Part shown: positions 1 through 34,477 of the stretch, piece after piece | Layout of the letters: every line of letters starts with the position of its first letter | How positions within the stretch are numbered: the first letter of the stretch is position 1 | Assembly (NCBI GenBank): GCA_944327365.1 | Contig: CALVHI010000010.1 | Location: forward strand, 1 to 34,477 | Direction of reading: 5' to 3' | DNA from: an uncultured Bacilli bacterium | GTDB lineage: Bacteria; Bacillota_I; Bacilli_A; RF39; UBA660 | DNA: 34,477 bases | Notes under the pieces: model-generated | Seen by the model: only the letters and a program-made list of their open reading frames with translations | Told to the model about the DNA's origin: nothing | Databases searched by the model: none | Program-made: the position numbers and the translations under genes

Positions 1-138
1 TACTTTCGCCATAAACACATTATAACTTATAATAAGCACTGCCATGTACTTGCACTAATAATTATACACAAAAATTTAGATATGTCAAATAAATATATGA
101 AACATAAGAGAAATTTAGGCTAAAAACTTAGTGTTCGC

Positions 139-168
139 TTGTTTAGGTGATATACAATATAGTATAAT
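139..168 (+). promoter_or_regulatory. Toxin promoter, copy 1
   Basis: TTGTTT (139-144), an 18-base spacer and a perfect TATAAT (163-168). The predicted start is near 175, giving a leader of about 60 bases before the peptide start at 237. The same arrangement occurs in copy 2. Confidence 0.65.
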
Positions 169-203
169 TATAAGTAGGGAATATCAGTTTAGTTTGAGTG
201 TCT

Positions 204-229
204 ACCTCTTATCTTGATAGAGAGGAGGT
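204..229 (+). promoter_or_regulatory. Hairpin hiding toxin ribosome binding site, copy 1
   Basis: ACCTC (204-208) is complementary to GAGGT (225-229), and CCTCT (205-209) to AGAGG (221-225). Either pairing buries the AGGAGG at 223-228. Such occlusion is a known control feature of type I toxin mRNAs. The same elements are at 622-626 and 643-647 in copy 2. Confidence 0.6.
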
Positions 230-236
230 TTGATGA

Positions 237-329
237 ATGAAGACGAAGACTTTTATTATAAAAGTTCTAAAGCTTATTGCCATCATTTTATTTCTCCTTA
301 CCATGTTGGTAGTTGCAATAAAAAAGTGA
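237..329 (+). CDS. Small hydrophobic toxin-like peptide, copy 1
   Basis: A 30-residue frame: a lysine-rich N-terminus (MKTKTF, Lys at 2, 4, 9 and 12), one hydrophobic helix at about residues 13-28 and a KK C-terminus. This is the usual shape of membrane-acting type I toxins such as the Fst, TxpA/BsrG and TisB groups, although no named family is recognised. AGGAGG at 223-228 is eight bases from this ATG. An overlapping ATG at 233 opens a 39-residue hydrophilic frame, but its spacing is only four bases. The frame ends in TGA, unlike every other gene in the window. The antisense RNA ends inside the last codons. Membrane activity is inferred from composition only. Confidence 0.72.
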   Translation: MKTKTFIIKVLKLIAIILFLLTMLVVAIKK

Positions 330-438
330 CACTTAATTCAGCATTGAATTAAATGTCTCACCATTATTTTATTGGGGTAGACATTCAACTTGTGCAAACT
401 GAATGTTCCCTAATTTATTTTATGCAATTATTTCTTGC
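320..438 (-). ncRNA. Antisense RNA (candidate antitoxin), copy 1
   Basis: On the minus strand TTGACA (473-468), a 17-base spacer and TATGAT (450-445) make a near-consensus promoter pointing at the toxin. The transcript would start near 438, form a strong hairpin (about 383-406), then reach a stem (361-326) followed by six T residues, giving about 119 nt. It is complementary to the end of the toxin frame and its 3' region, an arrangement like TxpA/RatA or BsrG/SR4. Promoter and terminator are visible; the antitoxin role is inferred. Confidence 0.7.
326..361. terminator. Hairpin terminator at toxin 3' end, copy 1
   Basis: The arms 326-340 and 345-361 pair around a GCAT loop. On the minus strand the stem is followed by six T residues, so it should end the antisense RNA. 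On the plus strand there is no T-run, so the toxin transcript may continue to the next hairpin (about 380-406). Confidence 0.7.
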
Positions 439-444
439 ACATAC

Positions 445-473
445 ATCATACCATATTATTTATTGATTGTCAA
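445..473 (-). promoter_or_regulatory. Antisense RNA promoter, copy 1
   Basis: Minus-strand TTGACA (473-468), 17 bases, TATGAT (450-445). It is closer to consensus than the toxin promoter, as expected if the antisense RNA is made in excess. Confidence 0.75.
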
Positions 474-559
474 AGTGTTGTGTTTTTGTGTTAATTAACT
501 AATGATTAACAATAAATATATGAAATAAGAGAAATTTAGGCCAAAAACTTAGTGTTCGC

Positions 560-589
560 TTGTTTATGCGATATACAATATAGTATAAT
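560..589 (+). promoter_or_regulatory. Toxin promoter, copy 2
   Basis: TTGTTT (560-565), 18 bases, TATAAT (584-589). Same layout as copy 1, with small spacer differences (ATGCG in place of AGGTG). Confidence 0.65.
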
Positions 590-654
590 TATAAGTAGGG
601 AATATCAGTTGTTGAGTGTCTACCTCTTGTCTTGATAGAGAGGAGGTTTGATGA

Positions 655-747
655 ATGAAGACGAAGACTTTTATTATAAAAGTTCTAAAGCTTATTGCCA
701 TCATTTTATTTCTCCTTACCATGTTGGTAGTTGCAATAAAAAAGTGA
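655..747 (+). CDS. Small hydrophobic toxin-like peptide, copy 2
   Basis: Encodes the same 30 residues as the frame at 237-329, with the same AGGAGG (641-646) eight bases ahead and the same TGA stop. That the peptide is unchanged while the flanking leader has acquired indels suggests either a recent duplication or selection on the peptide. The antisense RNA of this copy overlaps the last codons on the minus strand. Function is inferred as for copy 1. Confidence 0.72.
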   Translation: MKTKTFIIKVLKLIAIILFLLTMLVVAIKK

Positions 748-849
748 CACTTAATTCAGCATTGAATTAAATGTCAATCCACTTTGGGTAGACATTCAAC
801 TTGAGCAAACTGAATGTTCCCTAATTTATTTTATGCAATTATTTCTTGC
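738..849 (-). ncRNA. Antisense RNA (candidate antitoxin), copy 2
   Basis: Promoter on the minus strand: TTGACA (884-879), 17 bases, TATGAT (861-856). The transcript would run from about 849, through a hairpin whose loop differs by one base from copy 1 (GCTC against GCAC), to the stem at 775-746 and its T-run, about 112 nt. Confidence 0.7.
746..775. terminator. Hairpin terminator at toxin 3' end, copy 2
   Basis: GACACTTAATTCA and TGAATTAAATGTC pair around GCAT. On the minus strand the T-run corresponding to 743-738 follows, so it ends the antisense RNA. Confidence 0.7.
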
Positions 850-855
850 ATATAC

Positions 856-884
856 ATCATACCATATTATTTATTGATTGTCAA
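856..884 (-). promoter_or_regulatory. Antisense RNA promoter, copy 2
   Basis: Minus-strand TTGACA (884-879), a 17-base spacer and TATGAT (861-856), the same as in copy 1. Confidence 0.75.
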
Positions 885-915
885 AGTGTTGTGTTTTTGT
901 CGAAATTTGTCTATA

Positions 916-929
916 AAAACAAATGTTCG
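916..929. promoter_or_regulatory. LexA-like SOS box of recA
   Basis: AAAACAAATGTTCG matches the Bacillus-type LexA operator CGAAC-N4-GTTCG in the full right half and in the AAC core of the left half. It lies nine bases upstream of the recA -35 box. A longer imperfect inverted repeat (CGAAATTTGT at 901 and ACAAATGTTCG at 919) surrounds it. Confidence 0.6.
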
Positions 930-937
930 AAAAACGC

Positions 938-966
938 TTGACAAATGAATATTTATATATTACAAT
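938..966 (+). promoter_or_regulatory. recA promoter
   Basis: TTGACA (938-943), a 17-base spacer and TACAAT (961-966), about 25 bases ahead of the AGAAAGGA ribosome binding site. It sits directly downstream of the LexA-like box. Confidence 0.8.
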
Positions 967-996
967 GATATTGTACTTAAGAAAGGATTAAACAAT

Positions 997-2037
997 ATGA
1001 AACAAGTTAAAGATGAAAAGAATAAAGATAAAGCACTAGAACAAGTTTTGGCAGATATAGAAAAACAGTTTGGTGCAGGGGCAATTATGAAACTAGGAAG
1101 TGATGAGCATACTAAAATAGATGTAACAAGTAGTGGTTCACTTGCTTTGGATATTGCTCTTGGTGTTGGAGGTTTTCCAAAGGGAAGAATTATTGAAATC
1201 TATGGGCCAGAATCTTCTGGTAAAACAACGATTGCTTTGCAAGCAATTGCAGAAGTGCAAAAATTTGGTGGTCGTGCTGCTTTTATTGATGCTGAACATG
1301 CTTTAGACCCAGTTTATGCGAAAGCATTAGGTGTAGATATTAATGAATTGTTGTTATCTCAGCCTGATACTGGGGAACAAGCCTTAGAAATATGTGAAGC
1401 TTTGGTTAGAAGCGAAGCCGTTAATATAGTTGTTATTGACTCAGTGGCAGCTTTAGTTCCTCAGGCTGAAATAGATGGAGAGATGGGAGACTCACATGTT
1501 GGACTACAAGCTAGACTTATGTCACAAGCATTAAGAAAATTATCTGGTACTATCAATAAAACAAAGACAACGGCGATATTTATTAATCAGTTAAGAGAAA
1601 AAGTTGGGGTTATGTTTGGAAACCCTGAAACAACTCCGGGTGGCAGAGCCTTAAAGTTTTATGCTACCATTAGACTTGATATAAGAAGAGCAGAGCAAAT
1701 AAAGCAAGGGGACCAAATTGTTGGTAATAAAACGAATATTAAAGTTGTTAAAAATAAAGTGGCACCACCATTTAAAACAGCTACGGTTGATATTATGTAT
1801 GGTGAGGGTGTATCAAGAGAAGGCGAGATTATTGATATTGCTGCTAGTTTAGATATACTAGATAAAAGTGGGGCTTGGTATGCATATAATGGAGAAAAGA
1901 TTGGCCAAGGAAAAGAAAATGTTAAAATGTATTTAAAAGAGCATCCAGAATTACGTGATGAGCTTGAAGAGAAAATAAGGGAGCATTATGGTTTTGGAGC
2001 GATCAAAAATGATAAAGATAAGAAATGTGATGAATAA
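997..2037 (+). CDS. recA: Recombinase RecA
   Basis: RecA forms ATP-dependent filaments on single-stranded DNA, carries out homologous strand exchange and triggers LexA self-cleavage. Full length for the family at 346 residues. The Walker A motif GPESSGKT is at residues 70-77; further on are the family-typical [10 protein letters not shown] segment (Walker B region), the [13 protein letters not shown] stretch and the GGRALKFYA segment. The start follows AGAAAGGA. It has its own promoter and LexA-like box and ends at a hairpin terminator, so it is a single-gene unit, with rny behind its own promoter. The C-terminus is charged, as usual. Confidence 0.98.
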
Positions 2038-2045
2038 TAGAATAA

Positions 2046-2071
2046 GTGAACAATAAAATGTTCATTTTTTT
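2046..2071 (+). terminator. recA terminator
   Basis: TGAACA (2047-2052) and TGTTCA (2059-2064) form a stem, followed by seven T residues. Confidence 0.75.
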
Positions 2072-2072
2072 C

Positions 2073-2101
2073 TTGCTTAAATTGAAAATAAAGATTATAA
2101 T
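2073..2101 (+). promoter_or_regulatory. rny promoter
   Basis: TTGCTT (2073-2078), 17 bases, TATAAT (2096-2101), directly after the recA terminator. Confidence 0.65.
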
Positions 2102-2147
2102 GGAATTATAGATAATTATTAATCTATAAATAGAAGGAGATTTTAAA

Positions 2148-3689
2148 ATGGAATTTAACATGATGTCCATTTTAACTCTAATTATTGGATTTTTTGTTGG
2201 TTTCTTGATTATTTTTATCAAAAATAGTCAGAATGAAAATAAAGCTAATAAATTAATTGAAGATGCTAAGAAAGAGGCAGATAAACATAAAAGAGATTCT
2301 TTAATGGAACTTAAAGAGGAGTCTTATCGTTTAAAACAGGAGACAGATAAGGAAATTAAAGAAAAAAAGTTAGAGATGAAGGATACTGAAGCAAGACTTA
2401 TGCAAAGAGAATCTTCTTTAGATAAGAGAGAGGAAATGCTTCAAAAAAGAGATGCAACTTTGGATGAAAAAGAAAATAATTTATTAGTAAAACAAAAAGA
2501 AATACAAGAAAAAGAGCTTAAAATGGATGAACTTTTAAAGCAAGAATTGTCAGAACTTGAAAAAATAGCCAAATTTTCGAAAGAAAAAGCTCATGATTTA
2601 ATTATGAAGCGAGTAGAAGATGATATGGCTAAAGAAATTGTAGACTACATTAAAGAGCAAGAGAGAACAGCTAAGTTAGAGGCACAGAGAGTAGCTAAGC
2701 AAATTATTGTGTCTAGTATGGAGAGATATGCTGAAGATGTAGCTAGTCTACAAACAGTTAGTACAATAGATCTTCCAACTGATGAAATGAAGGGGCGTTT
2801 AATTGGTAGGGAAGGTAGAAATATAAGAACGATTGAGGCTGTTACGGGTGTTGATTTAATTATTGATGATACGCCGGAAGCAATTGTTATTTCTTCTTTT
2901 GATCCTTTAAGAAGAGAAATTGCTAAAATTACTATTGAAACTCTAATTCGAGATGGAAGAATTCATCCATCAAGGATTGAAGAAGTGTATGATAAAGTAT
3001 CTCGAGATATAAATACAAAGATTACAGATATAGGGAATCAAACTATTTATGATCTTGGAATTTCTAAGATGGAGCCAGAGCTTATTAATTTAATTGGTAA
3101 ACTTAATTATCGTACTAGTTATGGACAAAATGCGCTTCAGCATTCAAAAGAAGTAGCAAATTTAACAGGGCTTATGGCATCAGAACTTGGTGAGAATGTT
3201 ACACTTGCTAAGAGAGCAGGGCTTTTACATGATATTGGAAAATCTATTGATTTTGAAGTAGAAGGAAGTCATGTAGAAATTGGAGCTGATTTAGCTCGGA
3301 AATATCATGAAGATGACGTTATTATTAATGCGATTGAATCACATCATGGAGATAAAGAAGCGACAAATGTGATTTCAGTGTTAGTAGAAATTGCTGATAC
3401 CTTATCAGCTGCTCGTCCGGGTGCGAGAAATGATTCTATGGAAAACTACATGAAGCGTTTATCGCAACTTGAAGAAATTGGAAATTCTTTCCCGGGTGTT
3501 GAGAAAACGTTTGCTGTTCAAGCTGGAAGAGAAATTAGGGTTATGGTTAAACCTGATGAAGTAGATGAGGCAAAAAGTTATAAAATGGCTCGAGATATTA
3601 AAGATAGAATTGAAGCTGAGATGCAATATCCTGGAACTATCAAGATTAATGTAATAAGAGAAACTAGAGCAATTGAAGAGGCGAAATAA
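2148..3689 (+). CDS. rny: Ribonuclease Y
   Basis: Membrane-anchored endoribonuclease that starts mRNA decay in many Firmicutes. Domains in order of 513 residues: one N-terminal membrane helix (about 8-25), a long charged coiled coil (about 30-190), a KH RNA-binding domain with GRLIGREGRNI at 216-226, and an HD domain with the catalytic His-Asp pair H361-D362 in LLHDIGK and supporting histidines at 332 and 399-400. The length is typical. A GAAGGAGA ribosome binding site precedes the ATG. recA next to rny is a common order in Firmicutes. It ends in a hairpin overlapping the stop codon. Confidence 0.97.
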   Translation: MEFNMMSILTLIIGFFVGFLIIFIKNSQNENKANKLIEDAKKEADKHKRDSLMELKEESYRLKQETDKEIKEKKLEMKDTEARLMQRESSLDKREEMLQKRDATLDEKENNLLVKQKEIQEKELKMDELLKQELSELEKIAKFSKEKAHDLIMKRVEDDMAKEIVDYIKEQERTAKLEAQRVAKQIIVSSMERYAEDVASLQTVSTIDLPTDEMKGRLIGREGRNIRTIEAVTGVDLIIDDTPEAIVISSFDPLRREIAKITIETLIRDGRIHPSRIEEVYDKVSRDINTKITDIGNQTIYDLGISKMEPELINLIGKLNYRTSYGQNALQHSKEVANLTGLMASELGENVTLAKRAGLLHDIGKSIDFEVEGSHVEIGADLARKYHEDDVIINAIESHHGDKEATNVISVLVEIADTLSAARPGARNDSMENYMKRLSQLEEIGNSFPGVEKTFAVQAGREIRVMVKPDEVDEAKSYKMARDIKDRIEAEMQYPGTIKINVIRETRAIEEAK

Positions 3690-3700
3690 GTCTCTTTTTT
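3677..3700 (+). terminator. rny terminator
   Basis: AGAGGC (3677-3682) pairs with GTCTCT (3690-3695), followed by a T-run. The rny stop codon lies in the loop. Confidence 0.6.
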
Positions 3701-3744
3701 GTATAAATTTAGATTTTTGATAAACATTAATAATGGTGAAGTTT

Positions 3745-4488
3745 ATGAAAAAAACATCTATTTCTTTTGGGTTAGTAAATATTCCAGTGGAGATTAATCC
3801 TGTTATTAAAAATAATGATATATCATTTAATCAACTTCATAAAAAATGTTTGACAAGAATACGTTACGTTAAATATTGTCCTCATTGTAAAAAAGAAGTA
3901 AAACAATCTGATATTATACGGGGATATGAATATAAGAATGATAAATATGTGACACTTACTGATGAGGAATTTAATCAACTTAAAAGTGAAGATGAAAAAG
4001 TGATTGAAATTATTGGTTTTGTTCTTTTAAATGAAATTGATCCTATTTATTATGAAAAAAGCTATATCATTAAAACAAGTACAAAGAGTAAAGCCTTTAG
4101 TCTATTTAAAGAAGCTCTTTTTAAGACAAAAAGGGTAGCACTTGCAAAAACAGTAATTAATACAAAATTTTATTATGTTGTTATTCGCCTTATGGGTGAT
4201 GTGCTTATTATGAATACGCTTTATTTTTTCGAAGAAGTAATGATTCCTGATACTTTAACTGATGCTAAGTTTAGTAAGAAAGAATTAGATTTGGCAGTTC
4301 AATTAGTTAATTCTTTAAAAACTAAATTTACGCCAGAAGATTATGTTGATGAATATCAAGAAAAAGTAAGTCATGCTTTAAAGCAAAAAGAGGAAGGGAA
4401 AACAATTGAGAAGAAAAAAACTAAGAGTGCAAAAAATATTAAAGATTTAATGACTGCTTTAGAAATGAGTTTAAAAAATGTTTCCTAA
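3745..4488 (+). CDS. ku: DNA end-binding protein Ku
   Basis: Bacterial Ku homodimers encircle broken DNA ends and recruit a ligase for non-homologous end joining. The N-terminus (KKTSISFGLVNIPVE) and the LHKKCLTRIRYVKYCPHCKKEV region with its CxxC pair are diagnostic, as are the GYEYKNDKYVTLTDEE segment and the Lys-rich tail. I chose the ATG at 3745 (247 residues) because GGTGA precedes it, whereas the upstream ATG at 3733 has no ribosome binding site. It is slightly shorter than many Ku proteins. Its end overlaps the ligase gene by 11 bases, so the two are translated together. Confidence 0.92.
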   Translation: MKKTSISFGLVNIPVEINPVIKNNDISFNQLHKKCLTRIRYVKYCPHCKKEVKQSDIIRGYEYKNDKYVTLTDEEFNQLKSEDEKVIEIIGFVLLNEIDPIYYEKSYIIKTSTKSKAFSLFKEALFKTKRVALAKTVINTKFYYVVIRLMGDVLIMNTLYFFEEVMIPDTLTDAKFSKKELDLAVQLVNSLKTKFTPEDYVDEYQEKVSHALKQKEEGKTIEKKKTKSAKNIKDLMTALEMSLKNVS

Positions 4489-5332
4489 TTTTGATTTGAA
4501 ACCAATGCTACTAAAAGAAAAGTCTAAAATATTTCAAGATAAAGATTTTATCTATGAAATTAAGTTTGATGGGATTAGAGCATTTATTTATGCTAGTAAA
4601 AATATATTTAAAATTGTTAGTAGAAATGGTATAGATTTGACGGATAATTATCCTGAATTAAAAGAAATACAGAGAAAGGTTTTAAATTCTAAAGTAATCT
4701 TTGATGGGGAAATTATTGCTTTAGATGAAAAAGGATTTCCTAGTTTTTCGCTCTTACAAAAAAGAATGAGATCTAAAAAGAATATTGAAGAAATTCCTGT
4801 CTTTTTTGTTGCTTTTGATCTTGTTTATGAAAATAGAGATTTAACGAAACTTCCACTTGTAAAAAGAAAGAATATTTTAAGGAAATATAAGGATACGAAA
4901 TATTTTATAAAGTCAAAAGTTTATGATGATGGTATTTCTTTATTTCAAAAGGTAAAAAAAATAGGATTAGAAGGGGTAGTTTGTAAGAGATTAACAAGTA
5001 AATATTGTTTTAATGAAAGAAGCGATGATTGGATTAAAGTAAAAAATATTAAAGTAGATAATTTTATTGTTCATGGGTTTCTTGAAAAAACTAATACTTA
5101 TAGTTTATTTCTTGGTGAATATAAAGATAAAAAATTAAATTATGTTGGTAAAGTTAGTGTTAATAAAAAGCATGAAATTATGGGGGTACTTAAAAAAATG
5201 AAGAGAAGTTATAATCAGTTTGTAAATTGTTTAGAAGAAGCAATTTATGTAGAGCCAATTCATTATATTCGCGTGCGATTTTTAGAGAAAACTAAATTAG
5301 GTAGGCTTAGACATGCAGAAATTGATCAATAA
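4478..5332 (+). CDS. ATP-dependent DNA ligase, LigD ligase-type
   Basis: Seals DNA ends, here most likely with the Ku protein encoded just upstream. Of 284 residues the first 190 form the adenylation domain: motif I KFDGIR with the adenylated Lys29, motif III FDGEII (75-80), motif IV LEGVVCK (164-170) and motif V WIKVK (185-189). The rest is an OB-fold. It resembles the ligase module of LigD and lacks the polymerase and phosphoesterase modules, so any end processing would need other enzymes. The start overlaps the Ku end; there is no good ribosome binding site, which fits translational coupling. Confidence 0.9.
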   Translation: MFPNFDLKPMLLKEKSKIFQDKDFIYEIKFDGIRAFIYASKNIFKIVSRNGIDLTDNYPELKEIQRKVLNSKVIFDGEIIALDEKGFPSFSLLQKRMRSKKNIEEIPVFFVAFDLVYENRDLTKLPLVKRKNILRKYKDTKYFIKSKVYDDGISLFQKVKKIGLEGVVCKRLTSKYCFNERSDDWIKVKNIKVDNFIVHGFLEKTNTYSLFLGEYKDKKLNYVGKVSVNKKHEIMGVLKKMKRSYNQFVNCLEEAIYVEPIHYIRVRFLEKTKLGRLRHAEIDQ

Positions 5333-5352
5333 AAAACCAAGCTTTAAGCTTG
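5331..5352 (-). terminator. rnjA terminator (possibly bidirectional)
   Basis: CAAGCTT (5338-5344) and AAGCTTG (5346-5352) form a stem that includes the rnjA stop codon. On the minus strand it is followed by GGTTTTTT. It also lies just after the ligase stop codon. Confidence 0.75.
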
Positions 5353-7017
5353 ATTTACTTCCATTATTACCGGTAATATAATTGGTCTTCTTCCTGTTAA
5401 ATCATTGATAAATGGGTATAGTTCTAAGATGATTTGATTTTTTAAGTCGGTATAATTGTATGTAGATGTAGAAAGGAAATTGGTTACTATTTCTGTTATT
5501 TTCTTTTCAATTTTACTAATTAAGTCAGGATTTTCATTTACCATAATAAATCCTCTTGTTGTAACATTTGGTTTAATTAATAATTTTCTTGTTAGAGTGT
5601 TAATGTTTAAGATCGTGACTAATATTCCATCACTACTCATTAATTTACGATCTTTAATGATTTGACTACCTACATCACCAATCCGTGATCCATCTACATA
5701 AATGTCCCCACTTTTTACAGTATCACCACGAGTAACAATACCATCTTTAATGTTTATTATATCTCCATTTTTACATATGAAGGTATTTTCTTTAGGGATA
5801 TCACATGAAACAGCAATTTCAGCATGTCTTTTTAACATCCGGTATTCTCCATGCATTGGCATAAAATATTTTGGCTTAATAATTCTTAACATCCATTTTA
5901 ATTCATCTTCATTGGCATGTCCTGATGTATGAACATCTGTAAAAGTTTTGTTTGTATATACTTTTACACCTTTTAAATAGAGTTTGTTAATTACTTTGTT
6001 GATACTAGCAGCGTTACCTGGAATTGGAGAAGATGAGAAAACAACTAAATCATCAGGCATTAAAGTAATTTGTTTATGAATGCCATTTGCAATACGAGAT
6101 AGGGCTGCTAGAGGTTCTCCTTGGGTTCCGGTACATAATATACAGATTTCATTTTTCTTTAAGCTTTTTGCTTCATTATTGTCAATAAATATGCTTTTAT
6201 CTTCAATTAAGCCATTATTCATAGCTAGTTCTATACTTGTTTCCATTGATCTTCCAAAAATAATAATCTTTCGATTATTTTTACGACAAGTTTCAACAAT
6301 ATGTTTGATTCGATATATATTAGAAGCAAAAGTAGCAATGATTACTCGTCCATAATGTTTTGATACGATATCATTTAGGGCTTCATCAACACTAGACTCA
6401 CTTTTAGATGAACCAGGAGACAATGCATTTGTCGAATCGCTTAAAAGAAGGGTTACACCTTGCTTGCCTAGTTCGGCCATTTTATGAATATTCGCCATTG
6501 GTCCTACTGGGGTTAAATCAAATTTAAAGTCTCCTGTTTCAAAGATGATTCCATTTGGTGTATGAATTGCTAAAGCAAAAGATTCGGGAATAGAGTGGGT
6601 TGTACCCACAAACTCAACAGTAAAGTATTTTGTTTTTACTACTGTTTCTTCCGTTACTATTTCTAGATTGTGATACTCTGTATTTCGATCTACTAGTTTT
6701 TTGTTAATTAAATCAGCAGATATTTTTGATGCATAAATTTTAGGAATATGTACACTATTTAATAAAAATGAGATACCACCAATATGATCTTCATGGCCAT
6801 GGGTAATAAATAATCCTTTAATTTTATTCTCATTTTGCTTTAAATATGTGATATCTTGGATAACATAGTCAATTCCTAGCAAGTCATCTTCTGGGAACAT
6901 AACACCAGCATCAATGATAATTAATTCTTCGTTATGCGCTACTACATACATATTTTTTCCAACTTCGCCTAATCCACCTAACGCAAAAATAGACGTAATA
7001 TTACTATTATTTTTCAT
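5344..7017 (-). CDS. rnjA: Ribonuclease J1
   Basis: Metallo-beta-lactamase/beta-CASP RNase with 5'-3' exonuclease and endonuclease activity, used in mRNA turnover and rRNA maturation. 557 residues, normal length. The metal-binding motif HGHEDH is intact at residues 73-78; further motifs are TTHSIPES, ETGDFKFD, LLSDSTNA and MPMHGEYR. The start follows AAAGGAAG. It has its own TAGACA-N17-TATAAT promoter and a terminator shared with the converging Ku-ligase operon. A paralogue with broken motifs lies at 12715-14349; together they resemble the RNase J1/J2 pair of Firmicutes. Confidence 0.96.
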   Translation of the reverse strand: MKNNSNITSIFALGGLGEVGKNMYVVAHNEELIIIDAGVMFPEDDLLGIDYVIQDITYLKQNENKIKGLFITHGHEDHIGGISFLLNSVHIPKIYASKISADLINKKLVDRNTEYHNLEIVTEETVVKTKYFTVEFVGTTHSIPESFALAIHTPNGIIFETGDFKFDLTPVGPMANIHKMAELGKQGVTLLLSDSTNALSPGSSKSESSVDEALNDIVSKHYGRVIIATFASNIYRIKHIVETCRKNNRKIIIFGRSMETSIELAMNNGLIEDKSIFIDNNEAKSLKKNEICILCTGTQGEPLAALSRIANGIHKQITLMPDDLVVFSSSPIPGNAASINKVINKLYLKGVKVYTNKTFTDVHTSGHANEDELKWMLRIIKPKYFMPMHGEYRMLKRHAEIAVSCDIPKENTFICKNGDIINIKDGIVTRGDTVKSGDIYVDGSRIGDVGSQIIKDRKLMSSDGILVTILNINTLTRKLLIKPNVTTRGFIMVNENPDLISKIEKKITEIVTNFLSTSTYNYTDLKNQIILELYPFINDLTGRRPIILPVIMEVNQA

Positions 7018-7066
7018 CTAATCTTCCTTTCGTAAAATAAGTAATAAAAGTTCTTGACTGAGTTAT

Positions 7067-7095
7067 ATTATACTCTTTTTTTCTTGATTTGTCTA
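7067..7095 (-). promoter_or_regulatory. rnjA promoter
   Basis: Minus-strand TAGACA (7095-7090), 17 bases, TATAAT (7072-7067), about 50 bases before the start codon. Confidence 0.7.
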
Positions 7096-7189
7096 TAGTA
7101 AGTTTACTTGACACACTATTTACAGTGGAGATGATGCTTTTTAACAAAACTAGTAAAAATTTTTATATAATGGAATTGAGGTAATTTTT

Positions 7190-7324
7190 ATGGATGAAAA
7201 AAATTTAAATGAGAAGTTAATTTTTTATCGCAAAAGAAATAATTTTAATAATATGATTATTATTATTTTGTTAATTATTTTGCTTATTGTATGTGCTGTG
7301 GCTGTTTATGTTAGAACAGTTTAA
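7190..7324 (+). CDS. Small single-pass membrane protein (44 aa)
   Basis: A 44-residue frame preceded by TTGAGGT nine bases upstream and by a TATAAT at 7166-7171. Residues 1-20 are polar and basic (ending RKRNNFN) and residues 22-41 form a single Ile/Leu/Val-rich helix, giving an N-in orientation. It stands alone between rnjA (divergent) and trmL (convergent), and its stop overlaps the trmL stop by four bases. No family is recognised. The good ribosome binding site, promoter-like sequence and protein-like composition support a real gene. Confidence 0.6.
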   Translation: MDEKNLNEKLIFYRKRNNFNNMIIIILLIILLIVCAVAVYVRTV

Positions 7325-7833
7325 TCTTCAAGATATGTTTTGTTTTTATGAGGTTCATCAAATAATAGACCCTCATAATTTTTTTGCCTTAAAACTTCGT
7401 AAATGCCAATAGCAACACTGTTAGATAAGTTTAGCGCTCTAACTTTATCAGTCATAGGAATACGATAGCATCTATCTAAGTAATTTTTTAAAATTTCTTT
7501 GGGTATTCCTGTACTTTCTTTGCCAAAGATTAAATAAATATTATCTTTGATATCTTTAAAATTTACAGTTGTATGAGGAGTGTGGCCATATCTAGTAAAG
7601 AAAAAATATTCACCTTTGTTTTTAGAAAAAAATTCATTGATATTTTCATAGACAAAAAATTTGCATTTATCAATGTAATTTACACCACTTCTTTTAATAT
7701 ATTTTTCTTCTAAGGAAAAGCCTAGGGGTTTAATTAGATGTAGTGTTGTATTAGTAGCAACACAAGTACGCATAATATTTCCTGTATTTCCAGGTATTTC
7801 TGGTTCAAATAAAACAACATTTAACATAAGCAT
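7321..7833 (-). CDS. trmL: tRNA (cytidine/uridine-34 2'-O)-methyltransferase TrmL
   Basis: SPOUT-family enzyme that 2'-O-methylates the wobble base of leucine tRNAs using S-adenosylmethionine. 170 residues, usual length. Family motifs: the N-terminal FEPEIPGNTGNIMRTC, LIFGKESTGIP in the knot region, and IPMTDKVRALNLSNSVAIGIYE near the C-terminus. The start at 7833 follows AAGGAAAG; an ATG two codons later is also possible. It is a stand-alone gene. Confidence 0.95.
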   Translation of the reverse strand: MLMLNVVLFEPEIPGNTGNIMRTCVATNTTLHLIKPLGFSLEEKYIKRSGVNYIDKCKFFVYENINEFFSKNKGEYFFFTRYGHTPHTTVNFKDIKDNIYLIFGKESTGIPKEILKNYLDRCYRIPMTDKVRALNLSNSVAIGIYEVLRQKNYEGLLFDEPHKNKTYLED

Positions 7834-7949
7834 TCTTCTTTCCTTTAAAAATTATATAGTATTATTCGTATTTTGTAAACTTTAAAAGTAAATAGTTCTT
7901 GCTTCTTTCCGCGTTTTCTCTTATAATAATTTTAGAGTAGGGTGGTAAT

Positions 7950-8567
7950 ATGACAACTATATATCTTATTAATAATAGTTTAACGATGAATAATCTTAAT
8001 TTTCCTGATCAAGAGACTTTGGAGCAGAAAAGAGAAAAGAGAATCCTTAGTATTTTGGGGGAAGAAGCAAGTATGAAGCTTTCAAATGAAAAATATTTGC
8101 AAAGTGTTCAGTTTATTTATGCTTCTCAATATGTGATGAGTATTGGTACAGCTAAATATTTGGCTCAAAAATTAGAGTTGAATATTTTAATTAAAAAAGA
8201 GATTGGAGAGAGAGTATTAGGAAATTTAGGAGATAAAAAAATTAGAATGGTTAGTGAAATGCAGGAAAATGATTTTGATTATAAACTTCCTGGTGGGGAA
8301 TCATTAAATGATGTAAAAAAAAGAATGGTTCGTTTTGTTAAGCATATTATTGATATACATCCTAATAAAACTATAGCACTATTTACGCATAATGTTGCAA
8401 TTACTTGTTTGCTTAGTGAGTGGTGTACAAAAGGTTTTAATTTAGATAATCGACTTATTTTAAATTATAAAGATCAAGCAATTATTGATGGTGCATGGGA
8501 TGAAATAAATATTATTGAATTAGTATTTGATGGAAAAGAGTTAGTTTCAATTCATAGAAAAAAATAG
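7950..8567 (+). CDS. Histidine phosphatase-like protein lacking the RHG motif
   Basis: 205 residues of phosphoglycerate mutase/histidine phosphatase type: IYLI beta strand at the N-terminus, a helical section, LPGGESLNDVKKRM, and the C-terminal LFTHNVAITCLL that matches the usual VSHGGVI segment and keeps the second histidine. In this family the N-terminal strand is followed by RHG(E)T, whose His is the phosphorylated residue; here the sequence is YLINNSLT, so the catalytic Arg and His are both Asn. It is therefore probably a non-catalytic or altered member. The ribosome binding site AGGGTGGT precedes the ATG. Single gene with a hairpin terminator shared with the converging gene. Confidence 0.75.
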   Translation: MTTIYLINNSLTMNNLNFPDQETLEQKREKRILSILGEEASMKLSNEKYLQSVQFIYASQYVMSIGTAKYLAQKLELNILIKKEIGERVLGNLGDKKIRMVSEMQENDFDYKLPGGESLNDVKKRMVRFVKHIIDIHPNKTIALFTHNVAITCLLSEWCTKGFNLDNRLILNYKDQAIIDGAWDEINIIELVFDGKELVSIHRKK

Positions 8568-8584
8568 AGATGTACTCTATTTTT
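8561..8584. terminator. Bidirectional terminator
   Basis: ATAGAG (8564-8569) and CTCTAT (8575-8580) pair; T-runs follow on both strands. It serves the phosphatase-like gene and the converging zinc ribbon gene, whose stop codons lie in the stem. Confidence 0.8.
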
Positions 8585-8780
8585 GATCTAAAGACGTATC
8601 AATGGTTTTCCATGTTGTTTTACCACAAGTTGTACAAATAAAGGGGACTAATACTTTTAGATTTTTTGGCTTTTCGTATTTTTCTTCTAGAGAAACACAT
8701 AAAAGACCAGTTTTTTCATCCATATAAGCACGCCCTTGACGTGTTGTCTCTTCACATTTACTGCATCCTAATTTATTCAT
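8577..8780 (-). CDS. Small zinc-ribbon protein
   Basis: 67 residues with two CxxC knuckles, GCSKCE near residue 6 and FICTTCGKTTW near residue 49, which probably bind one zinc ion. Such small ribbons often bind nucleic acid or other proteins, but no specific family is recognised. The start ATG follows AAGGAGGT. It is divergently transcribed from the gene at 8846 and converges on the phosphatase-like gene. Confidence 0.75.
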   Translation of the reverse strand: MNKLGCSKCEETTRQGRAYMDEKTGLLCVSLEEKYEKPKNLKVLVPFICTTCGKTTWKTIDTSLDQK

Positions 8781-8818
8781 TTTGACCTCCTTAACTTTAT
8801 TATTTCCTAAGTTTGTGA

Positions 8819-8824
8819 TAAAAT
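8819..8824 (+). promoter_or_regulatory. Extended -10 promoter element
   Basis: TTGTGATAAAATA contains TG-N-TAAAAT, an extended -10 element, followed by GAGGTGA about ten bases later and the start at 8846. Almost the same sequence stands before the genes at 23987 and 30565. Confidence 0.5.
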
Positions 8825-8845
8825 ACTATTACGAGGTGATGTTTT

Positions 8846-9364
8846 ATGGATTTTAATCCCGTGAATTATGCGTATGATGTTTATTTAAGTAGTAATCAAG
8901 AACTGTTGATTGCTAAATATCAGGTTGTTGATAAAAATACTGTGGATCAAAATGGGAAAAGACAAGTAATGCGTTCTTATACTTTTATGGAAATAGAAAG
9001 ACCTGATGATATTGAAGCGAGGATTAAAGAACTTCTTCATGGAGGGTATTTTCCAATTAATCGGTTTAAAGGTGTTTCTTTTGATGCTGATTATAAGAAT
9101 GTTGTTGTTTATGTTAAACTGATGTTGCTAGCTAAAGATCATAGATTACTTGAAAAATATTATCAAGTAAGAAGTGGGGATGAAAATAATCTTGATGTTT
9201 ATATTAGCTATATTAATATGAATACAGGGAAAATTTCTTCTTTAAAAGTTTGTAGTTATCCAAATAATGAAGAAGTTATTCATACTTTAAAGAGTAATGG
9301 TTATATTTGTGGAGATCAAAGCTTTTATGAGAATTTCAAGTTTGAAGATAAGAAGAAAAGATAA
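8846..9364 (+). CDS. Conserved-looking unknown protein (172 aa)
   Basis: 172 residues, soluble, mixed alpha/beta composition, with no signal peptide, membrane segment or metal motif. A well-placed GAGGTGA and a hairpin terminator directly after it support a real single-gene unit. The central part (RPDDIEARIKELLHGGYFPI) looks like a helix-turn segment. I recognise no family. Confidence 0.7.
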   Translation: MDFNPVNYAYDVYLSSNQELLIAKYQVVDKNTVDQNGKRQVMRSYTFMEIERPDDIEARIKELLHGGYFPINRFKGVSFDADYKNVVVYVKLMLLAKDHRLLEKYYQVRSGDENNLDVYISYINMNTGKISSLKVCSYPNNEEVIHTLKSNGYICGDQSFYENFKFEDKKKR

Positions 9365-9366
9365 AA

Positions 9367-9390
9367 TGGGATCTATAAGATCCTTTTTGT
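9367..9390 (+). terminator. Terminator of the 172-aa unknown gene
   Basis: GGATC TATAA GATCC followed by TTTTTGTTT. Confidence 0.8.
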
Positions 9391-9400
9391 TTGGATAAAT

Positions 9401-9871
9401 TTATTTTTCTACTTTATCTATAAAATTTAACTGACATATTGCTAACTTCTTAGCTGTTTTTAAGTTCCTTTTTCTTTTTATTCCCGTAAATAGAATATCA
9501 TATACTACTTCCCAAACGACAACCCAACCAGCGATTAAGAATAGTTCACTTAGAAATGAAGCGAATTGCTCGGAAATAATAATTAAAACTATCCCTAGTA
9601 ATAATAATATTAGACGAATATAGTCATCATATTGGTCTATTTTTTTTAGTTGTTTTACTTTTGTTTGATAGTAAGTGTGAATTAATTTTGTTAATTTTTC
9701 TTGGTCTTTTGTATTAGATAAACCATTTATTATTAACAATATACTTTCGCTCGGTAAAGTGTGTAATGCTTTGTTTTCGATAAAGCTATCTAGTTCATTG
9801 CTTAAAATTTTATGATTGAATTTATTTGTTGCTTCTTCTAGACTTTCTAAATTAATTTCTATTTTTTCCAT
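9401..9871 (-). CDS. Two-helix membrane protein of unknown function
   Basis: 156 residues. The first 60 are polar and helical (coiled-coil-like, with a conserved-looking KIHTYYQTKVKQLKK-type basic run), followed by two hydrophobic helices at about 64-82 and 85-110 and a basic tail (TGIKRKRNLKTAKK). The N-terminus is probably cytoplasmic and both helices form a hairpin. GGAGGA precedes the ATG. No family recognised. It lies downstream of the tmRNA gene on the same strand but is separated from it by a terminator. Confidence 0.65.
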   Translation of the reverse strand: MEKIEINLESLEEATNKFNHKILSNELDSFIENKALHTLPSESILLIINGLSNTKDQEKLTKLIHTYYQTKVKQLKKIDQYDDYIRLILLLLGIVLIIISEQFASFLSELFLIAGWVVVWEVVYDILFTGIKRKRNLKTAKKLAICQLNFIDKVEK

Positions 9872-9936
9872 ATATCCTCCTTTATTATTATGGCATGAAT
9901 TAATGAAAAAAGAAAGTGTTTATTAATAAAAAACAT

Positions 9937-9960
9937 AAAAAAACACTTAATTTTAAGTGT
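9937..9960 (-). terminator. tmRNA terminator
   Basis: ACACTTAA and TTAAGTGT (9960-9943 on the minus strand) followed by seven T residues. Confidence 0.8.
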
Positions 9961-9971
9961 AATTAACATTA

Positions 9972-10339
9972 TGGTGGAGTAGAGGAGAGTTGAACTCCTG
10001 TCCAATATATTCTATCACATAACATCTACAAGTTTAGCTTGATTTATATGTCAAGTTATAACTGGCTCAAGACCAACCGCTTATAACTTCAAGTTTAGCA
10101 GTTATTCACTTATTTAGCCTAAACAAGTAAATAAGTATATCTTATATTTATGAACCCCTCATAATCCTATAAGCAAAATTATAAGAAGCTTGCTATTCCT
10201 AAATTACTAACTAGGCAAATGCATAAGCATTTGGAGCAAATGAGTTTTCACTCTTGTCATTTAATTTTAATTGTAGACTTAAGGCGCCAAACCACTTGCC
10301 GTCATGTGTAGTAGTATATGTCGATACCATTACTACCCC
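9972..10339 (-). ncRNA. ssrA: Transfer-messenger RNA (tmRNA)
   Basis: tmRNA rescues stalled ribosomes and tags the unfinished protein. The 5' end GGGGUAG (10339-10333) pairs with CUACUCC before the encoded ACCA at the 3' end, forming the acceptor stem; the T-arm GGACAGGAGUUCAACUCU is typical. The tag frame on the minus strand (10261-10211) reads NDKSENSFAPNAYAFA then TAG; one codon upstream may be the true resume codon. The AFA ending differs from the common LAA and resembles Mycoplasma tags. Length is about 368 nt. An extended -10 promoter (TGCTATAAT) lies at 10350-10355 and a terminator at 9937-9960. Confidence 0.95.
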
Positions 10340-10349
10340 AAGTACTAGT

Positions 10350-10378
10350 ATTATAGCATAAACATACAAAAAAATGAA
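10350..10378 (-). promoter_or_regulatory. tmRNA promoter
   Basis: Minus-strand TATAAT (10355-10350) with TG one base upstream (extended -10) and a weak TTCATT at -35. Confidence 0.65.
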
Positions 10379-10385
10379 GTAATTT

Positions 10386-11186
10386 CTACTTCATTAGAGC
10401 AATGGCTAAAATAAAGCCGATATTTAATACTCCATATAAAATGATTGCTATATTGACAAATGCTGCTTTAGATGAATGGGTTTGTGCTGGTTCATTGGGT
10501 ATTATGGCAGGGACATTCTTGTTTTTAAGTTCTAAAACCATTCCTTTTGTTTTGGAATCATTCATTTCTTTAGTGATTTCAAAATATTCGTCTAATTTTT
10601 GATTAACAATTTTTCCTAATTCTGTTTCTTTGGGTAGGGTTGCAATTAAAGTTTCAATATTTCCTATTAAGATTTTATTATCTTCTATTAAATAGCGAAA
10701 TGAATCTTTAATGCTAAAATATAAATTCATATAGTTTGTTACTTCGTTTTCTAATTCTTCTTTATTTATAGTAAAATTATTAAAAGCATTCTGATTTAAC
10801 AAGTTTACAAAGCTTTCTAGATCAGAGCAACTTTTATTTATTTTAATTAATCCCATGAAATCTTTAGATGAAACGCTCCAGGCTTCTCCAGGTAGAGTAC
10901 GTAAATCAAAAGTAAGAGTTTCACTAGCAACAATTTCATTATTTTCTTTTAAATATAAAATATTATCTTTGCAAATAAGTCCTTGTAAATTTGGGTAAAA
11001 TTCTAAGTATTGTCTAAAAATAAAGTCATTAATATTAATTATTTTTGTGTTGCTTATTTTATTGGCGCTTATTGGTTTTACTGTTTCTTTTTCAATTTCT
11101 TGGTTTTCCTTTATTATCCTTGAATTATCGATACGGTAATTCGGGATTTCTGTAGTTTTATTTATTGTTGTATCACGTTCGTTCAT
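10386..11186 (-). CDS. Tail-anchored unknown protein
   Basis: 266 residues from the ATG at 11186, chosen because GGAGGG lies seven bases ahead; in-frame TTG and ATG codons further upstream overlap that site. The protein is mainly soluble and helical with one hydrophobic helix at the very C-terminus (VNIAIILYGVLNIGFILAIA), so it is probably tail-anchored with the bulk in the cytoplasm. The middle contains LRTLPGEAWSVSSKDFMGLI, which looks folded, but no family is recognised. The N-terminal 40 residues are low-complexity. Single gene just upstream of the tmRNA on the same strand. Confidence 0.65.
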   Translation of the reverse strand: MNERDTTINKTTEIPNYRIDNSRIIKENQEIEKETVKPISANKISNTKIININDFIFRQYLEFYPNLQGLICKDNILYLKENNEIVASETLTFDLRTLPGEAWSVSSKDFMGLIKINKSCSDLESFVNLLNQNAFNNFTINKEELENEVTNYMNLYFSIKDSFRYLIEDNKILIGNIETLIATLPKETELGKIVNQKLDEYFEITKEMNDSKTKGMVLELKNKNVPAIIPNEPAQTHSSKAAFVNIAIILYGVLNIGFILAIALMK

Positions 11187-11351
11187 TTTCATACCCTCCA
11201 ATTATTATCATTTTAACAAAAAATAAGAAAAAAAACAACACTAAACAAACAAAAAAATGTGTAGTATAATAAATTTTATTTAAAAAGAGTGTTTGGAAGA
11301 ATATTTAATCGCTTATTTATTCAATATTATTGATAATTTATAAAAAATAGT

Positions 11352-11366
11352 TGGTAAGTTTTACCA
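11352..11366. promoter_or_regulatory. Candidate operator of the XRE regulator
   Basis: TGGTAA-GTT-TTACCA is a perfect 15-base palindrome (ignoring the centre), 12 bases upstream of the -35 of the XRE gene. Autoregulation by the adjacent HTH protein is an inference from position. Confidence 0.4.
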
Positions 11367-11378
11367 TAGGTGAATAAA

Positions 11379-11408
11379 TTACAATTAAATGGTAGGAGCA
11401 GGTATAAT
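11379..11408 (+). promoter_or_regulatory. XRE regulator promoter
   Basis: TTACAA (11379-11384), 18 bases, TATAAT (11403-11408). Confidence 0.55.
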
Positions 11409-11435
11409 TCTTTCGAGAAGCGAGGGTGAGGTAAA

Positions 11436-11795
11436 ATGTTAAACGGAAATCGGTTAAGAGAGGTCAGAAAGCAAAAAGGTTTAACACAAACAGAATTAGG
11501 TGAATTAATTGGGGTTGGAAAATCAGCGATTTGTTGTTATGAAAAAGAAACAAGAAATCCGACATTAGAAGCGCTACTGGAAATGATTCAGGTTTTTGGT
11601 GTGTCAGCGGATTATTTACTGGGCGTGGATTGCCTTGCTAAAATGGGTGATGATTATTCTTTTTTAGAGTATGTTTCTTTAACTAAAGAAGAAATTATCT
11701 TTATTGAAGAATTAAAGAAAAATAAACTTGTCTATGATATTTTAATGGAAGATCCGAAAAGAGGAGCAGAACTTGTTAAAAAAGAGATTGGCTAA
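11436..11795 (+). CDS. XRE-family transcriptional regulator
   Basis: 119 residues. Residues 5-62 form a lambda-repressor-like helix-turn-helix (LREVRKQKGLTQTELGEL, IGVGKSAICCYEKETRNPT, LEMIQVFGVSADYLLG). The remaining 55 residues are helical and may mediate dimerisation. No protease-like or metal-binding domain is visible. GAGGGTGAGGT precedes the ATG. A palindrome upstream of its promoter may be its operator. It is monocistronic: a hairpin terminator overlaps the stop codon. The target genes cannot be told from the sequence; the next gene at 11855 has its own TATAAT. Confidence 0.88.
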   Translation: MLNGNRLREVRKQKGLTQTELGELIGVGKSAICCYEKETRNPTLEALLEMIQVFGVSADYLLGVDCLAKMGDDYSFLEYVSLTKEEIIFIEELKKNKLVYDILMEDPKRGAELVKKEIG

Positions 11796-11811
11796 AAGAT
11801 TTAGCTTTTTT
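11791..11811 (+). terminator. XRE gene terminator
   Basis: GCTAAA AGA TTTAGC followed by six T residues; the stop codon lies in the stem. Confidence 0.8.
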
Positions 11812-11854
11812 CATTTTTATTTGTTTTGATACATATAATTTTTTAGGTGATAAG

Positions 11855-12640
11855 ATGCGAAAGTACTATCAATATTTAGGGCTAGCTTTTATTATGGCTT
11901 TTAGTTTTTATTATACAGAAAAGATTGCTTTAATTGTCTTAAATAAAAATCCTTTGATGCAAGTTATTTTAGAGGAAAAAGAAAATTATGAAGTTGGTTA
12001 TGTAAATGCTGTAATTTTAGGAGATTATATTATTCCTGGTATTAAAGGGTTAGAAGTAAATACGAGAGATTCTTTTTATGAAATGCAAGAAGAAAAGGTT
12101 TTTAATGAAGCCTATTTGGTTTATGAAGAAGTTGATCCTGAGGTATCGATAAAAGATCATAAAGATAAGATTATAAAAAAGGGGAATCGAAGTTTAAATA
12201 AAGTTAGTTTTATATTAAAAGAAGAAGGAATAATTAGCAATTATTTAAGAGCTAAAGAATATCAGGCAGATTTACTTGTCAATTTAGATACTTATCAGGA
12301 GGGAAGCTATTTTGAGGTAATTAATCATGAAACGGAAGGGTATGCTTCTTTAGAGAATACGCTTAATTTAAATAAAGAGAATCATCATATTTGTGTTTTA
12401 AATGGAAATAATTATGAATTGTGTTTAGATAATGATAAGTATTTAGTGGAGCCTACACTTAGTCTTACGGGAAGTAATTATTTAGAGGTTAAAGAAAATC
12501 TTGATCGGGGAAGTATTATTTTAATTGATCATACTGCTCAATTAAAGGATGTAAAATTACTTTTGAAAGAAATTCAATTTAGAAATTATAAGCTTGTTTG
12601 GTTAAGTGAGCTTGTTAGTGAAGATTGCTTGCAATCATAA
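11855..12640 (+). CDS. Membrane-anchored protein, possibly degenerate polysaccharide deacetylase-like
   Basis: 261 residues with one N-terminal membrane helix (about 8-30) and an extracellular remainder. The C-terminal segment GSIILIDHTAQLKDVKLLLKEIQ followed by NYKLVWLSEL resembles the closing strands of NodB-type polysaccharide deacetylases (H-x-T/N then a final strand and SEL). The N-terminal metal-binding DD and HxxxH motifs of that family are not seen, so it may be inactive or a different fold. Start ATG follows AGGTGAT; a TATAAT lies at about 11837. Its end carries the promoter of the next gene. Confidence 0.6.
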   Translation: MRKYYQYLGLAFIMAFSFYYTEKIALIVLNKNPLMQVILEEKENYEVGYVNAVILGDYIIPGIKGLEVNTRDSFYEMQEEKVFNEAYLVYEEVDPEVSIKDHKDKIIKKGNRSLNKVSFILKEEGIISNYLRAKEYQADLLVNLDTYQEGSYFEVINHETEGYASLENTLNLNKENHHICVLNGNNYELCLDNDKYLVEPTLSLTGSNYLEVKENLDRGSIILIDHTAQLKDVKLLLKEIQFRNYKLVWLSELVSEDCLQS

Positions 12641-12657
12641 AAGTTTTTTGGTATAAT
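12629..12657 (+). promoter_or_regulatory. rnjB promoter
   Basis: TTGCAA (12629-12634), 17 bases, TATAAT (12652-12657), overlapping the stop codon of the previous gene. Confidence 0.75.
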
Positions 12658-12714
12658 GTTTTTGCCTTAAAACTTTTTTATTTACGAAATTTTTTTGAAA
12701 TGGAGTTGATTATT

Positions 12715-14349
12715 TTGAGTAAAATAAAAATTTTTAGTCTGGGTGGATTAGATGAAAATGGTAAAAATATGTATGTGATGGAAATCGATAAAGATATTTT
12801 TATTTTTGATTGTGGACTTAAATATGCTAGTGGTAATATGCTTGGAATTGATTATATTATTCCTGATTATTCTTATTTAATAAAAAACAAAAAGAGAATT
12901 AAAGGATTATTTATTACTCATGGGCATTTAGAAAACATGGGGGGTACAGCAGATTTACTTAGTCAAATTCCAACAATAAAAGTTTATGCAACGAAATTTA
13001 GCAAATATGTTTTAATGGAACATGGAGTTAGTGCAAATTGTATTGTTGAGATTAAGGCTCATAAAAAAATGAGTTTTGGACATGTTAGTATTTTTCCTAT
13101 TAGTGTAAGTCATAGTGCTCCGGATGCTGTGATGTATGTTATAAATACGAAAGATGGAGCAATATGTTATACAGGTGATTTTATTTTTGATCCTTCTATG
13201 ATGGGGGCATATGATATGGATTTAGGGAAAATCGCTTATGTGGGAAAACAAGGAGTTTTGTGTTTGCTTAGTGAGTCTGTGTTTAGTGAAAATATTGGCC
13301 ATACTTCTCCTAATCATAAGCTTGTTGATATTTTTAAAAAGGCAATTAAAGATGCTTCAGGTAGAGTGTTATTTACTGTTTTGCCCACACATTTATATAC
13401 TATTCAAGAAATTTTTAATGCCTCTGTTAATTCTCATCGCAAAATTGTTATTATGGGCAAAAAATTACAAAATGTAGTTCACTTTGGGTTAAAAGAAGGA
13501 TATTTAACTATTGATGAGAGTACTTTGGGAGATTTATCTAATATAAGTGATCAAAATGCAATTTTGTTAATTTGTGATGATAAAGCTAGTCCATATGCTG
13601 CCATGTCAAAGATTATGAATGGATATGATAAATTTATTAAACTAGAGAGCACAGATACGATTGTTTTTGCTGAACCAAGATATGATAGCAACGAAAAATT
13701 GTTGGTTAGATTAGAAAATGAACTTGCTCAAGCTGGTTGTGAAATTGTAAATATTCCAAAAGATAAAACGATTTTGCATCATGCATCTAGTGAAGATTTA
13801 ATGCAAATGATTAAGCTTATGAGGCCAAAATATTATATGCCAGTAAAGGGCGAATATCGTTATATGGTAGGCAATGCTGATTTAGGATATTCTTTAGGGA
13901 TTTTAAGAGAAAATATTATTTTAAAGCAAAATGGGGAAGCAGTTATATTTGATAATGGAGTATTGCAGAGTAAAGGAGACAAAATTAAAGTTGGAGAATC
14001 TTTGATTGATGGGAAATCTAGTGATGATATTGGTGAACTTGTCATAAAAGATAGAGAAATGTTAAGCGAGAATGGTATAGTTTTAATTAGTGCCACGATT
14101 TCTAGACAGGATAAAGTAATATTAGTTGGACCTGAAGTTACGACTAGAGGTTTTATTTATGTTAAAGATTCTACTGAAATGATTAAAGAGATTAAGAGAA
14201 TTAGTGAGGAAATTATTGAGAGAAATACAACGCCAAATTATATTGATTTTAATAAGATTAAGACAGAAATACGTGATGAATTATCTAAGTATTTGTATGA
14301 AGAGACTGAATGTAAACCTATGATTATTGCGGTAGTTCAGGAAGTTTAA
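12715..14349 (+). CDS. rnjB: Ribonuclease J2-like paralogue with degenerate active site
   Basis: 544 residues aligning end to end with RNase J1 (SKIKIFSLGGLDENGKNMYV start, beta-lactamase and beta-CASP parts, C-terminal domain with VGPEVTTRGFIY). Catalytic motifs are altered: HGHEDH is HGHLEN (residues 69-74), LLSDS is LLSES, and MPMHGEYR is MPVKGEYR, losing several metal ligands. It is probably weakly active or structural, as reported for RNase J2 of some Firmicutes, where it pairs with J1. I chose the TTG at 12715 because GGAG precedes it and the family start follows; upstream codons in frame have no ribosome binding site. A hairpin follows at 14372-14403. Confidence 0.88.
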   Translation: MSKIKIFSLGGLDENGKNMYVMEIDKDIFIFDCGLKYASGNMLGIDYIIPDYSYLIKNKKRIKGLFITHGHLENMGGTADLLSQIPTIKVYATKFSKYVLMEHGVSANCIVEIKAHKKMSFGHVSIFPISVSHSAPDAVMYVINTKDGAICYTGDFIFDPSMMGAYDMDLGKIAYVGKQGVLCLLSESVFSENIGHTSPNHKLVDIFKKAIKDASGRVLFTVLPTHLYTIQEIFNASVNSHRKIVIMGKKLQNVVHFGLKEGYLTIDESTLGDLSNISDQNAILLICDDKASPYAAMSKIMNGYDKFIKLESTDTIVFAEPRYDSNEKLLVRLENELAQAGCEIVNIPKDKTILHHASSEDLMQMIKLMRPKYYMPVKGEYRYMVGNADLGYSLGILRENIILKQNGEAVIFDNGVLQSKGDKIKVGESLIDGKSSDDIGELVIKDREMLSENGIVLISATISRQDKVILVGPEVTTRGFIYVKDSTEMIKEIKRISEEIIERNTTPNYIDFNKIKTEIRDELSKYLYEETECKPMIIAVVQEV

Positions 14350-14371
14350 AGTTTAGTAGTATAACTATTTT

Positions 14372-14403
14372 AAAATCATCCATAATAAGAATGGGTGATT
14401 TTT
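14372..14403 (+). terminator. rnjB terminator or RBS-masking hairpin
   Basis: A 12-bp stem (14372-14383 with 14391-14402, one G-T pair) followed by a short T-run. Its right arm contains GGTGAT, the only ribosome binding site for the gene at 14406, so the hairpin could both end rnjB transcription and hinder translation of the next gene. Confidence 0.6.
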
Positions 14404-14405
14404 AG

Positions 14406-14843
14406 ATGAAAGAAAAAAAGAATACTAATATTAAGTTTTTAAATCTTATTTATCAAAATGCACAAATGGGACTTATTGGTATTGATACTGTATTAAAAAA
14501 AATAAAGAGTGATGAGATTGCAAAAATTGTAATGGAGCAAAAACGAGAGTATGAAACATTTTTAAGGGATGCAAAAAAGATTTTGTTAAAGTATGGTGCT
14601 AAAGAAGAGGAAATTAGTAAATTAAAAGAAATTAGCAGTAAAGCTATGGCTGAGGTTATGACTACAGGAAAAGATGATAAAGATATAGCTAAAATGATGA
14701 TGACTGGGAATGAAAAAGGGGTACTAGAAATAACTGCAGAGCTTAATCAATATGAAGGTGATGATCAAGAAATTTTAGATATTGCTCAAAGACTTTTAGC
14801 AACGGAAGAACATAATAGAGAAGAATTTAAACAATATTTGTAA
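14406..14843 (+). CDS. Ferritin-like four-helix-bundle protein (tentative)
   Basis: 145 residues, almost all helical, with predicted helices at about 8-30, 33-60, 85-110 and 118-145. The length, the two long N-terminal helices and the EEHNREEF end recall DUF2383/ferritin-like small bundles. A clear di-iron ExxH set on two helices is not evident, so enzyme activity is not claimed. The ribosome binding site GGTGAT sits in a hairpin just ahead of the ATG. A very strong terminator (14817-14861) overlaps its end. Confidence 0.6.
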   Translation: MKEKKNTNIKFLNLIYQNAQMGLIGIDTVLKKIKSDEIAKIVMEQKREYETFLRDAKKILLKYGAKEEEISKLKEISSKAMAEVMTTGKDDKDIAKMMMTGNEKGVLEITAELNQYEGDDQEILDIAQRLLATEEHNREEFKQYL

Positions 14844-14861
14844 TTCTTCTCTTTCTTTTTT
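14817..14861 (+). terminator. Strong terminator after the helical-bundle gene
   Basis: AGAGAAGAATT (14817-14827) and AATTCTTCTCT (14842-14852), an 11-bp perfect stem, then TTCTTTTTT. Confidence 0.85.
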
Positions 14862-14872
14862 CGCATTTTTGA

Positions 14873-14901
14873 TTGATTTTTGATGTGTTTTTGTTTATAA
14901 T
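14873..14901 (+). promoter_or_regulatory. Promoter of the lipoprotein-YtxGH operon
   Basis: TTGATT (14873-14878), 17 bases, TATAAT (14896-14901), followed by GTAGGAGG before the ATG at 14922. Confidence 0.7.
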
Positions 14902-14921
14902 TATGAATTGTAGGAGGATTT

Positions 14922-15554
14922 ATGAAGAAGATATTCCTGCTAGGTGCTCTTTTAGTTTTGATAACAGGATGTAGTAATATTGGTTATAGTGATTTAGATC
15001 ATCTTATTCGTGAGACATTAAATAGTGAAGTTAAAACTACTAATGTTAACCGGATGGGATATGAATATTATTTGCCAAGAGGTCTTGTTGTGAAGCATAG
15101 CGAAGAATTTAATGAAGTATTAAGTGATCAAAAATATTATTATTATTTGTATGTTGATGTAGTAAGCTATGATAGTCAAGTTACATTTTCTTATCCGATT
15201 AACCAGGAAGCTTATTATTCTACTAGCTTAGCTTATCAAAATAAAAATGGATATATTGAGATTAATCTTTATGAAAACGAGCAATATTTGATTGAAATTA
15301 TGTATAATTATGCTAAAATAGAAGTGTTAGCATATGAAGATGATATTAATTTAGTAGTAACATATGCAATGAGCATTCTTTCTTCTATTACGTATAATGA
15401 TAGTGTGATTGAAAATTATTTAGGTGATGATATATTTTTTTCATCAGAAGAAGAATATGATATTTTTGAGATTGTAGGTAGTGATAATTATTTACAGTTT
15501 ACAGAAGATACGGTAGATATTGATGAAGTTAAAGATCCGGATTATATAAATTAG
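14922..15554 (+). CDS. Lipoprotein of unknown function
   Basis: 210 residues with a lipoprotein signal peptide (KK start, hydrophobic core, lipobox LITGC with Cys17). The mature part is rich in Tyr, Asp and Glu (for example QKYYYYLYVDV) and probably beta-rich, located on the outer face of the membrane. No family recognised. It is the first gene of a tightly packed four-gene operon: the next start is 14 bases after its stop. Confidence 0.8.
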   Translation: MKKIFLLGALLVLITGCSNIGYSDLDHLIRETLNSEVKTTNVNRMGYEYYLPRGLVVKHSEEFNEVLSDQKYYYYLYVDVVSYDSQVTFSYPINQEAYYSTSLAYQNKNGYIEINLYENEQYLIEIMYNYAKIEVLAYEDDINLVVTYAMSILSSITYNDSVIENYLGDDIFFSSEEEYDIFEIVGSDNYLQFTEDTVDIDEVKDPDYIN

Positions 15555-15567
15555 GAAGGTGGATATC

Positions 15568-16452
15568 ATGGGTTTAGTAAGTAAACTTAAAAATATTTTG
15601 TTTGAAGAGGAAGAAGTTGAGATTCCTGTTATTGAAAAGAAGGAGAAAAATAAAGAGGTTAATCGGGAATATTTGGATAAGCCTAAAAGTACTGAGGTTA
15701 AAGTTACCAATTATCAAGATTATGATCCTTTAAAGCCTGCGATTGAACAAGAAAAGAAGATGGAAGAAATAGGTAGTGTTGAAGAGAATAATTCTTTTTT
15801 GGAAAAAGAAACTTTTAAAAGTGAAAAGACTTTTAACTTTCCTGCTTTTGATGAAGAAGAGTTTGAGCATTATGTGCCAAGAAAAAGGCCTACTAATGTA
15901 TTAGAACATGAACGTAGGCAAGAAAAAAAGCCAGAATATCAACCTTCTTATCGAAAAGAATATAAAAGGGTGGAAAAATTAGAAGAGACAAAAGAAGTTA
16001 AAAGGTTTAAACCTTCTCCGATTATTAGCCCTGTTTATGGTATTTTAGATAAAAATTATACTCCTGATGAGATAACGAGTAGAAATGATGCAAATACTAG
16101 CCGTACTTTAGATGTTGATAGTGTACGTAAAAAAGCTTTTGGAACAAAAGATAGTGATGTTGATTTAAAAGATGAAGAAGTTTTAGTGAATAAAGATTTA
16201 GAAGAAAAGTTAGAGAAAGCTAGAACAATTGATGAGCTTTTAAAAGATAGTAGTGATGAAGTTATTGATATTCATGAAGACATTGATAAGAAAACTTACG
16301 AATCGTTTCCCAATATTGATCATTTAGATGAAGTAGAAGAAGTATCAAGTAAAGAAGATACAAAAAAAGATGATTTGGAAGATGATACTTTGGAGAATGA
16401 TTTGTTTGATTTGATTGATTCAATGTATGAGAATAGAGAGGAGGATAAATAA
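15568..16452 (+). CDS. Acidic, largely disordered protein with an SPVYG motif
   Basis: 294 residues from ATG 15568, which follows GGAAGGTGG; an in-frame GTG at 15559 lies inside that site. The N-terminus MGLVSKLKNILF is amphipathic and recalls the membrane-binding helix of SepF. Most of the rest is charged, low-complexity and probably disordered. A distinct island, FKPSPIISPVYGILDKNYTP (about residues 150-169), stands out; similar PSPIYG motifs occur in linkers of SftA-type DNA translocases. In Bacillus subtilis, sftA lies close upstream of ytxG, the next gene here. A scaffold or division role is speculation. Confidence 0.65.
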   Translation: MGLVSKLKNILFEEEEVEIPVIEKKEKNKEVNREYLDKPKSTEVKVTNYQDYDPLKPAIEQEKKMEEIGSVEENNSFLEKETFKSEKTFNFPAFDEEEFEHYVPRKRPTNVLEHERRQEKKPEYQPSYRKEYKRVEKLEETKEVKRFKPSPIISPVYGILDKNYTPDEITSRNDANTSRTLDVDSVRKKAFGTKDSDVDLKDEEVLVNKDLEEKLEKARTIDELLKDSSDEVIDIHEDIDKKTYESFPNIDHLDEVEEVSSKEDTKKDDLEDDTLENDLFDLIDSMYENREEDK

Positions 16453-16742
16453 TGGATTTTTGGTTATCTTTTTTACCGATTATTATCTATGTTTTACTCA
16501 TAATTTTGTTAGTAATTGGTATAATATTAGGGATTAAATCAATTATTACCATTAACAAAGTGGAAAAAGTTGTAGATGATGTGAATGATAAAGTAGAATC
16601 ATTAAATGGCTTGTTTCAAATTGTTGATTTTACAGCAGATAAACTAGTTGCTATTACAGATAAAGTAGTAGATGGTATATCTACGCTCGCATCAAAGTTA
16701 TTTTTTAAAAAGAAAAAGAAGGAGGAAAAAGAAAATGAGTAA
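16452..16742 (+). CDS. YtxG-like DUF948 membrane protein
   Basis: 96 residues: one N-terminal membrane helix (about 5-33) followed by a helical coiled-coil segment (VEKVVDDVNDKVESLNGLF) and a Lys-rich tail. This is the DUF948/YtxG layout, and the following gene encodes a YtxH-like protein, the order known in Bacillus. GAGGAGG lies seven bases ahead of the ATG, which overlaps the preceding stop codon (TAATG). Its stop overlaps the next start by eight bases. Confidence 0.72.
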   Translation: MDFWLSFLPIIIYVLLIILLVIGIILGIKSIITINKVEKVVDDVNDKVESLNGLFQIVDFTADKLVAITDKVVDGISTLASKLFFKKKKKEEKENE

Positions 16743-17175
16743 GAAAAGTGGTATTGGTAAGTTCTTGCTTGGAGCAGGGATTGGTCTTGGGATTGGTCTT
16801 TTGTTTGCTCCTAAAAGTGGTAAAGAAACGAGAGCAGATTTAAAAAAGAAAATGGATGATTTAATAGAAAAAGCTAAAAATATTGATGTAGAAGAAGTGA
16901 AGGTAAATATTGAAGCTAAAGTAAAAGAGATTAAAGAAGATTTAAAGAATCTTGATAAAGAAACTGTTGCTGAAAAGATTAAAGATAGTGCTAAAGCAAT
17001 TAAGAAGAAAGCCGATGAATTGGTGCAGTATGCTGTAAAAAAGGGGACTCCGGTAGTTCTAGCCGCAGCTAAAGAAATGCGCGCTTCTACCATTAAAACT
17101 TTAGAGACAATAACCTCTAAATTAAAAGATGAAACACCAAAAAAAAGTATTAAATCAAATAAAAAACAAGATTAA
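16735..17175 (+). CDS. YtxH domain protein
   Basis: 146 residues starting at ATG 16735 after AAGGAGG. The N-terminal glycine-rich helix (SGIGKFLLGAGIGLGIGLLFAP) and the KSGKETR segment after it define the YtxH family. The rest is a long Lys/Glu-rich amphipathic helical region. In Bacillus YtxG, YtxH and YtxJ belong to the general stress regulon; no sigma-B-like promoter is obvious here. Last gene of the operon, followed by a strong terminator. Confidence 0.85.
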   Translation: MSKKSGIGKFLLGAGIGLGIGLLFAPKSGKETRADLKKKMDDLIEKAKNIDVEEVKVNIEAKVKEIKEDLKNLDKETVAEKIKDSAKAIKKKADELVQYAVKKGTPVVLAAAKEMRASTIKTLETITSKLKDETPKKSIKSNKKQD

Positions 17176-17222
17176 AAAATCGAGGGCGAACGAAGTGAGT
17201 TCATCTAAACCCTTGATTTTTA
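17174..17222 (+). terminator. Terminator of the YtxGH operon
   Basis: AAAAATCGAGGG pairs with CCCTTGATTTTT, with an inner GAAC/GTTC stem, then a T-run. Confidence 0.8.
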
Positions 17223-17305
17223 TTGTGTAATTATAATTGCTATCAATTAATAAATTAATCATGTATTAAACATGTTGTGCATACATAGTTTTTCTTTTGT
17301 ACACC

Positions 17306-17334
17306 TTGACTTTTTGGTATAGAAACGTTATACT
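17306..17334 (+). promoter_or_regulatory. Promoter of the InlB-repeat protein gene
   Basis: TTGACT (17306-17311), 17 bases, TATACT (17329-17334). Confidence 0.75.
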
Positions 17335-17361
17335 TAGCATAGAAGAAGGTAGGGTGGTAGA

Positions 17362-19167
17362 ATGGAAAAAGAATATCAAATTAATTGGTTAAAAATTATT
17401 GGGATTACCGTGTTAATTGTTGCTATTGTTGTATTTATTTGTTTGATTTATCCTAAAGGAGAAAATAAGCTTTTAATACAGCAAACTTATATTCATAATA
17501 TTTCTTTGATGAAAGAAGCGGGGTTTGAATATTTTAATGGAAATCGTTTGCCTAAAGATATTGGTGATAGTAAGCGTATTTCTTTAGATGAATTGGTAGC
17601 GCGTAATTTGTTGCCAGAGTTTTTGGATGAAGAAGGTAATTCGTGTAATACCCAAAATAGTTATATAGAAGCAACTAAAGTGTTAGATAATGAGTATGAA
17701 ATGAGTGTTTATTTAAGCTGTAATAATAAGTCAGATTATATTGTTACTACTATTTCAAATGATATTCCTGTAATAGATCGTGAAGAAACTTTAGAAGATG
17801 AGTCTGATCAAATTAGTAGTTCATCAGATAAACAAGAATCTGTTATTTGGCCAACTTATAATCCTAACAATAATTATCGTAATGATGGACAGACAAATAT
17901 TACACAAACGACGAATGTTTATATCGATTATGTTAATTCTAATAATTGTGGTGATGAGTGTTTAACTGATGTCTATCATTCAGTTGTATTTGATTCTAAT
18001 GGAGGTAGTTTTGTTCGGACGCAAACAATTAAGCATGGGGATCAAGCTATAGATGAGATAACTTATCGTGATGGGTATAATTTTTTGGGTTGGTATTTAA
18101 ATGGTGTGAAGTATGATTTTGATACACCAGTAACAGCAAAGATTACTTTGGTAGCTAAGTGGAAGAAAAAAGAAATAGTAGACAAGCCAGAAGTAGATAA
18201 AGTTTATTATGTATTTTTTGATAGTAATGGTGGTAGTCAAGTTTCACATCAAATTGTAAAGAAGAGTGATGTTGCTAAAAAGCCTATTGATCCGGTAAAA
18301 GATTGTTATGAGTTTTTAGGTTGGTATACAGATTCTGCTTTAACAAAAAAATATGATTTTAGTAAGCCAGTTCTTAGCGATATTACTTTATATGCTAAAT
18401 GGGATGAATCTAGCGCTTGTTATGATACTTATCGGGTTAGGTTTGATTCTAATGGGGGTTCATTAGTAAATACACAGTGGATAAAAGAAGGAGAGTATCT
18501 TAGTAAGCCGGAAGATCCAACTCGAAACGGTTATGAGTTTTTAGGTTGGTATTTAGATGGGCATTATTTTGATTTTAGTGATCGTATTTATGAAGATATT
18601 ACTTTAGAAGCTAGATGGGAAAAGATACAAGAAAAGTATTATGAGTATTGTAAAATAAAGAGTAAAGATTATAATTCGATGAGTTATGTTATGGATAATC
18701 AGCAAACTTGGAATTATTCCTGGACCGTTCAATTTAGTGATTTAGATAATGTTTCTAATGTTCGTGTAAAAAATATTAATTATTTAACAACGCTTTCTAT
18801 GTATAATGATATTTTTAGGGGAAGTGATAATGGAAGTATGTCTATGGTTGATGGGGATGATAGTGATAATGCCGTTATTTATTCAGGCTCTACGCTTAGA
18901 ACATATTCATTAAAACCAAATAATTTTACTCCATATGTTTCTGCTCCTTATTATCATAATGGCGTATGGTATGCTGATTTATCTGTTAAGATAAAAAACT
19001 ATTATCATGTTACTGCTTATTATGCAAATAATATAAAAAGTTGGATTTATTATGTACCATTTAATTTTGAGTTAGAGTATACTGATTTAGATCAATGTGT
19101 TGTTGATCAAGCTAGTAGAAGTTATTTGTATGATGATTATGAAATTGTAGATACTTATTGGTATTAG
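17362..19167 (+). CDS. Membrane-anchored surface protein with three InlB-type repeats
   Basis: 601 residues: a nine-residue cytoplasmic start, one membrane helix (about 10-30), then an extracellular part. Three InlB B-repeat (Listeria-Bacteroides, Flg_new) domains lie at about 207-268, 282-348 and 357-420, each with FDSNGGS, FLGWY and a closing I-T-L-x-A-x-W. Residues 421-601 form a separate Tyr/Asn-rich domain with no family recognised. Cys pairs (95/120, 196/200, 315/353) could form disulphides. There is no LPxTG-like signal at the C-terminus, so the protein is held by its N-terminal helix. An adhesion or mechanical role is typical of such repeats but unproven here. AGGGTGGT precedes the ATG; it is a single-gene unit. 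Confidence 0.87.
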   Translation: MEKEYQINWLKIIGITVLIVAIVVFICLIYPKGENKLLIQQTYIHNISLMKEAGFEYFNGNRLPKDIGDSKRISLDELVARNLLPEFLDEEGNSCNTQNSYIEATKVLDNEYEMSVYLSCNNKSDYIVTTISNDIPVIDREETLEDESDQISSSSDKQESVIWPTYNPNNNYRNDGQTNITQTTNVYIDYVNSNNCGDECLTDVYHSVVFDSNGGSFVRTQTIKHGDQAIDEITYRDGYNFLGWYLNGVKYDFDTPVTAKITLVAKWKKKEIVDKPEVDKVYYVFFDSNGGSQVSHQIVKKSDVAKKPIDPVKDCYEFLGWYTDSALTKKYDFSKPVLSDITLYAKWDESSACYDTYRVRFDSNGGSLVNTQWIKEGEYLSKPEDPTRNGYEFLGWYLDGHYFDFSDRIYEDITLEARWEKIQEKYYEYCKIKSKDYNSMSYVMDNQQTWNYSWTVQFSDLDNVSNVRVKNINYLTTLSMYNDIFRGSDNGSMSMVDGDDSDNAVIYSGSTLRTYSLKPNNFTPYVSAPYYHNGVWYADLSVKIKNYYHVTAYYANNIKSWIYYVPFNFELEYTDLDQCVVDQASRSYLYDDYEIVDTYWY

Positions 19168-19225
19168 TGAATGCTCATGAACAAGAAATAGCTCATGGCT
19201 TTTTCTTTTAGAAAGGGATGATTTT

Positions 19226-20437
19226 ATGGAGGATTTAAAAAGAAAATATGCGAAGTTTTTGATTGAAGGTTGTTTAAAATTGTGTAAAGGAGATAAACTT
19301 TTTATTATTGGTTATAATTTAATTGAAGATTTTATAGGATTTGTGGTAGAAGAAGCTAAAAAGTTAGGTATTTGTGATATTAAGACTTTAATTAATGATC
19401 CTTTTAAACAAAAAGAGCTTTATTTAACTAAGTCTTATGAAGAGATTATAAGTAATCCTATTATGGACCGGACAATGTATAATGATTATGCGCAAAATGG
19501 TTATGCCTTTTTAAGTTTGTCTTCACCTTTACCGGGTTTTTATGAAGATGTAGATGCAGAACTTTTAAGCCAGGTTGCACGTTATCAATCAAAAAGTATT
19601 TCTCTTTATAAAGAATATCAATTAAAAGGACTTATTAAATGGAATATTTCGGCTGTTCCCAATAAGATTTGGGCGAAAGATTTATTTGGGAGTGAAGACG
19701 AAGATAGATTATGGAACTATATTTTTGATATTTGCTTAATTCGGGAAGAGAATACGGTTTTAGCTTGGAATGAAAAGCTTGCTAAGCTTAAGAAGCGTGC
19801 TGATTATTTAAACGGGCTTAAAATAGATTATTTAGTTTATCAGAACTCTCTTGGTACTAATGTGAGTATTGGTCTTCCTAAGGGGTACTTATTTTGTAGT
19901 GCTAGTGCGGGAACTGGCAGGGGAAATATTGTTAATATGCCAACGGAAGAAGTATTTACTTCACCTGATAGATTAAGGGTAAATGGGCGTGTTTATGCAT
20001 CAAAACCACTTTTACATAATGGGAATATTATCGAGGATTTTTGGCTAGAATTTAAAGATGGTAAAATTGTTAATTATGATGCAAAAAAGGGAAAAGAAAT
20101 ATTAAAAGGGATTATTGAAACAGATGAGGGATCTCACTATCTTGGGGAAGTAGCTTTAGTTGATTATACTAGTCCAATTTCTCTAACTAATATATTATTT
20201 AAAAACACTTTGTATGATGAAAATGCCAGCTGTCACTTAGCAATTGGGGAAGGTTTTTTCGAATGCATAGAAGGTGGTTTTGATAAGTCTAAGGAAGAAT
20301 TGTTAGAGTTAGGACTTAATATGTCCCATGAACATGTTGATTTCTTTATTGGAACTAGTGATTTAGAAATTAAAGCAGTATTGCAAAATGGGCGCGAAAC
20401 CGTTATAATGAAAGACGGGAATTTTGTGGAGGTTTAA
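19226..20437 (+). CDS. M29-family aminopeptidase
   Basis: Cytosolic metallo-aminopeptidase of the AmpS/PepS type, releasing N-terminal residues from peptides. 403 residues, family length. By analogy the metal-binding residues are Glu242 (in PTEEVFTSP), Glu308 (in YLGEVALVD), His337 (in ENASCHLAIGEGF) and His370/Asp372 (in SHEHVDFFIG), all present. GAAAGGGATGA precedes the ATG. tyrS starts two bases after its stop, so the two form an operon. Confidence 0.93.
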   Translation: MEDLKRKYAKFLIEGCLKLCKGDKLFIIGYNLIEDFIGFVVEEAKKLGICDIKTLINDPFKQKELYLTKSYEEIISNPIMDRTMYNDYAQNGYAFLSLSSPLPGFYEDVDAELLSQVARYQSKSISLYKEYQLKGLIKWNISAVPNKIWAKDLFGSEDEDRLWNYIFDICLIREENTVLAWNEKLAKLKKRADYLNGLKIDYLVYQNSLGTNVSIGLPKGYLFCSASAGTGRGNIVNMPTEEVFTSPDRLRVNGRVYASKPLLHNGNIIEDFWLEFKDGKIVNYDAKKGKEILKGIIETDEGSHYLGEVALVDYTSPISLTNILFKNTLYDENASCHLAIGEGFFECIEGGFDKSKEELLELGLNMSHEHVDFFIGTSDLEIKAVLQNGRETVIMKDGNFVEV

Positions 20438-20439
20438 TT

Positions 20440-21666
20440 ATGAATTTATATGAAGATTTAAAATGGAGAGGGCTTTTAAAAGATATATCAAGTCCTAAAA
20501 TAGAAGAATTATTAAATGGGGGTGGGCTTACTTTTTATATTGGTACAGATCCAACAGGGGATTCTTTACATATTGGTCACTTTTCATCCTTCTTAATTGC
20601 TAGTCGTCTAAAAAAAGCTGGACATAATCCGATTTTACTAATTGGGGGAGCAACAGGACAAATAGGTGATCCTAAACCTACAGCAGAAAGAGCGATGATT
20701 ACGAAAGAAGAAGTAGCTCACAATGTCGAAGCACTAACGAGTCAAGTGAAGAAAATATTTGGTTTTGAAGTAGTCAATAACTGGGATTGGAGTAAAGATA
20801 TTAACTTTATTGATTATCTAAGAGATTATGGTAAGTATTTTAGTATTAATTATATGCTTGATAAAGATATTATTAAAAGAAGACTGGATGCTGGTATTAC
20901 TTATACAGAGTTTTCTTATATGATTATGCAATCCCTAGATTTTTTATGGCTATATGAAAATAAGGGTTGTATTATGCAGGTAGCTGGACAAGACCAATGG
21001 GGTAATATTACGGCTGGTATTGATTTAATTCGTAAAAAATTAGGCAAAGAAGCTTATGGTTTTACGATGCCTTTAATTACTAAAAAAGATGGCACTAAAT
21101 TTGGTAAGAGTGAAGGGAATGCTATATGGCTTGATATCAATAAGACTAGTAGCTATGAAATGTATCAATTCTTTATTAATACAGAAGATGAAATGGTTAT
21201 TGATTATTTGAAGAAACTAACTTTCTTATCTAAAGAAGAAATTGAAGAAATCAAGAAAGTTCACGAAGAAAAACCAGAGCTTAGAATTGCTCATAAAAAG
21301 TTAGCAGAAGAAGTAATTAGCTTTTTACATGGACACGCAGAGTATGAAAAAGCAGTTCGTATTAGTGAATCTTTATTTAGTGAGAAAGTTAGTGAATTAA
21401 CAAGTGAAGAAGTCATTAGTTCTTTAAAGGGTGTTCCAAGTGTAGATGTTTCTTTAGGAAAAACAATTGTAGATTTACTAGTGGATAGTAAAGTTGTATC
21501 AAGTAAGAGAGAAGCTAGAGAATTTATTAGTGCTGGAGCAATCAGTATCAATAATAAGAAAATTACTGATTTAGATTATGTTGTTGATGAGAAAGATACA
21601 ATAGAAAATAAAGTTATGATTATTAAAAGGGGAAAGAAGAATTATTATTTAGGTATGGTAAAATAA
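20440..21666 (+). CDS. tyrS: Tyrosyl-tRNA synthetase
   Basis: Class I synthetase attaching tyrosine to its tRNA. 408 residues. The HIGH motif is at 44-47 (LHIGHF), the tyrosine-binding VAGQDQWGNI at about 181-190, and the KMSKS equivalent KFGKS at 220-224. The C-terminal 65 residues form an S4 RNA-binding domain (SKREAREFISAGAISINNKK). GGAGG precedes the ATG inside the end of the aminopeptidase gene. No T-box leader is visible in the two-base gap, and none was recognised ahead of the operon. Confidence 0.97.
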   Translation: MNLYEDLKWRGLLKDISSPKIEELLNGGGLTFYIGTDPTGDSLHIGHFSSFLIASRLKKAGHNPILLIGGATGQIGDPKPTAERAMITKEEVAHNVEALTSQVKKIFGFEVVNNWDWSKDINFIDYLRDYGKYFSINYMLDKDIIKRRLDAGITYTEFSYMIMQSLDFLWLYENKGCIMQVAGQDQWGNITAGIDLIRKKLGKEAYGFTMPLITKKDGTKFGKSEGNAIWLDINKTSSYEMYQFFINTEDEMVIDYLKKLTFLSKEEIEEIKKVHEEKPELRIAHKKLAEEVISFLHGHAEYEKAVRISESLFSEKVSELTSEEVISSLKGVPSVDVSLGKTIVDLLVDSKVVSSKREAREFISAGAISINNKKITDLDYVVDEKDTIENKVMIIKRGKKNYYLGMVK

Positions 21667-21668
21667 TA

Positions 21669-21705
21669 AGGAAATTAGGCAAATAGTCTGATCCTTTTTT
21701 TAGAC
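21669..21705 (+). terminator. tyrS terminator
   Basis: An imperfect stem (AAGGAAATTAG with CTGATCCTT) followed by seven T residues. Confidence 0.6.
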
Positions 21706-21738
21706 TCACATATAATAAGTTAGAAAGAGTGGGTTTTT

Positions 21739-21969
21739 ATGAATAATCAAGTGTATCGTCCAAGACCACCTAGACCAAATGGAGGTCAAGACCGTTTTAT
21801 TTTTCCATTTTTAACCGGAGCTTTGGTTGGAGGGGCGGCGGTAGGGCTTACTAGACCTAGACCAATTATCAATGCTGCTCCATATCCACCAATGTATGGA
21901 CCTAGGCCACCTTATCCGGCTCCATATTCTTATTATTCTTATGGCGGTTATATTCCAGGTGGATATTAA
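21739..21969 (+). CDS. Pro/Gly/Tyr-rich small protein
   Basis: 76 residues. The N-terminus is Pro/Arg-rich (RPRPPRPNGG), the middle has a glycine-zipper-like hydrophobic stretch (PFLTGALVGGAAVGL), and the end is Pro/Tyr/Gly-rich (YSYYSYGGYIPGGY). The composition recalls spore-coat-type or surface proteins, but nothing more specific can be said. A TATAAT is visible at about 21711, and an AGAAAGAGTGGG ribosome binding region precedes the ATG. A UUCG-loop terminator follows immediately. Confidence 0.7.
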   Translation: MNNQVYRPRPPRPNGGQDRFIFPFLTGALVGGAAVGLTRPRPIINAAPYPPMYGPRPPYPAPYSYYSYGGYIPGGY

Positions 21970-21992
21970 AGTGTACTTCGGTATGCTTTTTT
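21970..21992 (+). terminator. UUCG-tetraloop terminator
   Basis: AGTGTAC, TTCG loop, GTATGCT, then a T-run; the stem includes G-U pairs. Confidence 0.8.
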
Positions 21993-22063
21993 AAGTGTAA
22001 ATAGCAATAACTGGTACTTGCAATTATATAAAGATTGTGTTTAAATGGAATAGAGGTAGATGT

Positions 22064-22960
22064 ATGAAAAAAGTGTTAATTGTTATTGTAGTTTTATTAT
22101 CATTGGGAGTAATTGCGTTTGGTATTTTTTATGCTTCTACTCATGATTTTAATGTAGATAAAAAAGAGAAAGAAACTGAGAATATAGAGTTAAATAAAGA
22201 TAGTATTGAGGTTCTTAGTAAAGATTCAATTACTCTTGTTAATACCGAAGTAGTGGATGAGTCTTTTGTTCAAACTTATAATATTATGATTAATGGTAAA
22301 GAGAAAACTCTTGAAGTAGAATTTTTGTATCGTTATAATAAAGATACAAAAGAACAATCTTTAACAGGAGATTATAGTGGAGCAACATTATATGCTTATT
22401 ATGAGACTTATGAAGATGAACCTACTGTATATGATGTAAATATGATAACTAGTAGTTTTAATGAAAATAATTTTTCATTTATTTCGGGAAGAAATGGGGA
22501 GTCTTATTTATTAATTCATACCAATATTTATTCTGATGGAACTGGCGAAGAAGATAAGCTATATATTTTAAATGAAAATTTAGAATTTGTGGATAATGAT
22601 TTAGTTGATTATTCTGGGTCTAGTGAGACACAAGGAATGACAATTATGTCTACTTATACAGGTTATATTTTAGAGGGTGATGAATATCCTTGGTATACCG
22701 ATAATTTTAATGCTTGTTCAACACCATCTAATTGTTATATTGATATTAAAATAGAAGATAATAAAATTTATTATTTAGTACCAGTATTAAGGGAAGTTAA
22801 TAGTGACGAGGAAGAGATGGATGATGAGACAACAGAGGAAGATGAAGTAACCGAATATGGTGAATTAGAAGAAAGAGTTTATACTGTTCATGATGGTAAT
22901 TTAGAATATGAAGTTATTAAAAGATATAAAATTGTTGGAATTACAGGTCAAACAGCATAA
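22064..22960 (+). CDS. Exported or membrane-anchored acidic protein
   Basis: 298 residues from ATG 22064, which follows AGAGGTAG; the upstream in-frame GTG at 22037 has no ribosome binding site. An N-terminal hydrophobic helix (about residues 4-24, MKKVLIVIVVLL start) acts as a signal anchor or uncleaved signal, and the rest is extracellular, acidic and probably beta-rich. Two Cys (in FNACSTPSNCYIDI) may form a disulphide. An acidic, Glu/Asp-rich loop lies near residue 260. No family recognised. Confidence 0.7.
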   Translation: MKKVLIVIVVLLSLGVIAFGIFYASTHDFNVDKKEKETENIELNKDSIEVLSKDSITLVNTEVVDESFVQTYNIMINGKEKTLEVEFLYRYNKDTKEQSLTGDYSGATLYAYYETYEDEPTVYDVNMITSSFNENNFSFISGRNGESYLLIHTNIYSDGTGEEDKLYILNENLEFVDNDLVDYSGSSETQGMTIMSTYTGYILEGDEYPWYTDNFNACSTPSNCYIDIKIEDNKIYYLVPVLREVNSDEEEMDDETTEEDEVTEYGELEERVYTVHDGNLEYEVIKRYKIVGITGQTA

Positions 22961-22969
22961 TATATGTAA

Positions 22970-22993
22970 AGTATACTTTAGAGTATGCTTTTT
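22970..22993 (+). terminator. Terminator of the acidic exported protein gene
   Basis: AGTATAC, six-base loop, GTATGCT, then TTTTT; nearly the same sequence as the terminator at 21970. Confidence 0.8.
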
Positions 22994-23012
22994 ATTTGTA
23001 TTTTTTAAAAAG

Positions 23013-23026
23013 CGAATATTTGTTCT
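23013..23026. promoter_or_regulatory. LexA-like SOS box of dinD
   Basis: CGAATATTTGTTCT keeps GAA-N6-TTC and most of the Bacillus-type LexA operator. It lies about 20 bases before a TATAAT (23045-23050), where bound LexA would block RNA polymerase. Confidence 0.5.
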
Positions 23027-23075
23027 TGCGTTTTGGTATTATTGTATAATAGAAATGTAGAAAGTTGGTGGGGTT

Positions 23076-23918
23076 ATGGAGATACAAAAGTATCAAGAAA
23101 AAATATTTGAAGATATTAAACATATTAATGAATTTAAAGAGGAATATTGGGAAGCAAGAGAGCTTATGAAAGTGCTAGGATATTCTAAATGGAGTAACTT
23201 TAAAAAGGTTATTGATAAAGCTAAAGTTAGTTGCAAATTGAGTAATGGTAATATTCAAGAACACTTTGCTGACGTCGGGAAGGTGTTAATTGTAGGTAAT
23301 GATGCTAAGATGGAAGTTGAAGATTATCATTTAACGCGTTATGCTTGTTATTTAATTGTCCAAAATGGAGATTCTAGGAAAGAAGTAATTGCTCTTGGGC
23401 AAAGTTATTTTGCTGTCCAAACAAGGAAAATGGAACTTACCGAGGAAGAATTTTCTAGTTTAGATGAAAACCAAAAACGATTATATACAAGAATGAATGT
23501 CAGAAATAAAAATTTGTATTTATTCCTTACGGCTAAAAATGCTGGTGTTAAAAATTATGGAAAGTTTAATAATTATGGCTATCAAGGTTTATATAATGGT
23601 GAGACAGCAAGAGATATTGCTAGAAGAAAAGGAATAAAAGAAACTGATGATATATTAGATTATATGGGGAGTGAAGAATTAGGTGCTAATTTATTTCGAA
23701 TTACGCAGACGGATGCTAAATTAAAAAGAGATAAAATTCATACAGAAAGTGATGCTTGTGATACACATTATGTCGTTGGTTCGGCAATACGCAAAACAAT
23801 TTACAATTTAGGTGGCACAATGCCTGAGGATTTACCTACACCAGATGCTTCTATAGGGGAATTAGAACAAGAAGAATTAAAGAAAATTCATGGTGGGTGT
23901 TATGTGTTATTAGTGTAA
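23076..23918 (+). CDS. dinD: DNA damage-inducible protein D
   Basis: 280 residues that match the DinD family along the whole length: WEARELMKVLGYSKWSNF, the LTRYACYLIVQNGD block, ALGQSYFAVQTRKMEL, the NYGYQGLYNG segment, LDYMGSEELGANLFRITQTDAKLKRD, and the GGTMPEDLPTP tail. In E. coli DinD is SOS-induced and affects RecA filaments on DNA. The N-terminal part resembles Bro-N/KilA-like folds. A LexA-like box before its promoter is consistent with SOS control. GTTGGTGGGG precedes the ATG. Single-gene unit with its own terminator. Confidence 0.92.
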   Translation: MEIQKYQEKIFEDIKHINEFKEEYWEARELMKVLGYSKWSNFKKVIDKAKVSCKLSNGNIQEHFADVGKVLIVGNDAKMEVEDYHLTRYACYLIVQNGDSRKEVIALGQSYFAVQTRKMELTEEEFSSLDENQKRLYTRMNVRNKNLYLFLTAKNAGVKNYGKFNNYGYQGLYNGETARDIARRKGIKETDDILDYMGSEELGANLFRITQTDAKLKRDKIHTESDACDTHYVVGSAIRKTIYNLGGTMPEDLPTPDASIGELEQEELKKIHGGCYVLLV

Positions 23919-23923
23919 ATATA

Positions 23924-23953
23924 AAGTAAGTGCATTCTATACACTTGCTTTAA
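23924..23953 (+). terminator. dinD terminator
   Basis: AAGTAAGTG (23924-23932) pairs with CACTTGCTT (23942-23950), followed by a short T-run. Confidence 0.7.
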
Positions 23954-23960
23954 TTTGTGA

Positions 23961-23966
23961 TAAAAT
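23961..23966 (+). promoter_or_regulatory. Extended -10 promoter element
   Basis: TTTGTGATAAAATA with TG-N-TAAAAT, the same as before the gene at 8846; it overlaps the tail of the dinD terminator. Confidence 0.5.
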
Positions 23967-23986
23967 ATGGTTGAGGTTGATTTTTG

Positions 23987-24445
23987 ATGTTAGAAGATAT
24001 TGTTAATTATTTAATTAAAAATAAAATTAGTATATCTACAATGGAATCATGTACGGGTGGCTTGCTTGCTAGTCTTATTACCGATATAAGTGATGCTAGT
24101 ACTATTTTAAAGTTTAGTGCGGTTACTTATAGTACTGAGTATAAAATAAAGATGGGGGTGCCTAAAGAAGTAATTGATGAGTATTCTGTTTATAGTGCTG
24201 AGGTTGCAATAGAAATGGCTAAAGCTATAGCTAAGTTTACAAATTCTGATTTAGGTGTAGGTATTACGGGTAAGCTTACTAGTAATTTAGATGAAGATAT
24301 GGGTGCTTATCTTTGTATTTATGATAAAAGATATGATAAAATTTATACTACTTATGTAGATATCATGAAATCTATGCGTAAAGAAAATAAATTGGAAATT
24401 ATAGAAGCTTTTATCAATCTCTTTTATTCGACAATAAAATTATAA
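23987..24445 (+). CDS. CinA C-terminal/PncC-like protein
   Basis: 152 residues from ATG 23987, after TTGAGGTTGAT. The CinA C-terminal domain (nicotinamide-nucleotide amidase PncC) deamidates NMN in NAD salvage. Conserved: MESCTGGLLASLIT with the catalytic Ser21, the VTYSTEYK strand with Lys53, and SVYSAEVAIEMA. The usual GITGIAGP loop reads GITGKLTS, losing the Gly-Pro end; this may alter activity. The N-terminal COG1058 domain of full CinA is absent. Confidence 0.82.
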   Translation: MLEDIVNYLIKNKISISTMESCTGGLLASLITDISDASTILKFSAVTYSTEYKIKMGVPKEVIDEYSVYSAEVAIEMAKAIAKFTNSDLGVGITGKLTSNLDEDMGAYLCIYDKRYDKIYTTYVDIMKSMRKENKLEIIEAFINLFYSTIKL

Positions 24446-24478
24446 ATTATGTGTTATATTAACATTGGTGATTATTTT

Positions 24479-24652
24479 ATGAAAGTAAAAATATTTGATG
24501 AATCTCACGAAAAAGATTTGGAAATTCAAGTGAATCAGTTTTTAAGTGAAATGAAGGGAGAACTTGTTGACATTAAGTTTAGTACGGCTATATCTATGTT
24601 TGGAGAAGATCAAATTTATTGTTTTACTGCGATGGTTATTTATACAGGTTAG
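24479..24652 (+). CDS. Cse60-like small protein
   Basis: 57 residues from ATG 24479, which follows GGTGAT; an upstream in-frame ATG (24449) lacks a ribosome binding site. MKVKIFDESHEKDLEIQVNQ, VDIKFSTAI and QIYCFTAMVIY match the Cse60 family, a sigma-E-controlled sporulation gene in Bacillus that also occurs in other Firmicutes. Its function is unknown. The next gene begins 12 bases after its stop, so the two are probably cotranscribed. Confidence 0.75.
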   Translation: MKVKIFDESHEKDLEIQVNQFLSEMKGELVDIKFSTAISMFGEDQIYCFTAMVIYTG

Positions 24653-24664
24653 GGAGTGTTTAAT

Positions 24665-26308
24665 TTGAAGAAAAATACCTTTATTGAAGGAACAATTATT
24701 GCTACAGTGTGTATTGTGTTAGTAAAAATACTTGGAATGTTTTATGTTATACCTTTTTATGCTATTGTTGGGGCACAAGGGGCAGCTTTATATGCATATG
24801 CTTATAATATATATGGGTTATTTTTAGAAATTGCTACGGCAGGAATTCCTAATGCAGTTAGTAAAATTATTAATGAATATAATACGCTTGGTAGACAAGA
24901 GGCAAAAATTAGAGCTTTTCAAATTGGTAAAAAATTACTTGGATTTGTTGCTGTTATAGCTTTCGTTATATTGTTTATTTTTGCACCGCAAATTGCTCAG
25001 ATTATTATTGGAGATATGACTGGTGGAAATACAGTGGAAGATGTTACGTTTGTTATACGGTGTATTTCTTTTGCTTTACTTGTTTTTCCTTTTTTAAGTG
25101 TTTCTAGAGGATTTTTTCAAGGGCATAATATTATTTCTGTTTCAAGCATATCTCAAGTAATAGAACAAGTTGCTCGAGTTGCTTTAATTATTTTGGGTAG
25201 TTATATTGCTATTAAATGGTTGAATCTTGATGTTACAACTGGTGTTGGGGTTGCTGTTTTTGGAGCTTTTGTTGGAGGATTATTTGCATTTTTCTATGTT
25301 TATGATAAATTACGAAAAAATAAAAAAGAACTTTGTTTAGATCAAAAATTTGCGAATAAAGATTCTGTAACTAATAAAGAAATTATAAAGAAAATTATTC
25401 ACTATGCTATACCTTTAGTTATTGTTAGTATTGCTTTTACTATTTATAATAATGTAGATATGATTCTTATATTAAGAACCATGGATTATCTTGGTATGCC
25501 TGCTAGTGAGGTTGAATTTATTGCTACTGGTATTTCAACATGGGCAGCTAAAATTAGTATTATCGTCTCTAGTGTTGCTTTAGGTTTATCTGCTAGTTTA
25601 ATTCCTAGTATGGTAGAATCTTTTACTTTGAAAAAATATAATGATTTAAATCATAAATTTAATCAATCTTTGCAAATAATCTTATTTATAAGTTTACCTA
25701 TGTGTGTAGGGATTAGTTTACTTGCTACAAGTATTTGGACGGTCTTCTATGATTATAGTGCTCTTGGAACAAATATTTTGGCTGTAGCTATTTTTGCACC
25801 ACTTTTCTCTAATTTGTATACTGTTGCCAATAATACGCTTCAAAGTATGAATAAATTTAAAATGGTTTATATTAGTTCAATTACAGGAATTGTTTTAAAT
25901 GCTTTGTTAGATGTTCCTTTTATGCTTTTATTTAATTTAATTGGAATTCCTGCTTATTGGGGGGCCACATTAGCTACTGTTGTTGGGTTTAGTTCTACGG
26001 TAGTTATTACTATGATATATTTAAAGAAAAAATATCAGTTTCAGTATACTGATATTAGTAAAATGTTTCGTAAAATATTAGTTCCTTTATTTACGATGAT
26101 TGCTGTTGTTATTTTAATGAAGTTATTTATTCCTGTTAGTTATGATAGTCGTTTTTCTTGTTTGGTTTATATTGCTGTTATCTCGATGGTAGGAGCGACA
26201 TCTTATTTTATTGTTTCTCATAAAATGGGGATAATCGATGAGATTTTAGGGAAGAATTATCTAGCTAGATTGAAAAATAAATTTGTTCACAAGAAAAAAG
26301 AGGTCTAA
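24665..26308 (+). CDS. MurJ/SpoVB-type lipid flippase
   Basis: 547 residues from the TTG at 24665, eight bases after AGGGAG; an in-frame GTG at 24656 overlaps that site. About 14 membrane helices in the MOP superfamily pattern. The N-terminus (GTIIATVCIVLVKILGMFYV followed by PFYAIVGAQGAALYAYAYN) matches the SpoVB/YtgP group, whose YtgP member is the lipid II flippase MurJ of Bacillus. It would move lipid-linked peptidoglycan precursors across the membrane. Lies behind the Cse60-like gene. The stop codon falls within a palindromic terminator shared with the converging gene. Confidence 0.88.
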   Translation: MKKNTFIEGTIIATVCIVLVKILGMFYVIPFYAIVGAQGAALYAYAYNIYGLFLEIATAGIPNAVSKIINEYNTLGRQEAKIRAFQIGKKLLGFVAVIAFVILFIFAPQIAQIIIGDMTGGNTVEDVTFVIRCISFALLVFPFLSVSRGFFQGHNIISVSSISQVIEQVARVALIILGSYIAIKWLNLDVTTGVGVAVFGAFVGGLFAFFYVYDKLRKNKKELCLDQKFANKDSVTNKEIIKKIIHYAIPLVIVSIAFTIYNNVDMILILRTMDYLGMPASEVEFIATGISTWAAKISIIVSSVALGLSASLIPSMVESFTLKKYNDLNHKFNQSLQIILFISLPMCVGISLLATSIWTVFYDYSALGTNILAVAIFAPLFSNLYTVANNTLQSMNKFKMVYISSITGIVLNALLDVPFMLLFNLIGIPAYWGATLATVVGFSSTVVITMIYLKKKYQFQYTDISKMFRKILVPLFTMIAVVILMKLFIPVSYDSRFSCLVYIAVISMVGATSYFIVSHKMGIIDEILGKNYLARLKNKFVHKKKEV

Positions 26309-26315
26309 TTAGACC
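26296..26315 (-). terminator. Terminator in converging stop codons
   Basis: GGTCTAATTAGACC (26302-26315) contains the TAA of the flippase gene and the TTA (reverse stop) of the coiled-coil gene. On the minus strand it is followed by TCTTTTTT. Confidence 0.75.
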
Positions 26316-26632
26316 ATATACATATTTGTTGTATTATCGATTTCTTCGGTCTGATAAAGATTCATATTTTCTAATTTAGTTATCCTAGCATCAATACGAT
26401 TGATTTGACGCTCTAATTTAGATAAACGTGATTCTATATCATTATAATCTGTCATATTTGCATTCATATTACTAGGTACGTTATAATTCATAGGTGTAGC
26501 GGGACCAGCATAAAAACTTGATTGGGAGCTAGTTTGGAAGGGAGCATTTGCTATATTCATGTTGGGGTTTGGCATGTTTGCTTGAGCAAAGTAACTAGAT
26601 CCTTCAAAAAAAGTATTTCTATCCTTTTTCAT
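26309..26632 (-). CDS. Asn/Met-rich coiled-coil protein of unknown function
   Basis: 107 residues. The first 60 are low-complexity (Asn, Met, Pro, Ala; several repeats of a PNMN-type run), and residues 64-92 form a coiled coil (IESRLSKLERQINRIDARIT). Such layouts occur in spore-coat-like or scaffold proteins, but no family is recognised. AAAGGATGA precedes the ATG. It lies between the flippase and the trmB gene on the opposite strand. Confidence 0.7.
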   Translation of the reverse strand: MKKDRNTFFEGSSYFAQANMPNPNMNIANAPFQTSSQSSFYAGPATPMNYNVPSNMNANMTDYNDIESRLSKLERQINRIDARITKLENMNLYQTEEIDNTTNMYMV

Positions 26633-26685
26633 ACATTCATCCTTTCAATTTATTATATGTTTTATTTAGAAAGCAGTGATTTATT

Positions 26686-27309
26686 TTGAGACTTAGAAAT
26701 TTAAAAAATAAAGATGTTTTATTAGAGGAGTGCTCTTATTTAATTCATGAGCCTTGGGAATATAAAGGAAAATGGCATGAAGTTTTTCAAAATTGCCAAC
26801 CAATTCATTTGGAAATTGGGATGGGGAAAGGTGATTTTATTTATGAAATGGCACTTAAAAATCCAGACATTAATTTTATTGGAATTGAAAAATATAGCGG
26901 TGTTTTGGCACGAGCAATTAAAAAGTATCCCCAATATTTACCTAATTTAAGAATTGTTTGTTTAGATGCTTTAAAGTTAGAGCAGGTATTTGCAAGAGAA
27001 ATTACAACTATTTATTTAAATTTTTCTGATCCTTGGCCTAAGAGGAGAAATCAAGATAGACGACTTACTAGTGAGGTTTTTTTGCATGTTTATGATTCTT
27101 TGTTTCAAGAAAAAAAACAGATTATTATGAAGACAGATAATTTAGGCTTGTTTGCTAGTTCAATTGTTAGTTTGAGTAAACATGGGTATATTTTAGAAGA
27201 GATTTCCTTTGATTTAGAACATAGCTTAATTCCCAATGTTTTGACAGAATATGAGAAAAAGTTTAGAAGCATGGGGATTAAAATTAATTATTTGAAGGCT
27301 GTTTTGTAG
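26686..27309 (+). CDS. trmB: tRNA (guanine-46-N7)-methyltransferase
   Basis: Methylates G46 of tRNAs with S-adenosylmethionine. 207 residues. Motifs: the MRLRN start, SAM-binding EIGMGKGDF (43-51), GIEKYSGVLARAI and NFSDPWPKRR (112-121), then RRLTSEVFL. The start is a TTG; the family N-terminus begins exactly there and no upstream ATG is in frame. It is followed 17 bases later by the two-RxxxxH protein gene, so they are probably cotranscribed. Confidence 0.96.
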   Translation: MRLRNLKNKDVLLEECSYLIHEPWEYKGKWHEVFQNCQPIHLEIGMGKGDFIYEMALKNPDINFIGIEKYSGVLARAIKKYPQYLPNLRIVCLDALKLEQVFAREITTIYLNFSDPWPKRRNQDRRLTSEVFLHVYDSLFQEKKQIIMKTDNLGLFASSIVSLSKHGYILEEISFDLEHSLIPNVLTEYEKKFRSMGIKINYLKAVL

Positions 27310-27326
27310 ATTTAGGAGGAATGGTT

Positions 27327-28835
27327 GTGGATCAATTAGGTAGAGTATCTGCTGCTTTGGGGATTCGTTATTTAATTAAATATGCTAATAAACCTGATCA
27401 AGAGTGCTTGGATGTATTAAGGGATAGAGTTGATGAAATTAAATTATGGTGTTTAATTACTCTTTTTACGAATAATATGGATGCAGTATGGGAGAAAGTT
27501 CCTGATTTTATTTATGAAGAACTATTTTTGATGAAAAAGATAGAAACAACAAGAGGGGAAATTGTTTATGGCAGAGGATATCATAGTCGCTCTTCTTTAG
27601 GATTTAAAGAACAATTTAAATTAATTCGCGATAAATTAGCTCATCAAGATTTTATTTATCAAGATAAAATGATTTATATTGATGATCATTATGATACACG
27701 TTTTGATCTATTATGGTTAGAAGCACTGGTGTTATCGACAATATCTAATGGTAAAAATGATTTTGTAAAGGGAATGAATGATGTAGCAATATTTTCTATT
27801 ATTCCTCAGTCTATAGCCCGTTGTTATGACTTTAAAGATCTTTGGAATTTAGGCTTTATTCAGTTTTATCAAATTACACTTCTTAATGGTAATCAAAATA
27901 CTTGGGCTAACTACTTTAAAGATACTGGTATTAATTCTAAACGATATACATTTCTTTTGATTTTTAATTCTGTTAAATATAAGCTTAATCATTATCAAAA
28001 TCGTCTTGATTTATCTTTTGATGAAGCTATAGAAAGATTAAATCATATTTTTAGGGAAGTAGAGGATTATTTTGGGAAATTTATTCATTTAGAGCTAATT
28101 CATCCTTCAATAAATGAAGAATTATTTATTGATCAAGATTTTCAAGAAATGAGTTTTAGTGGTAAACTTCTGTATTTAATTAATAAAGTTAAGATGGGAG
28201 ATCCTATTTTTTACAATTCAATTATTGTTATAAATTTGTTGAAAATTTTAAATCAGTTGGATCATTTATCGAAGGATAATCTTTATATTTTAAGAGATGC
28301 TAAAAATTTTTTAGTGAAAGTTTATGCTAATATTTTATTTTGTGATTATCCTATTTTTGAAAAAGAAAGTAATTTGGTTTGGGAGTTACAAAAGAAATAT
28401 TCGTTTGATATACATTTTGTTCATGCTAAAAATGTTTATAAAGACTATATTAGAGTATTTAAAAGAAGTTATGAAGAAGCTGTAAAATATCAGGCTGCTA
28501 AAGGGTATTTATCTTATTTATTAGGTATGATGCGTTATTATAATCATTTATTAGAAGAAGCGATAGATGGATTAGATGATAAAAGATTATTTCTAAATAT
28601 TAGAAATGCTATTACCCATAATCAAATCGAATTTAGTCATGATCAAATTAAATTATATATAACAGGAAGAAATATTCATTTAAAACATTATAAAAAAGGG
28701 AGTTGGATTCCTAAAGAATTTAAAAATAATCGAATTATTTGGGAAATGATTATGAATTATGAAGAGTTTTTACAAATGTTAGATGAATTATTTAGTTTTA
28801 GACAAATTCCTACAACCCTTCATTTATCTAAGTAA
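27327..28835 (+). CDS. Unknown protein with two HEPN-like RxxxxH motifs
   Basis: 502 residues, mostly helical, soluble, with no signal or membrane segment. I chose the GTG at 27327: AGGAGG lies seven bases ahead, while the ATG at 27321 is only one base from it. Two segments carry the HEPN ribonuclease signature: KLIRDKLAHQDF (R101, H106) and FLNIRNAITHNQIEF (R426, H431); the second matches the frequent IRNAIAHN form. They lie about 325 residues apart. HEPN domains form the RNase sites of many toxins and defence proteins, usually as dimers. No known partner is nearby; trmB is 5'. Function is not established. Confidence 0.65.
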   Translation: MDQLGRVSAALGIRYLIKYANKPDQECLDVLRDRVDEIKLWCLITLFTNNMDAVWEKVPDFIYEELFLMKKIETTRGEIVYGRGYHSRSSLGFKEQFKLIRDKLAHQDFIYQDKMIYIDDHYDTRFDLLWLEALVLSTISNGKNDFVKGMNDVAIFSIIPQSIARCYDFKDLWNLGFIQFYQITLLNGNQNTWANYFKDTGINSKRYTFLLIFNSVKYKLNHYQNRLDLSFDEAIERLNHIFREVEDYFGKFIHLELIHPSINEELFIDQDFQEMSFSGKLLYLINKVKMGDPIFYNSIIVINLLKILNQLDHLSKDNLYILRDAKNFLVKVYANILFCDYPIFEKESNLVWELQKKYSFDIHFVHAKNVYKDYIRVFKRSYEEAVKYQAAKGYLSYLLGMMRYYNHLLEEAIDGLDDKRLFLNIRNAITHNQIEFSHDQIKLYITGRNIHLKHYKKGSWIPKEFKNNRIIWEMIMNYEEFLQMLDELFSFRQIPTTLHLSK

Positions 28836-28838
28836 ATT

Positions 28839-30443
28839 TTATTCATCTATTAAAACAGCATGAATGACTAATCTTTTGGTTCCGTTATTACTGCATGTCG
28901 ATAAAGTGATAATTTTATCATCAGCTTCTACAGGTACATTAAAATTATAAATGCTACGATTTTTAATCATAGTAATAAATTCTAGAAAATCCTCATCTGT
29001 ATCAAAGAATACCTTTAAATAGTCATTTGTATCGGGAATACGATAAATAGAAAATATTTTAAACTCCATGTTTTCATATAAAGTGTTATAAGTAATAATT
29101 TGATTTTCTGGGTTAGTATACCAGTTTTTATTTGCTACTTTATATAAAGTTCCGAACATGATCCCACTATAATACATGTTGTGTCCATATATGATATTAT
29201 TTTTATTTAAATTCATCGAATCATTACGAAAATCTAAGAATATCCATCCATTGGCATTATTTTCTTTGTTAATATTATGATCAAGATAATAATCATTATC
29301 TTTAGCTTGAACTACTGGATAGTCTATATTAGTATTATTTACTGTTAATTTTCCAACAACATCTTCATTTACAGTTAATAGTGATGCCAATTCTTTGTTT
29401 GTAATCATTTTGATCTCTTCTATTGGTGTTTCATTTTCTTTTGCTTCTTCTAGGTTTTCTTCATTTTTTTGTTCAATAATAGGGGCTGGATCTGTCAGTT
29501 CAATTACTTTGGCTAAGTCCTCTTCGATTGATGAGACTTGCTTAAAAGAAACATAGTTAGAAATGCCAATATAAGTTACAATTAAAATAACTAAACTTGA
29601 TACAATTAAACCGCAAACTTTTAAGGTGTTTGCTATAGCTTGCTTGAAAATGTTTTTATCTAAGTATTCTTTAGAATATTCTAAAGAAAGATAAATTTTA
29701 TACTTTTTTTTGTATTGTTTGTTTTTATTTTTTAAATATAAAGCAATCTTTTCGTCTGTTATATTTTCATGAATAATTATTTTTAAATTATGACGATTAT
29801 ATTTGGTGAGTAAATTTACTAAATTTTCTAATTCTTGATTGATAAGACGATTAATATGAATTACTTTTAAATATTTATTTATTTCTAAGAAATCTTTTAA
29901 ATCTTTTTGATCTTCTAAAGATAGAGGGAAGGTTATTCGTATGTTGGTCTTGTAATAAATGTTAGAATATCTTAAAAGATTATTTTTTTCCATGAAATTA
30001 CTTAAATAAAGGATTTCACAACGGGATGTACATTTAATATTAAATTTATCTAGACGTTCGATCATAAAGGGTTGAAGATTATAACAAATTAAAGTATTTA
30101 TATGTCCATTGCGGATTAATTCTTCACAAATTTGGTATGTTAGTGTCTCTTCTTCTTTTATTTCTAGGCTAGTAATTAAAGTAGCTTTATATAAAAGAGG
30201 TAAAATAGTAGAAGCTAAATCTATTTTAGTGATTATGGATTTTGTGATATGATATTGGACTGATAGTTCTTTAATGAATGATGATAAAATTTTAGAATTT
30301 TCTTTTATATAAATATCACTAAAAATTAATTCATTGTTGCTAATAATGTTAGTATTAATTAAATCACTACTAATTTTGCTGTTCTTTGTTTTATAAGAAA
30401 AAATAATTTGATTATTTTCGATGCTTATTAATATTTTTTTCAC
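28839..30443 (-). CDS. Class B-like sortase with large cytoplasmic N-terminal extension
   Basis: 534 residues from the GTG at 30443 (GGTGA ahead; an in-frame upstream GTG exists). Residues 1-275 are polar, Leu/Ile/Asn-rich, probably cytoplasmic and of no recognised family. A membrane helix follows at about 276-296, then a linker and the sortase domain (about 355-534). Catalytic residues are His421 (IIYGHNMYY), Cys517 (TLSTCS) and Arg524 (TKRLVIHA). TLSTC is the class B form. Sortases attach secreted proteins to peptidoglycan. The divergent neighbour at 30565 carries an SPETG sorting signal and is the likely substrate. Most sortases have no such N-terminal domain. Confidence 0.87.
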   Translation of the reverse strand: MKKILISIENNQIIFSYKTKNSKISSDLINTNIISNNELIFSDIYIKENSKILSSFIKELSVQYHITKSIITKIDLASTILPLLYKATLITSLEIKEEETLTYQICEELIRNGHINTLICYNLQPFMIERLDKFNIKCTSRCEILYLSNFMEKNNLLRYSNIYYKTNIRITFPLSLEDQKDLKDFLEINKYLKVIHINRLINQELENLVNLLTKYNRHNLKIIIHENITDEKIALYLKNKNKQYKKKYKIYLSLEYSKEYLDKNIFKQAIANTLKVCGLIVSSLVILIVTYIGISNYVSFKQVSSIEEDLAKVIELTDPAPIIEQKNEENLEEAKENETPIEEIKMITNKELASLLTVNEDVVGKLTVNNTNIDYPVVQAKDNDYYLDHNINKENNANGWIFLDFRNDSMNLNKNNIIYGHNMYYSGIMFGTLYKVANKNWYTNPENQIITYNTLYENMEFKIFSIYRIPDTNDYLKVFFDTDEDFLEFITMIKNRSIYNFNVPVEADDKIITLSTCSNNGTKRLVIHAVLIDE

Positions 30444-30524
30444 ACTATTCACCATTAATATCATAACACAAATTGACACTTTTTTAAATATTTTTAAAAA
30501 ATAACTGTATTTTTTACATTTTTG

Positions 30525-30533
30525 TGATATAAT
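30525..30533 (+). promoter_or_regulatory. Extended -10 promoter of sorted protein gene
   Basis: TTTGTGATATAATTA contains TG-N-TATAAT, about 30 bases before the start codon; the third occurrence of this motif in the window. Confidence 0.6.
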
Positions 30534-30564
30534 TAAGGCATAATAGTAAGGGAGAGATTAAAGA

Positions 30565-31275
30565 ATGAAAAAAGTTATTTTGCTATTTGGTGTTGTTGCT
30601 AGTGTTTTTGTTTTGATGCCAAGTTCTGTTTATGCAGCGGAACCTGCCGGATTTGTGGAGACTAGTGATGGTGTATATGTTAATGAGCAAGCGATTAGTG
30701 CAGGTAGATATGGTACTTTTGAAGCTGGTGATGTCAGCTGGACTTATGAAAGTGCTGAAGATGAAGCTGATGGAGTTAAGACTTGGAATTATTACTTGAC
30801 CGTTGGAAGTGTAGATTTTGAATTCTTATATATGAGTTTAGTTCCTACTGGTGTTGATATTGATGCTGTAACACCTGGTGATTCCTTTTTAATGGTTCAT
30901 CCATCTAATGATAATGGAATTACTACTGTTTTATTACAAGCAACAGGAAGTTTAAATGAAGGGGATAGAGTATTATTATTTACAGTTAGAACTGTTGATC
31001 AAGATGGAGCAGAGGAATGTTTATTAGAGACAGCACCACTTAATTTAGATTGTAGTGTTAATGTTCCTGGATTCTATTTTGATAATGACGGTAATGAGAT
31101 TAGCGCTGAGGAATATGCTCAAGTGTGTGGTAATGTAACACCTGATGATGGTAATGATGTTCCTAGTCCTGAGACAGGTAGCGTTATTCCATATATTGCT
31201 ATCGGTGGGGGAATAGTTGCTCTTATAGCTGTATATTTATTGACAAGAAAATCAAGTAAAGTTTATAAGATTTAG
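30565..31275 (+). CDS. Secreted protein with C-terminal sorting signal
   Basis: 236 residues: a signal peptide (MKKVILLFGVVASVFV, cleavage after about VYA at residue 24), a mature acidic domain of about 175 residues, then the sorting region SPETG (201-205), a membrane helix (about 208-226) and the tail RKSSKVYKI. SPETG is a variant of LPxTG. Three Cys (152, 163, 188). No domain family recognised in the mature part, which looks beta-rich. Divergent from the sortase gene, so probably its substrate. GGGAGAG precedes the ATG; a hairpin terminator overlaps the stop. Confidence 0.85.
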   Translation: MKKVILLFGVVASVFVLMPSSVYAAEPAGFVETSDGVYVNEQAISAGRYGTFEAGDVSWTYESAEDEADGVKTWNYYLTVGSVDFEFLYMSLVPTGVDIDAVTPGDSFLMVHPSNDNGITTVLLQATGSLNEGDRVLLFTVRTVDQDGAEECLLETAPLNLDCSVNVPGFYFDNDGNEISAEEYAQVCGNVTPDDGNDVPSPETGSVIPYIAIGGGIVALIAVYLLTRKSSKVYKI

Positions 31276-31294
31276 TACCATTTGGTACTTTTTT
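31274..31294 (+). terminator. Terminator of sorted protein gene
   Basis: AGTACCA TT TGGTACT, then a run of T residues. Confidence 0.85.
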
Positions 31295-31296
31295 AT

Positions 31297-31325
31297 TTGA
31301 AGTTCTATTTGATTTATGGTATAGT
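31297..31325 (+). promoter_or_regulatory. lysS promoter
   Basis: TTGAAG (31297-31302), 17 bases, TATAGT (31320-31325), directly after the previous terminator. Confidence 0.65.
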
Positions 31326-31344
31326 TATTCAAGAGGTGAGGACC

Positions 31345-32826
31345 ATGCGTGAGTTTACAGAGCAAGAAATGGTTAGAAGACAAAAATTAGATAAGTTAAA
31401 AGAATTGGGTATTGATCCTTTTGGACATCAGTTTACTGTTTCGGATTATTCTTTAGATTTGAAAGAACAGTATAAGGGATTATCTCATGATGAATTAGAA
31501 GATGAGAATATTATTGTTCAAGTAGCAGGAAGAATTATGTTTATTAGAAAAATGGGGAAAGCTAGTTTTTTCTCTATTAAAGATAAATTAGGGAATATTC
31601 AAGTGTATATTTCAATTAATGATGTTAAAGAAGAGGTTTATTCTTTGTTTAAAAGTGCGGATATTGGAGATATTGTTGGTATAAAAGGAAAGTTAATGCT
31701 TACGGGGACGGGTGAACTTACAATTAAGTGTATGGAATATACACATTTAGTTAAAGCTTTAAGACCACTTCCAGAAAAATATCATGGCTTAAACGATGTT
31801 GAAGAGAGGTTTAGAAGAAGATATGTTGATTTAATTATGAATGATGAGGCAAGAAAAATTGCTTTTGCTAGGCCAAAGATTATTCGTCTTATTCAAAATT
31901 ATTTAGATCAGTTGGGCTATGTTGAAGTAGAAACGCCAATATTAGGGACAATTTTAGGTGGAGCTGCAGCTAGGCCTTTTGTTACTCATCATAATGCTTT
32001 AAATATTGACATGTATCTTAGAATTGCAACTGAACTTAATTTAAAAAGATTACTTGTTGGGGGAATGGACGCTGTTTATGAGATTGGCAGAATATTTAGA
32101 AATGAAGGAATGGATAAGAAACATAATCCTGAATTTACAACCCTTGAACTTTATAAAGCCTTTAGTGATCTAGAAGGAATGATGGATATAACGGAGGGAA
32201 TTGTTAGTACATGTGCAATGGGACTTAATGGTACTTATGATGTAGAGGTTTTAGGTCATCAAATTTCTCTTGCCCCAAAATTTAGAAGAGTGCATATGGT
32301 TGATTTGATTCGTGAGAAGACAGGAATTGATTTTTTTCAAGTAAAGAGTTTGGAAGAGGCAAGAAAACTTGCTCAGGAAAATGAAATAGAGGTAGAAAGC
32401 CATTTTGGATTTGGGCATATTGTTAATGCTTTCTTTGAAAAATTTGTTGAAGATACGATTATAGAACCAACTTTTGTTTATGGACATCCAATTGAAATTA
32501 GTCCACTTGCTAAAAAAGATCCTAATGATCCCAGATTTACTCAAAGATTTGAATTGTTTATTGCTGGATGTGAATATGCTAATGCTTTTACGGAGTTAAA
32601 TGATCCAATTGATCAAGAGCAGAGATTTTTAGAACAGTTAAAAGAAAGAGAACTTGGTAATGAAGAAGCGAATGATATGGATATTGATTTTGTTGAAGCG
32701 TTAGAATATGGTATGCCTCCTGCTGGGGGACTTGGGATGGGAATAGATCGGTTAGTCATGCTTCTTACGGGTTGTGAGTCTATTCGTGAAGTAATTTTAT
32801 TTCCTTTAATGAAGCCAAAAGATTAG
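31345..32826 (+). CDS. lysS: Lysyl-tRNA synthetase, class II
   Basis: Charges tRNA-Lys. 493 residues from ATG 31345, which follows AGAGGTGAGGACC; an in-frame start at 31282 lies in the preceding terminator and is unlikely. N-terminal OB-fold anticodon-binding domain (about 55-150), then the class II catalytic core: motif 2 FRNEGMDKKHNPEFTTLE and motif 3 GLGMGIDRLVML. The KYHGLNDVEERFRRRYVDLI segment between them is family-typical. Confidence 0.97.
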   Translation: MREFTEQEMVRRQKLDKLKELGIDPFGHQFTVSDYSLDLKEQYKGLSHDELEDENIIVQVAGRIMFIRKMGKASFFSIKDKLGNIQVYISINDVKEEVYSLFKSADIGDIVGIKGKLMLTGTGELTIKCMEYTHLVKALRPLPEKYHGLNDVEERFRRRYVDLIMNDEARKIAFARPKIIRLIQNYLDQLGYVEVETPILGTILGGAAARPFVTHHNALNIDMYLRIATELNLKRLLVGGMDAVYEIGRIFRNEGMDKKHNPEFTTLELYKAFSDLEGMMDITEGIVSTCAMGLNGTYDVEVLGHQISLAPKFRRVHMVDLIREKTGIDFFQVKSLEEARKLAQENEIEVESHFGFGHIVNAFFEKFVEDTIIEPTFVYGHPIEISPLAKKDPNDPRFTQRFELFIAGCEYANAFTELNDPIDQEQRFLEQLKERELGNEEANDMDIDFVEALEYGMPPAGGLGMGIDRLVMLLTGCESIREVILFPLMKPKD

Positions 32827-32933
32827 AAAATAAGCCATACTTTTTTCTTTTTCACAAAAAATTCACAGAAAAATTGTAAATTTTTCTTTTTTTTTAAAAA
32901 AAATTGTATTATAATCTTTTTAGGAGGGAATTT

Positions 32934-34379
32934 ATGAAGAAGAAAGAAGAAAGAAGATATGGCTTATTAAAAGGCATTTTGATTATGATACTTATAGCTT
33001 TTGTTCTTACTTGGATTATACCAACCGGAGGTTATACTTCTACTGGTTATACTGAGATAGGGATGACAAGACTTGGCTTATATGATATTGCTTATACAAT
33101 TTATTATGCTTTATCATTTGGCATTGATAAAATTGTTGTGTTAATTGCCATTGCTTTATTTTATGGTGTACTTACAAGAACAAGTGCTTATGATAGAATT
33201 GTATCAGGAATTGCCAAGAAGTTAAATAAAAAGCTGGCAGTTGTACTGTTTTCCACTATTATTGCTATTTTAACTAGTTTGTTAACACAGACTTTTGTTG
33301 TATTAATTTTTATTCCATTTATTATTTCCATTTTAAATCGAATGAAATTAGATAAAATTACTATTTTAGCTACAACATTTGGGGCTGTATTAGTAGGACT
33401 TATGGGAGCTACTTATGGAACTGATGGTATTTCTATGTTTAATTATTATCTAGGATTTACAACAGCTTCACCAGATAGTTTGCCTTATTCGATTCCACCA
33501 GCTTTACTTGTTAGAGCAGGAATTTTAGTTATTGGCTTGATTTTATTTAATTTCTTTACTTTAACTCATATAAGTAAACAAGATGAAAAAAATGAAGATG
33601 CATTGATATTTGATGAACAAGTTGATTCTGAAAGAGAGCTTAAAACTAAGAATAGAATTCCGATTATTATTATAGGGGTAATATTATTAATCTTAGTTGT
33701 TTTAGGGTTTGTTAATTGGAATGATAATTTTGGTATTGAAGTATTTGATGATTTTCATGAGTTAATAACTGAAGATATTAAAATTGGGGATGATTTTTAT
33801 ATCTTTAAAAACTTACTAGGTACAGGTCTAACTGCTTTTGGATCATGGAATAATATTACAATTAGTGCTGTTTTATTACTCTTTACTTTCATTTTAGCTT
33901 TATGTTATCGCTTTAAAGTTAGTGATTTTGTTGAAGCGTCTATATCTAGTTTAAAAAAGATTATTGTTCCATCTCTTTGTATCGTTGGAGCTTATATGCT
34001 TATGATTGTAGTTTATCAGTCTACTTATGTTGCTACAATAGTTAGTAAGCTTCTTACTATAACAGAGAGCTTTAATATCGCAACAATGAGTTTATCTGCT
34101 TTGATTTTAAATATCTTTCATACTGACTTAGGATTTACTGGTTGGGTAATGGGAGCATTCTTACCAGTTGAATATGTAGATTATATGAATCCAGTTTATA
34201 CTATATTTACTTCTTTGTATGGTTTTGTTCAATTCTTTATTCCAACAAGTATGATTCTTGGAATTGGGCTTGTATCATTAAAAGTTAAATATAGTGAATG
34301 GTTAAAATATATTTGGAAGTTCTTACTTGGTATGCTTATATGCTTGCTAATTATATTTATTTTAATGTCAATTTTATAA
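32934..34379 (+). CDS. YfcC/DcuC-type membrane transporter
   Basis: 481 residues from ATG 32934, after AGGAGGG; an in-frame ATG upstream (32904) lies before the ribosome binding site. About 11-12 membrane helices. The start (LLKGILIMILIAFVLTWIIP followed by TGGY) is typical of the YfcC/DcuC (C4-dicarboxylate/basic amino-acid antiporter-like) group. The substrate cannot be assigned. A TATAAT lies at about 32910. Ends at a hairpin terminator. Confidence 0.8.
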   Translation: MKKKEERRYGLLKGILIMILIAFVLTWIIPTGGYTSTGYTEIGMTRLGLYDIAYTIYYALSFGIDKIVVLIAIALFYGVLTRTSAYDRIVSGIAKKLNKKLAVVLFSTIIAILTSLLTQTFVVLIFIPFIISILNRMKLDKITILATTFGAVLVGLMGATYGTDGISMFNYYLGFTTASPDSLPYSIPPALLVRAGILVIGLILFNFFTLTHISKQDEKNEDALIFDEQVDSERELKTKNRIPIIIIGVILLILVVLGFVNWNDNFGIEVFDDFHELITEDIKIGDDFYIFKNLLGTGLTAFGSWNNITISAVLLLFTFILALCYRFKVSDFVEASISSLKKIIVPSLCIVGAYMLMIVVYQSTYVATIVSKLLTITESFNIATMSLSALILNIFHTDLGFTGWVMGAFLPVEYVDYMNPVYTIFTSLYGFVQFFIPTSMILGIGLVSLKVKYSEWLKYIWKFLLGMLICLLIIFILMSIL

Positions 34380-34401
34380 AGGGGCTTATGCTTCTTTTTT
34401 T
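34380..34401 (+). terminator. Terminator of the transporter gene
   Basis: AGGGGC TTAT GCTTCT, with G-U pairs, then seven T residues. Confidence 0.65.
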
Positions 34402-34423
34402 GGTTCTTAAACATTGAGGAGTG

Positions 34424-34477
34424 ATGAAAGAAATTTTACCACTCTTTTATGTTTCTAAAAATATTAGTCGTAAGCAT
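34424..34477 (+). CDS. Start of a gene cut by the window edge
   Basis: An ATG after GAGGAGTG opens a frame that runs to the window end (18 codons, MKEILPLFYVSKNISRKH). Too short to identify; the good ribosome binding site suggests a real gene. Confidence 0.5.
   Translation, partial: MKEILPLFYVSKNISRKH

Follow-up and report, generated by a model that had tools for sequence, protein, structure and literature searches.

A class B sortase fused to a conserved N-terminal domain, with a proposed role of that domain in recognition of the C-terminal tails of its substrates

The DNA analysed here (the window, 34,477 nt from an uncultured Bacilli bacterium) carries an open reading frame in which a class B sortase domain is joined, through a single membrane helix, to a large conserved N-terminal domain (termed the N-domain). 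A divergently transcribed neighbor encodes a surface protein with a sorting signal, and the C-terminal end of that protein follows a pattern that is shared by the proteins found beside the same fusion in other genomes. We propose, with a probability of a little over one half, that the fusion protein is a class B sortase dedicated to certain substrates, which it would recognize at two points: the N-domain would capture the substrate by its tail inside the cell and the sortase domain would cut the xPxTG motif outside.

The fusion open reading frame is at positions 28839–30479 on the minus strand (546 codons counted from the first GTG). The sortase domain, putatively extracellular, is at aa positions 339–544 (28848–29465, minus strand). 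The NCBIfam profile TIGR03064 (class B sortase) matches aa positions 339–538 with 168.3 bits (cut-off 153.75), Pfam Sortase also matches the C-terminal region, and the closest PDB match of the domain is the SrtB of B. anthracis (E-value = 3.8e-39). In NCBIfam, all families matched at E-values up to 1 are of class B, the class E catalytic profile not being among them. The His-Cys-Arg triad aligns with that of solved SrtB structures and is invariant in the alignment of homologues: His433 (YGHNM, 29181–29183), Cys529 (TLSTC, 28893–28895) and Arg536 (TKRLV, 28872–28874), all on the minus strand.

Amino acid positions 291–312 (29544–29609, minus strand) are the sole strong hydrophobic span of the protein and are the predicted transmembrane helix. 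The N-domain precedes it (aa positions 13–290; 29610–30443, minus strand). The side before the helix is rich in K/R and the sortase domain comes after it; thus by the positive-inside rule the N-domain would be cytoplasmic. In class B sortases the N-terminal signal-anchor is usually short and a large cytoplasmic part is absent, a trait that is not strictly defining; here a conserved domain of 278 residues takes this place.

The homologues start at Val13 or Met13 (KK-[I/V]-x-I) and the listed GTG lacks an obvious ribosome site, which suggests that the true start is probably downstream, near Val13 (~30443). No clear ribosome-binding site can be seen at positions 30440–30480 (minus strand), where the candidate starts overlap with a TATGAT box. 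These two features make a leaderless sortase transcript possible.

Full-length homologues with 68%–83% identity were found in 14 independent MAG records (GTDB), in one of which the contig end cuts the gene short. When 193 genomes of the organism's family were searched, more than 60 yielded homologues of about 31%–70% identity. Nearly all of these fusion frames are open, 515–590 aa in length, and spread over many genera. A frame shift, a joining of two genes or an assembly artefact is ruled out by the 14 independent loci and by the recurrence of this frame in dozens of genera. The short class B sortases of the family are other paralogues, at other loci. An earlier reading made from the sequence only had named an error of this kind, or a short sortase at this locus in relatives, as grounds for doubt; neither applies here.

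The N-domain profile alone detects the domain in 66 of the 193 family genomes and in 100 of 241 genomes of an order-wide draw. No credible match was found outside the family among 395 genomes of the class; one candidate (G464, E-value = 4e-4) is a secreted protein and was rejected as a chance match. Considering the genome distribution and the constant frame lengths, the fusion is old, stable and bound to one lineage. Two open reading frames of 294 and 316 aa, at G267:C31 (L185) and G298:C11, encode an N-domain followed by a hydrophobic end and are without a sortase. Both are second copies, a full fusion being present elsewhere in the same genome, and an adaptor or decoy role is possible. As to the cell wall of these organisms, peptidoglycan is reported to be kept in most RF39 species, and srtA/B are reported to be missing only in sister orders (PMC10868615).

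The N-domain was analyzed for relatives and predicted structure. None were found in Pfam, NCBIfam or the PDB sequences, by single sequence or by profile, and a literature search found no paper describing either the N-domain or the substrate tail. It appears to be a new domain family, which about one in three of the genomes sampled from this large, uncultured lineage of gut bacteria possesses. An AlphaFold2 model based on a 15-row alignment is of middling confidence (pLDDT 75, pTM 0.50) and displays an N-terminal hairpin followed by about nine strand-helix units of 20–30 residues. A second, full-length model of low confidence (pLDDT 63), which served to confirm the secondary structure and the continuous helix alone, repeats the secondary structure of the N-domain, and its last helix (positions 258–316) is continuous with the membrane span. 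The best Foldseek matches in two libraries are leucine-rich repeat (LRR) proteins, i.e. SKP2 (E-value = 8.8e-4) and NLRPs, and giant-virus LRR proteins; these matches are weak (TM-scores 0.2–0.3, VIA-align Z at most 6.3). Matches to TIM-barrel, Rossmann-like and PRPP-synthetase folds were tied with them in VIA-align and are not believed. The Pfam LRR signature is absent in all 30 members tested, and a profile search gave only a chance-level match to VLR (E-value = 2.3). The predicted fold may be described as a beta-alpha solenoid that is LRR-like by weak match, and it is not called an LRR here.

Three stretches of the N-domain look alike (residues 38–49, 143–154 and 252–264, with Val13 as residue 1), each with a strand followed by S-x-x-[YF]-aliphatic-x-x-N. 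Self-alignment gives an E-value of 0.03, only a hint of a threefold internal repeat.

The divergent partner is at positions 30565–31275 on the plus strand, with GGGAG preceding its ATG. It is a 236-aa protein in which a signal peptide (residues ~1–25), an xPxTG motif, a hydrophobic span and a basic tail can be read by eye. The motif is SPETG (residues 201–205; 31165–31179, plus strand), and the tail, putatively cytosolic and the proposed ligand of the N-domain, is RKSSKVYKI (31246–31272, plus strand). The partner scores below the cut-off of the LPXTG_anchor profile TIGR01167 (15.9 bits), with 11.2 bits in the protein scan and 15.2 bits in the genome scan.

A surface protein with the TG motif, transmembrane segment and tail is found within 260 bp of the fusion at 57 of the 80 fusion loci that have at least 1.2 kb upstream: 52 divergent, 4 upstream and co-directional, and 1 downstream. 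The remaining 23 loci have no adjacent partner. The sorting motif is NPxTG in most relatives, SPETG here. The ectodomains of the adjacent partners differ and their C-terminal end is common to them. The gene lysS follows the partner in the window and in several genera; apart from this and the substrate, no conserved neighbors of the fusion loci were noticed. The complete triad, the large N-terminal region of no known family, and the divergent SPETG neighbor with its signal peptide, all put forward in the sequence-only reading, are borne out. Its proposal of a dedicated sortase-substrate system is supported too: many genera keep the divergent partner, and the signal recurs in unlinked substrates.

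Two other loci of the window may be mentioned. Positions 27321–28835 (plus strand) encode a 504-aa protein that is convergent with the sortase and unrelated to it. It has no Pfam or PADLOC family match and displays two R-x4-H motifs (RDKLAH at 103 and RNAITH at 428) reminiscent of HEPN ribonucleases. It is absent from the 116 other family genomes searched, which suggests that the gene is probably strain-specific. Positions 23076–23918 (plus strand) encode a protein with a BRO family N-terminal domain, a type of domain that is often phage-borne.

The substrate tails, both adjacent and unlinked and including those of the window's own genome, show a basic-hydrophobic-aromatic-K/R-I pattern, e.g. 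SKVYKI, TKLYRI, KFPQA and LFKKI. The consensus is a basic patch followed by [F/L/V/M/I]-[Y/F/S/P]-(K)-[K/R/Q]-[I/V/A]-COOH. Among 59 distinct adjacent tails, picked without reference to the tail motif, K stands at position −5 in 53, Y at −3 in 31 (F in 6), K or R at −2 in 40, and I, V, A or L at −1 in 55. The pattern is also found away from the fusion locus. A second, unlinked candidate in the window's own genome (L146) ends in AKKNTKIYKI, and in other genomes unlinked DUF11-repeat giants and a VWA-CnaB adhesin end in RKFYRI, KKIFKI, VFYKI and RLYKI. In fusion clades without an adjacent partner, unlinked NPxTG/SPxTG proteins end in FKQI, FKKI, FTKI or FRKI. One genome (G057) is an exception, its unlinked candidates being without the KYI ending of its adjacent partner.

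The relationship of the tail with the fusion was examined with a neutral query, the LPXTG profile TIGR01167, run on 36 genomes with the N-domain and 35 without it, plus the window's own. Among retrieved proteins with readable ends, the tail is found in about 10–11 of 24 from fusion genomes and in 0 of 16 from non-fusion genomes (Fisher p about 0.001). Matches to a tail profile occur in 29 of 66 genomes with the N-domain and in 2 of 127 without it, a count that is biased by the use of close relatives of the window in building the profile. A further protein set from non-fusion genomes, some of it chosen by a tail-bearing profile, gave one clear case (KFYNV in G183), one near-match (VFRKI in G140) and a doubtful pattern match (KKNSI). 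Together with G160 (KFFRV), G183 and G140 are exceptions in that such tails are present and no N-domain was found; the G183 genome is 64% complete.

In general, xPxTG-type proteins of non-fusion genomes and substrates of other sortases are almost always without the tail. The tail-less proteins of fusion genomes are mostly of VPxTG or NPxTGD types, and since these types are found in non-fusion genomes too, they are probably handled by other sortases. A second pair of this kind is present in the genome of the window itself, where a 196-aa sortase (L268, contig C45) lies beside a VPKTG (LPXTG-type) protein with the generic tail NYDKKR. A second class B paralogue group of the family (L166–L182) mostly has YGHGR or YGHSR instead of YGHN-MYYS. 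Its N-terminal regions of 100–270 aa are lysine-rich or unrelated and are without the N-domain; two members (L175 and L176) may have other cytoplasmic domains.

The tail class tracks the N-domain clade. Mapped on a tree built from 100 N-domains, the four tail classes require 5 changes, versus 19.5 in shuffles. Such covariation alone could also be expected from plain vertical descent. More telling are paralogues within one genome: G119 has three fusion paralogues, each beside a different tail (NKVYKI, KKLHKI and NKFNKV), and G178 has two (beside NKFENI and NKFPQV).

It is established for sortases that the sorting signal retains the precursor in the membrane, leaving its last residues on the cytosolic side, and every sorting signal ends in a positively charged tail (PMC12445088). 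In the proposed mechanism, the precursor would sit in the membrane with its C-terminal tail exposed to the cytosol, the N-domain, an LRR-like module rigidly joined to the membrane helix, would capture this tail, and the extracellular sortase domain would cut the xPxTG motif of the captured protein and anchor it. The product of the divergent gene would be the main substrate, along with a few unlinked adhesin-like proteins with the same tail. Capture by the N-domain is proposed because a conserved cytosolic end would need a cytosolic reader if it is read at all, and the N-domain is the one cytosolic part that is conserved together with the tail. Tentatively, the N-domain may be a new family of intracellular repeat domain that reads a paralogue-specific C-terminal peptide code while the outside domain reads xPxTG, the inside address preventing cross-talk among sortases. 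Sorting signals end in a charged tail that is commonly regarded as a passive stop in the membrane. In the present system the tail resembles an address that the enzyme itself would read, and this would explain how the sortases of one cell keep their clients separate.

Other explanations bear on the same data. The N-domain may be a sensor of a metabolite, nucleotide or protein that gates sortase activity, the tail being unrelated to it, and a large conserved globular domain with a helix continuous with the membrane span is a layout compatible with signalling. We consider this unlikely, as the N-domain matches no known ligand-binding or signalling family in Pfam, NCBIfam or the PDB sequences, and a sensor would leave unexplained the conserved cytosolic tail that is present on the substrates of this sortase alone and follows the N-domain clade. 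The suggestion in the sequence-only reading that the activity responds to a cytoplasmic signal is thus not favored; the data rather make the cytosolic tail of the substrate itself the likely ligand.

LRR-like folds commonly mediate protein-protein interactions, and the weak LRR-fold matches of the N-domain would suit a scaffold that places the sortase near envelope machinery (the Sec translocon, lipid II synthesis or the septum) and recruits substrates only indirectly. The cytoplasmic extension of SrtE1 has likewise been proposed to bind other proteins (PMC5148588). A scaffold is quite unlikely, however, as it leaves the association of tail and N-domain unexplained, and no conserved neighbor besides the substrate was noticed, except lysS in several genera. 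Least probable is a tail that serves merely for membrane retention or stop-transfer, or is read by another cytosolic factor while the N-domain does something else: the charged tail common to all sorting signals (PMC12445088) and the three genomes with such tails and no detectable N-domain agree with it, but charge alone would then suffice, and yet the tails here keep a −5 lysine, a −3 aromatic and a −1 aliphatic C-terminus, which the control proteins and the VPxTG proteins of fusion genomes do not.

Two-point recognition, the reading preferred here, can be compared with known systems. The class B SrtB of Staphylococcus, Bacillus anthracis and Clostridioides difficile (TIGR03064) is alike in its catalytic domain, which scores above the cut-off, in its full triad, and in the NPxTG-type motif of most relatives. 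The fusion differs in having a 278-aa cytoplasmic domain in place of a short anchor, in the conserved C-terminal tail of its substrates, and in that no heme-uptake genes are among its named neighbors in the window. The fusion had initially been described as quite unlike known class B anchors; this stands as regards class B, but a cytoplasmic extension is not unique among sortases. The class E SrtE1 of Streptomyces coelicolor also has one before the membrane helix, and its deletion abolishes function in vivo (PMC5148588). SrtE1 is of another class, and its extension is shorter (~100–200 aa in homologues) and poorly conserved, with charged patches; in the sections consulted, no link of the extension to a substrate tail is described (PMC5148588). 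The SrtB-AbpA pair of oral streptococci (PMC4974636) is similar in that a class B sortase gene lies next to that of its dedicated substrate, a protein whose C-terminal signal is unusual. The signal of AbpA, however, is a short KAGKALPKTSAVK one that lacks the classical hydrophobic domain and charged tail (PMC4974636), whereas the partner here has a classical signal (signal peptide, xPxTG, transmembrane segment and cytosolic tail) and its sortase carries an additional domain. The SrtE1 extension (PMC5148588) and the SrtB-AbpA pair (PMC4974636) are the nearest precedents for the proposal.
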